A DNA stretch of 64,000 bases from Bradyrhizobiaceae bacterium PARB1 (GTDB lineage: Bacteria > Pseudomonadota > Alphaproteobacteria > Rhizobiales > Xanthobacteraceae), in the NCBI GenBank assembly GCA_002256345.1, contig NKIY01000002.1, forward strand, positions 806,001 through 870,000, written 5' to 3'. Positions 1 to 64,000 of this stretch are shown here, piece by piece. Position 1 is the first letter of the stretch, and each line of letters begins with the position of its first letter. The position numbers were made by a program, and so were the translations under genes. The notes under the pieces are model-generated. The model was not told the DNA's origin and made no database searches. It worked only from the letters and a program-made list of their open reading frames with translations.

Positions 1-567
1 CTGCACATCGATGAGCTGCAGCACGTCACGCAACACCTGTCCGAAAAAGACATGCAGGAGGTGGTTAACCTTCTCAAGCATGCGATGGAAGCGCGCCGGA
101 TCTCGATCGTGATCTCCGCGGTCGATACCGTGTTGCCTTTCCTGCAGTTCGATCCCCAACTTTTCCGGCGTTTCGACTTCATGGAATTCGAGAAGATTTC
201 GCCCAGCACGCTCGGCGATCTGCAACGCGCGGTCCACGATTTCGCGAAATCCGCGGGCGTGACCGCCGACGAAAGCCTCGAAACCCATCGTGACTTCTAT
301 TCACGCCTGGCACATGCGGGTCTCGGTGCCTTTGGCTACTCCATCGTCCTCACCCATCTCGCCATAGAGCGGTGCCTGAAGTCCGGTGACGACAAACTGA
401 CGGTCGAGCATTTCACCGGTGCCTTCGCTCAAAAGTCCGCCTTCCCACTCGACAGAAATCCCTTCAAGGCGGAGCGCTGGCATGAAATCGATTGCAGCGC
501 GCTATTCGTAGAGAAGCAGATCGCGCCGCCTGAACCATCCGTCAAGAACCGGAGGAAGAAACGATGA
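1..567 (+). CDS. tniB: TniB-like AAA+ transposition regulator, 5' end missing
   Basis: The frame is open from base 1, so the gene begins outside the window. The first visible residues, LHIDELQHV, are a Walker B motif (hydrophobic residues then DE), and the rest reads as the C-terminal half of an AAA+ protein: a sensor-1-like strand (ISIVISAV), FDPQLFRRFD, then a helical lid. TniB/TnsC proteins couple target recognition to the DDE transposase. The Walker A part and the transposase (tniA/tnsB) should lie upstream. The gene overlaps tniQ by 4 nt (ATGA), so the two are translationally coupled. The family is assigned from the Walker B, the overall look and the tniQ neighbour; a Tn5053/Tn402-type or other Tn7-like origin cannot be separated without the transposase. 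Confidence 0.75.
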   Translation: MHIDELQHVTQHLSEKDMQEVVNLLKHAMEARRISIVISAVDTVLPFLQFDPQLFRRFDFMEFEKISPSTLGDLQRAVHDFAKSAGVTADESLETHRDFYSRLAHAGLGAFGYSIVLTHLAIERCLKSGDDKLTVEHFTGAFAQKSAFPLDRNPFKAERWHEIDCSALFVEKQIAPPEPSVKNRRKKR

Positions 568-2396
568 TCACCGACGGATTGGCGCTCCGCCTGCCCTATC
601 GTCTAGACGAATTTCCGTGCTGGTTCGTTTCGCGCCTCGCCGCGCGCAACGGACGCCCCACGAAAGCCTTCGCTGCGGACATGGGCCTGGACTCGCGGCG
701 CATCGTCGACGGTCAAGCCGACGCGGTCGAGCGTTTGGCCGCGCTGGGCGATGTCCGTTTGACCGACCTGATGCACGAAACGCAGATCAGGGGCGTTGAC
801 GGAAGCTATGCGCTCCGGGATCAGGAATTGCGGACAGCCGATCTGCGCCGGTCGAGGATCCTGATCTGTCCGGAATGCCTCGCGGACGACATTGCTTCGT
901 CAGATCTGCCACCGTCGCAGGCCGCCTATGGGCGCATGACGTGGACGCTCGCCAACATCCGGACCTGCGCCATCCACGGGCTCGCGCTCATGGAGGTCGT
1001 CAAGGACGTCATCTCCCATAACTTTCCCGACTGGTGCGAGCATGTGGCGTCGGCGCTGAAGAATTTGCCGAAGCTGGCCGCGTCCGCAGCCCGCCGCCCC
1101 GCATCAACCCTCGAAACCTACATCTCCGACCGGCTGGAAGGACGCCCTACCAGCAGCTGGCTCGATCGCTTCCCCTTGTTCGCGGCGTGCCACGTCGCCG
1201 AGACGATGGGCGCCGTCGCCTCGTTCGGCACGCGGGTCAACCTAAGGAAGCTCTCCGAAGATCAGCGCTACGTTTCCGGTCACGCCGGTGCCGACATCGC
1301 CGCCGGGGGTGAAAGTGCAGTCGTGTCACTCCTGTCCGACCTGCACCGGACCTATCTCGACAAACGAACCGGCGACGCCGCTACCGCCCAGGGCGTGTTC
1401 GGCAGGCTGTACACCGTTCCAGCCGGTGGCATGGTCGGTCCCGCCTACGATCCCCTACGGTCGGTGATCCGCGGGTATCTGTCGGACCGTTTCGCGCTTG
1501 GTCCCGGCGACCACGTCTTCGGCTCGCCGGTTCCGGAGCGACGGTGGCACAGTGTGCGCACAGCATCGAAAGAGTACGGCCTGACGCCGAAGCGGTTGCG
1601 CAAGATCGTCCAGGCGGAAGGCTTGATCTCCGATCCGTCTCTACCCGATCGTGACGTTCTGTTCGACGCTCAGATCGCCGACCGGATCTTCAGGCGCGAG
1701 CAGGATATGATCAGTCGCAACTCGGTCAGAGGCTACATCAATGCCAGCGTTACAATGACGAGGGTCCTCATAGACGATGGCTTCATCCCGCTTCACGCCG
1801 CCGGGGCGGGAATGAACAATTTCTGCCTGAAGTCGGAGATCGACGCTCTGATGACCAGGCTCACATCGTCCGCAGACCCGGTTTCCGCCACACCGGGAGG
1901 TACCGCACCGATCGCACAGGCGGCCAAGCGATCCTATCGGCCGTCGGGGACGATCATCCGCCTCATCCTCGAGGGCGGTCTGGCATGGGTCGGACGCCTG
2001 GAAGGCAAGTCCGGGTTCGATGCCATTCTCGTCGACGTCGAGGAAGTCAAAATCGCGACGAAGTCAGACGACCTTCCTGGCCTGCCCGTGGCGACGGTCG
2101 CGGCGGACGTCCTAAAGACCAATTGGCGCGTCATGGAACAGCTGATCGAGGCCGAAGCGATCAGTGTTCAGGCCGCGTTCGATCCGCTCACGCGTATTCC
2201 AACCAGGATCATCACCTATGACGAGCTCGATCGCTTCCGGAAGCGGTACGTAAGCCTGCATGCGCTCTCGAAGGAAACGGGTTCACACATGAATGCGCTC
2301 AACCGTTCCCTGCAGGCGAAAGGGATTATGCCCGTCGAGTTTTCGGTACCCGTCAACGCGACTTTCTATCGCCGCGACGAAGTCGATCTCGGCTGA
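564..2396 (+). CDS. tniQ: TniQ/TnsD-like target-selection protein
   Basis: This 610-residue protein starts with a TniQ domain. The zinc ligands are visible as C102-P-E-C105 and C135-A-I-H138, spaced as in the family. The part after about residue 320 is unusual. It holds at least three stretches that read like helix-turn-helix units: about 329-354 (VRTASKEYGLTPKRLRKIV), 507-534 (LPVATVAADVL.. WRVMEQLIEAE) and 562-592 (YVSLHALSKETGSHMNALN). TnsD-type members use C-terminal DNA-binding modules to choose a fixed attachment site, whereas short TniQ proteins of Tn5053 are about 400 residues, so a TnsD-like role is inferred. The start overlaps the end of tniB. A rho-independent terminator follows 26 bases after the stop, so tniQ closes its operon. 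No CRISPR effector gene follows it. Confidence 0.8.
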   Translation: MITDGLALRLPYRLDEFPCWFVSRLAARNGRPTKAFAADMGLDSRRIVDGQADAVERLAALGDVRLTDLMHETQIRGVDGSYALRDQELRTADLRRSRILICPECLADDIASSDLPPSQAAYGRMTWTLANIRTCAIHGLALMEVVKDVISHNFPDWCEHVASALKNLPKLAASAARRPASTLETYISDRLEGRPTSSWLDRFPLFAACHVAETMGAVASFGTRVNLRKLSEDQRYVSGHAGADIAAGGESAVVSLLSDLHRTYLDKRTGDAATAQGVFGRLYTVPAGGMVGPAYDPLRSVIRGYLSDRFALGPGDHVFGSPVPERRWHSVRTASKEYGLTPKRLRKIVQAEGLISDPSLPDRDVLFDAQIADRIFRREQDMISRNSVRGYINASVTMTRVLIDDGFIPLHAAGAGMNNFCLKSEIDALMTRLTSSADPVSATPGGTAPIAQAAKRSYRPSGTIIRLILEGGLAWVGRLEGKSGFDAILVDVEEVKIATKSDDLPGLPVATVAADVLKTNWRVMEQLIEAEAISVQAAFDPLTRIPTRIITYDELDRFRKRYVSLHALSKETGSHMNALNRSLQAKGIMPVEFSVPVNATFYRRDEVDLG

Positions 2397-2422
2397 CGCG
2401 ACCGCACAAAGACATTCAACGC

Positions 2423-2454
2423 AAAGGGAGGCCCTCACCGGCCTCCCTTTTTTT
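2423..2454 (+). terminator. Rho-independent terminator after tniQ
   Basis: Perfect 11-bp stem (aaagggaggcc / ggcctcccttt) with a 6-base loop, followed by four further T residues. It lies 26 bases after the tniQ stop and faces the right way to end the tni operon. Confidence 0.9.
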
Positions 2455-2635
2455 GTGCCTTCGAGGATCGAGTTGGAGGCCGCAGATCTCCGCGATGGAC
2501 AATCCTGACGCTCCTGATGGACAAAATCGTAAATCAGCAGATCACGAAACGCCTTGTTTTACAGGCTTTTTCGCGAAATCGATGGACGACTCTGACTGCT
2601 CCTCACATTGCTGGGTACAGGACACCAGAGAGAAG

Positions 2636-2661
2636 AAAAACCCGCCTTACGGCGGGTTTTT
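2636..2661 (+). terminator. Rho-independent terminator
   Basis: An 11-bp stem (aaaaacccgcc / ggcgggttttt) with the loop ttac. The A-run on one side and the T-run on the other mean it could work in either direction. No gene ends immediately beside it on the plus strand, so it may insulate the tni operon from the defence-like genes that run towards it. Confidence 0.8.
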
Positions 2662-2918
2662 CATTTTGAACAAAGAGCAAAACCCGCCACAGCGGATTGT
2701 TCCGTCAGTAGGTTTGGATTACAGCGCGTGGACAATTCAAGATAAAGAGCTGAGGCGTCGTCTCGACTGCAATGTTCAGCGGGGACTCCTCGAACTCCTC
2801 GCCTTCCTACACTTCATGTTTACACCGTTCCGGGTCGATGACGGCGACGGCACGCCGATGTCGCCCTGCACGCTTCAAGGCCCGCGGCTCCTGCTATTGT
2901 CGCAAAGCGCGAAGTGTC

Positions 2919-3491
2919 TCAACCTCGACAGCTTTCTGAATGCATGGTGGCACACGCATCCAGATAGGTAGTTATGCTCTTTTGCGCTTGGATCAGCCCT
3001 GCAAGCTCAATGTATGTAAGATCAAATATCTTTCCTTTGACATCGGTCGGATACCGAAACCTATCGCCTCGCGGGTCCACCTCGTTGATGTCGGCGATCT
3101 GCTTCGCTACGACCATTCCCCAATCGTCCTCAGCCGGTACTCCCCAGCGGCTCATGTATCTCGAAAGCTGGTCCCACAACGCTACCAGATCGTGCCCGTC
3201 AGTTCGCGCAGCCAAATCATCTGTTTGTGCGTATTCGAGAATAGCAGTTTTCAAAGCCAACTCGATGGAATGGCGGGCAAGAAAGAAGAGCGGAATGCTT
3301 AGGTTGCCCGCGTGATGTCCCGGCACATAGATCTTGCGAGCCAGTTCATCAAAAGCGAGACTATACGTAAATGAAACATACTCCCACGTCGTCTCGAAGC
3401 TATTGATGTCAGCGCTTTGATGGATGTATTTAGCCAACAACGATTGCCCGTCGAACTCCGATAGGTCGAGCAACTCATCATATGTCTTCAT
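2919..3491 (-). CDS. HEPN-like protein paired with an Abi-type protein
   Basis: This 190-residue, mostly helical protein has no signal peptide. The stretch ARHSIELALK..ILEYA (about 72-88) followed by GHDLVALWDQL (99-109) resembles the HEPN-like helical bundles often seen in abortive-infection and toxin proteins. This is recognition by eye and not a firm family call, and no clear R(X4-6)H ribonuclease motif is evident. The ATG overlaps the stop of the upstream Abi-C gene by 4 nt (ATGA), so the two products are made together and may form a complex. Base composition is less G+C-rich than the chromosomal genes from 6 kb on. Position behind the tni genes suggests transposon cargo. Confidence 0.55.
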   Translation of the reverse strand: MKTYDELLDLSEFDGQSLLAKYIHQSADINSFETTWEYVSFTYSLAFDELARKIYVPGHHAGNLSIPLFFLARHSIELALKTAILEYAQTDDLAARTDGHDLVALWDQLSRYMSRWGVPAEDDWGMVVAKQIADINEVDPRGDRFRYPTDVKGKIFDLTYIELAGLIQAQKSITTYLDACATMHSESCRG

Positions 3492-4300
3492 TTTTTAAGC
3501 CCACGCGCTTCCCACGTCTCCAGAATGAAGAGCGCCATCGTGTGAGCGGCATGAACAGCAAGCCGAGCATGCCGTGCCTCAATCTTGTAGTGTTTAGTAC
3601 CGTGACCGTGGGCCGACCCCTCGTGGGTTCTCAATGCACCGACACCAGCAGCTATACTGAATAGACCAGATAAGATTTGTTTGAGGTCATCATCGGCCAT
3701 CTGCCCTGGAGAGAGTCCAAGATTCTTGGCAACCTCGGTCCATAGTGGCGCGATCGTCTGCTTGTTTGGGAGCGCTATCTTCTCCGATTCAAGGTAATGC
3801 TTGCACACCGCTTCAACAATCGCGCAGGCGGCGGTCACCGCAGCCCCGGGATCAGAGCCAATCGAACTGTAAGCGCGCTGATATTCAAGATCCAGCGCAG
3901 AGAGCCCGCCAGCCTTCAGCCGCTCACCAAGAGACTTGGATGGCCCTTTAAGGTGCGCCCCAATAATGTAGCCGCCGCGTTGATAACTCAATTGTTCCTT
4001 TTCAAGAACCGCCTTGATCCTCTCCCGGGCATCCCCATCGTTCGCATACTGCTCAAGGCGCCAAGGAGTCGGCTCGACGTCCATTAATTCGGCTATGAGC
4101 ATGCCGAACACTTTAAGTGGATCTGAGCATTCTGCATTGGCGCGCCTCAACCACGACAGACATTTTTGGGTCTTATTTCCTTCGGGCGGATCGCCTGGAA
4201 ATCCCGCTTGCATGAACAAAGCGTTGAGTTCTGCATGGGTATAATGTGTATCAAGAATCGGTGCGCTCGTGCCTATCAGCGCTGGCGGAATTTTAGTCAT
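3488..4300 (-). CDS. Abortive infection family protein (Abi C-terminal domain)
   Basis: 270 residues. The N-terminal part (1-110) is unassigned. The C-terminal half (about 135-265) matches the abortive-infection C-terminus pattern: a helix AVTAACAIVEAVCKHYL, then QILSGLFSIAAGVGALRTHEGSAHG, then ARHARLAVHAAHTMALFILETW. R224 and H231 in RTHEGSAH have the R(X4-6)H spacing of HEPN ribonucleases, which fits an RNA-cutting, phage-triggered suicide role; that role is inferred from the family. GGAG is placed 6 bases before the ATG. It is first in a two-gene unit with the 4-nt-overlapping gene at 2919-3491. The divergent gene at 4338 shares the 37-bp spacer, so the three are probably one module. Confidence 0.7.
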   Translation of the reverse strand: MTKIPPALIGTSAPILDTHYTHAELNALFMQAGFPGDPPEGNKTQKCLSWLRRANAECSDPLKVFGMLIAELMDVEPTPWRLEQYANDGDARERIKAVLEKEQLSYQRGGYIIGAHLKGPSKSLGERLKAGGLSALDLEYQRAYSSIGSDPGAAVTAACAIVEAVCKHYLESEKIALPNKQTIAPLWTEVAKNLGLSPGQMADDDLKQILSGLFSIAAGVGALRTHEGSAHGHGTKHYKIEARHARLAVHAAHTMALFILETWEARGLKK

Positions 4301-4337
4301 TTCGAGCTCCAGGCCCTAACTGACGGGGACAACTTCA

Positions 4338-5105
4338 GTGGTTGACGCAAAATCATTTTTTAGAGCAATTCGGAAAAACCCGGCTCAGTACTTTATCATA
4401 CACTATTCGTCCGAAATGCTATTCGATGAGAACCTGGAAGGACATTCTCCACGGATAACATCGATCGTGGTCATGCACTACCCTACCGCACAGACCCAAA
4501 GCTTCGCCTTTCATCTTTCCGCTGACCTTCTCAATATCAAAAAGGATCAGCTTGACGCCAATCTGGACGAGATCGAAATGGATCTTTTGTCCAGGTTCTA
4601 TAAGTTCGTTCGAGACAGACGCTTGATGTATTGGGTGCACTGGAACATGAGGGGCCAGCTATTCGGCTTCGAGCATCTTGAGCACCGATATCGAAAGCTC
4701 ACAGGCCTTGACGCCCCAAACATTCCAGTCGAAGTCAGACTAAACTTGAACGACATCATTCGTGCAAGGTATGGGAACGACTACGCGCAGCACAAGCAAC
4801 TCCCGAATTTGATGCTGATGCAAGGCGACATGCCAAAAGGCTTCCTCGAAGGCAAGGAAGAGGCAGAATGCTTTGCTCGGCGTGAATTCATCCGCATGAA
4901 TGAATCGACAAATACGAAAGTCCACTTTTTTCGACATGTGATCGACCTAGCCCTTCGAGGAAAACTGAAAACTGCAGGCCGCTCCCTTGCCAATCGCATA
5001 GATCGGTTGCTCGAAAGCCGCTTAGCTCGCGTACTGGCATTTACTGGGACGGTTCTAGGGTTACTGAGTTGGATTGCTTGGCTCGTTTTGTTGGCGACGC
5101 GTTAG
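4338..5105 (+). CDS. Unknown protein with C-terminal membrane anchor
   Basis: This 255-residue protein starts at a GTG (MVDAKSFF). The soluble part has HSPRITSIVVMHYPTAQTQSF and DLLSRFYKFVRDRRLMYWVHWNMRGQLFGFEHLEHRYRKL, a conserved-looking block (about 95-140) rich in aromatic and basic residues. The last 25 residues (VLAFTGTVLGLLSWIAWLVLL) form one membrane helix, so it is a tail-anchored protein facing the cytoplasm. No known catalytic motif was recognised. It diverges from the Abi-type pair across 37 bp, and its A+T-rich codon use differs from flanking chromosomal genes, which suggests transfer. It could be a membrane effector or sensor of that module; function is unknown. Confidence 0.6.
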   Translation: MVDAKSFFRAIRKNPAQYFIIHYSSEMLFDENLEGHSPRITSIVVMHYPTAQTQSFAFHLSADLLNIKKDQLDANLDEIEMDLLSRFYKFVRDRRLMYWVHWNMRGQLFGFEHLEHRYRKLTGLDAPNIPVEVRLNLNDIIRARYGNDYAQHKQLPNLMLMQGDMPKGFLEGKEEAECFARREFIRMNESTNTKVHFFRHVIDLALRGKLKTAGRSLANRIDRLLESRLARVLAFTGTVLGLLSWIAWLVLLATR

Positions 5106-5204
5106 TCTCTCCACACCAACACGCGGCGTTGTTGCATACTCATGGTTGCACTTTGAGCGCGCGGATGGCCGCGCAGGATGGCTGAGCGTCGGAGTGAGAC
5201 CCAT

Positions 5205-5415
5205 GGATATCGCTGCGCTCAACCTATCTAAGACTGCTTCCGCAACCGCGTCATCGTCGGCTTGGACATGCTTGACCGCGCGGCGGGCCGCCATTAATTC
5301 CGCAACGAGTTCGTCCTCGCGAGACGAACGAAAGGCTGGGATCGGCGAGCCGTCAGAGACGGCCGCGCACGACGAAGTAATGACCGTCGGGTGTCACCGG
5401 ATGTTGCAGGCTCAT
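5205..5415 (-). pseudogene. Broken, 3'-truncated small conserved gene at the island edge
   Basis: On the minus strand the frame from 5415 reads MSLQHPVTPDGHYFVVRGRL and then hits TGA at 5353-5355, where related proteins as I remember them have a Trp codon (RGRLW). Translation beyond it continues as RLADPSL, then moves to another frame as REDELVAELMAARRAVKHVQADDDAVAEAVLDRLSA before losing resemblance near 5205. The usual downstream block (ALGERGPVWW) is missing. So there is one in-frame stop, one frameshift and loss of the 3' third. The break coincides with the end of the low-G+C island. The adjoining 5106-5204 carries no gene; bases 5171-5208 resemble one arm of the palindromic repeat seen again at 43547. 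Confidence 0.6.
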
Positions 5416-5454
5416 CGGCTCAAAGAACCCATCCGACAATAGCGACCGAGACCG

Positions 5455-5700
5455 CTACCGAACCCGCCGTGGCTTCGGCGTGCTCTCATCCTGATAAGCA
5501 CCATAGGCCATCCAGGGATTGCGCACGCAATCGCCGCCGACGCCGCTGATCGACGCCTGGCATTGGTTGAACGATGTGAAGGAGCAGTCGGGCGTGCCAC
5601 CGGTCACCGTGGTGCGCTGGCACCAGGGGTAGTCGGGCGCCGCAGAAGCCGACGCCGAGCTCAGGAGGACGATCGCTGACGCGATGATGAATTTCTGCAT
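5455..5700 (-). CDS. DUF3551 family small secreted protein
   Basis: 81 residues from the ATG at 5700: MQKFIIASAIVLLSSASASAAP is a typical Sec signal peptide with cleavage after ASA. The mature part has four cysteines (PWCQR, PDCSF, NQCQA, GDCVR) and ends in NPWMAYGAY, the DUF3551 pattern common in Bradyrhizobium and relatives. The role is unknown; a small disulfide-bonded periplasmic protein is likely. A longer frame extends upstream, but the signal peptide and the gagctcaggagg-type context favour this start. Confidence 0.8.
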   Translation of the reverse strand: MQKFIIASAIVLLSSASASAAPDYPWCQRTTVTGGTPDCSFTSFNQCQASISGVGGDCVRNPWMAYGAYQDESTPKPRRVR

Positions 5701-6111
5701 GGTTCGAATCCTTCGATACGCAGAAGAAAAAGGCTGGATGCGGCGAACGGTTCCCGGCTCGCGTTCCATGCCAATGTCGATCCGTCCAAAACGCGCGTCA
5801 CGTTCGCGTGTTTCGGCCTGTCACAAGCACAAGGCACTGAGGAAGCCGCGCACATTCTCGGCTGCGCATTGGCGTTCGCGCGCAACGCGTCGAGGCGTCC
5901 GCGCGCTGACGGCTTCCCAATGTTGTTCGAAGATGACAATCACCTTAAGCGTAAGACGTGTTGTTTCCTCGGGCTCGTGCGCACCCGGCAAGGCTCGATG
6001 GCATCGGGCAGCCCCTCCTGACCTTGCGTGCCGCGCAGCGACCCCACGCACTTCTGGTTGCGCGCGATCGCCCTTCAAATGACATTTTAAAGGTGAGAAG
6101 ATTTTTACGAC
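5701..6111. other. Intergenic region, no supported gene
   Basis: This divergent spacer lies between the DUF3551 gene and the response regulator. On the plus strand one frame is open from about 5680 to a TGA at 6019-6021 with protein-like composition (for example VDPSKTRVTFACFGLSQAQGTEEAAHILGCALAFA) but has no usable start codon at its head. It may be a gene remnant. The A+T-rich patch at 6081-6107 is the likeliest promoter area for the gene that follows. Confidence 0.4.
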
Positions 6112-6942
6112 TTGCGGTACCAATTGTGGGGCGCATCATCCAACAGCGACTGGGAACGCCTCCAAGTGAATTCCGATCTCGAGTTCGCAAGCTCCGCGTG
6201 GCGATTGCTGCTGGCCGAAGACAGCAAGGTGGATGCCGAAATCATTGCCGATCACATTCGCGGCTATCCGATCCCGATCGAGATCACGCGGGTGTCGACA
6301 GGCGAAGAAGGACGGACACTGCTCAGCAGCAATCAGTTCGACCTCGCATTTTTCGATGTCGTGTTCTCCGGCCTGAGTGGCATCGATGCGCTGAGAAATG
6401 TGCGCGAGGCCGGATTCAGGACATTCGTCACGCTCATCTCCAGCAGTCGGCCTGATGACTACCGCCGGATTGGCCGCGAGCTCTTCGCCTATGACTACCT
6501 GCAAAAGCCGCTCACGCGTGAGCTCATTCACGCTGTCCTCGATGCCTATGCGGAAACCCGCATCAGGAAGAAGATATTGCTGATCGACGACAGCGCGACC
6601 GCGCGCCGTCTGATGAAACGCATCATGGAACGAAGCCTGTTCGACGTGGACATCGTCGAAGCGAGCGATGGCGTCGCGGGCTTCGAAGCGTTCATGCGAC
6701 ATCGCCCCGACGCAGTCTTCGTCGATCTCCACATGACGGTGCTCGATGGCGAGTCCACGATCCGCATTATCCGGGCCGCAAATGCCTATGTGCCGATCGT
6801 GCTGGTGACTGGCGATACCCAGGCACTCATGGGCACCCGAGCCACCTACAAGCTGTCCAAGCCTTTCACGCCCTATCAGATCAGCGAGCTGCTCTATAAT
6901 TTCTGCAGCCTGCGCGCGCCTTTGAGCGACGCCGCGCCGTAA
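6112..6942 (+). CDS. Response regulator with two receiver domains
   Basis: Two CheY-like receiver domains are fused with no output domain. Domain 1 (about 30-145) has acidic residues E36-D37, phospho-acceptor D82 (AFFDVVF) and K132 (YLQKP). Domain 2 (about 154-272) has D159-D160 (LLIDDSATA), D205 (VFVDLHM) and K250 (LSKPF). Both have the key residues, so both may be phosphorylated by a histidine kinase that is not nearby. Output is probably by protein contact, as in phosphorelay connectors or chemotaxis-type regulators. The start is uncertain: TTG at 6112 or GTG at 6166, since homology only begins near residue 29. It stands alone as a transcription unit. Confidence 0.8.
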   Translation: MRYQLWGASSNSDWERLQVNSDLEFASSAWRLLLAEDSKVDAEIIADHIRGYPIPIEITRVSTGEEGRTLLSSNQFDLAFFDVVFSGLSGIDALRNVREAGFRTFVTLISSSRPDDYRRIGRELFAYDYLQKPLTRELIHAVLDAYAETRIRKKILLIDDSATARRLMKRIMERSLFDVDIVEASDGVAGFEAFMRHRPDAVFVDLHMTVLDGESTIRIIRAANAYVPIVLVTGDTQALMGTRATYKLSKPFTPYQISELLYNFCSLRAPLSDAAP

Positions 6943-7055
6943 TCGTTATTTGCCAAACAAAAGCCCGCACCAAGCGGAACGAAACTGACCGACATGGCCA
7001 ATTCGTTCCGCGCCCGAGGCGAATGCGTGCCGCAGGCCAAACGGCGACGAAAGCG

Positions 7056-7250
7056 CTAGTGGCCCGCTTTCGGCGCCCCGGCGCTGGCGGCCGGCGCCTT
7101 GCCTGCCTCACCTTGCGGCGGGAGTGTCGCGGCATGGACGACGAAGCCCAGGAAGAGCAGCGAAATCACGCCGGCGACGATCGCGCCGTAGCCGCGCTCC
7201 TCGCTGTGAACAGGGGCTTCCTTCAAGGTGTGATCGGCGGCGGGATCCAT
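7056..7250 (-). CDS. Small single-span membrane protein
   Basis: 64 residues with a soluble N-terminus (MDPAADHTLKEAPVHSEERG), one membrane helix (YGAIVAGVISLLFLGFVVHAA) and an Ala/Gly/Pro-rich tail. GAGG precedes the ATG by 7 bases. No homologous family with a known function was recognised. The hydrophobic block, the ribosome binding site and the isolated position on the minus strand support it as a real gene. Confidence 0.6.
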   Translation of the reverse strand: MDPAADHTLKEAPVHSEERGYGAIVAGVISLLFLGFVVHAATLPPQGEAGKAPAASAGAPKAGH

Positions 7251-7396
7251 GGCAGTACCTCTGCTTTGGGACTAGGATGCTGGGCAAATATTGTGACGAT
7301 CATACGGGTTCGACGACGACATTTCCACAGCACGCCTGCTAACCAGCCCCAGATCACGAGACTTGGCGACGTCATCCCACATTCGGAAAGGCACCC

Positions 7397-7570
7397 ATGA
7401 AAATCCACGACCCCGCCGACAACGTCTGGACCGCGCAGCAGGACGAGGAGCTCAAACTTCAGCTCGCCAATGGCCGCAGCATCAACGAGGTCGCGCTGCG
7501 CATGAAGCGATCGCCCCTCGCCGTCCGCACGCGGATGAACAAGCTCGGCATCCGCGCCGCTGAAAGCTGA
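7397..7570 (+). CDS. Small SANT/Myb-like helix-turn-helix protein
   Basis: 57 residues: MKIHDPADNVWTAQQDEELKLQL followed by GRSINEVALRMKRSPLAVRTRMNKLGI. The W-T-x-x-x-D-x-x-L opening and the second helix pair with RSPLAVRTRMNKLGI look like a SANT/Myb or GcrA-type DNA-binding fold. Such one-domain proteins are common in Bradyrhizobiaceae. The start has GGAAAG upstream. The target is unknown; it is likely a DNA-binding or nucleoid protein. Too short for routine gene finding but convincing in composition. Confidence 0.65.
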   Translation: MKIHDPADNVWTAQQDEELKLQLANGRSINEVALRMKRSPLAVRTRMNKLGIRAAES

Positions 7571-7610
7571 ACTGGAGAAGGCCGGGCCGGACGGCTGACG
7601 CAGGGCGTCG

Positions 7611-8012
7611 TCAACCAGGCTTGAACTTGCTGTAGGCCTCACGGGTCGCGATGATCAGATGGTCGGCGCAGCCATTGCGGCGGTGCGGATCGCAGCGGGT
7701 CTCATAGTCCGCCGATGTCATCATCTCCAGAAAAGCGGCAACGGTGGGATAATAGACCAGCGCCAGATAGTCCCACCGGTGCGCATCGGGCACGCCGAGC
7801 GCGACGGCCTTGGCATCGCCGGTCCAGAGCAGCGTGCCGCCACGCGCCTTGATCATCGGCACGGTGAGCGCGCTGTAGCGCAGATAGGCGTCCCAGCCAC
7901 TGCCGTCGCCATCGAGCGAACGCGGATGAAAACGCATCAGATTGACCATCACGACCGGGCTCTGCGGATCCAGCGCGCCAAGTCCTGTGATGTTCAGATG
8001 TTCGACGCCCAT
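7611..8012 (-). CDS. DUF1330-like dimeric alpha/beta barrel protein
   Basis: 133 residues from ATG 8012, chosen because GGGAAGGAAG lies just upstream while the longer frame has poor composition. The features VVMVNLMRFHPRS, YLRYSALTVPMIKARGGTLLWTGDAKAVALG and YLALVYYPTVAAFLEMMTSADYE are typical of the DUF1330/EthD-like fold of small stress-related or monooxygenase-like proteins. No catalytic residue can be named. Its neighbour at 8068 is another small alpha+beta-barrel-type protein on the same strand, 55 bp upstream, so they may be co-transcribed. Confidence 0.7.
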   Translation of the reverse strand: MGVEHLNITGLGALDPQSPVVMVNLMRFHPRSLDGDGSGWDAYLRYSALTVPMIKARGGTLLWTGDAKAVALGVPDAHRWDYLALVYYPTVAAFLEMMTSADYETRCDPHRRNGCADHLIIATREAYSKFKPG

Positions 8013-8067
8013 CGGCCACTTCCTTCCCTGCATGTTGGTCCGTATCGCCCCGTCCTGCGACTTCACC

Positions 8068-8559
8068 TCACCTCGCCGTGGCGAACTCGTTCCCCTCCAT
8101 CCCGCCGGTCCGGATCTGTCCGAGCAGGCCATAGATGTCGCCGAGCACCCAGAGATCGCGCACCTTGTCGCCGTCGAAGGTGAAGATCGGGGCGCCTTGC
8201 CAGCCGACATGTTTCTCCGTCGGCGGATGGCCGAACATCGCTTCGCGCTGGATGCCGTGGAAGAAGACCTTTCCGGAGACGCGGTTGCTCTCCTCGATCA
8301 TCACGAGGATGTCCGTGGTGTAGTCCTGCAGCGCGCCGGTGACCCAGCGGACGTAATCGGCGAACTGCGCATGCCCGACCAGCACCGGCCCGAGCGAGCC
8401 GCGGAAGGTGAAATCTGCATGGAAGAGTTTCGGGATCAGGCTGACGTCTGCATGGTCCCACATGTCCTTGTAGAAGGCCCGCACCACCTCCTTCTGCGGC
8501 GACAGCGTCACGCCGTCGAAGGAGATCGGCGGCTCGGTATGGGGACGGTGAAGGGTCAT
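8068..8559 (-). CDS. SnoaL-like / ester cyclase family protein (NTF2 fold)
   Basis: 163 residues. KEVVRAFYKDMWDHADVSLIPKLFHADFTFRGSLG is the standard opening of SnoaL-type NTF2-fold proteins, followed by the central FADYVRWVTGAL block and IFTFDGDKVRDLWVLGDIYGLLGQI at the end. SnoaL relatives include polyketide cyclases, but most members have unknown substrates. Cytoplasmic; no signal peptide. Same strand as and probably in one unit with the DUF1330-like gene downstream. Confidence 0.7.
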   Translation of the reverse strand: MTLHRPHTEPPISFDGVTLSPQKEVVRAFYKDMWDHADVSLIPKLFHADFTFRGSLGPVLVGHAQFADYVRWVTGALQDYTTDILVMIEESNRVSGKVFFHGIQREAMFGHPPTEKHVGWQGAPIFTFDGDKVRDLWVLGDIYGLLGQIRTGGMEGNEFATAR

Positions 8560-8760
8560 GGGCTGGCCTGTTGCGTTCAGCGGATGAGAGGGAGCTGACT
8601 GTAGATCAGCCGCCTTCCCCCTGAAACGACCACGCTACCACGCGCATGTCGATATTGCCCACGCGGCCGGAAAGCCAGATATGCCGCGGCCGGAGACGCA
8701 GCACCGGAGCGAAACCCCAGATTGCCGCAACGACAGAATGATGGGTTACGCTACGTTTAT

Positions 8761-8789
8761 CAGCGGGGCGCGGTGTGCGCGCCCCGCTG
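8761..8789. terminator. Perfect hairpin after the SRPBCC gene
   Basis: A 12-bp perfect stem (cagcggggcgcg / cgcgccccgctg) with a 5-base loop lies 18 bases beyond the stop of the minus-strand gene at 8808. There is no T-run, so it may be a weak terminator or an RNA-stabilising hairpin. The bases before it (TGATGGGTTACGC, 8741-8753) match the core of a dispersed palindromic repeat. Confidence 0.5.
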
Positions 8790-8807
8790 GCTCACCCCAT
8801 CCTGCTG

Positions 8808-9251
8808 TTACTGGTTGATCTCGGGCTCGACGAGTTTCGCGAGCTTGCGCAGGGACTCCTGCCAGCCGAGATAGCAGGCTTCGGCCGGGATCACGTCCGG
8901 CACGCCCTGCTGCTCGACATTCAACTCCGTTCCGACGGACACGGCCTTCAATGTGATCGTCACCTTCATCTCGCCCGGCAGGTTGGGATCGTCGAAACTG
9001 TCGGTGTAGACGAGGCTTTCACCGGGGACGAGCTCGAGATAGGTCCCCCCGAAGGCATGACTTTCGCCCGTGGTGAAGTTCCGGAACGACATCCGGTGAC
9101 GGCCACCGACCTTCGCCTCCAGCTCATGGACGGTGCATGTGAAGCCGTAGGGCGGGATCCAGCTCGCGATCGCGTCAGGCTCAAGGAACGCGCGATAGAT
9201 CTTCTGGGGCTTGGCGGCAATGACGCGATGCAGACGGATCGTGCTCGGCAT
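8808..9251 (-). CDS. SRPBCC (AHSA1-like) family protein
   Basis: 147 residues of the START/Bet v1-like AHSA1 group: MPSTIRLHRVIAAKPQKIYRAFLEPDAIASWIPP at the N-terminus, the central G-G-R-H-R-M-S-F turn, and ACYLGWQESLRKLAKLVEP at the C-terminus. These proteins bind hydrophobic ligands in a deep cavity; many are annotated as Hsp90 activator homologues or polyketide-cyclase-like without proven function. The gene stands alone on the minus strand and ends at a strong hairpin. Confidence 0.8.
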   Translation of the reverse strand: MPSTIRLHRVIAAKPQKIYRAFLEPDAIASWIPPYGFTCTVHELEAKVGGRHRMSFRNFTTGESHAFGGTYLELVPGESLVYTDSFDDPNLPGEMKVTITLKAVSVGTELNVEQQGVPDVIPAEACYLGWQESLRKLAKLVEPEINQ

Positions 9252-9482
9252 GGATTTTTCCCGTGTTCTGTCTCATTCGGATGGATCGGGCAGCGACCTT
9301 CCCGCCGCCGATACATCCAGGACGAACGACCCGGCCGGGTCCCGACATTCCGGCAGATTAAAAATCCGGAACATCGGCACGGTTGCCGTCCTCGGGTGCG
9401 TTTGATGGCACAGCGAGACGGACGATGCCGTCTCGCTATTTTCATCGGATCGCCGTGATAGCGAGCGCTATCAATCTTCCAC

Positions 9483-10001
9483 CTAGCGTGCGTCGCGCTT
9501 CGCCTGCGCCGCCTTGGTGGTCTGCACGGCGCGGCCGACATCCGCGCGGTCCAGCACAGCGTGCCGACGCCCGCTCTGCAGATTGGCCATGCCGCGGCGT
9601 GCCGTGCGGCCCGGATCGGGGAATGTGCGCTGGGCCGCATTCTTGCGCTTCAATGCCTTGCGCAGCGCGGCGGTGGTTGCCTCCTTCGCCTCGTCCGCGC
9701 GCCGCCGCGCGGCTTCCGCATTGAGGCGCTTCAAAGCGGAGGCGAAGATCGCCTTGCGCTGCGAGGGCTGCTCCACATTGCCGGGAAAACTCGACCCGCG
9801 CTCGCCCTTGCGGCCGCTGATGGCGCGCCGCATGTCGCGCGTCAGCGTGCGCTCCTTCTCGCGCATGCCGCGAACGCGGCCGACCAGCGCGCCGAGTTCG
9901 TCGCCGCTCAATCCGGTGATGAGCGGCTGCTTGGTCTTCTTGAGGAGTTCGGCTTCCTCATGCGACAGCTTCGATCGATCTGCTTTCCATGACGTAGTCA
10001 T
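9483..10001 (-). CDS. Basic, helical unknown protein
   Basis: 172 residues from ATG 10001, selected by GGAGG 10 bases upstream. The protein is very rich in Lys, Arg, Ala and Glu: MTTSWKADRSKLSHEEAELLKKTKQPLITGLSGDELGALVGRVRGMREKERTLTRDMRRAISGRKGERG, then a long charged helix and a basic tail. It probably binds nucleic acid or the nucleoid, judged only from composition. No family with a known function was recognised. Confidence 0.6.
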   Translation of the reverse strand: MTTSWKADRSKLSHEEAELLKKTKQPLITGLSGDELGALVGRVRGMREKERTLTRDMRRAISGRKGERGSSFPGNVEQPSQRKAIFASALKRLNAEAARRRADEAKEATTAALRKALKRKNAAQRTFPDPGRTARRGMANLQSGRRHAVLDRADVGRAVQTTKAAQAKRDAR

Positions 10002-10198
10002 TGCGATACGGCCTCCATTGTACGGTCCGCATCGTAGCATGCTGGCCGCACGTGCCAGCGTTAAAATCCCGGTACGCCGGACGCACCAGATGGCTGCGAT
10101 TGTCTTCAAATTGTCGCGATGCACGATACGCGGCTTTTGGCAGGCTATTAGCCTGACGGCACGCGAGGATTACCGCCTCCCCGACGGCGATCCGCAAA

Positions 10199-10234
10199 AC
10201 AAAACCTCCGGTCGGGCATGACCGGAGGTTTTGT
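10199..10234. terminator. Strong bidirectional terminator hairpin
   Basis: A 15-bp perfect stem (acaaaacctccggtc / gaccggaggttttgt) with a 6-base loop. The A-run and T-run flank both sides, so it can end transcription in either direction. It lies between two minus-strand genes and separates 10267-10467 from 9483-10001. Confidence 0.85.
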
Positions 10235-10266
10235 TCTGGAGGATGGTCGGCGGCAACGGCCAGTCG

Positions 10267-10467
10267 TCAGGCGGCGTCGCGGTACTCGGCGCGCGACAGA
10301 TCAGGAAAGGCCTCGGCTGCGGCGATGTGCGCAGATGCCGGCTGCGGACGGTGGGTCAGGCGGCGCTGCTGCAGGCGCATGAAACGCCGCTTCACCTCGG
10401 CGCGGTGAAGATAGAAGCGGCCGAGCGCGAAAAGCGGGCGCGCCCAGACGAGAATTATTTGAATCAT
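10267..10467 (-). CDS. Small basic DUF1127-like protein
   Basis: 66 residues from ATG 10467 (GGAGA lies upstream). MIQIILVWARPLFALGRFYLHRAEVKRRFMRLQQRRLTHRP is a hydrophobic-then-basic helix pair like the short DUF1127 proteins of rhizobia, some of which affect RNA turnover and phosphate response. The C-terminal part (EAFPDLSRAEYRDAA) is more acidic. The family call is tentative. It is divergent from the AraC regulator at 10578. Confidence 0.5.
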   Translation of the reverse strand: MIQIILVWARPLFALGRFYLHRAEVKRRFMRLQQRRLTHRPQPASAHIAAAEAFPDLSRAEYRDAA

Positions 10468-10577
10468 TGCAGCGTCTCCAACATCGGTCGTCTCTTGTGA
10501 ACGCCGGGACCATTGCATCGCGCCTGCCGCGGGACCATAAGCGGCCGTTCGCGGCTCTTGTTTGATCGTTCAAATCG

Positions 10578-11486
10578 ATGTCGGATCCCCTCAGTGACGT
10601 CCTCTCGCTGCTGCGCGTGGAGAGCACGCGGTCGACGCGCCTCGAGGCGCGCGGGCCCTGGGCGCTGAGCTTTCCGGCGCACCACCACATCGTGTTCGGC
10701 GCCGTCCTCGAAGGCGGTATGATCCTGACGCTCAGCGACGGCGCCGAGCCGGTGACGCTCGCCGCCGGCGATTGCTATCTGCTGACCCGCGGCCGGCCCT
10801 ATCGGATGGGAAACGGCGCGCGCGTGCGCGCCGAGAGCGGCCGTGCGGTGTTCGAGCAGCGCCTCGGTGACGATGGCGTCGTCCGCTATGGCGAAGGCCC
10901 GCTCGGCCTTGTCTGGGCCGGCGGCAGCTTCCGGCTGGAGGCCGAGAGCGGCGACTTCCTGCTGAATTTCTTGCCGCCGATCATCCATCTGCCGTCCGGC
11001 ACGATCGACGGAAGCCCGCTGCGCGCGGCCTATGGCCTGATCCGGGCGGAAACGGCCGACCGCAAACCGGGCGCCAGCGCCATCGCCGGCAGCATCGCCA
11101 ATATCTTCATGGTGCAGATGCTGCGGGCCTTTCTCGAACGATCCGACCGGCCGAGCGGCTGGCTCGGCGCCATGTCCGACCAGCGGATCGGCCGTGCGCT
11201 GATCGCGATCCACCGCGATTATGCGCGGCCATGGACCGTCGAGCAGCTCGCCGGCCTGTCCGGCATGTCGCGCACCGCCTTTGCCGTGCGTTTCCGGACG
11301 CTCGTCGGCGTGGCACCGCTGGAATATCTGTCGGGATGGCGCATGGCGGTGGCCAAGGCCGCGATCCTGAAAGGCGAGCATCTCTCGGATGTCGCCGAGA
11401 AGATCGGCTACTCCTCCGACGCCGCGTTCAATGCCGCCTTCAAGCGCGCGACCGGCCAGAGCCCGGGGAAATTTCGCCCAGCCTGA
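10578..11486 (+). CDS. AraC family regulator with AraC-type cupin domain
   Basis: 302 residues. The N-terminal cupin (about 1-185) begins MSDPLSDVLSLLRVESTRSTRLEARGPWALSFP with HHH at the metal/ligand-binding position and GDCYLLTRGRPYRM after it. The C-terminal double helix-turn-helix (about 200-300) contains WTVEQLAGLSGMSRTAFAVRFR and LSDVAEKIGYSSDAAFNAAFKRATGQSPGKFR, the family signature. It probably senses a small molecule. The nitroreductase gene lies 200 bp downstream on the same strand and is the obvious candidate target. Confidence 0.9.
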   Translation: MSDPLSDVLSLLRVESTRSTRLEARGPWALSFPAHHHIVFGAVLEGGMILTLSDGAEPVTLAAGDCYLLTRGRPYRMGNGARVRAESGRAVFEQRLGDDGVVRYGEGPLGLVWAGGSFRLEAESGDFLLNFLPPIIHLPSGTIDGSPLRAAYGLIRAETADRKPGASAIAGSIANIFMVQMLRAFLERSDRPSGWLGAMSDQRIGRALIAIHRDYARPWTVEQLAGLSGMSRTAFAVRFRTLVGVAPLEYLSGWRMAVAKAAILKGEHLSDVAEKIGYSSDAAFNAAFKRATGQSPGKFRPA

Positions 11487-11686
11487 GGCCGATCACGCAA
11501 GGATGCTGACGGCGGGCCGTGCCAGCCGGAGCACCGCCGCCGGTTGCACACTGCGGAATTATCCAGGCGATACCGCAGATGGCTCGGCACGAACGACATG
11601 GCACCGACCTCACACCGATATTGCGCCGCGCCACCGAAATCACGATGATCCCCGCCAATCAAAAACACCCAAGGACAAGACGACCC

Positions 11687-12367
11687 ATGAAATTCGATGA
11701 CGTGATCCTCGGCCGCCGCAGCATTCGCGGTTACAAGCCTGATCCGGTGCCGCAGAAGCTGATCGAGGAAATCATCGCGCTGGCGATGCGCGCGCCCTCC
11801 TCCATGAACACCCAACCGTGGAATTTCACCGTCGTCACCGGCGAACCGCTCGATCGCATTCGCGCCGGCAATACCGAACGCATGATCGCCGGCATTCCGC
11901 AATCGCGCGAATTCCGCACCGGGCAGCCGTTCGCCGGGCATCATCGCGACCGGCAGGTCGGCGTCGCCAAACAGCTGTTCGCGGCGATGGGGATCGCGCG
12001 CGACGACAAGGAGATGCGGCAGGACTGGGTACTGCGCGGCTTCCGCCAGTTCGACGCGCCGGTCTGCGTGATCATCACCTATGACCGCGTGCTCGACGGC
12101 AGCGACGACACGCCGTTCGATTGCGGCGCGGTCGCCACCGCCCTCGTCAATGCCGCCTGGTCGCGCGGGCTCGGTGCCGTGATCAACAGCCAAGGCATCA
12201 TGCAGTCGCCGGTGGTGCGCGAGCATGCCAGGATCGCCGACGACCAGATCATCATGAAGAGCATCGCGCTCGGCTGGCCGGATGACAGCTTTCCCGCCAA
12301 CGCCGTGGTGTCGGAGCGCAAGTCGGTGGCGGAAGCCGCACGCTTCGTCGGCTTCGAGGCAAGCTGA
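11687..12367 (+). CDS. Nitroreductase family flavoprotein
   Basis: 226 residues from ATG 11687. ILGRRSIRGYKPDPVPQKLIEEIIALAMRAPSSMNTQPWNFTVV contains the FMN-binding RRSIR and S-x-N-x-Q-P-W motifs; LGAVINSQGIMQSPVVREHARI and SIALGWPDDSFPANAVVSER are the C-terminal FMN/dimer segments. Members reduce nitroaromatics, quinones or enones using NAD(P)H. A longer upstream frame is open but lacks the family pattern. The AraC gene 200 bp upstream probably regulates it. The gene ends facing the muralytic enzyme gene, separated by a hairpin. Confidence 0.85.
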   Translation: MKFDDVILGRRSIRGYKPDPVPQKLIEEIIALAMRAPSSMNTQPWNFTVVTGEPLDRIRAGNTERMIAGIPQSREFRTGQPFAGHHRDRQVGVAKQLFAAMGIARDDKEMRQDWVLRGFRQFDAPVCVIITYDRVLDGSDDTPFDCGAVATALVNAAWSRGLGAVINSQGIMQSPVVREHARIADDQIIMKSIALGWPDDSFPANAVVSERKSVAEAARFVGFEAS

Positions 12368-12390
12368 ACGCGCCGCGAGGAGAATATATG

Positions 12391-12437
12391 GTCCCGGCTT
12401 GGCAGTGCACCGCTTGGTGATGCACTGCGTCCGGGAC
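12391..12437. terminator. Hairpin between convergent genes
   Basis: Two nested stems: gtcccgg / ccgggac on the outside and gcagtgca / tgcactgc inside. It lies between the nitroreductase stop (plus strand) and the end of the minus-strand gene at 12465, so it could end both transcripts. No T-run. Confidence 0.5.
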
Positions 12438-12464
12438 GAGGCTCCGAATTTAACGGATCAAAGG

Positions 12465-13739
12465 CTAGACCATCGCCTGGACGTTGGCCCAGGCGTGCAG
12501 GAGGTCACTGCGGAGCTGGGCCATGGTCTGCTCCGACCCCGGCGGCGTGCCGATCACTCCGTATGAGCCACCCGGATCGACCTTGCGGACCGGCGACACT
12601 TCGTCGTGGCCGAACACATAGTCGAGACGGAACGTCTTCGGGTAACGACGCTTCAGCCAGATCAGCACCTTGATCAGGGATTCCTGTTGCGCCCTGGTAT
12701 AGGGCACATAGACGCCCGGCCGGATATTGCCGTGCAGGCTGCCAATATGGCGCAGCTCGGCGCGGCGATATATCTCCGGCCTGCTCGTCGCGATCGTGGC
12801 ATGGCCGTGGCTGTTCAGCACGACACTGCCCTGCGCGTTACGCTTGGCGTCGAACCATGCGATAAAAATATCCGGATCATCGGTCGGATAGATGTAACCG
12901 GGGCAGTTGATCTCGAACCCCACATAGAACTGGCTGACGCTCTCCCGCCCGGTCACGGGACACTTGCTCTTGCCGGCATGGGATCCCCATGAGAGCCAGT
13001 CCATGTTCGACGGCAGATAGATGCGGCCCGAGCGGGAGATCGTGGCATAGGCATAGCCCTGCGACTCCCCCCATTCCGACGTGAGCCTGGCGCCCCACTC
13101 CAGATCGTCATGGCCGTTTGTCGGACGGCAACGCCCCGCGTCATAGTGAACGATCGCCCCTTCCAGCCCGTTCGGACGCGCGCCCTGATAGCGATGCTTG
13201 ACGTGGCCGAGCGTATGGAAATCGGGCGCTTCGCCGGCATCCATGAGTTCCAGCCGCGATGTGGTCAGCTCGGAACGGCTGGGCCGCTCCGGCTCCTCGA
13301 CCACGACGACGCCGGTGTCGGCGAGCAGGTTCTCGGCTTCCTGCAACAACGCCATGACTTTTTCCGGATAGAACGCATCGCCCGCATAGCCCCGGCTCTT
13401 CAAAAAGGTAATGTAACCGCGGGGGTCGCCTGCAAACGCGTCCCAGCCGGAATAGACGGATCGGCCGATGAACCGCCAATAACCGGCGATGAAAGCATCG
13501 ACGCTGGCGAAGGCGCAGTAGGTGTCGACGCCGTCATGCGCTCCATAGGAAATGGGCGTTGCATAGCCCGTCATTTCATCGCGCCACTTCAGTCCCGCAA
13601 AGTTGGCATGTCGCTTGGCCAGCTCGGACGTTCCGCGCCCGGATTCCAAAATCCACTGCGCGAGCGTAACCGCCCTCAATCCTGGCGCAGGCGTAGTTGC
13701 GGTGCGCGCGGCACGAACGAGATCAGTCCAGCTATGCAT
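12465..13739 (-). CDS. Bifunctional peptidoglycan hydrolase: glucosaminidase plus amidase
   Basis: 424 residues. The N-terminal 150 or so (LRAVTLAQWILESGRGTSELAKRHANFAGLKW .. YCAFASVDAFIAGYWRFI .. GDAFYPEKVMALL) form a FlgJ/glucosaminidase-type lysozyme domain with the catalytic-type Glu in ILESGRG. The C-terminal 240 (EGAIVHYDAGR .. YATISRSGRIYLPSNMDWLSWGSHAGKSKCP .. YVGFEINCPG .. FGHDEVSPVRKVDPGG) form an N-acetylmuramoyl-L-alanine amidase 2 domain with zinc-binding His residues. No signal peptide is visible. ATG 13739 is preferred because a nine-G run lies just upstream. Such two-domain enzymes occur as phage endolysins and in bacterial wall turnover; no phage genes surround it. Confidence 0.8.
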   Translation of the reverse strand: MHSWTDLVRAARTATTPAPGLRAVTLAQWILESGRGTSELAKRHANFAGLKWRDEMTGYATPISYGAHDGVDTYCAFASVDAFIAGYWRFIGRSVYSGWDAFAGDPRGYITFLKSRGYAGDAFYPEKVMALLQEAENLLADTGVVVVEEPERPSRSELTTSRLELMDAGEAPDFHTLGHVKHRYQGARPNGLEGAIVHYDAGRCRPTNGHDDLEWGARLTSEWGESQGYAYATISRSGRIYLPSNMDWLSWGSHAGKSKCPVTGRESVSQFYVGFEINCPGYIYPTDDPDIFIAWFDAKRNAQGSVVLNSHGHATIATSRPEIYRRAELRHIGSLHGNIRPGVYVPYTRAQQESLIKVLIWLKRRYPKTFRLDYVFGHDEVSPVRKVDPGGSYGVIGTPPGSEQTMAQLRSDLLHAWANVQAMV

Positions 13740-13977
13740 TGGAAGCCCCCCCCCGGCGATCACGATTTTAGGGAGCGTAGCCCGGCATCCTCCTAGATTG
13801 CAATTACACTAAAGCGCTACCTAAGAGAATCGCGCGCACTGGTCGATTGTCGCACGACCGACACGAGAATGTGCCGCGCGGCCGGCAAGGTCGCGAGGCC
13901 GGTGCTATCGAATTTTTTTGCGTGACCATGAAACCAAATCACATCAGGCGGATTGAGAGCGATCACGGGAGGTCCCG

Positions 13978-14184
13978 ATGCAGCGCTCCGATCCCTTGCC
14001 CGACCATTCGAGCGTTTTTGCCTTCACCGCTTTTGCCGTCGCCGCCGCAGTCTGGATCGGCGTCATGGCCGTCCAGCCAAAGCCCGCGAGCATGCAGGCG
14101 TCCGCCATCGTCATCAGCAAAGACGTCGTCGTAATGGCGCGTCCACAGCCGCCGTTGGTCGAATTGGCTGACCTGTCACGCTAG
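13978..14184 (+). CDS. Small membrane protein of unknown function
   Basis: 68 residues. After MQRSDPLPDHSS comes one hydrophobic helix (VFAFTAFAVAAAVWIGVMAV), then a short periplasmic tail ending in ADLSR. The start has a strong site, GGGAGG, 6 bases before the ATG. It is a bitopic inner-membrane protein with no recognised family. The convergent neighbour at 14214 is exported. Confidence 0.65.
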   Translation: MQRSDPLPDHSSVFAFTAFAVAAAVWIGVMAVQPKPASMQASAIVISKDVVVMARPQPPLVELADLSR

Positions 14185-14213
14185 GTAACGGCCGGCTCGT
14201 CAAATAGCCGAGG

Positions 14214-14576
14214 CTAGCCGCAGGTCCAGATCGCGCCGATGGGCGTGCGCGTCCAGCATGGGCCGAAACTGCCGCCATTGTACTGGCCGCCGGAGAAACC
14301 CGGCCGGCCGGGATAGCGCCACTCGCCGCTCCACCATTGATAGTATTGCGGGGTCCGGTCGATATACCAGTGGCGGCGATCGCGCTTGGCCATCTGCAGG
14401 TCGGCACGCTTCTGCATGAACAGCGGCACGCTGTTGTTGAGCGGCTGGCGATAGCCCGGCAGAAAGCCGTAGCCTTGCCAGCGCTTTGCGTTCTGCTTCT
14501 TGGCAGACGCAGCCATCGCGTCCGCGGACAGCAGCGACAGAACGACAGAAAGGGAGATGCAAATCAGGCGCGACAT
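14214..14576 (-). CDS. Small secreted protein of unknown function
   Basis: 120 residues from ATG 14576: MSRLICISLSVVLSLLSADAMAASA is a Sec signal peptide. The mature part is rich in Arg, Trp, Tyr and Gly (GYGFLPGYRQPL, RRHWYIDRTPQYYQWWSGEWRYPGRPGFSGGQYNG) and ends with CWTRTPIGAIWTCG. It looks like a periplasmic protein typical of Bradyrhizobium-type genomes. The longer open frame upstream lacks a signal and is not favoured. Confidence 0.7.
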   Translation of the reverse strand: MSRLICISLSVVLSLLSADAMAASAKKQNAKRWQGYGFLPGYRQPLNNSVPLFMQKRADLQMAKRDRRHWYIDRTPQYYQWWSGEWRYPGRPGFSGGQYNGGSFGPCWTRTPIGAIWTCG

Positions 14577-14628
14577 GCGCGTAACATAGACGCTGCGCCG
14601 CTTCGGCGCCACTGTCGCCGCGCCTCGC

Positions 14629-14913
14629 TCAGCTCTCCAAACGCCGCATTTTGGCGCAGAGCTCGGCCGTATGATCCATCGCAGGCACCATGGCCGGCAC
14701 CTCCCGGGCCGTCTCATGTGGTCCCCCCGTCCGTGTAAGTACGGCCAGTGACGCCATCACGGCAGGGGCCGCGACACGCGCCATCTGCGCAACGCTCGCG
14801 GCCATGTCGAAGCGGGGATGGCTGACCACCATCTCCACCAGCAGAGCGAGACCGGCCAATCCCAAGGTGCGCTTTCGAGACCTGATCGACAGTTTGCGAA
14901 ACTTCATCGTCAT
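14629..14913 (-). CDS. Small basic membrane-helix protein, possibly frameshifted
   Basis: 94 residues from ATG 14913: MTMKFRKLSIRSRKRTLGLAGLALLVEMVVSHPRFDMAASVAQMARVAAPAVMASLAVL. A basic start is followed by hydrophobic stretches, so it is probably membrane-associated. No strong ribosome binding site is seen. The frame immediately upstream on the same strand (MRAVLFASAKRIATVVRILRQDDPSMRAELERAV, about 14930-15040) also looks like protein and runs into this region in another frame, so the true gene may be longer and shifted. Confidence 0.4.
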   Translation of the reverse strand: MTMKFRKLSIRSRKRTLGLAGLALLVEMVVSHPRFDMAASVAQMARVAAPAVMASLAVLTRTGGPHETAREVPAMVPAMDHTAELCAKMRRLES

Positions 14914-15298
14914 GACGTGCTCGTAGGGGCTCGAGGACTGCGCGCTCGAGTTCGGCGCGCATCGACGGATCGTCTTGCCGCAAGATACGCACGACTGTGG
15001 CGATACGTTTTGCAGATGCGAACAACACTGCTCGCATGCGATCACGTTGCACGGAGGCGCGCGTGAGTTCGATCGCGCGAAAAATTCCGCAAGGCGGGCG
15101 GCACTCCGCCAAGGAGCGGCCTTTCGTCTAGTTTCCCGCAAGACGGCGCATGTACTAGCCTGCTCACGGGAATCCGTAGCTTCTCATGAGCTTCGGGCGG
15201 GCCGACAACGACAAGAATGTGACACGTTGCGATTTCGGGACCGGTGCTACGGCGCTCCCCGCCATCTCGGGGATCGCACCGGACATCGAGGAAATGCA
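14914..15298. other. Spacer before Bug gene, possible coding remnant on minus strand
   Basis: No firm gene. The minus strand carries about 35 codons with helical, protein-like composition (14930-15040) that may belong to the gene at 14629. The remainder up to the Bug gene probably holds its promoter; no clear -35/-10 pair was identified. Confidence 0.35.
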
Positions 15299-16273
15299 AT
15301 GACACGAGGTTTCGCTCGCGCGCTCGGCGCAGTCGCCATCTTGCTGGCCGGCGCCGGCAGCGCCCAGGCGCAGAACTGGCCGAACAAGCCGATCCGCATG
15401 GTCGTGCCCTATACGCCGGGCGGCTATACCGACCTGATGGCGCGCCTGGTTTCCGAGAAGATGTCGACATCGCTGGGCCAGACCATCGTGATCGAGAACA
15501 AGCCTGGCGCCAATGCGGTGATCGGCACCGACACCGTCGCCAAGGCGGCGCCCGACGGCTACACATTCGGCACGGTGATCGCGGCGCATTCGGTGAACCC
15601 TTCGCTCAATCCAAAGCTGCCCTATGACACGATGAAGGACTTCACCTATGTGTCGCTGACCTCGGTGGCGCCGCTGATCCTGATCGCGACGCCGGCGCTG
15701 CCGGCGAAGGACATGAAGGAATTCATCGCGCTGGCGAAGTCGAAGCCCGGCCAGTTGAATTTCGCCTCATCAGGCATCGGCTCGGCGGCGCATCTGACGA
15801 TGGAAATGCTGAAGAGCCGCGAAGGCCTCAACCTGCAGCACATTCCGTACAAGGGCACGGCCGGCGCCTTGCAGGATACAGTCGGCGGCCAGATCAACGT
15901 GATGTTCGACGTGATCGGCCCGCTGATGTCGCAGGTGAAGTCGGGCAATGCCAAGGCGCTCGCGGTGGCCGCGAAGCAGCGCGTGCCGGCAGCCGGCGAC
16001 GTGCCGACCATGACCGAAGCCGGCTTGCCTGATTTCGCATCGGGCACCTGGTCCGGGATCATCGCGCCGGCTGGCACTCCGAAGGAGATCGTCGATCGTG
16101 TTGCCGCGGAAGCCAAGAAGGCACTCGCCGATCCCGAGCTGCGCAAGAAGCTCGACGATCAGGGCATCGTTCCGATGGGCACGTCGCCGGACGAGTTCAA
16201 GACCTTCGTCACCGAAGAGATCGCGCGCTGGAAGAAGGTCATCGCCGACGCCGACATCAAGATGCCGCAGTAA
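15299..16273 (+). CDS. Bug family tripartite tricarboxylate transporter binding protein
   Basis: 324 residues. Signal peptide MTRGFARALGAVAILLAGAGSAQA, then the Bug hallmarks WPNKPIRMVVPYTPGGYTDLMAR, IVIENKPGANAVIGTDTVAKAAPDGYT and the C-terminal PAGTPKEIVDRVAAEAKKAL. These periplasmic proteins bind organic acids (often carboxylates) for TctAB membrane components. No tctA or tctB is near, so it is an orphan that may serve a distant transporter or a sensor. GAGGA precedes the ATG. The gene is followed after 114 bp by a DUF1801 gene. Confidence 0.9.
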   Translation: MTRGFARALGAVAILLAGAGSAQAQNWPNKPIRMVVPYTPGGYTDLMARLVSEKMSTSLGQTIVIENKPGANAVIGTDTVAKAAPDGYTFGTVIAAHSVNPSLNPKLPYDTMKDFTYVSLTSVAPLILIATPALPAKDMKEFIALAKSKPGQLNFASSGIGSAAHLTMEMLKSREGLNLQHIPYKGTAGALQDTVGGQINVMFDVIGPLMSQVKSGNAKALAVAAKQRVPAAGDVPTMTEAGLPDFASGTWSGIIAPAGTPKEIVDRVAAEAKKALADPELRKKLDDQGIVPMGTSPDEFKTFVTEEIARWKKVIADADIKMPQ

Positions 16274-16387
16274 GCGGGACTTCTCGCGCGTCTGTCACCG
16301 GACGCGCGAGTTCTGCTCTTGAGCTCCTCTGCGAATTCGCGCTTCAATGGCGGCGATCCCGCAGATGAAACCGCGAGCTCGATAACA

Positions 16388-16783
16388 ATGACCGCAAGCG
16401 CCTCACCGTCCAGCCTCATCGACGCCCGCATCAAGGAGCTCGGCGATTGGCGCGGCAAGACGCTGGCGCATATCCGCGCGCTGATCACAGCAGCGGTGCC
16501 CGACATTGTCGAGGAATGGAAATGGCGCGGCGTGCCGGTGTGGGAACACAACGGCATCATCTGCACCGGCGAAAGCTACAAGAGCGCGGTGAAACTGACC
16601 TTCGCCAAGGGCGCTGCGCTGGACGATCCCAAGGGCCTGTTCAACGCCAGCCTCGACGGCAATGTCCGCCGCGCCATCGATCTGCATGAAGGCGACAAGA
16701 TCGACGAGAAGGCGTTCAAGGCGCTGATCAAGGCTGCCGCCGCCCTGAATGCCAGCAAGCCTGCGAAGCGCAAGACGAAGTAG
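16388..16783 (+). CDS. DUF1801 domain protein
   Basis: 131 residues from ATG 16388 (an upstream TTG at 16319 is also in frame). DARIKELGDWRGKTLAHIRALITAAVPDIVEEWKWRGVPVWEHNGIICTGESYKSAVKLTFAKGAAL follows the DUF1801/YdhG pattern of small proteins with an iron-binding frataxin-like fold. It ends with a basic tail ASKPAKRKTK. The cellular role is not established; cytoplasmic. Confidence 0.8.
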   Translation: MTASASPSSLIDARIKELGDWRGKTLAHIRALITAAVPDIVEEWKWRGVPVWEHNGIICTGESYKSAVKLTFAKGAALDDPKGLFNASLDGNVRRAIDLHEGDKIDEKAFKALIKAAAALNASKPAKRKTK

Positions 16784-16979
16784 CCCCCGCAAGCGGTATC
16801 CTCACACAGCCGACCGCCATTGCGCGCCATTGAACTCCCCTTCCATTAAGCCTAACCGCGGCATCCGGATGCCACCGCCGCCACGCAGCAGCGTCGGCGG
16901 TTGAGTCGCATCGACGCCGGCGCTAGCTTGGTCGCATATTGGACATCGCGGAGCGCCCCTCCGCCAAACCAGTCACGCC

Positions 16980-18392
16980 ATGGCCGCATCCAGTTCAACC
17001 GGAGAACCACGGCCGCGTCGACGCCGAACCACACTGTTCCTGTTCGTTGGCGTCGGCCTGCTGGCCTTGAGTGCGATCGCAGCCATCGCCTATGTCGCGA
17101 CACGCCCTGTCACGTTGCGGATCGCGGTGGGGCCGGCGGATGGAAACGACAAGGGTCTGATTCAGGTGATCGCCGCGCAATTCGCCAGGGATCGCGGCCC
17201 GATCCGCCTGTCGCTGCGGGTCACCCCGGGAGGCACGGAGAGTCTCGCGCTGCTCGCGACCGGCAAAGCCGACATCGCGGTCGCACGCGGCGATCTCGAT
17301 CTGCCGCGCGACGCGCAATCGCTCGCCATCATGCGCAAGAACGTCGTGGTGATCTGGTCGCCATCCGGGCGCAGCACCTCGGGAAAGCGCAAGGCCGCCC
17401 TCAAGGAGATCGGCGACCTTGCTGGCCGCCGCATCGGCGTGGTCGGCCGCAGCGACGCCAATCTCAAGCTGTTGAAAGTCATCCTCACGGAGTCCGGCGT
17501 CGCGCCGGACAAGGTCAAGATCGTCCAGTTCGGGACGGATCAGGTCGCGCAGATGGCGCATGATCCCGGGCTCGATGCGTTCATGACGGTCGGCCCGCTC
17601 GACAGCAAGATCACTGCGGACGCCATCGCGATCAGCGCCGAACCGAAGCGCGAACTCACCTTTATCCCGATCGATGTTTCGGACACGATCGCCCGCAAAC
17701 ATCCGCTCTACGAATCCGACAAGATCCCCGCAAGCAGCTTTGGCAACAAGCCGGCGCGTCCTGACGACGAGGTCGAGACCGTCAGCGTCAATCACGTGAT
17801 CGTCGCCCGCAGCGACCTGCCGGACACCGCTGCAGCCGCCTTTACGCGAGAACTTCTGACGGTCCGCCAGCGCCTGGCCCGCGACAATCCCGATGCATCG
17901 AAGATCGAGAAACCGGACACCGACAAGGATGCCGCCCTGCCCGCGCATCCCGGCTCTGCCGCCTATATCGACGGCACCGAGCGAACCTTCCTCGAGAAAT
18001 ACAGCGACTATTTCTGGATCAGCATTCTGCTGCTATCGATCCTGGGTTCGGCAGGTGCTTGGATCGGGCACTATCTCAAACGGGACGAGAAGACCGTCAA
18101 CACCGAACATCGCGACAAGCTGATGGGTACCATCGCGCGTGTCCGTTCGGCCAGCTCGCTCGCCGAGCTGAAGGAGCTGCAGGGCAATGTCGATGCCCTG
18201 CTGCAGGAGACGCTCAACTGCTACGATGACGGCGCGATCGACGAGGGCAATCTGAAAGCCGTCGATCTCGTTCTGACGCAGCTGCACCGCGCTTTGCTCG
18301 ACCGGCGGGCGGAACTCAGCGCCGAAACACCGGACATGCCCGAGAGCCAGATCGCACGAGCCCGGAAAATCGATCGCCCGACCAGCCTGTAG
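16980..18392 (+). CDS. TAXI-type TRAP solute-binding protein with extra C-terminal region
   Basis: 470 residues. An uncleaved N-terminal anchor (TTLFLFVGVGLLALSAIAAIAYVA, about 17-40) is followed by a TAXI-type binding fold: VTLRIAVGPADGNDKG, VTPGGTESLALLATGKADIAVARGDLDL, LAGRRIGVVGRSDANLKLLKVIL. A second membrane helix (FWISILLLSILGSAGAWIGHYL, about 345-366) leads to a cytoplasmic helical tail of about 100 residues. Such membrane-tethered TAXI proteins exist in alphaproteobacteria without TRAP permease genes beside them, as here. The two-anchor layout suggests a sensor-like or docking role, which is inference. Confidence 0.8.
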   Translation: MAASSSTGEPRPRRRRTTLFLFVGVGLLALSAIAAIAYVATRPVTLRIAVGPADGNDKGLIQVIAAQFARDRGPIRLSLRVTPGGTESLALLATGKADIAVARGDLDLPRDAQSLAIMRKNVVVIWSPSGRSTSGKRKAALKEIGDLAGRRIGVVGRSDANLKLLKVILTESGVAPDKVKIVQFGTDQVAQMAHDPGLDAFMTVGPLDSKITADAIAISAEPKRELTFIPIDVSDTIARKHPLYESDKIPASSFGNKPARPDDEVETVSVNHVIVARSDLPDTAAAAFTRELLTVRQRLARDNPDASKIEKPDTDKDAALPAHPGSAAYIDGTERTFLEKYSDYFWISILLLSILGSAGAWIGHYLKRDEKTVNTEHRDKLMGTIARVRSASSLAELKELQGNVDALLQETLNCYDDGAIDEGNLKAVDLVLTQLHRALLDRRAELSAETPDMPESQIARARKIDRPTSL

Positions 18393-18498
18393 CATGGCCT
18401 CGAACGGCAGAAGCAAGCCGCGCGATTTGCCGCAACTGCCGGCGATTGCCAGCGCGGATGCAGGACGGATAGTTTCGCGCAACAATTGAGGTGCCCAC

Positions 18499-18903
18499 AT
18501 GAAACTCACCTGCCCCTGCGAAGCGGTCACGTTGCAGATTTCTGCCGAGCCTATCGCCCAGTTCTGGTGCCATTGCGCCGATTGCCAAACCGTACATGGC
18601 GCCGCTTATGTGGCCGAATCGATCTATCCCGCCACGGGCGTCGAGATCGTCTCGGGCGAGACGACGAACTTTGCCTTGAAGAAGACGCCGCGCATCAGCT
18701 GCGCCAAATGCGGCACGCGGCTGGTCGTCGAACTCGCCGAGATCGAGATGCGCGCCATCAGCGGCTATTTGCTGAAGGACGCATTCAAGCCAAGCCTGCA
18801 TATCCATTGCAGCGAAGCCATCGCGCCGGTTCGCGACAGCCTTCCGCATTTTGCCAACATGCCGGCGGCATTCGGCGGCGACGACCGGCTGATGGACTGG
18901 TAG
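18499..18903 (+). CDS. GFA / CENP-V family zinc protein
   Basis: 134 residues. The cysteine pattern CPC (5-7), CHCADC (24-29) and CAKCG (68-72) gives the zinc-binding beta-tent fold of glutathione-dependent formaldehyde-activating enzyme (Gfa/CENP-V). Gfa speeds formation of S-hydroxymethylglutathione; many family members have other or unknown substrates. The gene is near a glutathione transferase gene (18988), which is consistent with thiol metabolism. Complete and cytoplasmic. Confidence 0.85.
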   Translation: MKLTCPCEAVTLQISAEPIAQFWCHCADCQTVHGAAYVAESIYPATGVEIVSGETTNFALKKTPRISCAKCGTRLVVELAEIEMRAISGYLLKDAFKPSLHIHCSEAIAPVRDSLPHFANMPAAFGGDDRLMDW

Positions 18904-18987
18904 GCTAGAAAGCGCCAGCCCCACTTGCATGCAGTTGCATCCATCCTTAGGTGTTCCGGACACACTTCCTTTTCCGGAGCCCGCGCG

Positions 18988-19869
18988 ATGACCGACGCCC
19001 CCTACACGCCCCCGAAAGTCTGGACCTGGAACAAGCCCAGCGGTGGGCAATTCGCGTCGGTCAACCGGCCGATCGCCGGCCCGACCCATGAGAAGGAACT
19101 GCCAGTCGGCAAGCATCCGTTCCAGCTCTACTCGCTGGCGACGCCGAACGGGCAGAAGGTGACGATCATGTTCGAGGAGCTGCTCGCCGCCGGCCACACG
19201 GGCGCCGAGTATGATGCGTGGCTGATCAGGATCGACGGCAACCAGTTCGGTTCGGGCTTCGTCAACGTCAATCCTAATTCCAAGATTCCGGCGCTGATGG
19301 ACCGCAGCGGCGACAAGCCATTCCGGGTGTTCGAGTCCGGTGCCATCCTGATGCATCTCGCCGAGAAATTCGGCGCCTTCCTACCTAAGGATGGAGAGGC
19401 GCGCGCCGAGACCCTGTCCTGGCTGTTCTGGCAGATGGGCAGTGCGCCGTTCCTCGGCGGCGGCTTCGGGCACTTCTATGCCTATGCGCCCAGCAAGATC
19501 GAATATGCCATCGACCGCTACGCCATGGAGACCAAACGCCAGCTCGACGTGTTGGATCGCCAGCTCGCCAACCACGAATTCATCGCCGGCAAGGACTACA
19601 GTATCGCCGACATGGCGATCTTCCCCTGGTATGGCGGCCTCGCCGAGGGGGCCATCTATGGCGATGCGGCGACCTTCCTCGATCTGGCCAGCTACAAGAA
19701 CCTGCAGCGCTGGACCAAGGCGATCGGCGCACGCCCGGCCGTAAAGCGCGGCCGCATGGTCAATCGCACGTCGGGCGATCCGGCTGGCCAACTTCGCGAA
19801 CGCCATGACGCCAGCGACTTCGAGACGAAGACGCAGGACAAGATCGAGGCGCAGGCCGGCAACGGCTGA
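18988..19869 (+). CDS. yghU: YghU-like glutathione transferase
   Basis: 293 residues from ATG 18988. The long N-terminal extension PPKVWTWNKPSGGQFASVNRPIAGPTHEKELPVGKHPFQLYSLATPNGQKVTIMFEELLA is characteristic of YghU/YfcG-type (Nu class) transferases, which have disulfide-bond reductase and organic peroxide activity with glutathione. The motif NPNSKIPAL and FESGAILMHLAEKFG form the glutathione site, and IADMAIFPW is the alpha-helical domain signature. A terminator follows the stop after 16 bases. Confidence 0.9.
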   Translation: MTDAPYTPPKVWTWNKPSGGQFASVNRPIAGPTHEKELPVGKHPFQLYSLATPNGQKVTIMFEELLAAGHTGAEYDAWLIRIDGNQFGSGFVNVNPNSKIPALMDRSGDKPFRVFESGAILMHLAEKFGAFLPKDGEARAETLSWLFWQMGSAPFLGGGFGHFYAYAPSKIEYAIDRYAMETKRQLDVLDRQLANHEFIAGKDYSIADMAIFPWYGGLAEGAIYGDAATFLDLASYKNLQRWTKAIGARPAVKRGRMVNRTSGDPAGQLRERHDASDFETKTQDKIEAQAGNG

Positions 19870-19885
19870 TCATTGCCCCGAAATA

Positions 19886-19911
19886 AAAAGCCCCGCACGA
19901 GCGGGGCTTTT
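19886..19911. terminator. Rho-independent terminator
   Basis: An 11-bp stem (aaaagccccgc / gcggggctttt) with the loop acga, between the convergent yghU and psiF genes. A-run and T-run allow function on both strands. Confidence 0.9.
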
Positions 19912-19942
19912 GCGTTGTCTGACGAGCGATGCGCCTGTGCGC

Positions 19943-20170
19943 TCAGCCCTTCATGCACTTGTCGATGGAGCTCTTCTTGGCAGCGCCCGAGAGCGGCTTG
20001 CCTTCCGCGCTCTTGGCATTATCCTCGCAGCACTTCTTCATGTGGCTGGCTTTGGCGGCACCGGCGAGCGGCTTGCCATCGGCTGACATGGCGGTACATG
20101 CCGCATTCTGCGCCATGGCAGGGGCAGCAGCGAACATGCTCAGAAGAACAATAACAGACAGGCGTTTCAT
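19943..20170 (-). CDS. psiF: PsiF repeat protein
   Basis: 75 residues. Signal peptide MKRLSVIVLLSMFAAAPAMA, then two tandem PsiF repeats: MSADGKPLAGAAKASHMKKCCEDNAKSAEGKPLSGAAKKSSIDKC. Cysteines recur in step with the repeats. E. coli psiF is phosphate-starvation induced, but its function is unknown; the protein is periplasmic. No pho box was identified upstream. It shares a terminator with yghU. Confidence 0.85.
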   Translation of the reverse strand: MKRLSVIVLLSMFAAAPAMAQNAACTAMSADGKPLAGAAKASHMKKCCEDNAKSAEGKPLSGAAKKSSIDKCMKG

Positions 20171-20254
20171 CGACCGACTCCCGGTTTGTTGGAACCTTAG
20201 CCTAGCGCAACGGCACGACGCTGCAATGGCAGCCAGGCGCACCAGATTACCGTT

Positions 20255-20677
20255 TTAGACGCTATGCCGCGGCCGGGCGATCTCGCCGCGGGTGGTGGCG
20301 ATGCCCATCTCGAAACTGTCGGCGATACGTCGGGCGCGCAGGATGATGGCATCGGCGACGTCGGCGTCGAATATCTCGCGCGTGGTCGGCTCGAACAGCG
20401 CCAGCCAGCGGTCGAAATGCGCCCCTGTCAGCGGCAGCATCAGATGCGGCCGCATCGGCCGGCCATTATAGCGCCCGGTCCTGAGCATCATCGACGACCA
20501 GAAATCGCTGATCTGCGCGAGGTGATGATCCCAGTCGGCTACTGCGACGCTGAAGATCGGTCCGAGCAGATCGTCTTCCCGCGCGCGGCTGTAAAAGGTG
20601 CGCACGAGGAGCGCGATATTCTCCTCGTTCAGGGACGGCTGGAAGCTGGTGAAGCCGATTTCCGAGGTCTGCGTCAT
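20255..20677 (-). CDS. Group III truncated haemoglobin
   Basis: 140 residues. SLNEENIALLVRTFYSRAREDDLLGPIFSVAVADWDHHLAQISDFWSSMMLRTGRYNGRPMRPHLMLPLTGAHFDRWLALFEPT is the trHb3 pattern; the proximal heme His sits in the RPHLML/GAHFDRW helix region, and F and W residues line the distal side. These globins bind oxygen or NO and are linked to nitrosative or microaerobic stress, for example in Campylobacter. Monocistronic, minus strand. Confidence 0.85.
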   Translation of the reverse strand: MTQTSEIGFTSFQPSLNEENIALLVRTFYSRAREDDLLGPIFSVAVADWDHHLAQISDFWSSMMLRTGRYNGRPMRPHLMLPLTGAHFDRWLALFEPTTREIFDADVADAIILRARRIADSFEMGIATTRGEIARPRHSV

Positions 20678-20859
20678 GCGTCTGATGTAGGCGACGGCGG
20701 CTGCCGCGGCAACCGCCCTTCCCCGCGGAGTTGATCTAGCGCAAATTCAAGTGCGACCACCCGTCATCTGCGCCCGTTCCATCAGATTCCCGCACTCTCC
20801 GGCTTTTACGGTAGGATGACGCTAATAACCGGGACCAGAAACCGCAAGGACACCTTCAC

Positions 20860-21759
20860 TTGCCCGAAGCTCTCCTCTCCGCCCGCTCCGGCGAGTTTCC
20901 AACCTTTGAAACGTCCGATTTTGCAGGCGAAGGCTCGTTCTACTTCGATCTCGTGCGGCTGCAGGACCGCGACGACATCCCACGCGGTTTCCTGCACCGG
21001 CACAATTACTACCATCTGCTCTGGATGACCCGCGCGAGCGGCACGCACACGCTCGACTTCGCGCATTTCGACGTGCGCGACCATTCGGTGTTCTTCCTTT
21101 CGCCGGGCCAGGTCCATGCCTGGACGTCATCGGTCAAGCCTTACGGCTACGTGCTGAACTTCAGCACCGACTTCTTCGCGCGGATGTTTCCGCGCGCCGA
21201 CGATGTCGCGAAACTTCCGTTCTTTCAACCTGCGCGCGGCAACAGCGCGCTCTATCTCACGCAGGCCCAACATGACGGCATGCTGCCACTGCTCGCCGAG
21301 ATGGAAATCGAGTCACGCGATCGCCAGCCAGGCTTCCCGGATGTGGTACGGTCCTGCCTGCTGATCCTGCTCACGCGCCTGCGCCGCCTATGCTCCGACA
21401 ACGAGCCTGCCGGCGGCATTGGCCCGCAGCATGCGCTTGCGCGCCGTTTCGCCATACTCGTGGAAACGCACTACCTGCGCTTCGGAACCATCGGCCAATA
21501 CGCCGATGCACTTTGTGTGAGCGAGCGTCAGCTCAACGATGCGGTCAAGCGAACTCTGGCCCGGACGGCCGGCCAAGTGGTGCAGGAGCGCGTGGTTCTC
21601 GAAGCCAAGCGCTGGCTCAGCAACACTGAAACAGGCATCGCCGAGATCGCGTTCCGCCTCAATATCGAGGACCCCGCCTACTTCGCGCGCTTCTTCAAGA
21701 AGCAGACCGGCCTCACGCCGGGCGACTTCCGGAGGAAGCATTGCCGCCCGCTGGACTGA
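20860..21759 (+). CDS. AraC family transcriptional regulator
   Basis: 299 residues with a TTG start. The N-terminal AraC-ligand domain (HRHNYYHLLWMTRASGTHTLDFAHFDV, VFFLSPGQVHAW) is a cupin. The C-terminal HTH pair holds GTIGQYADALCVSERQLNDAVKRTLARTAGQVVQERVVLEAKRWLSNTETGIAEIAFRLNIEDPAYFARFFKKQTGLTPGDFR. It resembles regulators of aromatic or carboxylate catabolism. The next genes on the same strand, a Bug protein and a NIPSNAP protein, and the divergent-facing aldolase/Bug pair are likely targets. Confidence 0.9.
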   Translation: MPEALLSARSGEFPTFETSDFAGEGSFYFDLVRLQDRDDIPRGFLHRHNYYHLLWMTRASGTHTLDFAHFDVRDHSVFFLSPGQVHAWTSSVKPYGYVLNFSTDFFARMFPRADDVAKLPFFQPARGNSALYLTQAQHDGMLPLLAEMEIESRDRQPGFPDVVRSCLLILLTRLRRLCSDNEPAGGIGPQHALARRFAILVETHYLRFGTIGQYADALCVSERQLNDAVKRTLARTAGQVVQERVVLEAKRWLSNTETGIAEIAFRLNIEDPAYFARFFKKQTGLTPGDFRRKHCRPLD

Positions 21760-21922
21760 CACGCGAAAAAGTCCAACACAACGTCTGATCCGTCCTAGCG
21801 CCGCCGATGCGCGGCTGCATAGAGTGTTCCGCATGGACGCCTGACCGCGCGTTGCCGTCGCCACTTGCGCGCTCGTATGCGCATGTCGGCAGGACATAAA
21901 AACAAAAGACCGAGGAAACGAA

Positions 21923-22897
21923 ATGTACAAAGCAATCATTCCGTTGCGAAGCCTCGTCGTGGCCGCAGCATTGGCCCTCACGTCCGTCAGCGCGATGGCC
22001 GATTTCCCGGAACGTCCCATGCGCATCATCGTGCCGTTCGCCGCCGGTGGTGCCACCGACGTGATCGCGCGCACCGTGGCGCAGGCGATGTCGGTCCGGC
22101 TCGGCCAGTCGATCGTGGTGGAGAACAAGGCCGGCGCCAACGGCAATATCGGCGGCGCTGCGGCTGCGCGCTCGGAGCCCGATGGCTATACGCTGCTGAT
22201 GGCCACATCGAGCCACGCAATCAACGCATCGCTCTACAAGAATCTCAGCTACAGCCTCACACGCGATTTCGCGGCCTTGTCGAATCTGGCGTCGGTACCC
22301 CTGCTGCTGGTGGTACACCCGTCGGTGCCGGTCAACTCGGCGAGCGAGCTCGCCACTTACGCCAAGGCCAATGCCTCCAGCATCAACTATGCATCGGGCG
22401 GCGTGGGCACCGCCTCCCATCTGTCCGGCGAGCAGTTCAGCACACTGGCGGGTGCGAAGATCACGCATGTCGCCTACAAAGGCGGTGCGCAGGCGCTCAA
22501 CGACATGATCGGCGGCCAGGTGCAGATCATGTTCGCCAACCTCCCCGAAGTTCTCTCTCTGGTGCAGAGCGGCAAGCTCAAGGCGCTCGCGGTGACCGGC
22601 AGCACGCGCCACGCCGCCCTGCCCGACGTGCCTGCTTTCTCAGAAACACCATATCCCGGCATGAACTTGCGCTCGTGGTTCGGTCTGTTCGCGCCGGCCG
22701 GTACGCCGCCTGCTATTGTCGAGAAGCTTTCGAAGACCATCGTCCAGAGCGTGGCCGACCCTGCTGTCCAGGAGCGCCTCAAAGGGCTCGGCGCCGACCC
22801 CGTCGGCGACGATCAGGCGGCATTCCAGAAATACGTGAATGACGAGGTGGCGCGCTGGGCCGTGCTTGTTAAGCAGTCCGGCGCCACCGCCGAATGA
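21923..22897 (+). CDS. Bug family tripartite tricarboxylate transporter binding protein
   Basis: 324 residues with signal peptide MYKAIIPLRSLVVAAALALTSVSAMA. Bug signatures: FPERPMRIIVPFAAGGATDVIARTVAQAMS, IVVENKAGANGNIGGAAAARSEPDGYT and PAGTPPAIVEKLSKTIVQSV. It is expected to bind an organic acid in the periplasm. It precedes a NIPSNAP gene by 33 bp, so the two are probably one operon downstream of the AraC gene. GAGGA lies before the ATG. No TctA/TctB partner is encoded in the window. Confidence 0.9.
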   Translation: MYKAIIPLRSLVVAAALALTSVSAMADFPERPMRIIVPFAAGGATDVIARTVAQAMSVRLGQSIVVENKAGANGNIGGAAAARSEPDGYTLLMATSSHAINASLYKNLSYSLTRDFAALSNLASVPLLLVVHPSVPVNSASELATYAKANASSINYASGGVGTASHLSGEQFSTLAGAKITHVAYKGGAQALNDMIGGQVQIMFANLPEVLSLVQSGKLKALAVTGSTRHAALPDVPAFSETPYPGMNLRSWFGLFAPAGTPPAIVEKLSKTIVQSVADPAVQERLKGLGADPVGDDQAAFQKYVNDEVARWAVLVKQSGATAE

Positions 22898-22930
22898 CCC
22901 TATTAATACGCCACCGATCGAGGAAATCCC

Positions 22931-23248
22931 ATGCTGCTTGACGTTCGCACCTACACCTGCCGCCCCGGTACGATCAAGAAACATCTGGCGCTGTATGCCG
23001 AGCACGGCTACGAGATCCAGAGTCGCCATCTGGGCAAGCCGCTCGCCTACGCGCAAATTGAGACCGGCAACGTCAATAGCTACATGCACATCTGGGTCTA
23101 TGACAGCGCAGCCGATCGCGAAGCCAAGCGTCAGGCGCTGCAGAAGGATCCGGACTGGGCCGGCTACCTGAAGATCAGCGCCGAGGCCGCCTATCTCATC
23201 AGCCAGGAAAACCAGTTGATGACGCCGGTATCGTTCTTCAAGCCGTAG
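22931..23248 (+). CDS. NIPSNAP family protein
   Basis: 105 residues. MLLDVRTYTCRPGTIKKHLALYAEHGYEIQSRHLGKPLAYAQIETGNVNSYMHIWVYDSAADREAKRQALQKDPDWAGYLK is a NIPSNAP domain (dimeric alpha/beta barrel). In bacteria such genes often accompany catabolic operons, where they may act as small ligand-binding or monooxygenase-like proteins. GAGGAA precedes the ATG. Same operon as the Bug gene upstream. Confidence 0.85.
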   Translation: MLLDVRTYTCRPGTIKKHLALYAEHGYEIQSRHLGKPLAYAQIETGNVNSYMHIWVYDSAADREAKRQALQKDPDWAGYLKISAEAAYLISQENQLMTPVSFFKP

Positions 23249-23300
23249 TTAGACCTGCATGCAGGCGCGGCATCCGAATGCCACGCCTGCCATCACAAAC

Positions 23301-24095
23301 TCAGTTGCGATAGGACGGATCGACCCGGTCCAGCTTACGCAGCAGCGCCGGCCAGGCGAGTTCGCCGCTGAGGCCCGGGACATTGTCGCGGGGCTTCATG
23401 CGATCATAGGTGTCCTGCAGCACGCTTTGCGGCGGCGTGATCAGCTTGGTGTTGCAGGACAGTGCCGCTACCTGCACCTGGCAGGCCCGCTCCATCCGGA
23501 ACAGGACGTTGAAGGCAGAAGCGATAGTCTTGCCGACCACCAGCAGACCGTGATTGCGCAGCACCATCGCCTCGTGGTCGCCGAGATGCGCGATCAGGCG
23601 CTCACGTTCCTCGGGATTGTCGGCGATGCCCTCGAAGTCGTGATAGGCGACGTGGAGGAATCGCATGCAGGTCTGCGCCACCGGCAGCAGGCCGCATTCC
23701 ATCGCCGAGACGGCCATGCCGGCCACCGTATGCGTATGCGCGACGCAATCGACATCGTGCCGCGCCATATGGATGGCACTGTGGATCACGAAGCCGGCAG
23801 CGTTCACGCTGTAGTCGGAGGCGTTGAATAGCGTGTTGCCGTCAAGGTCGATCTTGACGAGGCTCGATGCATCGATCTCCTCATAGAGCATGCCATAGGG
23901 ATTGATCAGGAACTGATCTTCCGTGCCCGGCACGCGGCAGGAGATGTGGTTGGCGATCATCTCGGTCATGCCGTACATCGCCGTGAGACGATAGCAGGCA
24001 GCGAGATTGACGCGGGACTGCCACTCCTCCGGACTCACTTGCTCCTGCACGGAGCGGACGACCTTCACTGCGGGTGCGCTTACGGCTGCATTCAT
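23301..24095 (-). CDS. Class II aldolase/adducin family protein
   Basis: 264 residues. After WQSRVNLAACYRLTAMYGMTEMIANHISCRVPG the protein has the metal site VAHTHTVAGMAVSAM and a third His further on (MVLRNHGLLVVG). The acidic catalytic residue would be in the GTEDQFLINPYGMLYEEI region. Family members are zinc-dependent aldolases such as fuculose-phosphate aldolase or decarboxylase-like enzymes; the substrate is unknown. GGGAGA precedes the ATG. It follows the Bug gene at 24126 by 30 bp, so uptake and cleavage of one organic acid or sugar acid is a reasonable guess. Confidence 0.85.
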   Translation of the reverse strand: MNAAVSAPAVKVVRSVQEQVSPEEWQSRVNLAACYRLTAMYGMTEMIANHISCRVPGTEDQFLINPYGMLYEEIDASSLVKIDLDGNTLFNASDYSVNAAGFVIHSAIHMARHDVDCVAHTHTVAGMAVSAMECGLLPVAQTCMRFLHVAYHDFEGIADNPEERERLIAHLGDHEAMVLRNHGLLVVGKTIASAFNVLFRMERACQVQVAALSCNTKLITPPQSVLQDTYDRMKPRDNVPGLSGELAWPALLRKLDRVDPSYRN

Positions 24096-24125
24096 CGGTT
24101 CTCTCCCTTGATCCCACTTGGACGG

Positions 24126-25106
24126 TCAATCGACCGTGATGTTCGCTTCGCGAATAAGCTTGCCCAGCCGATCGCGCTCGCTCTTCACATGGGCGTCGAG
24201 CTCCGCCGGCAACATCGGCCATGGCTGATTGCCGATCGGCTCCATCTTCTTGGCAAATTCCGGCGTCTTGAGGATGCGGTTGATGGAGGCACTAAGCTTG
24301 TCCACCACCGGCTGCGGCGTGCCGGCTGGCGCGAACACGGCGAACCAGGTGGCGCCGACGATGCTCGGAAAACCGAGCTCCTTGAATGTCGGCACGTCAG
24401 GCAATTGCGGCAGGCGCTCCTCGGATAGAACCGCGATGGCGCGATACATGCCAGCCTTGTGATTGGGTACGGTGTTGGTCAGCGCTTCCACATTGCTATC
24501 GACCACGCCGGCGAGCATGTCGTTCATGGCCGGCGCAGCACCGCGATAATGAACGTGCTGCAACTTCACGCCCAGTCCGCGGGCCACCACCTCGCCCATC
24601 AGATGCACGGTGCTGCCTGGCCCGTTGGTGGCGTTGTTGACCTTGTTGGGATTGGCAAGTGCGTAGGCCCGGAATTCAGCGACATCGGCGGCCGGGAAAT
24701 CCTTCTTCACGACGAACGCGAACGGCACCTTCACCACCATGGCGACCGGCGCAAAATCCTCGAGCTTGTATTTGATCGAGGCCAGCAGATGCGGATTGGT
24801 CGTGAACGTGGTCGCGCTGGCGAACAGCAGCGTGTAGCCGTCCTTGTCGGCGCCGGCGACATATTGCGCACCGATCGAGGTCGAGGCGCCGCCGCGGTTC
24901 TCGATGATCACTTGCTTGCCGAGATCGGCACTGAGCTGTTCGGTGAGAATTCGCGCAACAATATCGGTCGTTCCGCCGGGCGGAAATGGCACGACCATCG
25001 TGATGTTGCGATCCGGAAATTGCTGCGCTTTCCCCGGCGCGACCGATATCAAAGATGCGGCAACCGCCGCGGCGATGGCGATGCATCGAGCTGTCTTCGT
25101 GCTCAC
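24126..25106 (-). CDS. Bug family tripartite tricarboxylate transporter binding protein
   Basis: 326 residues from a GTG at 25106, preferred to the ATG 12 bases upstream because GGGAGA then sits 6 bases before it. Signal peptide STKTARCIAIAAAVAASLISVAPGKAQ; Bug signatures FPDRNITMVVPFPPGGTTDIVARIL, VIIENRGGASTSIGAQYVAGADKDGYT and PAGTPQPVVDKLSASINRIL. It forms an operon with the class II aldolase. Like the other two Bug proteins here it has no adjacent membrane components. Confidence 0.9.
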   Translation of the reverse strand: MSTKTARCIAIAAAVAASLISVAPGKAQQFPDRNITMVVPFPPGGTTDIVARILTEQLSADLGKQVIIENRGGASTSIGAQYVAGADKDGYTLLFASATTFTTNPHLLASIKYKLEDFAPVAMVVKVPFAFVVKKDFPAADVAEFRAYALANPNKVNNATNGPGSTVHLMGEVVARGLGVKLQHVHYRGAAPAMNDMLAGVVDSNVEALTNTVPNHKAGMYRAIAVLSEERLPQLPDVPTFKELGFPSIVGATWFAVFAPAGTPQPVVDKLSASINRILKTPEFAKKMEPIGNQPWPMLPAELDAHVKSERDRLGKLIREANITVD

Positions 25107-25241
25107 GTTCTCTCCCATTGTCTGCCATTTTTCTCGCGTCTAACAACGCGGGCCGGCATTTTTGCGAGAAGCTAGAGCAAGAGCGAAAACGATGCGAGGG
25201 CTAAATCAGCCGATCAGCCATCGGAATATGCGGCCTGCCGG

Positions 25242-25571
25242 TCAGTGCGCGGTGGCCTTCGAAAACACATTGATGACGACGACGCCCGCAACGATCAGGC
25301 CGAGGCCGCCGAGCGCCGCCGCATCGAGCTTCTGGCCCTGAAACACCCAGGCGATCGTAGTGATCAGGACAATGCCGACGCCCGACCAGATCGCATAGGC
25401 GATGCCGGTCGGAATGTCGCGAAGCGCGAGCGACAGGAAGTAGAACGAGATCGCATAGCCGGCGATCGTAACGGCTGACGGAACTGGTTTGGTAAAGCCA
25501 TCGGACACTTTTAGAAAACTGGTAGCGACGACCTCAGACAGGATTGCCACGGCGAGATAGAGATAGGTCAT
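25242..25571 (-). CDS. emrE: EmrE-type small multidrug resistance pump
   Basis: 109 residues with four membrane helices. [28 protein letters not shown] carries the essential Glu in helix 1 (SEVVAT), followed by GTAYAIW-like [18 protein letters not shown] and the final [15 protein letters not shown]. It exports cationic drugs and quaternary ammonium compounds by proton antiport as a dimer in the inner membrane. Its start overlaps the end of the short gene upstream by 4 nt (ATGA), indicating translational coupling. Confidence 0.85.
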
Positions 25572-25834
25572 GATATCAGCCTCGCCTGGCGCTTCTCGGG
25601 TCTCGCACTCGCCACGCGCTCCAGATAGTCGCGATGGATCGCCTGAATCGTAACACGGTCATCGAACTTCACCCGCATGCTGTTCGGCGAGCCCATGCCG
25701 ACGATGACACCCTCGCGGGGGCCATAGCTTGGATGCCGCTCGAGACCGAGCGGCGACATGCGCACCCGATCCCCATAGGTCAGGCGATCGGGGTCGAGCT
25801 CGCGATCGAATTCATCAATCATGGTTCGAGGCAT
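25568..25834 (-). CDS. Small KOW-like protein coupled to the SMR pump
   Basis: 88 residues. [55 protein letters not shown] looks like a small beta-barrel (SH3/KOW-like) domain with charged ends; no characterised family was recognised. GGGAGA lies 6 bases before the ATG. It overlaps emrE by 4 nt, and the RND operon ends only 12 bases away on the upstream side, so it could be the tail of that operon. Confidence 0.6.
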
Positions 25835-25846
25835 CGCTATCTCCCG

Positions 25847-28800
25847 TCAGTTCGTCCGCGATGCAGCGTCCGATGCTGTGTCCTGGGATGACGCAGCGGC
25901 AGCATCATGACGTTTGCGCTTCGCCGGCATCCGGTTGAGGACGAACACGTAGAACACCGGCACGAACAACACCGCGAGCACGGTGGCCGAGATCATGCCA
26001 CCGAGCACGCCGGTGCCAATGGCGTTCTGGCTGCCGGCGCTGGCGCCCGTAGCAATTGCGAGCGGCGTCACGCCGAGGATGAAGGCCAGCGACGTCATCA
26101 GGATCGGACGGAAGCGGATGAATGCCGCCTCGATGGCCGCTTCGCGCAGCGACTTGCCTTCGGCATGCAACTCTTTCGCGAACTCGACGATCAGGATCGC
26201 GTTCTTCGCGGATAGGCCGATGATGGCGATCAGGCCGACCTTGAAATAGATGTCGTTCGGCATATCGCGCAGCATCACCGCGAGCAGCGAACCGACGATA
26301 CCGAGCGGCACCACCAGCATCACCGAGAGCGGAATCGACCAGCTCTCATAGAGCGCCGCTAGCAGCAGGAAGACGAACAGCACGCTCAGCCCGAGCAGGA
26401 ACGGCGCCTGATTGCCGGACTCGATCTCCTGCTGCGACTGCCCCGCCCATTGATAGCCGAAGCCATCGGGCAGTTGCCCGACCAGCCGCTCCATCTCCTT
26501 GATGGCGTCGCCGGACGAGTAGCCCGGCGCGGCGTCGCCAGCGATACGGATCGACGGATAGCCGTTGAAGCCGACCACCTGCACCGGTCCCTTGGCCCAT
26601 TCGGTACGAGCAAAGGCCGACAACGGCACCATGCCGCCGCTGGCATTGCGGACATTGAGCTTCAGCAGATCGTCGGCCTGCATGCGGCGATGGCCTTCCG
26701 CCTGTACGGTGACGCGCTGCATGCGGCCGGTATTGGGGAAGTCGTTGACATAGGCCGAACCGAGGCTCGCCGAAATCGTCGTGTTGATGTCGGTGAAGGA
26801 GACACCGAAAGTGTTCGCCTTCTCGCGATCGATCACGAGGTTGAGCTGCGCCGAACTCGAAAGTCCCTCGACGCGCAGACCGGTGAGCACCGGGCTCTTT
26901 GCGCCTTCTGCCATCAACTGGTTCGCGGCAGCCGTCAGCGCGGCCGAGCCGCGGCTGCTGCGATCCTGCAGACGGAAGCTGAAGCCGGTCGAATTGCCGA
27001 GGCCTTCGATCGGCGGCGGCGACAGCGCGAAAGCCTGCGCATCGCCGATCCCCGCAAATTGGACATTGGCGCGATTGACGATCTCGGGCGCCGAGTCCTT
27101 CTTGCCGCGCTCGCTCCAGTCTTTCAGCGTCGGCCATGCGATGGCCGAGCTCTGGCCATTGCCCGAGAAGCTGAAGCCGAGCACGGAGAACACGCTAGCG
27201 ACGCCCTTCTCTTTCAGGAAAACGTCCTCGACCTGCTTCATCGAGTCCAGCGTCCGCGACTGGCTCGCCTCCGGCGGCGCCTGCACATCGACGATCACAT
27301 AGCCCTGGTCTTCCGTCGGCAGGAAGCCGGACGGCAGCCGGATATAGGCCCAGCCGAGCCCGACCAGCAGTGCCAGATAGATCACCATCATTCGGGCGGT
27401 GCGGCTGGTGAGCCAACCGACCGTGCCCCGGTAACTCCCGGCGAGACGATCGAAGCTGCGATTGAACCAACCGAAGAAACCACGCTTTTCATGATGCCCA
27501 TGCGGAATCGGCTTCAGGAAGGTAGCGCACAGTGCGGGCGTCAGCGTCAGCGCCAGGAAGCCCGAGAACAGGATGGATACCACCATGGTCAGGCTGAACT
27601 GCCGGTAGATGATGCCGACAGCCCCCGGGAAGAAGGCCATCGGCACGAACACCGCCGTCAGTACCAACGTGATGCCGACGATGGCACCGCTGATCTGCTT
27701 CATCGCCTTCACGGTCGCCTCGCGCGGCGACAGGCCCTCCTGCGCCATCAGGCGCTCGACATTCTCGACCACCACGATGGCGTCATCGACGAGAATGCCG
27801 ATCGCGAGCACCATGGCGAACATGGTCAGCACATTGATCGAGAACCCGGTGGCGAACATCACCGCGCAGGTGCCGAGCAAAGCGATAGGCACCACGATGG
27901 TGGGGATCAGCGTGTAGCGGATGTTTTGCAGGAACAGGAACATCACGATGAAGACGAGACCAACTGCTTCGGCCAGCGTGTGCAAGACTGTCTCGATCGA
28001 CGCCTTGACGAAAGGAGTCGTGTCATAGGGGATTTCGTAGGTCAGCCCCTTCGGGAAGAACTTCGACAGCTCTTTCATCTTGGCGTTGACAGCCTCCGAC
28101 GTCGCCAACGCATTTCCGGTGGCCGACATCTGCACGCCAATGGCAGCCGCCGGCTTGCCGTTCAGGCGGCTGGCGAAATTGTAGTCCTCGCCGCCGACCT
28201 CGACGCGCGCGACGTCGCGCAATCGCACCGATGAACCGTCGCGATTGGCGCGCAGCACGATCCCCCCGAATTCATCCGGTGTTCCAAGCTGGCCTTTCAC
28301 CAGAACGGGCGCGGTGACCTCCTGCGAGACCGGATTGGGTTGCGCACCGATGCGACCGGCGGCGACCTGCGCATTCTGCGCCGTGATCGCCGCAGTGATG
28401 TCGGATGCCGTAAGGCCAAGGCCGAGCATCTTGTCAGGATCGATCCAGACGCGCATCGAGCGCTGGGTGCCGAACAACTGCCCCTTGCCAACACCGGGCA
28501 CACGCCGGATTTCGCTGAGCACGTTGCGCGTAATGTAGTCGCCGAGCGCGATACTATCCATGCTGCCATCGGTGGTCTGCATGGAGATGAAGAGCAGGAA
28601 CGCAATCGAGCCCTCCTCGACGATGATGCCCTGCTGCGTCACCGCGCGCGGCAGCCGCGATTCCACGCGGCGGATTCGGTTCTGCACATCCACCGTCGCC
28701 TGCGCCACCGAGGTGCCGGGCTGGAACGTGACATCGATCTGGATCGCGCCGGTCGCATCCGCCGTGGACTCGAAATACATCAGGCCGGGAATGCCGTTGA

Positions 28801-29005
28801 GCTGATCCTCGATCAGCCGCGTGACGCCCTGATAGATCTCTTCCGACGACGCGCCGGGATAATTGGTGCTAATCGCGATGCGCGGCGGCGCGATGTTCGG
28901 ATACTGCGCCACCGGCAAATTCGGAATCGCCAGCGCACCGGCGATCATGATGAAGATGGCGACCACCCAGGCAAAGATCGGCCGCGCGATGAAGAAATTC
29001 GACAT
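25847..29005 (-). CDS. RND efflux transporter (AcrB/HAE-1 type)
   Basis: 1052 residues, usual length for the family. It starts MSNFFIARPIFAWVVAIFIMIAGALAIPNLPVAQYPNIAPP and has 12 membrane helices with two large periplasmic loops. The proton relay Asp pair is in LAIGILVDDAIVVVENVERLM (helix 4), and helix 10 carries IGLSAKNAILIVEFAKEL with the relay Lys. It pumps drugs or lipophilic compounds out across both membranes together with the adaptor encoded 12 bp upstream and an outer-membrane channel encoded elsewhere. The TetR gene beyond the adaptor is the presumed repressor. Confidence 0.95.
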   Translation of the reverse strand: MSNFFIARPIFAWVVAIFIMIAGALAIPNLPVAQYPNIAPPRIAISTNYPGASSEEIYQGVTRLIEDQLNGIPGLMYFESTADATGAIQIDVTFQPGTSVAQATVDVQNRIRRVESRLPRAVTQQGIIVEEGSIAFLLFISMQTTDGSMDSIALGDYITRNVLSEIRRVPGVGKGQLFGTQRSMRVWIDPDKMLGLGLTASDITAAITAQNAQVAAGRIGAQPNPVSQEVTAPVLVKGQLGTPDEFGGIVLRANRDGSSVRLRDVARVEVGGEDYNFASRLNGKPAAAIGVQMSATGNALATSEAVNAKMKELSKFFPKGLTYEIPYDTTPFVKASIETVLHTLAEAVGLVFIVMFLFLQNIRYTLIPTIVVPIALLGTCAVMFATGFSINVLTMFAMVLAIGILVDDAIVVVENVERLMAQEGLSPREATVKAMKQISGAIVGITLVLTAVFVPMAFFPGAVGIIYRQFSLTMVVSILFSGFLALTLTPALCATFLKPIPHGHHEKRGFFGWFNRSFDRLAGSYRGTVGWLTSRTARMMVIYLALLVGLGWAYIRLPSGFLPTEDQGYVIVDVQAPPEASQSRTLDSMKQVEDVFLKEKGVASVFSVLGFSFSGNGQSSAIAWPTLKDWSERGKKDSAPEIVNRANVQFAGIGDAQAFALSPPPIEGLGNSTGFSFRLQDRSSRGSAALTAAANQLMAEGAKSPVLTGLRVEGLSSSAQLNLVIDREKANTFGVSFTDINTTISASLGSAYVNDFPNTGRMQRVTVQAEGHRRMQADDLLKLNVRNASGGMVPLSAFARTEWAKGPVQVVGFNGYPSIRIAGDAAPGYSSGDAIKEMERLVGQLPDGFGYQWAGQSQQEIESGNQAPFLLGLSVLFVFLLLAALYESWSIPLSVMLVVPLGIVGSLLAVMLRDMPNDIYFKVGLIAIIGLSAKNAILIVEFAKELHAEGKSLREAAIEAAFIRFRPILMTSLAFILGVTPLAIATGASAGSQNAIGTGVLGGMISATVLAVLFVPVFYVFVLNRMPAKRKRHDAAAASSQDTASDAASRTN

Positions 29006-29017
29006 GGATGGCAGACC

Positions 29018-30205
29018 CTACTTGCTCGGCTGTGCGTCAGCCGTGGCATTCGCCGCAGACTGGCTGCGCCATGGCTTCGGATCGACAGTCGCTCCCGGCG
29101 CCAGCGTCTGGAAGCCTTCGACAACGACCCTGTCGCCAGCGTTAAGCCCGCTCTTGATGATCCAGCGTCCGTTGACGAGGCGCGACGGCGTCACGTTGCG
29201 AAGTTCAGCCTTGCGATCCGCCGTGACGACATAGAGCTGCGCCTGCCCACCGGGATCGCGCTGCAACGCGCGCTCCGGCACCGACAGTGCATTCTGCTGC
29301 TCGCCCTGTACAATCTGCACGCGGACATACATGCCGGGCAGAAGATCGCCTTCCGGGTTGGGGAATTCGCCGCGTAGCGTGATCTGGCCGGTGCTCCGGT
29401 CGACTGCCGCTTCCGAGAACAGCAACCGGCCGTGATGGGCATAGTCCGAGCCGTCGTCGAAGCGCAGGCGTACCTCGGCTGCATCGCCGCCCTGCTCCTT
29501 CGCATTCGCCTGCGCAGCGCGCTTCAACGCGAGCAGTTCGTTGGCCGACTGGGTGAAGTCGGCGTACACGGGTTCGAGTTGCTGGATCGTTGCAAGGCTC
29601 TCGCTGCCGCCGACGCTGACCAGCGCGCCTTCAGTGATCAGCGCGCGGCCGATGCGTCCGGTGATTGGCGCCCGGACATCGGTATATTGCAGATCGAGCT
29701 GAGCGGCTTCGAGCCCCGCCCGCGCCGACGCCTCGTCGGCCTCAGCCTGGGCCAGTTCGGCGACCGCGCGGTCATAGAGCTGGCCGGTGGTGACGTCGCG
29801 CTCCTTGAGCTGGGTCTGACGTTCGGCCTGCTGTTTGGCGAGCACGCGCGTCGCTTCCGCCCGCTGCAAGGCGGCCTTGGCGCTGTTCACCCGAACGCGG
29901 AACGGCGCGGGATCGATGCGATAGAGCACATCGCCCTCACGCACGATGGTGCCTTGCTTGAACACCCGCTCGACCACGATGCCAGCGACCCGCGGACGCA
30001 CTTCGGCGATCCGTGTCGGCGCAATACGGCCAGGCAGATCATTGACGATACGCAGAGTTTCCGGCGTCACCGTTACCACGCTCACGGGCGTGGCCGGCGC
30101 CGCCGCACCATTTGCGGCCTGTTTGCCGTCACCGCAGCCCGCGAGCAGCGCAGCGCACACCGAGAGCGCCGCGAGCGGAGCAATATTCTTCGTCTTGCCA
30201 AACAC
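29018..30205 (-). CDS. RND periplasmic adaptor (membrane fusion) lipoprotein
   Basis: 395 residues from a GTG. ALSVCAALLAGCGDG is a lipoprotein signal with Cys at the lipobox, so the protein is anchored to the inner membrane. Then come the barrel-sandwich/lipoyl half (GRIAPTRIAEVRPRVAGIVVERVFKQGTIVREGDVLYRID), a coiled-coil hairpin (AKAALQRAEATRVLAKQQAERQTQL) and the second half (LDLQYTDVRAPITGRIGRALITEGALV). It links the pump to the outer-membrane channel. It is first of the two-gene operon; the palindrome at 30286 overlaps its upstream region. Confidence 0.95.
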   Translation of the reverse strand: MFGKTKNIAPLAALSVCAALLAGCGDGKQAANGAAAPATPVSVVTVTPETLRIVNDLPGRIAPTRIAEVRPRVAGIVVERVFKQGTIVREGDVLYRIDPAPFRVRVNSAKAALQRAEATRVLAKQQAERQTQLKERDVTTGQLYDRAVAELAQAEADEASARAGLEAAQLDLQYTDVRAPITGRIGRALITEGALVSVGGSESLATIQQLEPVYADFTQSANELLALKRAAQANAKEQGGDAAEVRLRFDDGSDYAHHGRLLFSEAAVDRSTGQITLRGEFPNPEGDLLPGMYVRVQIVQGEQQNALSVPERALQRDPGGQAQLYVVTADRKAELRNVTPSRLVNGRWIIKSGLNAGDRVVVEGFQTLAPGATVDPKPWRSQSAANATADAQPSK

Positions 30206-30285
30206 TTAAGTCACCACTGATCGAAAAGCCACGACAATGGAGCTTGCCGTGTCGGCCCAAATAGCTCGCTCGATTGGTGCGAGGG

Positions 30286-30311
30286 AAACCAACATACCAT
30301 CTGGTTGGTTT
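30286..30311. promoter_or_regulatory. Probable TetR operator between the RND operon and tetR
   Basis: An inverted repeat, AAACCAAC at 30286-30293 and GTTGGTTT at 30304-30311, with a 10-base spacer. The centre sits in the 198-bp divergent spacer, 81 bp from the adaptor GTG and 105 bp from the tetR ATG, where a TetR dimer could block both promoters. Confidence 0.65.
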
Positions 30312-30403
30312 GCATTTCAACCGATATTTCTGCAACGCAGCATGACAAGCGCATACTGCCAATAGCGCTTGCAACGGCAGCCCTGGCCCGGCCACATGAT
30401 CCG

Positions 30404-30967
30404 ATGAACGAAGGCTACGAACGCAAGAAACAACCCGAACTGGTCCGGCGCGCGTTGATCGATTCCGCCGCGCGCCTTGCCATTGAATGCGGTCTTCAGG
30501 CCGTGACCGTGCAGGCCGTGGCGGATGCAGCCGGCGTCACCAAGGGCGGCCTGTTTCACCACTTCCCCAACAAGGACAAGCTGATCGACGCGGTCCTCAA
30601 GGACCAGCTCGACAAGTTCGATGCCGTCATCGAAGCGACGCTGGCACAGGATGACGACAGCTATGGCTGTTTCACGCGCGCCTACGTGATCGCCAATCTC
30701 TCCATGGCCGAGTATGCGCCGGCGCTGGAATCGACGTGCATTGCGCTTCTGACCGATCCGGTCGCGCGAAGACACTGGGCGGACTGGTTACGCGCCCGCC
30801 TCAAACGCCATCATGCAACTGACGCCGCGCCGGAACTGGAGATCGTGCGTTATGCCGCCGATGGAGTCTGGCTGGCCGATCTGCAGCAGGTGCCGGCCGA
30901 TCTGCGCATCGAACGCGACGCCTTGCGGAAGCGGTTGCTGGCCATGGCGACCATGCGTCCGAAGTAA
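30404..30967 (+). CDS. TetR family repressor of the adjacent RND operon
   Basis: 187 residues from ATG 30404. The helix-turn-helix is RALIDSAARLAIECGLQAVTVQAVADAAGVTKGGLFHHFPNKDKLIDAVLKDQ. The C-terminal ligand-binding region shows WADWLRARLKRHH and WLADLQQVPADLRIERDALRKRLLAM, as in the TetR/AcrR-like regulators of efflux pumps. It is divergent from the RND genes across a palindrome. It is likely an inducer-released repressor of the pump; the inducer is unknown. Confidence 0.9.
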   Translation: MNEGYERKKQPELVRRALIDSAARLAIECGLQAVTVQAVADAAGVTKGGLFHHFPNKDKLIDAVLKDQLDKFDAVIEATLAQDDDSYGCFTRAYVIANLSMAEYAPALESTCIALLTDPVARRHWADWLRARLKRHHATDAAPELEIVRYAADGVWLADLQQVPADLRIERDALRKRLLAMATMRPK

Positions 30968-31039
30968 CGCAGCATCGCCGATCCGAGCGATGTCTCAGGC
31001 GGCGGCGCAGACTATCCCGACGTGACCTAATGACGCGAG

Positions 31040-31510
31040 ATGCCCGTGACCGATGTGATACCCCCGCCTGCCGCTGCACTTGATCGAGCGTCCTTCCAAC
31101 TCCTCACCGATAGCTACGCCCGCACGGTCGGCAAGCCATTGGTCGAAGATGGACAGGATGCGGCATGGCTTTACAGCGCCGCGCCATTTGCCGTGCTCGC
31201 CCATAGCACCGCTGCCGATCCGGTATTCGTCTATGCCAATCGCACCGCGCAGCGTTGCTTCGAATATGGCTGGGACGAATTCATCACCATTCCCTCGCGC
31301 CTGTCCGCGGAAGCCCCCAACCGTGAGGAGCGCCAACGTCTGCTCGACGCGGTGGCGAGCCACGGCTTCATCGACAACTATCGTGGCATGCGGGTCGCCA
31401 AATCCGGCCTGCGCTTCTGGATCGAAGGCGGCATTGTGTGGGAGTTGACCGACGAGCGAGGTCAGCGCCGCGGTCAGGCTGCGCTTTTCACCTCATGGAC
31501 GGATGCGTAA
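31040..31510 (+). CDS. MEKHLA domain protein
   Basis: 156 residues. FQLLTDSYARTVGKPLVEDGQDAAWLYSAAPFAVLAHSTAADPVFVYANRTAQRCFEYGWDEFITIPSRLSAEAPNREERQRLLDAVASHGFIDNYRGMRVAKSGLRFWIEGGIVWELTDERG is the MEKHLA domain, a PAS-like fold. Single-domain bacterial proteins of this family have no fixed function; ligand or light sensing is guessed from the PAS relation. Cytoplasmic; 73 bp after the tetR stop, so possibly co-transcribed. Confidence 0.8.
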   Translation: MPVTDVIPPPAAALDRASFQLLTDSYARTVGKPLVEDGQDAAWLYSAAPFAVLAHSTAADPVFVYANRTAQRCFEYGWDEFITIPSRLSAEAPNREERQRLLDAVASHGFIDNYRGMRVAKSGLRFWIEGGIVWELTDERGQRRGQAALFTSWTDA

Positions 31511-31604
31511 GTAAGTGCCGGTACATGAACGCAGCCATGCCTCTTTCGCTGCACCGTTTGTTCGTCGCCCTGAAATGACCACAGGGATTCAGCTATAGAG
31601 CTGG

Positions 31605-32222
31605 ATGACATTTTTACGACAACAGCAGTTTCAGTGGCGTTTGATTGCGCCGCTGACCGGGTTCACGGCGCTGCTGCTGACGCCCGGCCTTGCCATTCAC
31701 TGGGGCCTGCTGCCGTTCGAATACCGGATCCATGCTTTGCTGCTGGTGTCTGCACTTTGCATCGCGCTCTGTCTGATGGCGGGTGTTTCCTTTGCCGAGT
31801 TGGGACTGAGCCGCCCATCCGATCGAAGCCATTGGGTATTTTGCGCAGCGATCACTGCTGGCGTCGCGGCGATCATGGTGGCGCAAACACGACTTTTCAC
31901 CTTCGATCATACGCCGCCGGCATGGCTCGGTTTCGCTCCGTTCTATGTGCTGGTGTCCAGCCCCTGTCAGGAGGTGCTGTGCCGATCGATCCCGAAGCTC
32001 ATGACCGACCGGCTACAGGTCAGCCCGTGGACCTATGTGATCTATTCGTCGGCGGTATTCTCGCTGATCCACATCGCCTATGGCGACAGCGTCCTGCTGA
32101 TCAATACTTTTCTCGTCGGCATCGTGTGGGGATTTGCTTATCTGCGGATGCGGAATATCTGGCCGGTGATCCTGTCGCATGCGGCCATCGGCACGCTGGC
32201 TTTCTCGCTCGGGATTGCCTGA
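31605..32222 (+). CDS. CPBP-type intramembrane protease, variant motif
   Basis: 205 residues with about seven or eight hydrophobic segments. The conserved motifs of the Abi/CPBP family are present but altered: SSPCQEVLCRSIPKLM replaces the usual EExxxR with QEVLCR, while VFSLIHIAYG (His) and ILSHAAIGTLAF (His) are kept. In known members the two Glu and the two His residues are needed for cleavage, so the missing first Glu may reduce or change activity. Function could be prenyl-protein or signal processing; unknown here. Confidence 0.75.
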   Translation: MTFLRQQQFQWRLIAPLTGFTALLLTPGLAIHWGLLPFEYRIHALLLVSALCIALCLMAGVSFAELGLSRPSDRSHWVFCAAITAGVAAIMVAQTRLFTFDHTPPAWLGFAPFYVLVSSPCQEVLCRSIPKLMTDRLQVSPWTYVIYSSAVFSLIHIAYGDSVLLINTFLVGIVWGFAYLRMRNIWPVILSHAAIGTLAFSLGIA

Positions 32223-32232
32223 CGCAGACTGA

Positions 32233-32511
32233 TTAACGCCCGCCGCCGCCAAAGCTGCTCTTGATCTGGTGCAGCAGTGTCAGCACCCAGCACAACGCAA
32301 AGGAGCCGGCAAGGCCATAGCCGGTGCGGCGATCAATCAGCGACAGGCCGGTCCAGAGATAGATGCGGTATAGCCATAGCCCGGCGAGGCCGACGCCGAG
32401 CAGACACACCAGCAGCTTTACGAAGCGCGCATTAGCGACGCCGACCGCGGCGAACATAATGGTCAGCGGAACCAGAAACAGCTGGCAGACGGCGATTAGG
32501 CTCTCGTTCAC
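32233..32511 (-). CDS. Small membrane protein of unknown function
   Basis: 92 residues from a GTG at 32511, chosen because CGGAG sits 6 bases before it. Three predicted helices: LIAVCQLFLVPLTIMFAAVGVA, FVKLLVCLLGVGLAGLWLYRIYLW and YGLAGSFALCWVLTLLHQI, then a Gly/Arg tail (SFGGGGR). No family recognised. Ends 10 bases from the CPBP gene on the opposite strand. Confidence 0.6.
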   Translation of the reverse strand: MNESLIAVCQLFLVPLTIMFAAVGVANARFVKLLVCLLGVGLAGLWLYRIYLWTGLSLIDRRTGYGLAGSFALCWVLTLLHQIKSSFGGGGR

Positions 32512-32590
32512 GGGCAACTCCGGGAGAATCGCGATGGCGACTCAGTCGGGGTACCCTATCCAGCCAATTTGAAACAAATGGTTGCCCGCC

Positions 32591-33319
32591 TCAGGCCGTC
32601 TCAGCCACCAGCAGCTCTGCCCTGCGGATCAATTTCAGGCTGGCCTGCAAACGCAGGCTGCGCTTGCCAGCGAGCGCGGTGGCTTCCAGTTCGGCGCCCT
32701 CGGCATCGCAAGTGCCGGAGAAGCCGATGCCGATCTCATAGCCGCCGAACACCGGAACTTCACCCAGCGATGGCGTGTGCTCCTGATTGAGAATTTCGCC
32801 CTTCCAGCGGCCCTCGGCCGACGAATAGGAGCCGAGATAATAGAAGGACGCATCGCCGCCGAGGATCCGGCCGTCCTGCAACAGCATCACCCCGGTGAGG
32901 CCGCCATCGATACCATCGAGGGTGCGCAACTGAATCGAATAGAGACCATTGGCAATGCTGCCCTCGCCGATCACGCCGGGCGGCGGGAGTTCGCTGTCGT
33001 CCAGGCTGGTCATTACCGAGCGAAATATCGCTCCCGGCATCTGCGGCGAGCCACCATCGAAAACATAAGTATCGCCGCAAGCCCGCCCTGTGACCTTGAT
33101 GGTCGATACGTCCTGGCCGAGCAACGATTCATAGTCGGGCTCGAAGCAATGACGGCGGCTTTCGATCTCGGCGAACACCTTGTCGCCTTCGAAGCGATAG
33201 GTACCTATATGCGCGAAGCCCGAATTGCCGCCGAGCATGGTGCCGCCACGTACATACATCACGCTGCGGCCAGCCGCTTCGTTGACGTGGTATTCGCACT
33301 TGTAAAACCCGGTCCGCAC
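32591..33319 (-). CDS. GrlR-like protein with two repeat units
   Basis: 242 residues from a GTG with GGGGA upstream. Two stretches look alike: GFYKCEYHVN..VMYVRGGTMLGGNSGFAHIGTYRFEGDKVFAEIESRRHC (about 4-57) and GLYSIQLRTLDGIDGG..VMLLQDGRILGGDASFYYLGSYSSAEGRWKGEILNQEHTP (about 123-183). GG-(D/N)-S..Y-G-x-Y is the hallmark of the GrlR beta-barrel family, whose founding member is a single-unit repressor of type III secretion. This protein doubles the fold and has a C-terminal block EIGIGFSGTCDAEGAELEATAL. Role unknown; no DNA-binding motif and no type III genes nearby. Confidence 0.65.
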   Translation of the reverse strand: MRTGFYKCEYHVNEAAGRSVMYVRGGTMLGGNSGFAHIGTYRFEGDKVFAEIESRRHCFEPDYESLLGQDVSTIKVTGRACGDTYVFDGGSPQMPGAIFRSVMTSLDDSELPPPGVIGEGSIANGLYSIQLRTLDGIDGGLTGVMLLQDGRILGGDASFYYLGSYSSAEGRWKGEILNQEHTPSLGEVPVFGGYEIGIGFSGTCDAEGAELEATALAGKRSLRLQASLKLIRRAELLVAETA

Positions 33320-33487
33320 TGACCATTCCCCACTGCGCCATCAGCAATGTAGCCGAGATCGCGCGGTGAAGGAAAGCGCACCGTGTCAGCCTGGAGCGAT
33401 TCCCGCGGCCTTGGTCATTAGGGGCGGTCGAAACGACCGCCCCATGCTCTGCGCGGAATCTGGTTCCATGCGCGACCGCTCGATACC

Positions 33488-36400
33488 TCACGGATGTGCG
33501 GCGTGCGGTCGCTGCTCCTCATGCTCGTGCGGCGCCAGTGGCGCGTTCTGATCCACCGTCCCTTCGCCATGTTGGGTGAGCGGGCGGTTCCCGGCCATGG
33601 CGCGCAGCAGCACATAGAACATCGGCGTGAAGAAAATGCCGAAGGCGGTGACGCCGATCATGCCCGCGAACACCGCAACGCCCATGGCTTGCCGCATCTC
33701 CGAGCCGGCGCCGGTGGAGGTCACCAGCGGCACCACGCCCATGATGAAGGCCATCGACGTCATCAGGATCGGGCGCAAACGCAGCCGGCTCGCCTCGATC
33801 GCCGCCTCGATGGGCTTTCGCCCTGCGAATTCGAGTTCGCGCGCGAATTCCACGATCAGAATCGCGTTCTTCGCAGATAGGCCGACAAGCACGATCAAAC
33901 CAATCTGGGTGAAGACGTTGTTATCTCCCTTGGTGATCCAGACGCCGAACATGGCAGCGAGCAGCCCCATGGGTACGATCATGATGATCGACAGTGGCAG
34001 CGTCAGGCTTTCGTATTGCGCGGCGAGCACCAGGAACACCAGCAGGATCGCCACCGGAAACACGATCAGCGACGAATTGCCCGCGATGATCTCCTGATAG
34101 GTCAGTTCGGTCCATTCGAAACTGATCCCCTTCGGCAGGGTTTCCTTTGCAACACGCGCAACGGCATCCTGTGCCTGCCCTGTCGAGTAGCCCGGCGCGG
34201 CGCCACCGTTCACATCGGCCGACAGGAAGCCATTATAGCGCATCGCACGTTCCGGACCTGCACTCTCCTTGACGCGCAGCAGCGTCGAGAGCGGGATCAT
34301 CTCGTTGCTGTCCGAACGCACCTTGAGCTGGCCGATATCGTCGGCCCGCGCACGATACTTCGCGTCGGCCTGTACGCGCACCGAATAGGTGCGGCCGAAC
34401 TTGTTGAAGTCGTTCACATAGAGCGAGCCGAGATAGATCTGCATGGTGTCGAAGATCGACGTCACCGGCACATTGAGCTGGCGCGCCTTGGTGCGATCGA
34501 CATCCGCATAGAGCTGCGGCACGTTGATCTGATAGCTCGAGAACAGGCCAGCCAGCTCCTTCTGCTGCATCGCCTTGCCGATAAAGGCCTTGGTGGCGTC
34601 GTTCAGCGCCTCATAGCCGAGGCCGGCGCGATCCTCGATCTGCAGCTTGAAGCCACCGATGGTGCCGAGGCCGGCAACCGGCGGCGGCGGGAACATGGCG
34701 ATAAATGCGTCCTGCAAGCCGGCATATTTCTTGTTCAGCGATAGTGCGATGGCGTTGCCGGACAGCGACTTGTCCTTGCGGTCCTTGAAATCCTTCAGGC
34801 CGATGAAGACGATGCCCGAATTCGACGAGTTGGTGAAACCGTTGATCGAAAGGCCCGGGAACTGAATGGCGTTCTCGACACCCGGTTCCTTGAGCGCGAT
34901 ATCGCCCATCCTGCGGATCACCTCCTCGGTGCGATCCAATGTCGCGCCGTCAGGCAACTGGGCAAAACCGACCAGATACTGCTTGTCCTGGCCCGGCACG
35001 AAGCCGCCGGGCACCGCATGGAACAGATAGCCGGTGACCCCGACCAGCGCGAGATAGACACCCATGACTATGGCGCGGCGCGAGATCACACGCTTGACGC
35101 CGCCGCCATAGGCTTCCGACGAACGCGTGAAGAAGCGGTTGAAGCGGACGAAGAACCAGCCGAGCGTCCGGTCCATGAAGCGCGTCAGCACGTCCTTCGG
35201 TGCGTCGTGGCCCTTGAGGAGCAGCGCGGCGAGCGCAGGCGACAGCGTCAGCGAATTGAAGGCCGAGATCACCGTGGAGATCGCCACCGTCAGCGCGAAC
35301 TGCTTGTAGAACTGGCCGGTGAGACCGGTGATGAAGGCCAGCGGCACGAACACCGCGACCAGCACCAGCGCAATGGCGATGATCGGTCCCGTTACTTCGC
35401 GCATGGCCTGATAGGCCGCGTTCTTCGGATCGAGGCCCCGCTCGATGTTGCGCTCGACGTTTTCGACGACGACGATGGCGTCGTCCACCACGATGCCGAT
35501 GGCCAGCACGAGGCCGAACAGCGTCAGCGCGTTCACCGAGAAGCCGAACACATGCATGATGGCGAAAGTGCCGACCACCGACACCGGCACCGCGATCAGC
35601 GGAATGATCGACGCCCGCCAGGTCTGCAGGAACAGGATGACGACCAGCACCACGAGTGCGATGGCTTCGAGCAGCGTGTGGATGACAGCCTCGATGGAGG
35701 CGCGGACGAACTGCGTGGGGTCATAGACGATGTCGTAAGCGACGCCGTCCGGCATGTTCTCCTTCAGCTCCTTCATGGTCTTGCGGACATTGTCGGAGAT
35801 CTGGATGGCGTTGGAGCCCGGCGACTGGAAGATCGGGATCGCCACCGCCGACTTGTTGTTCAGCAGCGAGCGCAGCGCGTAATCGGCGGCGCCGAGTTCG
35901 ATGCGCGCGACATCACGCAGCCGCACCACCTCGCCATTGTCACCATTCTTGACGATGATCTCGCCGAATTCCTCTTCGCTCTGCAGGCGCCCCTGCGCAT
36001 TGATGGAGAGCTGAAGGTCGAGTCCGGGTTCATTCGGCGAACCGCCCACCTGCCCCGCAGCCGCCTGCACGTTCTGCGCACGGATTTCGCGTACGACATC
36101 GCCCGGCGACAACCCGCGCTCGGCGACCTTCTGCGGATCGAGCCAGACGCGCATGGAGTAATCGCCCGAACCGAACAACTGCACCTGGCCGACGCCCTCG
36201 ATACGTGCAAGGCGATCCTTGACGTTGAGCACGGCGTAATTGCGTAGATAGGTCATGTCATAGCGGTCGTTCGGCGACAGCAAGTGAACGACCATCGTCA
36301 GGTCAGGCGCGCTCTTGATCGTGGTGACGCCAAGCGCACGGACTTCCGCCGGCAGGCGCGGCTCGGCCTGCGAGACGCGGTTCTGCACCAGCTGCTGCGC

Positions 36401-36712
36401 CTTGTCGGGATCGGTGCCGAGGCGGAAGGTGACATTGAGTGTCATCCGGCCGTCGGTCGTCGCCTGGCTGCTCATATAGAGCATGTTCTCGACGCCGTTG
36501 ATCTGCTCTTCGATCGGTGTCGAAACCGTTTCCGCAATCACTTTCGGATTGGCGCCGGGATAGTTCGCCGTCACCACCACGGTCGGCGGCGCAACTTCCG
36601 GATATTCCGAGATCGGCAGCGCCGGCATCGCCAGCAGACCCGCCAGGAAAATCACCGCGGATAGCACGCCGGCGAAAATCGGGCGGTCGATGAAAAACTT
36701 TGAGAAGTTCAT
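33488..36712 (-). CDS. RND efflux transporter (MexF/HAE-1 type)
   Basis: 1074 residues from ATG 36712. It starts MNFSKFFIDRPIFAGVLSAVIFLAGLLAMPALPISEYPEVAPPTVVV, close in style to MexF/BpeF. The helix 4 relay Asp pair is in LVLAIGIVVDDAIVVVENVERNIERGLD, helix 10 has VGLSAKNAILIVEFAREL. The C-terminal tail is His/Glu-rich (APHEHEEQRPHAAHP). It works with the adaptor at 36906 and an outer-membrane channel not encoded here. The 193-bp gap to the adaptor holds a dispersed repeat, unusually large for such an operon. Confidence 0.95.
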   Translation of the reverse strand: MNFSKFFIDRPIFAGVLSAVIFLAGLLAMPALPISEYPEVAPPTVVVTANYPGANPKVIAETVSTPIEEQINGVENMLYMSSQATTDGRMTLNVTFRLGTDPDKAQQLVQNRVSQAEPRLPAEVRALGVTTIKSAPDLTMVVHLLSPNDRYDMTYLRNYAVLNVKDRLARIEGVGQVQLFGSGDYSMRVWLDPQKVAERGLSPGDVVREIRAQNVQAAAGQVGGSPNEPGLDLQLSINAQGRLQSEEEFGEIIVKNGDNGEVVRLRDVARIELGAADYALRSLLNNKSAVAIPIFQSPGSNAIQISDNVRKTMKELKENMPDGVAYDIVYDPTQFVRASIEAVIHTLLEAIALVVLVVILFLQTWRASIIPLIAVPVSVVGTFAIMHVFGFSVNALTLFGLVLAIGIVVDDAIVVVENVERNIERGLDPKNAAYQAMREVTGPIIAIALVLVAVFVPLAFITGLTGQFYKQFALTVAISTVISAFNSLTLSPALAALLLKGHDAPKDVLTRFMDRTLGWFFVRFNRFFTRSSEAYGGGVKRVISRRAIVMGVYLALVGVTGYLFHAVPGGFVPGQDKQYLVGFAQLPDGATLDRTEEVIRRMGDIALKEPGVENAIQFPGLSINGFTNSSNSGIVFIGLKDFKDRKDKSLSGNAIALSLNKKYAGLQDAFIAMFPPPPVAGLGTIGGFKLQIEDRAGLGYEALNDATKAFIGKAMQQKELAGLFSSYQINVPQLYADVDRTKARQLNVPVTSIFDTMQIYLGSLYVNDFNKFGRTYSVRVQADAKYRARADDIGQLKVRSDSNEMIPLSTLLRVKESAGPERAMRYNGFLSADVNGGAAPGYSTGQAQDAVARVAKETLPKGISFEWTELTYQEIIAGNSSLIVFPVAILLVFLVLAAQYESLTLPLSIIMIVPMGLLAAMFGVWITKGDNNVFTQIGLIVLVGLSAKNAILIVEFARELEFAGRKPIEAAIEASRLRLRPILMTSMAFIMGVVPLVTSTGAGSEMRQAMGVAVFAGMIGVTAFGIFFTPMFYVLLRAMAGNRPLTQHGEGTVDQNAPLAPHEHEEQRPHAAHP

Positions 36713-36746
36713 GGATGTCTCGTGATTGAAAGAGATCGCGGCCCTG

Positions 36747-36895
36747 CCTTCTCCCCGCATGCTTGCGGGGAGAAGGTGGCGCGGACGCAATTCGCGACGA
36801 ATGACTGAGAACCTCCGCAGACTCGCAATCGCGGAGAGACCCTTTCACCCGCCCGACGTCGCCGGGCACCTCCCCCCAAAAATGGGGAGAAGTTA
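36747..36895. repeat. Dispersed intergenic palindromic repeat
   Basis: A perfect 12-bp stem (ccttctccccgc / gcggggagaagg, loop 36759-36764) is followed by AGGTGGCGCGGACG and, about 80 bp on, by CCCGACGTCGCCGGG and CTCCCC..GGGGAG hairpins. I know this composite as frequent between genes in Bradyrhizobium and Rhodopseudomonas chromosomes. It sits inside the second RND operon and could influence expression of the pump relative to the adaptor. Confidence 0.6.
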
Positions 36896-36905
36896 GAAAG
36901 AGCTG

Positions 36906-38114
36906 TCAGTTCGCCGAAGCCGTCTTCGTTTGCGGAAGCGACGCAGAATTCATCGCCACCATTTCCGGCTTGATGGTCACGCCGGGACGAACGCGCTGCA
37001 GGCCGTTGACGACGATGCGTTCGCCAGCCTTCAGACCGCCAAGGATGATCCGCATGCCGTCCACGGAAGCACCGAGTTGCACTTCGCGATACTCGGCCTT
37101 GTCCTTGCCATCGACGACCATCACGAACTTCTTGTTCTGGTCGGTGCCCACGGCGCGCTCCGAGATCAGCAGCGTCTGTTCCGGCTTCGGCTGGCCCATG
37201 GAGAGACGGGCGAACTGGCCGGGCATCAGACGACCGTCGTGATTATCGAACACGGCGCGCACGCGCACGGTGCCCGAACGCGGATCGACCTGATTGTCGA
37301 TGAACTGCATCCTGCCCTTGATCGGCGAAGTGTCGGAAACCGTGGTCATATGTACGGGAATGCGCTCGATCTCGTTCGGCGTCTTCTCGTCGGCGAGCGT
37401 CTTGAGCGCGCGCGACACCACCTGCTCGTCGGCATTGAAGCTCGCATAGATCGGATTGACCGAGACGAGCGTGGTCAGAAGCGGAGAGCTCGGACCGGCG
37501 GCGATCAGATTCCCCACGGTGATCTCGATCTTGCCGACGCGGCCGGACACCGGCGCGCGGACCTCGGTATAGCTGAGATTGAGCTGGGCGGTCTTCAGCG
37601 CAGCTTCCATGGCGGCGAGATTGGCTTCGGCTTCGTGGAAGGCGTTTGAGCGATTGTCGAGATCGCGCTGGGTGATGCTCGACGTCGTGAGCTGCTGGCC
37701 GCGGTCATAATCGGCCCTGGTGAAGATCAGGCGCGCGCGTGCCGCGGAGACCTGTCCCTGGGCTCGATCAACTTCGGCGGCATAGAGCGCGGGATCGATC
37801 TGCACCAGCAGATCGTCCTTCTTCACAAGCGCCCCCTCGCGAAAGTGGATCGCCTGAACCGCGCCGGCGACACGCGAACGGATTTCCACCCGCTCAATGG
37901 CTTCGAGCCGACCGGAGAACTCGTCAGACGGCGTGGTCGCCTTCGCCTCGACAAGAGCCACCGAAGCCGGAACCGCCGGCGGCGCGGCGGGCGCTTGCTC
38001 CGCCTGTGCGGCAACGCCTGCCAGATCCCAGAGAGCCGCGCCGCCGCCGAGAGTGACAGAGACCAGGAAGATTCCGGCGCCAAGTGCGATATTCCGAGCA
38101 AGAGAGTTGGCCAT
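36906..38114 (-). CDS. RND periplasmic adaptor (membrane fusion) protein
   Basis: 402 residues. The N-terminus (ARNIALGAGIFLVSVTLGGGAALW) is an uncleaved anchor or Sec signal without a lipobox. Adaptor signatures: FSGRLEAIERVEIRSRVAGAVQAIHFREGALVKKDDLLVQIDPALYAAEVDRAQGQVSAARARL, LNLSYTEVRAPVSGRVGKIEITVGNLI, and DPRSGTVRVRAVFDNHDGRLMPGQFARL. It differs in sequence from the adaptor at 29018, so the two pump systems are not a recent duplication. Divergent from the TetR gene at 38322. Confidence 0.95.
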   Translation of the reverse strand: MANSLARNIALGAGIFLVSVTLGGGAALWDLAGVAAQAEQAPAAPPAVPASVALVEAKATTPSDEFSGRLEAIERVEIRSRVAGAVQAIHFREGALVKKDDLLVQIDPALYAAEVDRAQGQVSAARARLIFTRADYDRGQQLTTSSITQRDLDNRSNAFHEAEANLAAMEAALKTAQLNLSYTEVRAPVSGRVGKIEITVGNLIAAGPSSPLLTTLVSVNPIYASFNADEQVVSRALKTLADEKTPNEIERIPVHMTTVSDTSPIKGRMQFIDNQVDPRSGTVRVRAVFDNHDGRLMPGQFARLSMGQPKPEQTLLISERAVGTDQNKKFVMVVDGKDKAEYREVQLGASVDGMRIILGGLKAGERIVVNGLQRVRPGVTIKPEMVAMNSASLPQTKTASAN

Positions 38115-38285
38115 CGTGACCCCATTTCATCGTGAAGGGCTTGAGAAAGCCCTGTCATTCCAATAGCTAAGGACATGATCATCACCGCTGGCGCTGTGGG
38201 TTTCGACCCGGCAGCGTTGCTGCGATGCACATATTCGTAACGCCCGGTATAGATGGCCTATCGACATTCACTGTCAAGGGACTTA

Positions 38286-38301
38286 TCTACTAAACGGTAG
38301 A
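38286..38301. promoter_or_regulatory. Possible TetR operator upstream of the second TetR gene
   Basis: Inverted repeat TCTAC (38286-38290) and GTAGA (38297-38301) with a 6-base spacer, 20 bases before the tetR ATG. Its size and place fit a TetR-type operator that would control tetR and the divergent adaptor gene; the arms are short, so chance cannot be excluded. Confidence 0.4.
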
Positions 38302-38321
38302 AATCTTTGGAGGACCTGGCG

Positions 38322-38909
38322 ATGGCCATGGGACGTCCGCGCGAATTCGATACCGAGACGGCTCTCGATCTCGCGCTGCATGTGTTCTGGCGGAAAGGCT
38401 ATGAGGGCGCTTCGATGGCCGACCTCACCGAGGCCATGGGCATCACCAAGCCGAGCCTCTATGCGGCTTTCGGCAATAAGGAAGAATTGTTCCGCAAGGC
38501 GCTGGATCGTTATGTCGATGGCCCCGGCGGCTATTTCCGTACCGGGTTGGACAAGCCGACCGCGCGCGAAGTGGTCGAGCACATCCTTTATGAATCGGTC
38601 GAAGCCGTCAGCGATCCGAAAAATCCCGGCTGTCTCGCCGTGCAAGGCGCACTCTGCTGTGGCGATGCCGCCGAGACCATCAAGCAGGAACTGATGGCGC
38701 GACGCTCCAAGGGGGAGAACGATCTGCGCGTTCGTTTCACGCGCGCACTCGCCGAGGGTGATCTACCCACGGATGCAGATGCAGGCGATCTTGCCCGCTA
38801 CATCTCGGCCATTCTGCAAGGCATGGCCGTGCAGGCCGCGGGCGGCGCGCCGCGCGAGCAATTGCGCAAGCTCGCCGACATGGCAATGCGTAGCTGGCCG
38901 CCCGTATAG
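38322..38909 (+). CDS. TetR family repressor beside the second RND operon
   Basis: 195 residues from ATG 38322, set by GGAGG 7 bases upstream. MAMGRPREFDTETALDLALHVFWRKGYEGASMADLTEAMGITKPSLYAAFGNKEELFRKALDRYVDG is a helix-turn-helix followed by the TetR core, and the C-terminal domain ends with LQGMAVQAAGGAPREQLRKLADMAM. GCLAVQGALCCGD contains three cysteines that could sense oxidants. Presumed local repressor of the divergent RND operon. Confidence 0.9.
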   Translation: MAMGRPREFDTETALDLALHVFWRKGYEGASMADLTEAMGITKPSLYAAFGNKEELFRKALDRYVDGPGGYFRTGLDKPTAREVVEHILYESVEAVSDPKNPGCLAVQGALCCGDAAETIKQELMARRSKGENDLRVRFTRALAEGDLPTDADAGDLARYISAILQGMAVQAAGGAPREQLRKLADMAMRSWPPV

Positions 38910-39040
38910 GTGCAATGTTCTGGTGTGACGATTAAGTCATTCCACATATGTGCGTCTGCTCTTGGCCCGCACGAACCATTCATTCATGATGCCTGCGGGA
39001 TCGGGATGAGGGGATGGGACTTTGCACGACGGATTGAGCA

Positions 39041-40258
39041 ATGCAGGCCAGTTACATCCGGGAGAGCGAACGTCTCACAGCGCTCGACCGTTATGACATT
39101 CTCGATACCCCACCCGAAGAAGCCTTCGATCGCATCACCCGCCTGACACGCAGCGTCTTCGACGTCTCCATGGCGACGATCAGCCTGCTCGATGGTCATC
39201 GCCAGTGGTTCAAGTCACGACAGGGTTTTCATTCGTGCGAGACCTCGCGCGGCATGGCGCTGTGTGACTACACGATCCGTGAGAGCGTTCCCCTCGTCAT
39301 TCCCGATACGCTGGCCGATGAACGTTATCGCGAGCATCCCTCGGTCACTGGCGATCCGCATGTCCGTTTCTATGCCGGCGCGCAACTGCGCGTGACAGGT
39401 GGCCACAATATCGGAACGCTCTGCGCCTTCGACACCCGGCCGCGCGGTTTCTCCACGGAAGAAGCCGCGATCCTGCAGGATCTTGCCCGCATCGTGCTGA
39501 GCGAACTCGAGCTGCGCACGCTGCTGATGCAGGACAGTCTCACCGGCGCCCTCTCCCGTCGTGCTCTGCGCGACGAGACGACGCGGGCGATCACGCTAGC
39601 GACGCGCCATGGTCACCACCTCAGCCTGATCATGTTCGACCTCGATCATTTCAAGGCGATCAACGATAACAACGGCCATCACGTCGGCGACCGCGTGCTG
39701 GCCGCCTGTGTGCGCGCCGTCCAGGGGATGTTGCGCAAGGCAGATTGTGTCGGCCGTATCGGCGGCGAGGAGTTCGCGGTGCTGCTGCCGCATACCGACT
39801 TTGCCGACGCCATGCAGGTCGCGGAGAAAATCCGCGCAGCGATCGCCGGCGTTGTCGTGCCCGGGGCGAGGGGCCCCATCGCCGTCTCTGCAAGCTTGGG
39901 CGTTGCCGCCGTCGACCGCACGGCGCACGACACCGACGAACTGATCCGCCGCGCCGATGTCGCGATGTACGAAGCCAAGCAGGCCGGCCGCAATCGCTGC
40001 ATGGCCTGGCACGCGCCGAATATTGCCCCCGATCGATTGCGCCGTGTCTTCAAGGCCGGGCATATTTCGTTTCATGGCGGCGCCTCCACCATCAACTGCA
40101 CGGTGCGTGGCCTGTCGGCCGTCGGCGCCAGCATCGACGTCATCAGCACCGGCGACATTCCCGAGCATTTCAGGCTGATCATCCCCGTCGATCATATCGC
40201 CCGCAATTGCCGCATTCTCGGCAAGCGCGAGCGCCACATCGACATCGCGTTCGAATAG
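39041..40258 (+). CDS. GAF-GGDEF-PilZ-like cyclic di-GMP protein
   Basis: 405 residues. N-terminal GAF domain (about 20-155: LDRYDILDTPPEEAFDRITRLTRSVFDVSMATISLLD). A GGDEF domain follows (about 165-320) with GGEEF at 241-245 and the inhibitory RxxD site RKAD at 232-235, so it should be an active, feedback-inhibited diguanylate cyclase. The last 80 residues (RRVFKAGHISFHGGASTINCTVRGLSAVGASIDVIS) resemble a PilZ domain, with CTVRGLSAVGA in place of the D/NxSxxG motif. The fusion would place a c-di-GMP receiver on the enzyme that makes it. Soluble; no membrane helices. Confidence 0.85.
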   Translation: MQASYIRESERLTALDRYDILDTPPEEAFDRITRLTRSVFDVSMATISLLDGHRQWFKSRQGFHSCETSRGMALCDYTIRESVPLVIPDTLADERYREHPSVTGDPHVRFYAGAQLRVTGGHNIGTLCAFDTRPRGFSTEEAAILQDLARIVLSELELRTLLMQDSLTGALSRRALRDETTRAITLATRHGHHLSLIMFDLDHFKAINDNNGHHVGDRVLAACVRAVQGMLRKADCVGRIGGEEFAVLLPHTDFADAMQVAEKIRAAIAGVVVPGARGPIAVSASLGVAAVDRTAHDTDELIRRADVAMYEAKQAGRNRCMAWHAPNIAPDRLRRVFKAGHISFHGGASTINCTVRGLSAVGASIDVISTGDIPEHFRLIIPVDHIARNCRILGKRERHIDIAFE

Positions 40259-40330
40259 ATCACGACATCGAGATCGCCGCTGCGTGCATTGCTGCGTCCT
40301 GCACGCGGCCTTTGCGCTGCAGCGGCGAAC

Positions 40331-41557
40331 ATGGCAACCCTCCGATGCTGCAACGCAATATTTGCGCCTCGGAGAATTCCCATTCGTCTATCTCTGCCCA
40401 TCCTTGCCCTCGCCGCAGCCTCGTTCGGAATCGGAACCACCGAATTCGTGATCATGGGCCTGCTGCCGGATGTCGCCCGTAGTCTATCCGTCACGATTCC
40501 GCTGGCCGGCTATCTCGTCTCGGGCTATGCGCTCGGCGTCGTGATCGGCGCGCCCATCGTGGCGATGGCAACCGCCGGCATGCCGCGCAAGACAGCGCTG
40601 CTTGCGCTGATGGCACTCTTCACCATCGGCAATGTCGGCTGCGCCATCGCGCCCGACTACAATCTGCTAATGGCGGCGCGCATCGTGACGGCCTTTGCCC
40701 ACGGTGCCTTCTTCGGGATCGGCGCGGTCGTCGCCAGCAATCTCGTGCCGCGCGAACAACGCGCGCAGGCAGTGTCGCTGATGTTCGCGGGCCTCACGCT
40801 CGCCAATGTGCTCGGCGTGCCGTTCGGCACCGCGCTCGGCCAGGCCGCCGGATGGCGTATGGCTTTCTGGGCCGTCGTCGCCATCGGCATTGTCGCCTTC
40901 ATTGCCATTCTGCTCTACGTGCCATCAGGCATGCCCGGCACCAAAGGCGGTCTCGGCCGCGAATTCCGCGCGCTCGGCCGCTGGCCGGTGCTGCTGCCGA
41001 TGCTGATCTCGACCACCGCATCGGTCAGCATGTTCAGCCTGTTCACTTACATCACGCCATTGCTCGAGGACGTCACCGGCCTCTCCCCGCACGGCGTCAC
41101 CGGCGCGCTGCTCGCCATCGGTGTCGGCCTCACCATCGGCAATCTGATCGGCGGCCGCTTGGCCGACAGGAACCTGCTGTCCACCGTGATCGGCGCCTTC
41201 ATTTGCCTCGCCATCGTACTCGGCGTGCTGTCGCTCGTCGCGCATCTGGTGACCCCCACCATCGCGCTGCTGGTGCTGTGGGGCGGCATCGCCTTTGCGC
41301 TGGTCTCGCCGCTGCAGATCTGGGTGGTGGATGCCGCCACCGACGCGCCTAATCTCGCGTCGACGCTAAATCAAGGTGCATTCAATCTCGGCAACGCCAC
41401 GGGCGCCTGGATCGGCGGCATCGCGATCAATCTCGGCGTCCATTATGGGCAACTGCCGCTGCTCGCCGCCTGCGTCGCACTGATCGGTCTTTCGATGACG
41501 CTGACGACTTTGATCAATCGCAGGGTCTTGCCCGCACAGATCAGTCCGGCAGAATAG
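40331..41557 (+). CDS. MFS exporter of the AraJ/YdhP (DHA1) type
   Basis: About 408 residues, 12 membrane helices. LPILALAAASFGIGTTEFVIMGLLPDVARSLSVTIPLAGYLVSGYALGVVIGAPIVAMATAGMPRK contains the family signature (GTTEFV) and a loop 2-3 motif. The C-terminal half repeats the fold. The start is uncertain: ATG 40331 gives a cysteine-rich leader, and no better ATG or GTG precedes helix 1; an ATT at 40382 with GGAGA upstream is conceivable. Substrate unknown; relatives export sugars or drugs. The next gene is another MFS pump. Confidence 0.85.
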   Translation: MATLRCCNAIFAPRRIPIRLSLPILALAAASFGIGTTEFVIMGLLPDVARSLSVTIPLAGYLVSGYALGVVIGAPIVAMATAGMPRKTALLALMALFTIGNVGCAIAPDYNLLMAARIVTAFAHGAFFGIGAVVASNLVPREQRAQAVSLMFAGLTLANVLGVPFGTALGQAAGWRMAFWAVVAIGIVAFIAILLYVPSGMPGTKGGLGREFRALGRWPVLLPMLISTTASVSMFSLFTYITPLLEDVTGLSPHGVTGALLAIGVGLTIGNLIGGRLADRNLLSTVIGAFICLAIVLGVLSLVAHLVTPTIALLVLWGGIAFALVSPLQIWVVDAATDAPNLASTLNQGAFNLGNATGAWIGGIAINLGVHYGQLPLLAACVALIGLSMTLTTLINRRVLPAQISPAE

Positions 41558-41617
41558 ACGGATCGCGATCCGCACGCGGCTCGTCGGCCGCGTTGCTCTC
41601 ACTTCAAGGAATATATT

Positions 41618-42835
41618 GTGGCGCTTGGGCGCGAGACGTTTGCTTTCACCGCGTTCCTGGGCACCCTGACCGCACTGCCGCCGCTGTCCATCGACATGGG
41701 CCTGCCGGGCTTTCCGGCGCTCGAAGCAACATTTCCCGATGCCGCCGGACGCAGCGCGCTGACGCTCAGCCTGTTCATGGCCGGTTTCGCGATCTCCCCT
41801 TTGATCTGCGGCCCGCTCGCCGACCGCTTCGGCCGCCGCGCCACCCTGCTCGATGGCCTGCTGATCTTCTCGCTCGCAGCGGGCGCCTGCGCCCTCGCTC
41901 CGAACTTCACCATACTGCTGGCCTGCCGCCTGCTGCAGGGTTTTGCTGCAGGCGCTTGCGCGATCCTGCCGATCGCCATCGTGCGAGATCTCTTCGTCCA
42001 CGGTGCCGCGCGGCAAAAACTTTCGCAGATCGCAGCCGTGCTCGGCATCGCGCCGATGCTGGCGCCGGTGCTCGGCGGCTGGATCATGACCTTCGCCGAC
42101 TGGCGCGCGATCTATGCCACGCAGGCACTTGTCGGCATCGTCCTGCTGATCGTCGGCGCCGTGGGCCTCGCCGAATCCCAGCCCGTCGAAAATCGCCGCT
42201 CGCTGAATCCGCGGCAACTCGCCGAAAGCTATCGCTTCGTGCTCGGCGACCGCGGCTTCCTCGGCTATGCCACGCTCTATGCCTTCGCCTTCGCCTGCAT
42301 GTTCGCCTTCATCTCCGGTGCGCCATCGGTACTGATCGGCAGCCTCGGACTCTCCACCACCAGCTTCTCGCTGCTGTTCGGTCTCACCTCCTGCGGGGTG
42401 CTGGTGGCCTCGCTGATCTCTGGCCGGCTCAGCAGCCGCCACGTCCCGTCGCGAAAGATCATCGCGTTCGGCGTGGTGCTGATGGCCGCGAGTGCCATCG
42501 CAGCCCTGCTGCTGGTGCCCGCAGGGGCGGTGACCGTCATCTCCCTCACGCCGCTGATGGCACTGACGATCTTCGCCTTCGGCATCCTCGCACCATCGAC
42601 CAATCACGAGGCTTTGGCGAACCTGCCGCATGTCGCCGGCTCGGCGGCCGGCGTGATGCGTTGCACCCAGATGGTGATGGGCGCATTCGCCAGCGCCATG
42701 ATTGCGGTGCTGGAACCATTCGGTCATCCTGCATTGGTGATGACCGGGCTCATGTCCCTCATGGCGATCGTCGCTTGCAGTATCTATTTCTGGGGTCTTC
42801 CTGCAGCCAAAGCGGCAGGGACAGATCACGGTTAG
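41618..42835 (+). CDS. Bcr/CflA family MFS drug efflux pump
   Basis: 405 residues from a GTG, with AAGGA upstream. FLGTLTALPPLSIDMGLPGFPALEATFPDAAGRSALTLSLFMAGFAISPLICGPLADRFGRRATLLDGL is typical of Bcr/CflA (12-helix) exporters of bicyclomycin, chloramphenicol and similar compounds. The loop 2-3 motif GPLADRFGRR and helix 5 motif LAPVLGGWI are intact. It is 6 bp from the SDR gene downstream, so the two are likely co-transcribed. Confidence 0.9.
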   Translation: MALGRETFAFTAFLGTLTALPPLSIDMGLPGFPALEATFPDAAGRSALTLSLFMAGFAISPLICGPLADRFGRRATLLDGLLIFSLAAGACALAPNFTILLACRLLQGFAAGACAILPIAIVRDLFVHGAARQKLSQIAAVLGIAPMLAPVLGGWIMTFADWRAIYATQALVGIVLLIVGAVGLAESQPVENRRSLNPRQLAESYRFVLGDRGFLGYATLYAFAFACMFAFISGAPSVLIGSLGLSTTSFSLLFGLTSCGVLVASLISGRLSSRHVPSRKIIAFGVVLMAASAIAALLLVPAGAVTVISLTPLMALTIFAFGILAPSTNHEALANLPHVAGSAAGVMRCTQMVMGAFASAMIAVLEPFGHPALVMTGLMSLMAIVACSIYFWGLPAAKAAGTDHG

Positions 42836-42841
42836 GCGGAG

Positions 42842-43531
42842 ATGTTATCGATGCAGAGCAAAATCGTCGTCATCACTGGCGCCGCGGGCGCACTTGGCCG
42901 GATCGTCGCCGATCGTGCCTTGACCGACGGAGCGTCCGTGGCCGCGATCGATCACGGCCACAACGACATCCCCGCGACGCCGCAACGTTTGCAGATCGGC
43001 GGTGTCGACCTCTCCGATGCTTCGCAGGCCACAAAGGCCATCGGCGACGTGGTCGCAAAGCTTGGCCGCATCGATGTGCTGATCAACATTGCCGGTGCGT
43101 TCAAATTCGAGACGGTAGCCGATGGCAACAACGAGAGCTGGGAGGCGATGCATCGTCTCAACCTGCTCACCGCGCTCAACACCTCGCGCGCTGCGATCCC
43201 CCATCTGGTGAAATCGAGTGCGGGGCGGATCGTGAATATCGGCGCCATCGGCGCGCTGGAGGCCGGCGGCGGCATGGGGCCTTACGCTGCGTCGAAAGCC
43301 GGCGTGCACCGGCTGACGGAAGCTTTGGCAGCGGAGTTGAAGGGCAAGATCACCGTCAATGCAGTGCTGCCTTCGACCATCGATACCTCAGCCAATCGCC
43401 GCGATATGCCGAATGCGGATTTTTCGAAATGGGTGACGCCGGATGAACTCGCCAGCGTGATCCTGTTTCTGGCGAGCGATGCCGCAAGTGCGATCACCGG
43501 CGCATTGGTGCCGGTGCGCGGGCGGGTGTGA
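42842..43531 (+). CDS. Short-chain dehydrogenase/reductase
   Basis: 229 residues. N-terminal cofactor motif VVITGAAGALGRIVAD (TGxxxGxG), NAG-equivalent INIAGAFKF, and the catalytic YAASKAGVHRL; the C-terminus ends SDAASAITGALVPVRGRV. NAD(P)-dependent oxidoreductase with unknown substrate. It follows the Bcr-type pump gene after 6 bp, so it might modify the compound that is exported; that is inference. ATG 42851 is an alternative start. Confidence 0.85.
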   Translation: MLSMQSKIVVITGAAGALGRIVADRALTDGASVAAIDHGHNDIPATPQRLQIGGVDLSDASQATKAIGDVVAKLGRIDVLINIAGAFKFETVADGNNESWEAMHRLNLLTALNTSRAAIPHLVKSSAGRIVNIGAIGALEAGGGMGPYAASKAGVHRLTEALAAELKGKITVNAVLPSTIDTSANRRDMPNADFSKWVTPDELASVILFLASDAASAITGALVPVRGRV

Positions 43532-43546
43532 AGCGCGCGTGTGCGT

Positions 43547-43647
43547 AGGATGGGTTGAGCGGAGGCGCGCAGCGCCGGAGCGATACCCATCGGCGGAGCC
43601 TATCCTACCGATGGAATGATGGGTTTTCGCTTCGCTCAACCCATCCT
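43547..43647. repeat. Dispersed palindromic repeat (AGGATGGGTTGAGCG type)
   Basis: The arms AGGATGGGTTGAGCG (43547-43561) and CGCTCAACCCATCCT (43633-43647) are perfect inverted copies, 101 bp end to end, with an inner copy CGGAGCGATACCCATC / TGATGGGTTTTCGCTTCG. Repeats of this kind are frequent between genes in Bradyrhizobiaceae. It lies between convergent genes and may end both transcripts. Confidence 0.65.
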
Positions 43648-43679
43648 GCGCTCCAGCGCGTGAAACGCGCCTCAGTCCC

Positions 43680-45830
43680 TCAGCCCCGGTTCTTTTTCTT
43701 CTTCCCGAAGGCCGGCTTCTCGAATTTCGCGCCGGCATCGCGCTTGGCCTTGGCGACATAGGGCGCCTTTTCCTTGCGCGGCTTGTCGTGAAAGTTCGGC
43801 TTCTTGCCTTCGTAGCTCTTGCCTTCGCCGCGAGATTCGAACTTCCGGCCTTCGAAATTGCCGTCCCGCTTCGGCTTGCGCTCGGAGCGCGCATCGTCGC
43901 TCCAGCTGGAAGAACGATCTGCCTTCACCGGATCGTATTTCGGCTTGCGATCTGCACGCGGCTTGTCATCGAAATTCTTGGCCGCGTAGGGCTTGTCGCT
44001 GCGCGGACGCTCGCGCGGCCCGTCATCCTTCCACGATTTGCCCTTGTACGAATCCTTCGGCTTGAAATCCGGCCGGTCGCCATCGAACTTCTTGAAGTCG
44101 CCGCCCTTGTCGAACTTGCGCGGGCGCTTCGGCGCAAAGTCGCGATCTCCATCGCGCGGCATCGGTGAGACGGTCCCGCCTTCCGGCCCGTTCGGCAGCG
44201 CATCGATGCGGATATTGTCTTCCTTGTCCGGCCGCTTGATCATCGACACGAAACGCTCGGCCGCAGCCGCCGAAATCTCGAATTCGGTGGCGCCGTCATA
44301 GATCTTGATGGCGCCGACATCGTTCTTCTCGATGCCGCCACGGCGGCAGATCATCGGCAGCAACCAGCGCGCCTCGGCATTCTTCTGACGACCGATGGCC
44401 GCGCGGAACCACTTTGCGCCCTCGCCCATCGGTTCGCTCTTCTTCGGCGTCTTGCGCACGGGCGCGCCGTCCTCGCCGCGCTTGCGGCTGCCGGCACGAT
44501 CTTCACGGCCTCGGAACACGCCGGGGTCATCCACTTCCTCGGGCGACGGCAGGCGCGAGCGATAGAGACGCGCCAAAGCGGTCGCGATGGTCTCAGCCGG
44601 ATGCCGCTCGAGCAGCTTCTTCGCAAAGACCGCATCGTCTTCATTCGCCGCATCGTCGAAAATCTTGTCCGACATCATGCGCTCTTCATCGAGCACGCGG
44701 ATTTCATCCACGGTCGGCGCAGCGCCCCAGATCGCTTCGGTCTCGGCGAGCTGCAGCAGGAATTCGGCGCGGCGGCGGCGCGATGGCGGCACCAGCAGAA
44801 CGCTGACGCCCTTGCGGCCGGCTCGGCCGGTACGGCCCGAGCGATGCTGCATCACTTCGGGATCGTTTGGCAGTTCGGCATGGATGACGAGACCGAGATT
44901 GGGCAGGTCGATGCCGCGTGCGGCGACGTCGGTGGCGACGCAGATACGCGCATGACCGTCACGCAGCGCCTGCAGCGCGTGGGTGCGTTCGTTCTGCGAC
45001 AGCTCGCCCGACAGCGCGACCACCGAGAAACCGCGCTCCAGCAGCACGCCCTGCAGATGCTTCACGGCGTTGCGGGTGTTGCAGAACACGATCGAGGTCG
45101 GCGATTCGAAATAGCGCAGTACGTTGACCACGGCATGGTCGACATCGTTCGGCGAGATGCGGATGGCGCGATATTCGATGTCCGAATGCCCGCCTTCGCT
45201 GCCGGCGACTTCGATACGGAATGCGTTGTTCTGATATTCCTTGGCGAGATTGGCGATACCGCGCGGCATGGTCGCCGAGAACAACAGCGTGCGGCGCGTC
45301 TCCGGCGTGGTCTCGAGGATGAACTCCATGTCCTCGCGAAAACCCATGTCGAGCATTTCGTCGGCTTCATCCAGCACAACGGCCTTGAGCTGCGAGATAT
45401 CGAGGCGGTTCCGACGGAGATGATCGCACAGGCGCCCCGGCGTGCCGACCACGATATGAGCGCCGGCAGACAGCGCGCGCTGCTCGGCACGCGGGTCCAT
45501 ACCACCGACGCAGGAGACGACACGGGCACCGGCCTGAGCATACAGCCAGGTCAGCTCGCCGTGCACCTGCAGTGCCAACTCGCGCGTCGGCGCAACGATC
45601 AACGCCAAGGGTGCACTGGCCTGCGGCAGGCGTTCTTCGCCCTCGAGCAAATCGGCCGCGATGGCGAGACCATAGGCGACGGTCTTGCCCGAGCCGGTCT
45701 GCGCTGAAACGAGCAGATCGCGGCCGACGGCATCGTCGGCCAGCACGGCGGATTGAACGGGGGTGGATTCGCTGTAGTTGCGCTCAGCCAAGGCACGGGC
45801 GAGCGCCGGAGGCGTCGATTGAAAAGACAC
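43680..45830 (-). CDS. DEAD-box RNA helicase with DbpA-type RNA-binding domain
   Basis: 716 residues from a GTG. Helicase core about 1-375: Walker A AQTGSGKT (43-50), PTRELALQVH, VLDEADEMLD, SAT, and HRSGRTGRAGRKG. A DbpA-like RNA-binding domain follows (about 475-545: RWLLPMICRRGGIEKNDVGAIKIYDGATEFEI), then a long Lys/Arg/Asp/Gly-rich disordered tail. It probably unwinds structured RNA in ribosome assembly or cold adaptation, as CsdA/DeaD-type helicases do. The basic tail is longer than in E. coli homologues and likely helps RNA annealing. Confidence 0.95.
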   Translation of the reverse strand: MSFQSTPPALARALAERNYSESTPVQSAVLADDAVGRDLLVSAQTGSGKTVAYGLAIAADLLEGEERLPQASAPLALIVAPTRELALQVHGELTWLYAQAGARVVSCVGGMDPRAEQRALSAGAHIVVGTPGRLCDHLRRNRLDISQLKAVVLDEADEMLDMGFREDMEFILETTPETRRTLLFSATMPRGIANLAKEYQNNAFRIEVAGSEGGHSDIEYRAIRISPNDVDHAVVNVLRYFESPTSIVFCNTRNAVKHLQGVLLERGFSVVALSGELSQNERTHALQALRDGHARICVATDVAARGIDLPNLGLVIHAELPNDPEVMQHRSGRTGRAGRKGVSVLLVPPSRRRRAEFLLQLAETEAIWGAAPTVDEIRVLDEERMMSDKIFDDAANEDDAVFAKKLLERHPAETIATALARLYRSRLPSPEEVDDPGVFRGREDRAGSRKRGEDGAPVRKTPKKSEPMGEGAKWFRAAIGRQKNAEARWLLPMICRRGGIEKNDVGAIKIYDGATEFEISAAAAERFVSMIKRPDKEDNIRIDALPNGPEGGTVSPMPRDGDRDFAPKRPRKFDKGGDFKKFDGDRPDFKPKDSYKGKSWKDDGPRERPRSDKPYAAKNFDDKPRADRKPKYDPVKADRSSSWSDDARSERKPKRDGNFEGRKFESRGEGKSYEGKKPNFHDKPRKEKAPYVAKAKRDAGAKFEKPAFGKKKKNRG

Positions 45831-46024
45831 AGAATTTAACCTTGGTTGCGGCAGGCCGCATCACGCGGCCGGGACTCATCTGATGTTCGACATCGAGATA
45901 CTGGGACCAAACGGAATCGAATCTGCCGTCCTTCATTTGACGGTCACGTCGGGTCCAGGGAGTCCGGTGCGTATCGGGATGGCGTTCTTCTACGCTGCTT
46001 TGCAGCAAAGCGCCAGCCCGTCCG

Positions 46025-46504
46025 TCACCGCTCGCTATGCGGTTTAAGTCCGTTCTCGTCCTCCTTGCCGCCCTCCTCCTTGAATGGAACCAGCAGCCAC
46101 AACGTCAGGAAGGTGAACAGCGAGATCACCACCGCCACGTCATAGGCGCCGAGCCCCACCGCGGCGCCGGTGGCGCCCGTGGCCCACAGGCTCGCTGCCG
46201 TAGCCGTCCCGCGAACCGAGCCACCATGTTTCAGGATCGCACCGCCGCCGATGAACCCCATGCCGGTCATCAGGCCCTCGATGATACGGGCGGTGCCTTC
46301 GGGATGTCCGTTGAGGATGCCTTCGGTCGCCTGGACGATACCGCAGGTCGCCAGTGCCACCAGTGGAAAGGTCCGCAGCCCCGCGCTGCGTTCGGCGCGT
46401 TCGCGATTCCAGCCGATCGGAAGCGCCAGAACATAAGCGATCGAAAGTGCAACAAGATGGGGCAATACACCAAAGCTATCAGTGGTTTCGAGCAATGCTT
46501 TCAC
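46025..46504 (-). CDS. MgtC/SapB family membrane protein
   Basis: 159 residues from a GTG at 46504, fixed by GGAG 6 bases upstream; the longer frame lacks this. LVALSIAYVLALPIGWNRERAERSAGLRTFPLVALATCGIV and GLMTGMGFIGGGAILKHGGSVRGTATAASLWATGATGAAVGLGAYDVAVVISLFTFLTLWLL match the MgtC/SapB domain, including the conserved R-x-x-R and GGGAI regions. MgtC proteins are linked to low-magnesium survival and control of ATP synthase. The C-terminus is charged and cytoplasmic. Divergent from the DUF2161 gene. Confidence 0.9.
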   Translation of the reverse strand: MKALLETTDSFGVLPHLVALSIAYVLALPIGWNRERAERSAGLRTFPLVALATCGIVQATEGILNGHPEGTARIIEGLMTGMGFIGGGAILKHGGSVRGTATAASLWATGATGAAVGLGAYDVAVVISLFTFLTLWLLVPFKEEGGKEDENGLKPHSER

Positions 46505-46574
46505 GTGAGCTCCGATCGCGTTAACAAAGTGCTGGAGAATGCCAAGTCGCAGCGGCGCGGATAAACTCCGAGCC

Positions 46575-47306
46575 ATGAGTCGCGGTTCCATTCGCCGCTG
46601 GCTTGCCCACATCTCTCGCCGCCAACCGGACTTCGCCTTGGAAACCTCGCTCTATCTCCCCGTGAAACGCTTCCTCGAAGGGCTCGGCTTTTCGGTGAAG
46701 GGCGAGATATCGGGCTGCGATCTGGTGGCACTGAAGGGCGAGGAGCAGCCCATCGTGGTGATCGGCGAGCTCAAGCTTTCGTTCAATCTGGAGCTGATCC
46801 TGCAAGCGGTGGAGCGCGCCGGCGCCTGCGACGAACTCTGGATCGCCGCCAAGATGTCGATCCGCGGCAAGGGCCGCGAGAGCGATGCGCGCTACCGCAA
46901 TCTGTGCCGCCGGCTTGGCTTCGGCATGCTAGGGGTCACCGATGCCGGTACGGTGGAGATTCTGGTCGAACCGCCGATCGCAGCGCCACGCCGCAATCCG
47001 AAGAAGCGAGCCCGACTGGTCACCGAGCACAGAAAGCGGATCGGCGACCCTGCCCTCGGCGGCAGCACCAAGACGCCGATCATGACCGCCTATCGTCAGC
47101 AGGCGCTCGGCTGCGCTGCCGCTCTCGCTTCCGGTCCACGCAAGCTGAAAGAGCTCAAACCGGCCTATCCCGACGCACAGAAGATCCTGCACCGGAATGT
47201 GTATGGCTGGTTCGAGCCGGTCTCGCGCGGTGTCTACGCCCTCACCGCCGTCGGCCATCAGGCGCTGGAAAAGTGGCCGCAGCCGGCCACCATCGCCGAG
47301 ATGTAG
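46575..47306 (+). CDS. DUF2161 protein, PD-(D/E)XK-like
   Basis: 243 residues from ATG 46575. LYLPVKRFLEGLGFSVKGEISGCDLVALKGEEQPIVVIGELKLSFNLELILQAVERAG contains D...E-L-K, the arrangement of a PD-(D/E)XK nuclease-like core. The C-terminal half is basic and ends in KELKPAYPDAQKILHRNVYGWFEPVSRGVYALTAVGHQAL, reading like a winged-helix domain. The family is widespread in alphaproteobacteria with unknown role; DNA repair or processing is a reasonable guess from the fold. Single gene, divergent from mgtC. Confidence 0.75.
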   Translation: MSRGSIRRWLAHISRRQPDFALETSLYLPVKRFLEGLGFSVKGEISGCDLVALKGEEQPIVVIGELKLSFNLELILQAVERAGACDELWIAAKMSIRGKGRESDARYRNLCRRLGFGMLGVTDAGTVEILVEPPIAAPRRNPKKRARLVTEHRKRIGDPALGGSTKTPIMTAYRQQALGCAAALASGPRKLKELKPAYPDAQKILHRNVYGWFEPVSRGVYALTAVGHQALEKWPQPATIAEM

Positions 47307-47335
47307 CCTGGCAGGCGTGTCCGTGGCCGCGAGGC

Positions 47336-47749
47336 TCAGTCGATGATCTCGGCGCCATTTGCCGTAAGGCGTTCGATATTGTCCTTCATCTGCTTGAGCA
47401 GGTCGGGAGCATGCCCTTCCCATGCCGTGACCTCGCCGACGATCCTGAGCGGGTCGCGCGAGCGATACGACCGGGTTGGATTGCCGGGAAACTTCTTGTC
47501 TGTGAGATTTGGGTCATCCACGAATGCCCCGCTGGGCTCAACGATGTAAATTCGTTGCCGCTCGACTCCAGCGGCGAGTTCAGCGGCCCAGATCGCAGCA
47601 TCCAGCGTGGCCGTGAAATAGACCCATGACATTGGCGTACCGATGCCGAAATTGGATTTGTACCCTACCTTGATGAAATCTCCCGATTTCAGGTCGGCAC
47701 GAGTGCCGTGGTAAAAGCGCTGCGGTATTACGTTGTCCATCGATGACAT
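47336..47749 (-). CDS. arr: Rifampin ADP-ribosyltransferase (Arr)
   Basis: 137 residues from ATG 47749, with GAGGGA 10 bases upstream. RFYHGTRADLKSGDFIKVGYKSNFGIGTPMSWVYFTATLDAAIWAAELAAGVERQRIYIVEPSGAFVDDPNLTDKKFPGNPTRSYRSRDPLRIVGEVTAWEGHAP follows Arr closely, with HGT and the Asp/Glu region kept. Arr transfers ADP-ribose from NAD to rifampin. Chromosomal homologues are common in environmental alphaproteobacteria and do not by themselves prove resistance. No integron or insertion element is seen beside it. Confidence 0.9.
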   Translation of the reverse strand: MSSMDNVIPQRFYHGTRADLKSGDFIKVGYKSNFGIGTPMSWVYFTATLDAAIWAAELAAGVERQRIYIVEPSGAFVDDPNLTDKKFPGNPTRSYRSRDPLRIVGEVTAWEGHAPDLLKQMKDNIERLTANGAEIID

Positions 47750-48088
47750 CGGTCTGTGCTCCCTCTGATGCGCGAATCGAAGGGCGTCTTCATAGGGCAA
47801 GCGCCCCGGGTTGCTGCAACCCCCACACTGTGCCACATAGTCATTGTGGCAGACGGCCCGCGTCGGACGCGGCCGTTACAGCGGACAGACCAGCCGCGAC
47901 CGGCATCAGGCGCTTCAATCGCAAAGCACCGCTCGCCGCAATTTCGCCGCGCCTCATCACTTTAGTTAAAAGCTAACAGACAAAGCATTCTCTGCATAAA
48001 ACTGCATGGCTGGACTGCCACGGGTTTTTCATATTGCAATGCAACAATGGCTTCGTTAGGTAGCGAATATCAAATTAGAGGCACGACG
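47750..48088. other. Intergenic spacer, no gene seen
   Basis: A 339-bp divergent spacer between arr and the small gene at 48089. The second half is A+T-rich (47955-48050), including TTTAGTTAAAAGC and TTTTTCATATTGC, likely the promoter of 48089. No repeats or structured elements were recognised. Confidence 0.5.
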
Positions 48089-48388
48089 ATGAGCGGCGAG
48101 TGGAATACGAAATATGGCACCCGGCGCGTACGGCACGATCCGCCGACCCTGGACGAGGCCATCTTCGCCGCCATCGGCATTACCGAGGATGTCGATCAGC
48201 AGGCCGAAATCGCAGCCTCGCTGATGGGACTGCCGGTCGATGAGGTGTTGGCACAGGTCAAGAAAGCCAGTCGCCCCTCTGGCACATTGCGCGTCAGCCG
48301 GGTGATTGCCGGCGAACAAGGCGCTCAGCGCACGGTCGTGGTAGAGCGCCGTGTCACCCGCAAGATCGCGGTCGCCAAGCGCGCGTGA
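48089..48388 (+). CDS. Small conserved basic protein of unknown function
   Basis: 99 residues from ATG 48089 with GAGG 7 bases upstream. MSGEWNTKYGTRRVRHDPPTLDEAIFAAIGITEDVDQQAEIAASLMGLPVDEVLAQVKKA is followed by a basic C-terminus (RTVVVERRVTRKIAVAKRA). It resembles a conserved small protein of Bradyrhizobiaceae; no function is known to me. A terminator sits 25 bases after the stop. Confidence 0.65.
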   Translation: MSGEWNTKYGTRRVRHDPPTLDEAIFAAIGITEDVDQQAEIAASLMGLPVDEVLAQVKKASRPSGTLRVSRVIAGEQGAQRTVVVERRVTRKIAVAKRA

Positions 48389-48413
48389 TCGGGAACTTTC
48401 ACTTCTGAAATGA

Positions 48414-48441
48414 AAAAAGCAGGGCTCGAACCCTGCTTTTT
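48414..48441. terminator. Rho-independent terminator between convergent genes
   Basis: An 11-bp stem (aaaaagcaggg / ccctgcttttt) with a 6-base loop. Its core also looks like a tRNA T-arm when read on the minus strand, but no tRNA surrounds it. It serves the gene at 48089 and probably the GNAT gene that faces it. Confidence 0.85.
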
Positions 48442-48466
48442 GTTTGATCGCTTGAGGTGTGACGAC

Positions 48467-49108
48467 TTAGCGCTTGCTGATGCCAGCTGCGTCGAACCAT
48501 GCACGCCAGGCGGCGCGATTGTAGTCGCCCATGGCCTTGGCCACAGTGAGCGCCCCCACCTTAGGCTGCGGCGCAGCCTTGGTGGTCGCAGGCTCGACCG
48601 TGAGATCGATGACGCCAGTGGATTCGCCGTGACGGAACGAGAGCTTGGCGCCGAACTTGCCGGCCAGTGCCCGCATGGCATCGTTCTGCGCGCCCGTGGT
48701 CACACGCAGCTTCTTGTACCCCATCGACCGCGCCTTCGCGATCAGCTGGGTGAACAGGATGCTGCCGACGCCCTTGCGGCGCATGCAGCTTTCGACACTG
48801 AACGCCACTTCCGGCTCGATATTGGTGAGATCGGCCTGATGCAGCTCGGCCGCGCCACGCACGACGCCATCCTCGAAATAGGCCAGGATCACGGTGCCAT
48901 CCTGAACCGACCGCTCGGCATATTTCACGACCCACTCATCGCTCAGCGACCCGTTGAAACGGTCACGCCGGCTGTCGCGGTCAAGCCGCAGCAGATGATC
49001 GCGGAACAGCGGGAGCTCGCTGGCGGCGAGCAAACGAACCGGACCGCCCTTGGATGAAACCCTGGGCTTCCGGGCGGCGATAGCGATGATGGTAGCAGGG
49101 CTGAACAT
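48467..49108 (-). CDS. GNAT family N-acetyltransferase
   Basis: 213 residues from ATG 49108. VRLLAASELPLFRDHLLRLDRDSRRDRFNGSLSDEWVVKYAERS opens the protein; the acetyl-CoA site is ESCMRRKGVGSILFTQLIAKARSMGYKKLRVTTGAQNDAMRALAGKFGA, with the RRKGVG loop. The C-terminus has an extra 40-residue tail. Substrate unknown. The gene ends at a bidirectional terminator. Confidence 0.85.
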   Translation of the reverse strand: MFSPATIIAIAARKPRVSSKGGPVRLLAASELPLFRDHLLRLDRDSRRDRFNGSLSDEWVVKYAERSVQDGTVILAYFEDGVVRGAAELHQADLTNIEPEVAFSVESCMRRKGVGSILFTQLIAKARSMGYKKLRVTTGAQNDAMRALAGKFGAKLSFRHGESTGVIDLTVEPATTKAAPQPKVGALTVAKAMGDYNRAAWRAWFDAAGISKR

Positions 49109-49277
49109 GATCCAAATTCCGTCGGTTAGCCGCTCGGAACAGTTTGATTCTACAACATCTTCAATATTGTGCATCGCACAATGAATTACAAGATCGAAGG
49201 CCTGCGACAAGACCGCGCCTGTCGCAGGCGAGCTATGCAATAGCTTTGAAAGTTAACGAAATCTGACCGCCATCGGC

Positions 49278-49676
49278 TCAGAGTACCAGCTGGGTCTGGG
49301 TGACCACGCCGACCAGCTTGCCCTCCTCGGTTTCGATCCTGGTCTGCCATACCTGGGTGCGCCGGCCGCGATGAACCGGTGTCGCGACGGCGCGCACGGT
49401 GGTGCCTGCCGCTGCGCCGCTGATGAAATTCGTCTTGCTCTCGATGGTCGTGGTGCCCTTGGCATCTTCCGGCAGATTGATCACCGTGGCCGCGGCGCCG
49501 ACTGCATCGGCCAGCGCCATCACCGCACCGCCATGAATGGTGTGGCGCGTCGTACAGAGATCCTCGCGAACCAGCATCGTGGCGACCACGCGCTCCGGTT
49601 CGGCTTCGACGAAGGTGACGCCCATCGACACCGAGAATGGCATCGGAATGCTTTTGATCTTGTCGAGTGGCGTCAT
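49278..49676 (-). CDS. PaaI-like hotdog-fold thioesterase
   Basis: 132 residues from ATG 49676. LDKIKSIPMPFSVSMGVTFVEAEPERVVATMLVREDLCTTRHTIHGGAVMALADAVGAAATVINLPEDAKGTTTIESKTNFISGAAAGTTVRAVATPVHRGRRTQVWQTRI has the hotdog signature H-x-x-x-x-G-x-x-x-x-x-x-A-D (IHGGAVMALAD). PaaI-type enzymes hydrolyse acyl-CoA or aryl-CoA thioesters. It is divergent from the BtuF-like gene at 49785. Confidence 0.85.
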   Translation of the reverse strand: MTPLDKIKSIPMPFSVSMGVTFVEAEPERVVATMLVREDLCTTRHTIHGGAVMALADAVGAAATVINLPEDAKGTTTIESKTNFISGAAAGTTVRAVATPVHRGRRTQVWQTRIETEEGKLVGVVTQTQLVL

Positions 49677-49784
49677 GAGCGTTTCCCTGTTTGTTGCCGA
49701 TCCGTCGTGATGCGGATGCTCGCGCCATGAGAGCCGAAGCCGGCACATCGTGACAAGCCCCCTCTTTCCCGGCATAGCGAAGCC

Positions 49785-50576
49785 ATGCGTGACTTTCCGC
49801 CCTGCCGTATCGTCTGCCTGACCGAGGAGACCGTGGAGACGCTGTATCTGCTCGGCGAGCAGGATCGCATCGTCGGCGTGTCCGGCTATGCGGTGCGTCC
49901 GCCGCAAGTGCGGCGCGAGAAGCCGCGGGTGTCGGCCTTCATCTCGGCGGATGTGCCGAAAATTCTCGCGCTGGAGCCGGATCTCGTTCTCTGTTTTTCG
50001 GATTTGCAGGCCGAAATCGCCGCTGCGCTGATCCGCGCCGGCATCGCCGTGCATGTGTTCAACCAGCGCGACATTGCCGGAATCCTCGCAATGATCCGCA
50101 CTTTGGGGGCGCTTATCGACGCGAAAACACGCGCAAATGAGCTGGTGACGCAGCTTTCGTTGCGGCTTTCCAGCGTCAGCACGGCGGCAAAGTTGCGGCA
50201 GACAAAACCGCGCGTCTATTTTGAGGAATGGGACGATCCGCTCATCACCGGCATCGGCTGGGTGTCCGAACTGATCGAGCTCGCCGGCGGCATCGACGTG
50301 TTTCCGCAGATGCGGTTCCGCAAAGCGGCGAAGGATCGCATCGTCTCGCCGGACGAGGTCCGCGATGCGATGCCGGACATCATCCTCGCCTCCTGGTGCG
50401 GCAAGAAGGTCGTGGCGGACCGGATCAGGCGGCGGCCGGGTTGGAGTGACATTCCGGCCGTGCGCGACAATCGCATCGTTGAGATCAAATCCCCGCTGAT
50501 CCTGCAGCCGGGACCGGCGGCGTTGACGGATGGACTCGATGCGATCGTCGCGGCGATATGGGGCACTGCCGACTGA
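49785..50576 (+). CDS. BtuF-like cobalamin/iron-siderophore binding-type protein
   Basis: 263 residues. FPPCRIVCLTEETVETLYLLGEQDRIVGVSGYAVRPPQVRREKPRVSAFISADVPKILALEPDLVLCFSDLQAEIAAALIRAGIAVHVFNQRDIAGILAMIRTLGALID is a helical-backbone periplasmic-binding (BtuF/FhuD) fold. No signal peptide is present, so it would stay in the cytoplasm unless exported another way, and no btuC/btuD genes follow. Stand-alone cytoplasmic members of this family are known in sequence databases but not understood. Convergent with the PNPOx-family gene: the stops are adjacent. Confidence 0.75.
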   Translation: MRDFPPCRIVCLTEETVETLYLLGEQDRIVGVSGYAVRPPQVRREKPRVSAFISADVPKILALEPDLVLCFSDLQAEIAAALIRAGIAVHVFNQRDIAGILAMIRTLGALIDAKTRANELVTQLSLRLSSVSTAAKLRQTKPRVYFEEWDDPLITGIGWVSELIELAGGIDVFPQMRFRKAAKDRIVSPDEVRDAMPDIILASWCGKKVVADRIRRRPGWSDIPAVRDNRIVEIKSPLILQPGPAALTDGLDAIVAAIWGTAD

Positions 50577-51317
50577 CTATGGCTGATACCGCGCATAGGC
50601 ATCGGTCAGCGCGTCATCGAGAAGCCGGCCTTCGCTGTATATCGCGAGCGTCGCCGGCCGCTCTACACCCGGCAGCAGCCGCGGACACGGCTCCGGTGCG
50701 CCGACGATCGTCTTCACCGGAATGCGCTCGGCATAGATCGGCAGCTCGTAATCCTCCTCATCGTCGGCGACGCCCTTGGCGCGGATCTTTGCCGAGGCTT
50801 CCTCAATTTCCATCGCGATGAAGGACGTCGCCTTCATCTCCTGTGCAGTGGTCGCACGCAGACTCGCCGTGCGATCGGGGAAGAAGCGATCGACCATGGC
50901 GATGCCGGCGCGGTCCTTCTCCTCGGGATCGGTGACGAGATAGGCATTCCCGAATGCCATGACGGCACGATAGTCGGCGGAGTGATTGAAGCCGCAACGC
51001 GCCAGCACGAGGCTGTCGAGAAACGCCACCGTTAGACACACGCGCTGATGCGCGGTCTGGTTCTTCAGCATGCGGCTGGCGCTCGAACCGTGCCAGTACA
51101 GCGTCGTGCCTTCGCGCCAGAAAAAGGTGGGCGTGCAATAAGGCTGGCCGTCGATCACATAGGACACGTGGCACATCATTGAGGCGTCCAGGATCTTGTG
51201 CACTGTTTCGTGGTCGTAGAAGCCGCGATCGTGCCGGCGCTTCACACGATTGCGCTGACTGAGCGAATAAGTCGGTGCAGCGGTGTCGTCGGTGGTCTTC
51301 AGTTCGGCGGTGCTCAC
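50577..51317 (-). CDS. Pyridoxamine 5'-phosphate oxidase family (split-barrel) protein
   Basis: 246 residues from a GTG at 51317 with GGGGA upstream. RRHDRGFYDHETVHKILDASMMCHVSYVIDGQPYCTPTFFWREGTTLYWHGSSASRMLKN and RVCLTVAFLDSLVLARCGFNHSADYRAVMAFGNAYLVTDPEEKDRAG are typical of the FMN split-barrel proteins related to PNPOx, usually FMN- or heme-binding. The divergent MocR-type gene at 51390 is a PLP-dependent regulator and the likely controller; the 72-bp spacer would hold its operator. Confidence 0.85.
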   Translation of the reverse strand: MSTAELKTTDDTAAPTYSLSQRNRVKRRHDRGFYDHETVHKILDASMMCHVSYVIDGQPYCTPTFFWREGTTLYWHGSSASRMLKNQTAHQRVCLTVAFLDSLVLARCGFNHSADYRAVMAFGNAYLVTDPEEKDRAGIAMVDRFFPDRTASLRATTAQEMKATSFIAMEIEEASAKIRAKGVADDEEDYELPIYAERIPVKTIVGAPEPCPRLLPGVERPATLAIYSEGRLLDDALTDAYARYQP

Positions 51318-51389
51318 AGCAAGTCCCCGTGGATTGGAAGTATTCGAATTGTTGTAGCTTTCGGATTGGTCTGCGATAGTGCCAATTCC

Positions 51390-52901
51390 ATGCGAAATAT
51401 TCCGACCAATTTGCGCACGCGAAAATCGGCTTCGGCCAGTCCGCACGAGTTGCCGCTCGATCTCGACGGGGCGCATATCGATCAGCAGGCCTCCGCACCG
51501 GAGCGCCTCTATCAGGCGCTGCGCCACGCCATCTCGACGGGCATGGCGAAGCCCGGCGCGGCGCTGCCGCCGTCGCGGCATCTTGCCGAACAGACCGGCT
51601 TTCGCCGCAACACCGTCACCGACGCCTATGAGCGCCTGATCGCCGACGGCTTTGCCGTCGCGCGTGTCGGCTCCGGCACGTTCGTTGCGGAGCGCATTCC
51701 ATCGGCCGTCGCCAGCAAGGCCGCGAAGCGCATCGCCATTGCCGAGCCGCAGAGCGGCACGCTGGCGCTCGGCTGCACCGATATCGACGAAACGACGTTG
51801 CGTCGTTTTCGCTCTTTTGTCGGTCGCCGCATGCGTGCTTTCGGCAGCGAACACCTGCATTACGGCGATCCGCGCGGGAGCCTTGAACTCCGCATCGCTA
51901 TCGCCAATCACCTGCTCTCGGCGCGCGGCCTGCGCTGCGATCCCGACCAGATCATGCTGACCTCCGGCACCCAGCACGGGCTGCGCATCGTGCTGTCCGC
52001 GATCCTCAAGCCGGGCGAACAGATCTGGGTCGAAGACCCCGGCTACCCCGCCGCGCGAAAATCCATCGAGCATTATGGCGGCCGGCCCGTCTCGGTGCCG
52101 GTGGACGATCACGGCCTGATCGTTGCCAAAGGCCGCTCGGCAGCGCCCCGCGCGCGCGCCGCTTACGTCACGCCGTCGCATCAGTTTCCGCTCGGCGTGC
52201 AGATGGCGATGCCGCGGCGGCTGGAATTGCTGGACTGGGCGCGCGCCGCCGATGCCTTCGTCTTCGAGGACGATTACGACAGCGAATTTCGTTATGACGG
52301 CGCGCCACTGCTCTCGCTCGCCGGCATCGATCACCTGCGCCGCGTGGTCTATATGGGCACCTTTGCGAAAACGCTGTTTCCCGGCCTGCGCATCGGTTAC
52401 TGCGCGCTCCCCGAAAACCTCATCGGCCCCGTCGCTACCGCGCGTGCGGCGATGGACCGCTTTCCCGCGACGGTGATGGAAGGCGCCATTGCCGACATGC
52501 TGAATTCGGGCGCTTTCGCCGCCAATCTGCGCAGAATGCGCGGCCGCTATCGCGAGGCGCGCGACGCGCTGGCGCACACGCTGATCGACACATCGGACGG
52601 CCAACTCTCGGTGCCCGTCCCCTCGCAGGGCCTGCATCTGGTCGCGCGATTCGCACAGGCGACGCCGCTGCTGATTGCCGCAGAGGCCAAGGCCGCTGCC
52701 GGCGTCGAAGGCTGGCTGCTGGCCGACACCTATCTGCGCGCGCGTCCGGCACCCGGCTTCGTGCTCGGCTTCTCCGGCCATCCCATAAACAAGCTGGTCG
52801 CCGCCGCGGAGACGCTTGCAAGAGCGTCGGCCGCAACCTTGCGGATTCACCAAAAGGCGAAGACCGCGCCGCGTCGTGGAACCGTCGCCCGGGGATCGTA
52901 A
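51390..52901 (+). CDS. MocR-type regulator (GntR HTH plus aminotransferase domain)
   Basis: 503 residues from ATG 51390. A GntR winged helix (LYQALRHAISTGMAKPGAALPPSRHLAEQTGFRRNTVTDAYERLIADGFAVARVGSGTFV) is joined to a fold-type I aminotransferase domain; the PLP lysine is in GTFAKTLFPGLRIGY and DYDSEFRY is also present. MocR proteins sense PLP or amino compounds and often control a neighbouring gene divergently, here the PNPOx-family gene. The very long antisense frame across both genes is a high-G+C artefact. Confidence 0.9.
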   Translation: MRNIPTNLRTRKSASASPHELPLDLDGAHIDQQASAPERLYQALRHAISTGMAKPGAALPPSRHLAEQTGFRRNTVTDAYERLIADGFAVARVGSGTFVAERIPSAVASKAAKRIAIAEPQSGTLALGCTDIDETTLRRFRSFVGRRMRAFGSEHLHYGDPRGSLELRIAIANHLLSARGLRCDPDQIMLTSGTQHGLRIVLSAILKPGEQIWVEDPGYPAARKSIEHYGGRPVSVPVDDHGLIVAKGRSAAPRARAAYVTPSHQFPLGVQMAMPRRLELLDWARAADAFVFEDDYDSEFRYDGAPLLSLAGIDHLRRVVYMGTFAKTLFPGLRIGYCALPENLIGPVATARAAMDRFPATVMEGAIADMLNSGAFAANLRRMRGRYREARDALAHTLIDTSDGQLSVPVPSQGLHLVARFAQATPLLIAAEAKAAAGVEGWLLADTYLRARPAPGFVLGFSGHPINKLVAAAETLARASAATLRIHQKAKTAPRRGTVARGS

Positions 52902-52979
52902 TTAAGGGGAACGGTCGCGTGCTTTGAGAATCGAAGGCCCGTCCGTAAATTGCATCGCCAACGTCCCCATGGAGACCTC

Positions 52980-53132
52980 ATGTCCGGCAATCGTAACGTG
53001 CTCTATCTCATCATCGGCGCGCTCATCGTCGGCATTGGCGTCCTCGGCTACAATCTCTATCAGGAAAAGAAAGAGCCGCAGGGCCTGCAGATCAATGTCG
53101 GGCCCGATGGCCTGAAGGTGCAGAACAAGTAA
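52980..53132 (+). CDS. Small membrane-anchored protein
   Basis: 50 residues from ATG 52980 with GGAG upstream: MSGNRNVLYLIIGALIVGIGVLGYNLYQEKKEPQGLQINVGPDGLKVQNK. One N-terminal helix and a short soluble tail of the type often seen in Bradyrhizobium small proteins. Same strand and 11 bp ahead of the next small exported protein, so they may share an operon. Function unknown. Confidence 0.7.
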   Translation: MSGNRNVLYLIIGALIVGIGVLGYNLYQEKKEPQGLQINVGPDGLKVQNK

Positions 53133-53143
53133 CGGACATCGTC

Positions 53144-53389
53144 ATGCGCGCGGTCACAGCTTTCGGCATTCTCGCAATCATCACCATCGCCACGCCGGCC
53201 CTCGCTGTCGATCAGGTATCGCGCGAGGCCGACATTGTCGATCTTCGCCTGGGCCAGCGCATCTGGGTCGATGACGGCTCCTGCCCCACTGGCCAGATCA
53301 AGGAAGTAATGGGCGCAACACTCGCAGCCGGCGGCGGTGTCGCCCGTGTCAAGAAATGCGTACCACGCAGCCCGACACGGGTTCGTTGA
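53144..53389 (+). CDS. Small secreted DUF6719-like protein
   Basis: 81 residues. Signal peptide MRAVTAFGILAIITIATPALAV, then VDLRLGQRIWVDDGSCPTGQIKEVMGATLAAGGGVARVKKCVPR with two cysteines that may form a disulfide. The pattern SCPxGQIKEV..G resembles a conserved small periplasmic family in Bradyrhizobiaceae; the DUF name is from memory. Probably co-transcribed with the gene at 52980. Confidence 0.65.
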   Translation: MRAVTAFGILAIITIATPALAVDQVSREADIVDLRLGQRIWVDDGSCPTGQIKEVMGATLAAGGGVARVKKCVPRSPTRVR

Positions 53390-53502
53390 TATCGTAGGCC
53401 CGCCGCGTTGCTTCGATGACGGTTAACCGCGGCGAACACCCCTTCATTGCGATGATCTCGTGGGGTGCCGAATTTCTAATCTTCCTGGACCAGACTGTAG
53501 CC

Positions 53503-53536
53503 CACGGTGCGGCGACATCATTGTCGCCGCACCGTG
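53503..53536. terminator. Long perfect hairpin between convergent genes
   Basis: A 15-bp perfect stem (cacggtgcggcgaca / tgtcgccgcaccgtg) with a 4-base loop (tcat). It lies 113 bp after one convergent stop and 47 bp before the other. No T-run, so a factor-independent role is uncertain, but the stem is strong. Confidence 0.5.
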
Positions 53537-53583
53537 CAGGCTCGGGAAGCCGACAGGAATGTCTGCGGCAATCGCAGATCGGT

Positions 53584-54411
53584 TTATGTTCCCTGGGCCT
53601 CGGCCGAGACTGATGCCCATTTATCCCAGACCGCCAGGCGCTCTTCGTAAACCTTGCGCACCATCGGAAAGACCGTTGCCCCCAGCAGAATGCGCAGCGG
53701 CGGCTCTGCCGCGTCTACTACATTAAAGATTGCCTCGGATGTTGCCTTGGGATCGCCCATGCTCTCCGGACCGAAGGCCGCGAACAGATGCTCCTTGATC
53801 GGAGTGTAGACCGGGATGGGCTGGGAACTCCTGAGCGAGCTCGGATCAGCGAAGTCAGTCGCATAGCCACCGGGCTCGATCAGCGTGACTTTGATGCCGA
53901 AACCCGCAACCTCCTGCGACAGCGCATCCATCAGCCCTTCCAGGCCCCATTTGGAAGCGTGATACATACCAAAGGTAGGAAATGCCGTGACGCCGCCGAT
54001 GCTGGAGACGGCCAGGATATGACCGGATTTCTGCTCACGCAGAATAGGAAGCGCGGCCTGCGTCACCCACAGCGCCCCCAACAAATTGGTCTCGATCTGA
54101 GCCCGCGCTTCGGCCGCGCTGAGCTCCTCGACCGCGCCGAGCTGGCCGTAGCCTGCATTGTTGAGAACGATATCGAGCCGCCCGAAGGCGTTCCTTCCTT
54201 GCGCAACGGCCTCAAAAGCCGCAGCCCGGTCCGTGACATCCAGCGCCAGCGGCAGGACCGACTTCCCATACGTATTCACAAGCGGTTCCAGCACCGCTGG
54301 ATTACGTGCGGTGGCGATAACCTTGTCCCCCCGCTTCAGCGCTGCCTCGGTCCAGATCCGGCCAAAGCCGCGGGATGCCCCTGTAATGAACCATACTTTT
54401 CCATCGGACAT
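53584..54411 (-). CDS. Short-chain dehydrogenase/reductase under a TetR regulator
   Basis: 275 residues from ATG 54411 (GAGAGA upstream). Cofactor motif WFITGASRGFGRIWTEAAL, LNNAGYGQLGAVEEL, catalytic SSIGG..YHASKWGLEGLMDAL. It is like the classic SDRs annotated as oxidoreductases with unknown substrate. Divergent from the TetR gene at 54518, with two palindromes between them, so its expression is likely repressed until an inducer appears. Confidence 0.9.
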   Translation of the reverse strand: MSDGKVWFITGASRGFGRIWTEAALKRGDKVIATARNPAVLEPLVNTYGKSVLPLALDVTDRAAAFEAVAQGRNAFGRLDIVLNNAGYGQLGAVEELSAAEARAQIETNLLGALWVTQAALPILREQKSGHILAVSSIGGVTAFPTFGMYHASKWGLEGLMDALSQEVAGFGIKVTLIEPGGYATDFADPSSLRSSQPIPVYTPIKEHLFAAFGPESMGDPKATSEAIFNVVDAAEPPLRILLGATVFPMVRKVYEERLAVWDKWASVSAEAQGT

Positions 54412-54444
54412 GATCGCTCTCTCTTTCTCAGTTTCATGACGTCT

Positions 54445-54506
54445 TGACATTTTATGATATTATGTCACAACGACTGGACGAGATGACATTTCCTGCATAA
54501 ATGTCA
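54445..54506. promoter_or_regulatory. Two identical TetR-type operators in a divergent promoter
   Basis: TGACAT-N11-ATGTCA occurs twice: 54445-54467 and 54484-54506. Arms and spacer length are the same, and the centres are 39 bp apart, close to four turns of B-DNA, so both dimers would sit on about the same face. Both lie in the 106-bp gap between the divergent SDR and tetR genes, the expected place for an autoregulated TetR operator pair. Confidence 0.8.
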
Positions 54507-54517
54507 AGATAACAGGC

Positions 54518-55090
54518 ATGAACGAATCGATCACAGCTCCGTCAAAACGGGACCGTGCCGTCGAGGCGGGGGCGCGGATTTTCCTACGCTTCGGTTTCGC
54601 GCAGGCGACCATGGGCGACATCGCGCAGGCCGCCGGCATGTCGCGGCCGGCGCTTTATCTGATCTTTTCCAGCAAGGAGGAGGTGTTCGAGGCTGTCGTC
54701 GCAAACTGGATCGAGGACGGTCTGGCGCGGATCGCCGCCGGCCTCGCCGCCCGCGCCACGCTCGGAGAAAAACTCCGCTTCGCCTGCGAGATTTGGTGCG
54801 TGGAGGGAGTGGAACAGGCTTTGGCCAACCCGGATGTGCGCGACATGAGCCGGCTGCCTGCGGTTCAAAAAAGCTACGCCCGCTTCGAGGCCTGCCTGAC
54901 GGATATCTTACGCGAGGCTGCGGAGCGCTCCAGTCTCGGTGCCGCGGCCGGCGACCTGGCGCGGGTGATCGTCTCCGCGATGCAAGGTTTCAAACAGACC
55001 GTCCAGAGCGGCGAGGAGATGCGGCACCTGATCGCAATCCAGATATTGGCGATTGAACAGGCCCTGATCTCCCACCCGCGATCAGGCTAG
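54518..55090 (+). CDS. TetR family regulator divergent from the SDR gene
   Basis: 190 residues. The HTH is KRDRAVEAGARIFLRFGFAQATMGDIAQAAGMSRPALYLIFSSKEEVFEAVVANWIEDGLARI. The C-terminal domain (TLGEKLRFACEIWCVEGVEQALANPDVRDMSRLPAVQKSYARFEACLTDIL) is of the TetR/AcrR kind. Start ATG 54518 lies 11 bases after the second operator. Probable autorepressor that also controls the SDR gene. Confidence 0.9.
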   Translation: MNESITAPSKRDRAVEAGARIFLRFGFAQATMGDIAQAAGMSRPALYLIFSSKEEVFEAVVANWIEDGLARIAAGLAARATLGEKLRFACEIWCVEGVEQALANPDVRDMSRLPAVQKSYARFEACLTDILREAAERSSLGAAAGDLARVIVSAMQGFKQTVQSGEEMRHLIAIQILAIEQALISHPRSG

Positions 55091-55884
55091 GTGTTCAGTC
55101 CCGAAGTGAGGCGGGTTGGATCGCATCTGAATCGCTTGGAGTTGTCTGTCGCATTATCATGATCCCTTTTCCGCGCGGCCAAAGGGCCGAGCGCAAAAGC
55201 TCCTATCACTCCGCCGGAGGCATTCAGGATTTCTATGCTGCGAAGGCAATTGGACGATGTCTAATGCGTCTGCGCCCACGGACCAGAACGCGGTGGCTGT
55301 AACAAAGGCGGCTTCCGTCGCAAAAACGGTGCTGCTGCCGGGCGTTCCTGTCCCGACTCCTCGAATTCCCATCGGTCTGGGTTCGTTGTCAGTGGAAGCG
55401 GAGGCGCGGGCGCGCGACGGGGCACAGGTCGCGGCGATGACTTGGGGACGGGGAGCGAACGCGCTGTCCGGATCAGCCCACGTTTCCCCGGCAGGAGACG
55501 CATACAAGTTGGCAAGTGCATTTGGAGACGATTTCAGCCAGATGATGGTCATCGGCAAGAGCCCGTTCGGAACTTTTGCAAAGCCACCATCCACGGAACG
55601 CATTCAGTCGTGGGCGGGCGGCACGCCGAAGTATCCGGCTTGCGAGGCATTCGGCCGCGAGCCAGGCCTGGTCGGCGCGATAGGAGGAGCGGTAGGAGTG
55701 CCGCCGGAATGGAATGACAAAGCTGCGGATGCGGGACAACTCTCGACCGCACGGGCTCGATAAGATTGGCCTCAGCGCTCTACGCAGCGCGGACATTTAA
55801 TTTAGACTTGCGACGAAGCAATCCTGAGAACCACGGGCAAAGGTTGGATTGCTTCGTCGCAAGGGCTCCTCGCAATGACGACGA
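55091..55884. other. Region with a duplicated leader and no certain gene
   Basis: A 794-bp stretch. Part (55155-55265) is a diverged copy of the leader at 56328. A plus-strand frame 55257-55763 (168 codons, MSNASAPTDQNAVAVTKAASVAKTVLLPGVPVPTPRIP) and a minus-strand frame 55157-55603 both stay open. Neither has a good ribosome binding site or a recognised family, so no gene is called. The stretch 55800-55870 contains ATTGCTTCGTCGCAAGGGCTCCTCGCAATGACG-type direct repeats common as intergenic scraps in these genomes. Confidence 0.35.
55155..55265 (-). repeat. Diverged copy 1 of a leader/gene-end segment
   Basis: About 80 percent by eye similar to 56328-56440 across some 110 bases, including GTGATAGGAGCTT, GGGATCATGA and the spaced CATTAGA..CGTCCAAT. 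In copy 1 the start codon leads to a 21-codon frame that quickly stops, so the following gene has been lost. Confidence 0.6.
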
Positions 55885-56334
55885 TTAAAACATCCCGTTC
55901 TCATTCGCGGTTTTTTCCGGGATCGGCTGGTTGACGTCCCAGTGCTCGACGATCTTGCCGTTTTCCAGCTTGAAGATATCGACGATGGCATTGCCGCGGT
56001 TGCCCTTTTCACGCACCGCATGGACGTGCAGGATCACATAGTCGCCGTCGGCGAAGACCTTCTTGATCTCGCTATGGGAGTCCGGGAATTTCTCGCGCAG
56101 GAAGGCGATGAACTTCCCGAAGCCCTCGATGCCATCCGCTGCCGTCGGATTGTGCTGGACATAGCGCGGACCGAAATACTTCGCGGCGGCTTCGAAATCC
56201 TTCTGGTTCAGTCCCTTCTCGTAGAATTCGACCACCGTTTTCTTGTTGGCCTCCTGCGTTGCCGTGTCGGCTGCCATTGCCGATGTCGAGAGAACCAAAG
56301 CTGCGGCCAGCGCCGTGAAGAAACGCATTGTCAT
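55885..56334 (-). CDS. Exported SnoaL-like protein (NTF2 fold)
   Basis: 149 residues. Signal peptide MTMRFFTALAAALVLSTSAMAAD; then TQEANKKTVVEFYEKGLNQKDFEAAAKYFGPRYVQHNPTAADGIEGFGKFIAFLREKFPDSHSEIKKVFADGDYVILHVHAVREKGNRGNAIVDIFKLENGKIVEHWDVNQPIPEKTANENGMF, the predicted SnoaL-like aldol condensation-catalysing family. Periplasmic. ATG 56334 or 56328 could serve as start. Downstream of an SDR on the same strand. The leader is duplicated at 55155. Confidence 0.8.
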   Translation of the reverse strand: MTMRFFTALAAALVLSTSAMAADTATQEANKKTVVEFYEKGLNQKDFEAAAKYFGPRYVQHNPTAADGIEGFGKFIAFLREKFPDSHSEIKKVFADGDYVILHVHAVREKGNRGNAIVDIFKLENGKIVEHWDVNQPIPEKTANENGMF

Positions 56335-56440
56335 GATCCCTTTCCCGTGCGGCCGACGGACCGCGCGCAGAAGCTCCTATCACCGCGGTGGAGGCAGTCA
56401 GGATCACTTTGCCGCGAACGCGATTGGACGAGATCTAATG
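56328..56440 (-). repeat. Diverged copy 2 of the leader segment
   Basis: This copy spans from the last codons of the SDR gene at 56435 to the start of the SnoaL-like gene, so the shared segment contains a gene end, the spacer, the ribosome binding site and a start codon. The better-preserved copy, in a functional context. Confidence 0.6.
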
Positions 56441-57256
56441 CTTCGCCGGCTCGCTCGGCGGCACCGGCGTGTTGCTATCCCCCGAGCTTGCGCCGCCGTC
56501 GATGGGCAGCGTGATGCCGGTGATCCAGCGGGCCTCATCGCTGGCCAGAAACAGCACGCCGTTGCCGACATCCCAGCCGGTGCCCTCGGTGCCAAGCAGC
56601 GTCATTGCCGTGCGGGCCAGCCGCATCTCATCGCTCATGCCGCGCGATGCGACCATGGGCGTGTAAACCGTACCCGGCGCGATGCAGTTGACGCGGATGC
56701 CGCTGCGGCCGTGATGCGCAGCCATCGCCTTGGTGAGGCCGATCACTGCCGCTTTCGATGTCGGATATAGCAGGCTGGGATGGCCGCCGCGCAGACCCGC
56801 GATCGAGGCCAGGTTGATGATCGAACCACCGCCCGATCTGATCATCGCCGGAATGGCGTATTTCGACATCAGCATCATTGAGGTGACGTTGACCGTCATG
56901 GCGTCGTCCCACGCCCCGACATCGACCTCAACGGCATCGCCGCGCGGCCCGGTGATGCCGACATTGTTGATCAGGATATCGAGCCTACCGAAGCCCGCCA
57001 CCGTACGCTCGACGATCGCCTCGCAAGTGGCGGGGTCGCTGACGTCGCCGTCATAGATGTGATAAGCACCGCCCTCGTCTGCGACCAGACGCGCAGTCTC
57101 CTCGGCCCAGTCGGGATTGAGATCGACCAGCGCGACCTTCGCACCGTGCCGGGCCAACAGTACCGCCGCCGCACGCCCGTTGCCGATGCCATCTCCGCGT
57201 GAGCCCGCGCCGGTGACAATCGCCACCTTGCCGTTCAAACGACCGTCGCCCGCCAT
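56435..57256 (-). CDS. Short-chain dehydrogenase/reductase
   Basis: 273 residues from ATG 57256. VAIVTGAGSRGDGIGNGRAAAVLLARHGAKVALVDLNPD (TGxxxGxG with an inserted residue pattern GSRGDGIGNG), INNVGITGPRGDAVEVDV, and catalytic INLASIAGLRGGHPSLLYPTSKAAVIGLTKAM. C-terminus IDGGASSGDS. NAD(P)-dependent oxidoreductase, substrate unknown. It precedes the exported SnoaL-like gene by 100 bp on the same strand. Confidence 0.9.
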   Translation of the reverse strand: MAGDGRLNGKVAIVTGAGSRGDGIGNGRAAAVLLARHGAKVALVDLNPDWAEETARLVADEGGAYHIYDGDVSDPATCEAIVERTVAGFGRLDILINNVGITGPRGDAVEVDVGAWDDAMTVNVTSMMLMSKYAIPAMIRSGGGSIINLASIAGLRGGHPSLLYPTSKAAVIGLTKAMAAHHGRSGIRVNCIAPGTVYTPMVASRGMSDEMRLARTAMTLLGTEGTGWDVGNGVLFLASDEARWITGITLPIDGGASSGDSNTPVPPSEPAKH

Positions 57257-57411
57257 GCCATCAACGTCCCCTGAAACATGCACCCCAGAGGCTCCGGCGC
57301 TGCATTCCAGGATCGACGATAACGCGCAATCCCGACTTGCTGCAATGTTTCACTTCGCCGCGAAGCTGCAAAAGTAAATTATGCCTTTTGCATGGTCGAT
57401 CGGTGAGTCCG

Positions 57412-57801
57412 TCAATCGGGAACCGGCTCGTACATGCACTGCCATGTCGGCTTGGCAATCTGGCTGAAGGCGGCGCTGATCATCGGCTGCTTGGATGCCG
57501 GTATCCAGTCTTTCTCAAGGCTCGGGACGCCGCGCTCGCTGATGCCCCGCAGCAGCGCTGCGCGCAGATCCTCGTCTTCGACCGATGCGACTGCGTGATC
57601 GTGGAGGCAGACGCAGACTGCTTCGGGATGCGCCCAGCGACCGATCATATGAGGTGAGCACAACCGGACGAATTCACCGCGCCGATCGGGCAGCTTGCGC
57701 CAGTTCGTGAGGTTCCCAGGCTGCGCCTGCGCGGCCTGGCTGAGAGCGGATGCGAGAATGATGGAAAGACAGACAGCTACGCGGATTCTGAATGTTATCA
57801 T
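57412..57801 (-). CDS. Small secreted protein of unknown function
   Basis: 129 residues. Signal peptide MITFRIRVAVCLSIILASALSQAAQAQ; mature part with cysteines in VRLCSPHMIG, VCVCLHDHAVA and WQCMYEPVP. VEDEDLRAALLRGISERGVPSLE reads like an acidic helix. No known family. Periplasmic and possibly disulfide-bonded. Upstream of it on the same strand lies the 53-residue membrane gene at 57838. Confidence 0.65.
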   Translation of the reverse strand: MITFRIRVAVCLSIILASALSQAAQAQPGNLTNWRKLPDRRGEFVRLCSPHMIGRWAHPEAVCVCLHDHAVASVEDEDLRAALLRGISERGVPSLEKDWIPASKQPMISAAFSQIAKPTWQCMYEPVPD

Positions 57802-57837
57802 CCCGGACTTTTCTTGTTGTCGAAACAGAATTGCGGC

Positions 57838-57999
57838 TCAGCGCACCGACACCATCGCCAAGGTGGCTGGCGCCGCCGGAACCGGCTGGCCGTTGAATGC
57901 GAAACTGCCGACATGCGGAAGGTTGCCATCGGTCGACCCCACAAACGACAGACCACCGAACAGGAAAGCGAAAGCGAGGATGAGGCTGGCAAAGTTCAT
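57838..57999 (-). CDS. Short membrane or exported protein
   Basis: 53 residues from ATG 57999 with GGGAGA 6 bases upstream: MNFASLILAFAFLFGGLSFVGSTDGNLPHVGSFAFNGQPVPAAPATLAMVSVR. A signal-like or membrane helix and a short tail. Such short exported proteins recur in this window. Same strand and 36 bp ahead of the gene at 57412, possibly one unit. Confidence 0.6.
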   Translation of the reverse strand: MNFASLILAFAFLFGGLSFVGSTDGNLPHVGSFAFNGQPVPAAPATLAMVSVR

Positions 58000-58393
58000 C
58001 TGGCGTCTCCCGTGGACGGAACCATCCGCGGCACCGTCAAGGACGTAGATACCCGGCCACCGTTTCCGCCGCTCTGCACGCCGAGCGAAAAATGGTTTCA
58101 TCTACGGTTCCCGATGTTTCGTCGGAACCGGAGCCGCGAAACAATCAATGTCTCTGAATGGTCATACTGATGTCACCCGGGCTTAACCGTGATGCGCGTT
58201 AAGCCCGACATCAGCCCGTGAAGCGCAACTATTTAAGGCAGTTGTGCGTTGTGTTGCGCTGAGGAATACGGGGAATAGAAGGACCGCCGCCGTGACATAC
58301 GGAACCGGGAACAACGACGTCCGTGGCAATCTCAACGGCGATGCCGTCGAGCTTGATCTGACGATCGCGCCGAATCCGGCAGGCGGAAGCACA
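58000..58393. other. Intergenic region with a large palindrome
   Basis: No gene. At 58167-58214 two stacked stems occur: CTGATGT / ACATCAG (7 bp) outside and CGGGCTTAAC / GTTAAGCCCG (10 bp) inside, with a 10-base loop and a 4-base bulge. A further stem, GCGCAACT / AGTTGTGC, lies at 58223-58248. It may be a terminator or a structured leader; no T-run follows. Confidence 0.45.
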
Positions 58394-58555
58394 ATGACCG
58401 AGCATGCGATATCCCAGCACCCGCAACCTTGCCTGCGCGACAACGAATGCTCCCAACAGCAACTGCTGCGTCTGGTCGGCTATCGTGGCCCTGTCGTCGC
58501 ATCCCCATCATGGGATCGCCTGCGCCGCGAACAGGCGGCGTTGCAGGCGAGATAG
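58394..58555 (+). CDS. Possible small protein
   Basis: 53 residues: MTEHAISQHPQPCLRDNECSQQQLLRLVGYRGPVVASPSWDRLRREQAALQAR. GCGGAAG precedes the ATG by 6 bases. Convergent with creA. Composition is protein-like but the length is marginal and no family was recognised. A longer in-frame opening from 58244 has no good start. Confidence 0.35.
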   Translation: MTEHAISQHPQPCLRDNECSQQQLLRLVGYRGPVVASPSWDRLRREQAALQAR

Positions 58556-58576
58556 TCATTCCGCAATCTGCCCACT

Positions 58577-59125
58577 CTACTTGATGAAGTCGCCGCATTT
58601 CTGAACGTCGGCATTCGTCTGTCCCCACGGCATGATCGGTACTGACGAGGTCGAGTTCTTTGGCGAGCCCTCGATGATCCTGTCGGAATAAACCATATAG
58701 ACGAGGACGTTTCTCTTGGCGTCGCAGCCACGCACGATCTGCATTTTCTTGAAGAACAGCGAGCGGCGCAGGCGGAACATATCCTCGCCCTGATCGCTCT
58801 TGTTCTTGAACTTGATCGGGCCGATCTGCCGGCACGCCAGCGAGATGTCCGAGACCTCTTCGGCCAAGCCGAGCCAGCCCTTGAAGCCTCCCCGCTCCGG
58901 CACCGTGAAATGGCAGGCGACGCCTTCCACCTCGGGGTCATCGACGCCATAGGTGGCAAGCTTGTCGTTGGGGCTCAGCCATTTGAATACGGTGGAGCGG
59001 CGGAAGATCAGATCGGGCTCGTCGGCCGCCTGGGCAACACTGCCGACGCCCGTGACAACAGCGACCAGCGCGAGCGCAGCGAGGCGCATCCAACCGAAAC
59101 GAAAGCCAGAACCGATCAAGGACAT
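58577..59125 (-). CDS. creA: CreA family protein
   Basis: 182 residues. Signal peptide ending near VAQAADEP; then IFRRSTVFKWLSPNDKLATYGVDDPEVEGVACHFTVPERGGFKGWLGLAEEVSDISLACRQIGPIKFKNKSDQGEDMFRLRRSLFFKKMQIVRGCDAKRNVLVYMVYSDRIIEGSPKNSTSSVPIMPW, an almost complete match to the CreA family pattern. Periplasmic, with cysteines likely paired. The role of CreA is unknown. Single gene. Confidence 0.9.
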   Translation of the reverse strand: MSLIGSGFRFGWMRLAALALVAVVTGVGSVAQAADEPDLIFRRSTVFKWLSPNDKLATYGVDDPEVEGVACHFTVPERGGFKGWLGLAEEVSDISLACRQIGPIKFKNKSDQGEDMFRLRRSLFFKKMQIVRGCDAKRNVLVYMVYSDRIIEGSPKNSTSSVPIMPWGQTNADVQKCGDFIK

Positions 59126-59298
59126 TCAACTCTCCGTGTGTCACGCCGCATATGTAGCGATTGCGCCGCACAGTGGTAGACCGCACGGGGCCGCGTTAAT
59201 CCAATGTGAGTCTTTTTTGTTACGTTCGGGCTCACTCTTGCCGCGGCGCGATTCGCCTGCCGGTGAACGCCTTTTTGCGTCCGAGACACTAAATTCGG

Positions 59299-59346
59299 GC
59301 ATGATCTCATCGGAAAACCGGTGTCCACTTTTCGGGATCATGCTCT
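59299..59346. repeat. Dispersed palindromic repeat upstream of the L,D-transpeptidase
   Basis: Inverted ends GCATGATC (59299-59306) and GATCATGC (59336-59343) flank a core containing GGAAAACCGGTGTCCACTTT. I recognise this core as one of the commonest short repeats in Rhizobiales intergenic regions. It lies about 35 bases before the GTG start of the transpeptidase gene and may form part of its leader. Confidence 0.65.
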
Positions 59347-59378
59347 ACCCCTTTGAACGGATTCGAGGATTTTTCAGC

Positions 59379-61034
59379 GTGACGGTTTTTCAGTTTCCCG
59401 GAAGCCCTGCCCGCAAGAGCATGCTTCTGAGCGGTACTTCTGCTTCACGTCACGTGTGGTCCCCGCGTCACCTGCTGCAAGCGGCGTTGCTGGCAAGTTT
59501 CACGCTCGGCGCTGCTGCGCCGGCACAAGCCGTGTTCTGGTTCGACGAAGACCCGATGCGTCCACGCGGCATGATGGCGCCGGAAGCGCCGCCCCCGCCT
59601 CCTCCGCCGCCCCACATCAGTCGCGACCATCGGCTGAAGCAGCAGGGCGCCGCCCTGGAAAAGCAGGCGAAAGCCCATGCGAAACCAGTCGGGCCGCTGG
59701 TGATCGCCATTTCGATCGACAAGCAGACCATGCGCATATTCGACGCCAATGGCCTGTTCGCAGAAACGCGCGTCTCCACGGGCATGAAAGGCCATGAGAC
59801 GCCGTTGGGCGTATTCAGCGTCATCCAGAAGAACAAGTGGCACAAGTCGAACATCTATAGCGGCGCGCCGATGCCCTATATGCAACGGATCACCTGGTCA
59901 GGCATCGCGCTGCATGCCGGCGCATTGCCCGGCTATCCGGCGTCACACGGCTGCATCCGCATACCCATGGCCTTTGCGACCAAGCTGTGGAGCTGGACGC
60001 GTATGGGCGCCCGCGTGATCATCACGCCGGGCGAGATTTCGCCGGCCGAGTTCTCCCACCCACAGTTGGTCGCGCAAAAGCCGGTGCCTGTCGCTGTCGC
60101 ACCGATGGCGGCACCGAAGGATGAACGGCCGGCAACCGCCAAACCAGACGGCAAATCGACCGAGGTAAGATCGGACGATCTCGGCCTCAAGCCGGGCACC
60201 GCCGGCGAACGCAGCAAGACCGTGACGGCCGATGCGGCCAATGCGATCGGCGCACCGGCAAAGCCGGTTCTGTCGGATGTGAATGCGGCGATGGTCCAGA
60301 TGTCCGCGGCCAGCGCCGATCTCGCCAAAGCTCCCGGCAAGACCTCCGATGACAATGCCCGGGTGACCCGTCAGGACGTCGATGCAGCCGCTGCCAGGAT
60401 TGCGGAGTCGCCGCTGCCGGACGTCAGGAAGGCGCTGGACGCACGGGCGGAGGACTTGCCGCCCAAGTCGCCACTCCCCGAGGCCAGGAAGGACGATACG
60501 CGTTCTGCGGATACGACAAAAACAGACGCGAAGGTCGAGCCGAAGCCCGGCACGGCCAAGCTCGATGCGGTCGATATTCCGCCGCCGCCGGATACGTCGC
60601 CGAAGCGCACCGGCCAGATCGCGGTGCTGATCAGCGGCAAGGACGGCAAGCTCTATGTGCGGCAGAATTTCTCGCCGCTGTTCGAGACCCCGATCACCAT
60701 CAAGCCCGGCGACCGCCCGCTCGGCACGCATATTTTTACCGCGCGCATCGACAAGGACGAGGCCAAGAGCATCCACTGGACGGCGATGTCGCTGCCAGCG
60801 GTGCCGCATCGCGCGGCCACCGACGGGCGCCGCAAGCACGCCGTGATCGGCGAGGTGCAGCCGCTGACCGACACCGCCGCAGAAGCGCTCGACCGAATCA
60901 GCATCCCGGAAGACGCCATGGCGCAGATCGGCGAGGCGATCGCCACCGGTGGCTCGATCATCGTCTCCGACCAGAGTATCAAAGCCGGCGGCGAAACCGG
61001 CCAGGGCACCGAATTCGTCGTTCCCATGCGCTAA
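59379..61034 (+). CDS. L,D-transpeptidase (YkuD) with a second, cysteine-free YkuD-like part
   Basis: 551 residues from a GTG at 59379 (GAGGA upstream). N-terminal membrane/signal segment (LLQAALLASFTLGAAAPAQA), a proline-rich stretch (APPPPPPPP), then a YkuD domain (about 105-220): VIAISIDKQTMRIFDANGLFAETRVSTGMKGHETPLGVFSV and the catalytic IALHAGALPGYPASHGCIRIP with Cys192. It crosslinks peptidoglycan or attaches lipoprotein to it. After a long Lys/Asp/Pro linker comes TGQIAVLISGKDGKLYVRQNFSPLFETPITIKPGDRPLGTHIFTA, which repeats the start of a YkuD fold but lacks the H..SHGC site. It could be a substrate-binding or regulatory copy. Confidence 0.85.
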   Translation: MTVFQFPGSPARKSMLLSGTSASRHVWSPRHLLQAALLASFTLGAAAPAQAVFWFDEDPMRPRGMMAPEAPPPPPPPPHISRDHRLKQQGAALEKQAKAHAKPVGPLVIAISIDKQTMRIFDANGLFAETRVSTGMKGHETPLGVFSVIQKNKWHKSNIYSGAPMPYMQRITWSGIALHAGALPGYPASHGCIRIPMAFATKLWSWTRMGARVIITPGEISPAEFSHPQLVAQKPVPVAVAPMAAPKDERPATAKPDGKSTEVRSDDLGLKPGTAGERSKTVTADAANAIGAPAKPVLSDVNAAMVQMSAASADLAKAPGKTSDDNARVTRQDVDAAAARIAESPLPDVRKALDARAEDLPPKSPLPEARKDDTRSADTTKTDAKVEPKPGTAKLDAVDIPPPPDTSPKRTGQIAVLISGKDGKLYVRQNFSPLFETPITIKPGDRPLGTHIFTARIDKDEAKSIHWTAMSLPAVPHRAATDGRRKHAVIGEVQPLTDTAAEALDRISIPEDAMAQIGEAIATGGSIIVSDQSIKAGGETGQGTEFVVPMR

Positions 61035-61092
61035 GGTTGACGTCAGGCGCAGGCGGGACCACCGTGCCCGCCCTGGAGCCATGGAGCGCACC

Positions 61093-61659
61093 ATGATCAA
61101 TCGCAGACATCTGCTGACAACGCTGCTCGGCGGCGCGGCTGCTGCGGCCGTGTCGCGTGCCGGCGCACAGACCAGCCGGATGACGGCCTATGGCTTCTCC
61201 TTTGCCGGCCTGAAGGGCGATGAGATCAGGCTCGCTGACTACGCGGGCAAGCCGATCCTGGTGGTCAATACGGCCTCGCAATGCGGCTACACCCCGCAAT
61301 ATGCCGGGCTGCAGGAGCTATGGACCGAGCTCAAGGATCGCGGCCTGATGATCATCGGCGTGCCCTCCAACGATTTCGGCAATCAGGAGCCCGGCGGCCC
61401 GCACGAGATCGACGACATCGCCCATGGCCGGTTCGGTATCTCTTTTCCGATTGCGGCGAAAACCGTGGTGAAGGGCCCGAACGCGCATCCGTTCTACAAA
61501 TGGGCGGCGGAAGCCCGCCCGCGGGACCTGCCGCGCTGGAATTTTCACAAGTATCTCGTCGGCCGCGACGGATATCTGGCCGACGTTTTCGCGTCGGACG
61601 TCGAGCCGATGGATACAAGAGTGAAGACCGCGGTGGCGCGGTCGATCAGCGCGGCGTAG
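61093..61659 (+). CDS. Glutathione peroxidase family protein, Tat-exported
   Basis: 188 residues from ATG 61093. MINRRHLLTTLLGGAAAAAVSRAGAQ has the twin arginine of a Tat signal. The peroxidase part is complete: LVVNTASQCGYTPQYAGLQELW (active Cys, not selenocysteine), VPSNDFGNQEPG (Gln) and RWNFHKYLVGRDG (Trp/Asn). Bacterial members usually take electrons from thioredoxin. Export to the periplasm is uncommon for this family but occurs in alphaproteobacteria. 58 bp after the transpeptidase gene. Confidence 0.85.
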   Translation: MINRRHLLTTLLGGAAAAAVSRAGAQTSRMTAYGFSFAGLKGDEIRLADYAGKPILVVNTASQCGYTPQYAGLQELWTELKDRGLMIIGVPSNDFGNQEPGGPHEIDDIAHGRFGISFPIAAKTVVKGPNAHPFYKWAAEARPRDLPRWNFHKYLVGRDGYLADVFASDVEPMDTRVKTAVARSISAA

Positions 61660-61665
61660 CCCGAG

Positions 61666-62466
61666 CTAGGCCGCGACGACCTCTCTCGGCTGGTAGATCG
61701 CCACATGCTGGCAATGTGCCACCGGCGTGGTGCCATTGGCCACGACAAGTGCATCCAGCTCGACGAAGCGGTGGCCCTTTTTCTCGTAATTGGCGGTGAC
61801 CTTCGCCCGCGCCACCAGCTCGTCATCGACACCTGCCGCCGCCAGCAGCTGCATGCGGCTGCCGACGTGAATCCACGGACCGAGGATCGCATTGTCGACC
61901 AGCACCTTGTTCATGATCCGCTGCAGCACGCCGGGATGGACGAGGCCCTCGCGCAGATAGCGATCATCCGTCTCGCGGACTTCACCCAGATATTCGGCGA
62001 GCCCGTCCTCGGGCCACACGCGGGGCGCGGTACCGAGCCATTTGTCTTTCGCATAGGAGTCGGGATTGACGGGCAGTCGCTTCTCGACCGCAGGTGTATC
62101 CTGGAAATCTTTCAGTGCGGGAACCACAGGAAACGCCGCCAGCGACGCGGATCCGGTGGCGCGTACCTCGCCGCCGCCCGCGACCGCCAGCGCCAGCCCC
62201 TCGCCGGCCTGCTCGGCGGTCACATCGACGGTTTCGCCGTCATAGACCGGCTTGATGAATCGTGCCTCGATCAGCCCGCGTTCCAGGAAATCCCTCCCCC
62301 AATGCGACACAGCGGGGTGGACCATATAGGCCAGCACGTCCACGCCCGGCACCAGTCCGCCGGTAAAGCCGAATTTCCGCGCCACGGTGTCATCATGCAT
62401 CTTGTTTTCGGACTGTTTGGCCGTGTTGTAGGCTTCGACGCGATATGGCGCGATCTGCTGTGTCAT
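61666..62466 (-). CDS. MaoC-like hotdog-fold protein
   Basis: 266 residues from ATG 62466. Two hotdog-like halves: VEAYNTAKQSENKMHDDTVARKFGFTGGLVPGVDVLAYMVHPAV..FIKPVYDGETVDVTAEQ and IMNKVLVDNAILGPWIHVGSRMQLLAAAGVDDELVARAKVTANYEKKGHRFVELDALVVANGTTPVAH. This is the MaoC-dehydratase-like double hotdog type. It may act on acyl-CoA; the catalytic Asp/His pattern is not fully conserved, so activity is uncertain. Stop is 7 bp from the stop of the glutathione peroxidase gene (convergent). Confidence 0.8.
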   Translation of the reverse strand: MTQQIAPYRVEAYNTAKQSENKMHDDTVARKFGFTGGLVPGVDVLAYMVHPAVSHWGRDFLERGLIEARFIKPVYDGETVDVTAEQAGEGLALAVAGGGEVRATGSASLAAFPVVPALKDFQDTPAVEKRLPVNPDSYAKDKWLGTAPRVWPEDGLAEYLGEVRETDDRYLREGLVHPGVLQRIMNKVLVDNAILGPWIHVGSRMQLLAAAGVDDELVARAKVTANYEKKGHRFVELDALVVANGTTPVAHCQHVAIYQPREVVAA

Positions 62467-62640
62467 GTTCCCTCCCGAACGCTTTGCGAAGATTGGTATT
62501 CGCATTCAGGAGATGATACCCCTCACCCCGCACGAGGCAAGGCGAGGCGACGGGAACCACGTCCCGTCCGCGTCACCCGGCCCCGGCGAAAATGACTGAC
62601 ATTCTCGCAGGCGTTGTGACATCGAAAACACAGGCGACAT

Positions 62641-63123
62641 TTGACCACCCGCATCTATATCGACGCCGATGCCTGCCCGGTGAAGGATGAAATCTATCGC
62701 GTCGCCGCGCGCTTCAGCCTGCCGGTCAGCGTTGTAGCCGGAAGTTGGCTGCGCGTACCACAAGACCCGATGATCGAATGCATCGCCGCCGGGTCGGGCA
62801 TGGACGCTGCCGATGACTGGATCGCGGAACGCGCGACCAAGGGCGACGTCGTCATCACCGCCGATATCCCGCTGGCGAGCCGCTGCGTAAAGGCGGGCGC
62901 TGCAGTCATCGCGCCGAACGGCAAACCGTTCACCGAAGAATCCATCGGCATGACGCTTGCCGTGCGCAACCTGATGACCGATCTGCGTTCCTCCGGTGAA
63001 ATCACCGGCGGCCCGAAATCCTACTCGCCGCGCGACCGCTCGGCATTCCTGTCGGCCTTGGATCAAACCATCCGCCGCATCCAGCGCGACCCGGCCTTTG
63101 CGCCCGCGCCGAAACAAAGTTGA
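62641..63123 (+). CDS. yaiI: YaiI/YqxD family (UPF0178) protein
   Basis: 160 residues from a TTG at 62641. [145 protein letters not shown] is a full-length match to the family. Members resemble PIN-type nucleases (YaiI-like NYN/PIN fold) with several conserved Asp residues (D8, D10, D83 region). Function not established. The ABC-F gene follows after 9 bp. Confidence 0.9.
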
Positions 63124-63132
63124 ACTGATCTT

Positions 63133-64000
63133 ATGGCTCCTCCGCTCATCCAGCTCAAAGACATCTTCCTGACCTTCGGCGGCACGCCGCTGTTGAACGG
63201 CGTCGAACTATCGGTCAGTCAGGGCGAGCGCGTCTGCCTGATCGGTCGCAACGGCTCGGGCAAATCGACGCTGCTCAAAATCGTCGCGGGCATCGTCGAC
63301 AACGACAAGGGCAGCCGCTTCGTGCAGCCCGGCGCCACCGTGCAATATCTGCCGCAGGAACCGGATTTTTCCGGCTTTGCGACGACCCTGGCCTATGTGG
63401 AAGCCGGCATGCATGACGGCGACAATCACTATCAGGCGCAATATCTGCTCGAGCAGCTTGGCCTCACCGGCCGGGAGAATCCGGAAAACCTCTCGGGTGG
63501 TGAAGCACGCCGCACGGCGCTCGCGCGCGTGCTGGCGCCCGAGCCCGACATCCTGCTGCTGGACGAGCCGACCAACCATCTCGATCTCACCACCATCGAA
63601 TGGCTGGAAGGCGAACTGGCGAGCAGGCGCTGCGCTCTGGTGTTGATCAGCCATGACCGCCGCTTCCTCAGCAATCTGTCGCGCTCCACCGCCTGGCTCG
63701 ACCGCGGCCAGATCCGCCAGATCGATCGCGGCTTCTCGGCCTTCGAGGAATGGCGCGACGAGGTGCTGGCCGAGGAAGAGCGCGACCAGCACAAGCTCGA
63801 TCGCAAGATCGTCAATGAAGAACATTGGCTTCGCCACGGCGTCTCCGGCCGCCGCAAGCGCAACGTCAAGCGCCTCGCCGGCCTGCATGAGCTGCGTGCG
63901 CAACGTCGCGAATATCGTGGTGCCCAGGGCAATGCGACGCTCGCTGCTGCCGAAGCCGAGAAATCCGGCAAGCTGATTTTTGAAGCGAAGAACATCTCGC
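63133..64000 (+). CDS. uup: ABC-F family ATPase, 3' end outside the window
   Basis: The first 289 codons are present. MAPPLIQLKDIFLTFGGTPLLNGVELSVSQGERVCLIGRNGSGKSTLLKIVAGIV has Walker A; NLSGGEARRTALARVLAPEPDILLLDEPTNHLDL has the signature and Walker B; a linker helix rich in charged residues follows (RKIVNEEHWLRHGVSGRRKRNVKRLAGL). The second ATPase half would begin just past the end, near LIFEAKNIS. The Uup-type linker and layout suggest Uup (ribosome- or DNA-junction-associated) and not a drug transporter. It is a soluble protein. Confidence 0.9.
   Translation, partial: MAPPLIQLKDIFLTFGGTPLLNGVELSVSQGERVCLIGRNGSGKSTLLKIVAGIVDNDKGSRFVQPGATVQYLPQEPDFSGFATTLAYVEAGMHDGDNHYQAQYLLEQLGLTGRENPENLSGGEARRTALARVLAPEPDILLLDEPTNHLDLTTIEWLEGELASRRCALVLISHDRRFLSNLSRSTAWLDRGQIRQIDRGFSAFEEWRDEVLAEEERDQHKLDRKIVNEEHWLRHGVSGRRKRNVKRLAGLHELRAQRREYRGAQGNATLAAAEAEKSGKLIFEAKNIS

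What the first reader, a model, noticed from the sequence alone, without database searches (positions are those of the whole stretch)
2919..5105. Candidate anti-phage module: coupled HEPN-like/Abi-C genes divergent from a tail-anchored unknown
The 270-residue Abi-C protein has R224..H231 spacing like a HEPN ribonuclease and overlaps a small helical HEPN-like protein. The divergent 255-residue protein ends in one membrane helix and has no recognised domain. The tight spacing, lower G+C and transposon setting resemble defence islands. The three-gene combination is not one I know as a named system.
Basis: partly seen in the sequence, partly recalled or inferred. Interest (0 to 1): 0.7.

Follow-up and report, generated by a model that had tools for sequence, protein, structure and literature searches.

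The report
Candidate mobile phage-defence gene trio
Three neighbouring bacterial genes look like a mobile anti-virus cassette: a predicted RNA-cutting toxin, a look-alike partner of it, and a membrane-anchored protein shaped like a DNA-proofreading enzyme that seems to have lost most of its usual cutting residues; the last belongs to a widespread family of unknown function.

The parts
2919..3491 (-). Gene A, 190 aa, predicted HEPN-fold helical protein without a conserved Rx4-6H motif
3488..4300 (-). Gene B, 270 aa, abortive-infection protein with C-terminal HEPN (Abi_C) domain and an N-terminal part without a Pfam hit
   Evidence: Pfam PF14355 E 8e-23; PADLOC AbiJ E 8.6e-16
3518..3745 (-). Abi_C (HEPN) domain of B, residues 186-261
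3608..3631 (-). Predicted HEPN catalytic motif of B, R224-x6-H231
   Evidence: both residues invariant in 11 of 11 aligned sequences
4301..4337 (.). 37-bp gap between the divergent start codons of B and C; 36-38 bp in the four close relatives
   Evidence: coordinates; alignment
4338..5105 (+). Gene C, 255 aa, phrog_8766 family, exonuclease-fold protein with C-terminal membrane helix
   Evidence: phrog_8766 E 6.3e-45; AlphaFold pLDDT 90
4377..4964 (+). C residues 14-209, fold of the 3'-5' exonuclease domain of B-family DNA polymerases
5019..5099 (+). C residues 228-254, predicted C-terminal transmembrane helix
1..2396 (+). Context: TniB (cut by the window edge) and TniQ of a Tn7-like transposition module; its ends were not found
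   Evidence: Pfam TniB E 8.4e-6, TniQ E 9.2e-15; ends not found

Best explanation
A-B-C is mobile anti-phage cargo of the abortive-infection type. B is the effector: a HEPN ribonuclease, with R224 and H231 as the catalytic pair, that stops the cell when released. A is a second HEPN fold lacking the conserved catalytic pair; its frame overlaps B, and it most likely pairs with B and restrains or tunes it. C is a membrane-anchored, degenerate polymerase-B-type exonuclease domain that most likely binds DNA or RNA of an incoming phage at the membrane and either triggers A/B or blocks the phage itself. Shown: genes, purifying selection, domain identity of B, predicted folds of A and C, linkage in one clade, defence and prophage settings of relatives. 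Inferred: RNase activity, A-B pairing, nucleic-acid binding by C, C acting as sensor, phage defence itself.
Confidence: 0.5

Rival explanations
1. Separate defence genes (three singles, or an A-B pair plus C) that share an island and protect independently; the tight spacing is packing of cargo, not one system.
For: Each family is found alone: 0 of 50 C loci, 0 of 31 B loci, 0 of 20 A loci outside the clade carry another member in the stretches read. Orientation flips in G140. C is damaged in 3 of 4 relatives while B keeps its full frame in 4 of 4.
Against: Order and a 36-38 bp gap are kept in 5 of 5 loci of the clade although synonymous sites are saturated between the window and L022; B stays beside C even after rearrangement in G140.
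Confidence: 0.33
2. A-B is a toxin-antitoxin pair kept for maintenance of the mobile element, with C an unrelated neighbour such as a superinfection gene.
For: Two HEPN-type proteins in overlapping frames; B relatives sit near recombinases or toxin-antitoxin genes on plasmids.
Against: Full-length B relatives occur without A on plasmids and in viral contigs, so A is not an obligate antitoxin; B stays with C, not with A, in G140.
Confidence: 0.12
3. Housekeeping or metabolic genes without a link to defence.
For: None seen.
Against: Patchy distribution: C in 4 of 296 genomes of the family and 2 of 385 of the class, both counts including the window's own genome; defence and prophage settings.
Confidence: 0.03

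Closest known systems
Abi_C / AbiJ-type HEPN abortive-infection proteins (Pfam PF14355; HEPN family survey PMC3710099, passages seen)
   Same: B has the Abi_C domain and the R-x6-H motif; the 40 B relatives listed of 143 plasmid records are annotated 'abortive infection family protein'
   Different: N-terminal part of B matched no AbiJ-NTD model in the Pfam scan; constant neighbours A and C in this clade
Abi_C cargo of Tn7-like transposons (Benler et al. 2021, PMC8649781, passages seen: pfam14355 listed for 48 transposons)
   Same: Abi_C gene next to a TniB/TniQ module
   Different: Transposon ends not found here; no TniB/TniQ in the flanks read of the relatives
3'-5' exonuclease domain of B-family DNA polymerases
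   Different: C has no polymerase domain, has a membrane helix, and appears to keep at most one of four catalytic acidic residues
Membrane-anchored Abi proteins PdpSau and AbiP (PMC10127798, passages seen)
   Same: Single membrane anchor plus a predicted nucleic-acid-binding domain; PdpSau is prophage-encoded
   Different: PdpSau has an N-terminal anchor and an OB-like region; C has a C-terminal helix and an exonuclease fold. Similar idea; no relationship shown or tested here
HEPN/MNT (HepT-MntA) toxin-antitoxin (recalled; abstract of PMC7641770 in the listing)
   Same: HEPN fold in A and B; a two-gene HEPN unit
   Different: No nucleotidyltransferase hit in A or C; both partners of the pair are HEPN-like

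Membership tests
Abi_C / HEPN abortive-infection protein (gene B) | Abi_C domain above curated cut-off | tested here: met
   80.8 bits against cut-off 24
Abi_C / HEPN abortive-infection protein (gene B) | Conserved Rx4-6H catalytic motif | tested here: met
   R224-x6-H231 invariant in 11 of 11
Abi_C / HEPN abortive-infection protein (gene B) | Phage-induced abortive infection or RNase activity | not testable with these tools
   needs a bench test
AbiJ with a named N-terminal domain | One of the AbiJ-NTD1-5 domains | tested here: inconclusive
   Pfam scan of B lists Abi_C only at E <= 1; I did not check that every NTD model is in the library
HEPN superfamily (gene A) | HEPN helical-bundle fold | tested here: met
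HEPN ribonuclease (gene A) | Conserved Rx4-6H motif | tested here: not met
   invariant R/H/E/K/D positions in 13 sequences are R72, E76, K80, H99, D138, R145: no R and H at that spacing are both invariant
DEDD 3'-5' exonuclease of B-family polymerases (gene C) | Exonuclease-domain fold | tested here: met
DEDD 3'-5' exonuclease of B-family polymerases (gene C) | Four catalytic acidic residues (two on strand 1, one at a helix start, one in the last helix) | tested here: not met
   strand-1 face H22/S24/E26, helix start G110, last helix S190/K194, invariant in 29-30 of 30; helix 184-206 holds no conserved acidic residue. Pairing rests on secondary structure, range ends and one local alignment; no superposition was inspected, and the polymerase positions are recalled
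Tn7-like transposon cargo | Trio lies between the transposon ends | tested here: inconclusive
   TniB/TniQ present; no paired end repeats found
Named defence system in PADLOC 2023 | All parts match one system | tested here: not met
   only B matches (AbiJ); A and C have no hit at E <= 1

The most novel reading that the evidence does not exclude
C founds an undescribed, widespread anti-phage family (phrog_8766): a tail-anchored protein built on the proofreading-exonuclease fold whose metal-binding acids were replaced by an invariant His/Ser/Glu/Lys set, used alone by prophages and plasmids as a sensor or blocker of invading nucleic acid at the membrane, and coupled in this clade to a two-HEPN RNase effector.
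Probability: 0.35. Interest if true: 0.75.

Novelty: new variant of a known kind. Interest (0 to 1): 0.57.

Why it matters
B on its own is a known kind of gene. The interest lies in C: a family of unknown function found in prophages of Streptococcus and E. coli, in many viral contigs and on plasmids of three phyla, also inside a DISARM operon and next to Gabija, with an enzyme fold one would not expect to be tethered to a membrane and with what looks like a rebuilt active site. It gives a specific, testable candidate for a new way of detecting or blocking phage nucleic acid, and this locus suggests which effector it can be coupled to.

Tried and rejected
Pfam, NCBIfam and PADLOC for A and C: no usable hit for the window proteins. 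Sequence search of solved structures with profiles of C, A and B: no relative that I credit; the B profile matched two designed proteins, which I took as spurious. Profile-profile comparison of C with polymerase B and with a 3'-5' exonuclease set, both drawn from 25 loci of a 120-genome search: 2.5% and 0.8% probability, against 0.1-0.7% for the other profiles; not support by itself, and weakened because my script picked wrong reading frames for at least three rows (L177, L181, L191). Transposon ends by inverted repeats between the region left of a TnsA-like gene and 2397-5459: nothing convincing. Promoter scan: 0 found where shuffles give 2.0. tRNA genes in L021: none. DNA relatives of two viral C genes in 5,426 E. 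coli genomes: 0 and 1 genome. Literature: no paper holds 'phrog_8766'; searches for a membrane-anchored exonuclease-like defence protein listed nothing that I could match; open-licence papers only, listings ranked and cut. DefensePredictor (PMC13092281), the BREX survey (PMC12839542, no term found) and the bacterial polymerase survey (PMC12926913) were searched for terms, with passages seen only; supplements were not read; listings only; led to passages in PMC3710099 and PMC8649781. G154 (L035) was fetched as an A relative but gave no BLAST match and was dropped; five weaker A hits (L008, L013-L016) were not extended beyond the short locus. B relatives that match over the Abi_C domain only (most of the 18 of 296 genomes, and L115) are not in the count of 31.

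Full report
Observation. A (2919-3491, minus) overlaps the end of B (3488-4300, minus) by 4 nt. C (4338-5105, plus) starts 37 bp from the start of B. They are poorer in G+C (0.503, 0.538, 0.487) than the window outside 2001-5000 (bins 0.583-0.666). Upstream are TniB and TniQ and, by my reading of the ORFs only, a TniA-like and a TnsA-like gene.

Gene B. Pfam Abi_C, E 8e-23, residues 186-261; PADLOC AbiJ over residues 153-261. R224 and H231 with six residues between are invariant in 11 of 11 aligned sequences (window, 3 genomes, 7 plasmids). Relatives are common on plasmids (143 records matched, 115 with at least 80% of the query covered) and in viral contigs (23 loci), where eight lie 10-13 bases from the contig end. 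In 296 genomes of the family a full-length match came from 3 (G000, G140, G218), an Abi_C-domain match at E <= 1e-10 from 18. In G218 the 65% relative overlaps the end of an AbiEi-AbiEii pair. The HEPN survey describes AbiJ as a HEPN family with varied N-terminal domains and proposes that these contact phage components or restrain the toxin (PMC3710099, passages).

Where C is found. It is rare in genomes: 4 of 296 of the family, one of them a fragment, and 2 of 385 of the class, own genome included. It was found in 5 plasmid records, 8 phage records and 39 viral loci, some near-identical. In the Streptococcus phages that I fetched (2 of 7) it lies between a Cro/CI-type regulator with integrase and early genes; in the one E. 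coli genome it lies between ssrA and prophage tail genes. In G019 it lies between DrmMI and DrmA of a DISARM operon; in contig MT835554 next to Gabija GajA/GajB and a caspase-like gene; on an Agrobacterium plasmid directly after a TrlF-annotated ATPase. On the Calothrix and Sporosarcina plasmids annotation shows no defence neighbour. I chose the ten proteins scanned, so this is strong anecdote, not a measured enrichment.

Linkage. A genome scan with C gave 4 loci, all Bradyrhizobium, and all 4 carry A, B and C in the same order, with 36-38 bp between the starts of B and C. Only L022 is intact in all three; L023 has A matching to residue 133 only and a changed end of C; L024 has A and C each in two frames; L025 has C cut at residue 115. 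B keeps a full frame in all 4. In G140 (C 52-53%, B 80% identical) B and C are neighbours but convergent, and A is absent from the 17 kb read; a PDC-S21/DUF4917 gene sits beside B. In a tree of 41 C proteins the window copy, L022, L023 and G140 form a supported clade (100/98), next to the Gabija contig and G635 (L024, L025 and 11 near-duplicate viral rows left out). The simplest story is that C met B first and A joined later. Outside this clade no two of the families met in the stretches read: 0 of 50 C loci (3 genomes, 5 plasmids, 3 phage records, 39 viral), 0 of 31 B loci (7 plasmids, G218, 23 viral), 0 of 20 A loci (8 genomes, 2 plasmids, 10 viral); many viral loci are short. G019 has a C and Abi_C-domain relatives of B, on different contigs. 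Between the window and L022 synonymous sites are saturated and pN is low, so the arrangement is old for a mobile cassette. No TniB or TniQ match lies in the 8-kb flanks of L022-L025 or in the 17 kb of G140; TniQ relatives exist somewhere in 2 of these 5 genomes, at a distance from the trio that I did not measure. Abi_C genes are already known as cargo of Tn7-like transposons (48 elements in PMC8649781, passages).

Mechanism. I favour a defence cassette in which B is the HEPN RNase effector, A a non-canonical HEPN partner that restrains or tunes it, and C a membrane-bound nucleic-acid binder that senses or blocks phage nucleic acid. Gene identities, selection, predicted folds and settings are shown; activity, pairing, sensing and protection are inferred. 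My odds that the locus is anti-phage cargo in some form are about 0.85; that the three act as one system as described, about 0.5.

Novelty. B is a known kind. PADLOC 2023 has no hit for A or C, and I did not see the combination in the paper listings and passages, which cover open-licence papers only. The C family is the point of interest.

Noticed in passing
window 5450-7200: In relatives G155 and G244 the region matching 5450-5820 (DUF3551) and that matching about 6970/7056-7200 lie about 270 and 30 bp apart, against more than 1.1 kb here: the response-regulator gene 6112-6942 looks like a separate insertion.
   Followed up: partly
window 5106-5450: The match to G155 and G244 begins only at 5450, so an insertion boundary of the island may lie between 5105 and 5450.
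   Followed up: partly
L114:6124-8527: In G218 a B relative (65%) overlaps the end of AbiEii in an AbiEi-AbiEii-B row: possibly a three-gene AbiE variant.
   Followed up: partly
L027:3271-13266: A C-family gene sits inside a DISARM operon between DrmMI and DrmA.
   Followed up: partly
L045:119-8307: Gabija pair, a HAD-like gene (my reading), a C-family gene, a small gene without Pfam hit and a caspase-like gene in one stretch of a contig deposited as a phage.
   Followed up: partly
L148, L149, L152, L155, L157, L159, L161, L162: B relatives start 10-13 bases from the contig end in 8 of 23 viral loci, as expected for cargo beside a prophage attachment site.
   Followed up: no
L025:8001-10198: C is cut after residue 115 and followed by ORFs that read like a REP-associated transposase (my reading, no family search).
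   Followed up: no
L024:10677-11039: A second, short Abi_C-like ORF lies near the trio (51% identical to B residues 194-269), close to a GmrSD_N gene.
   Followed up: no
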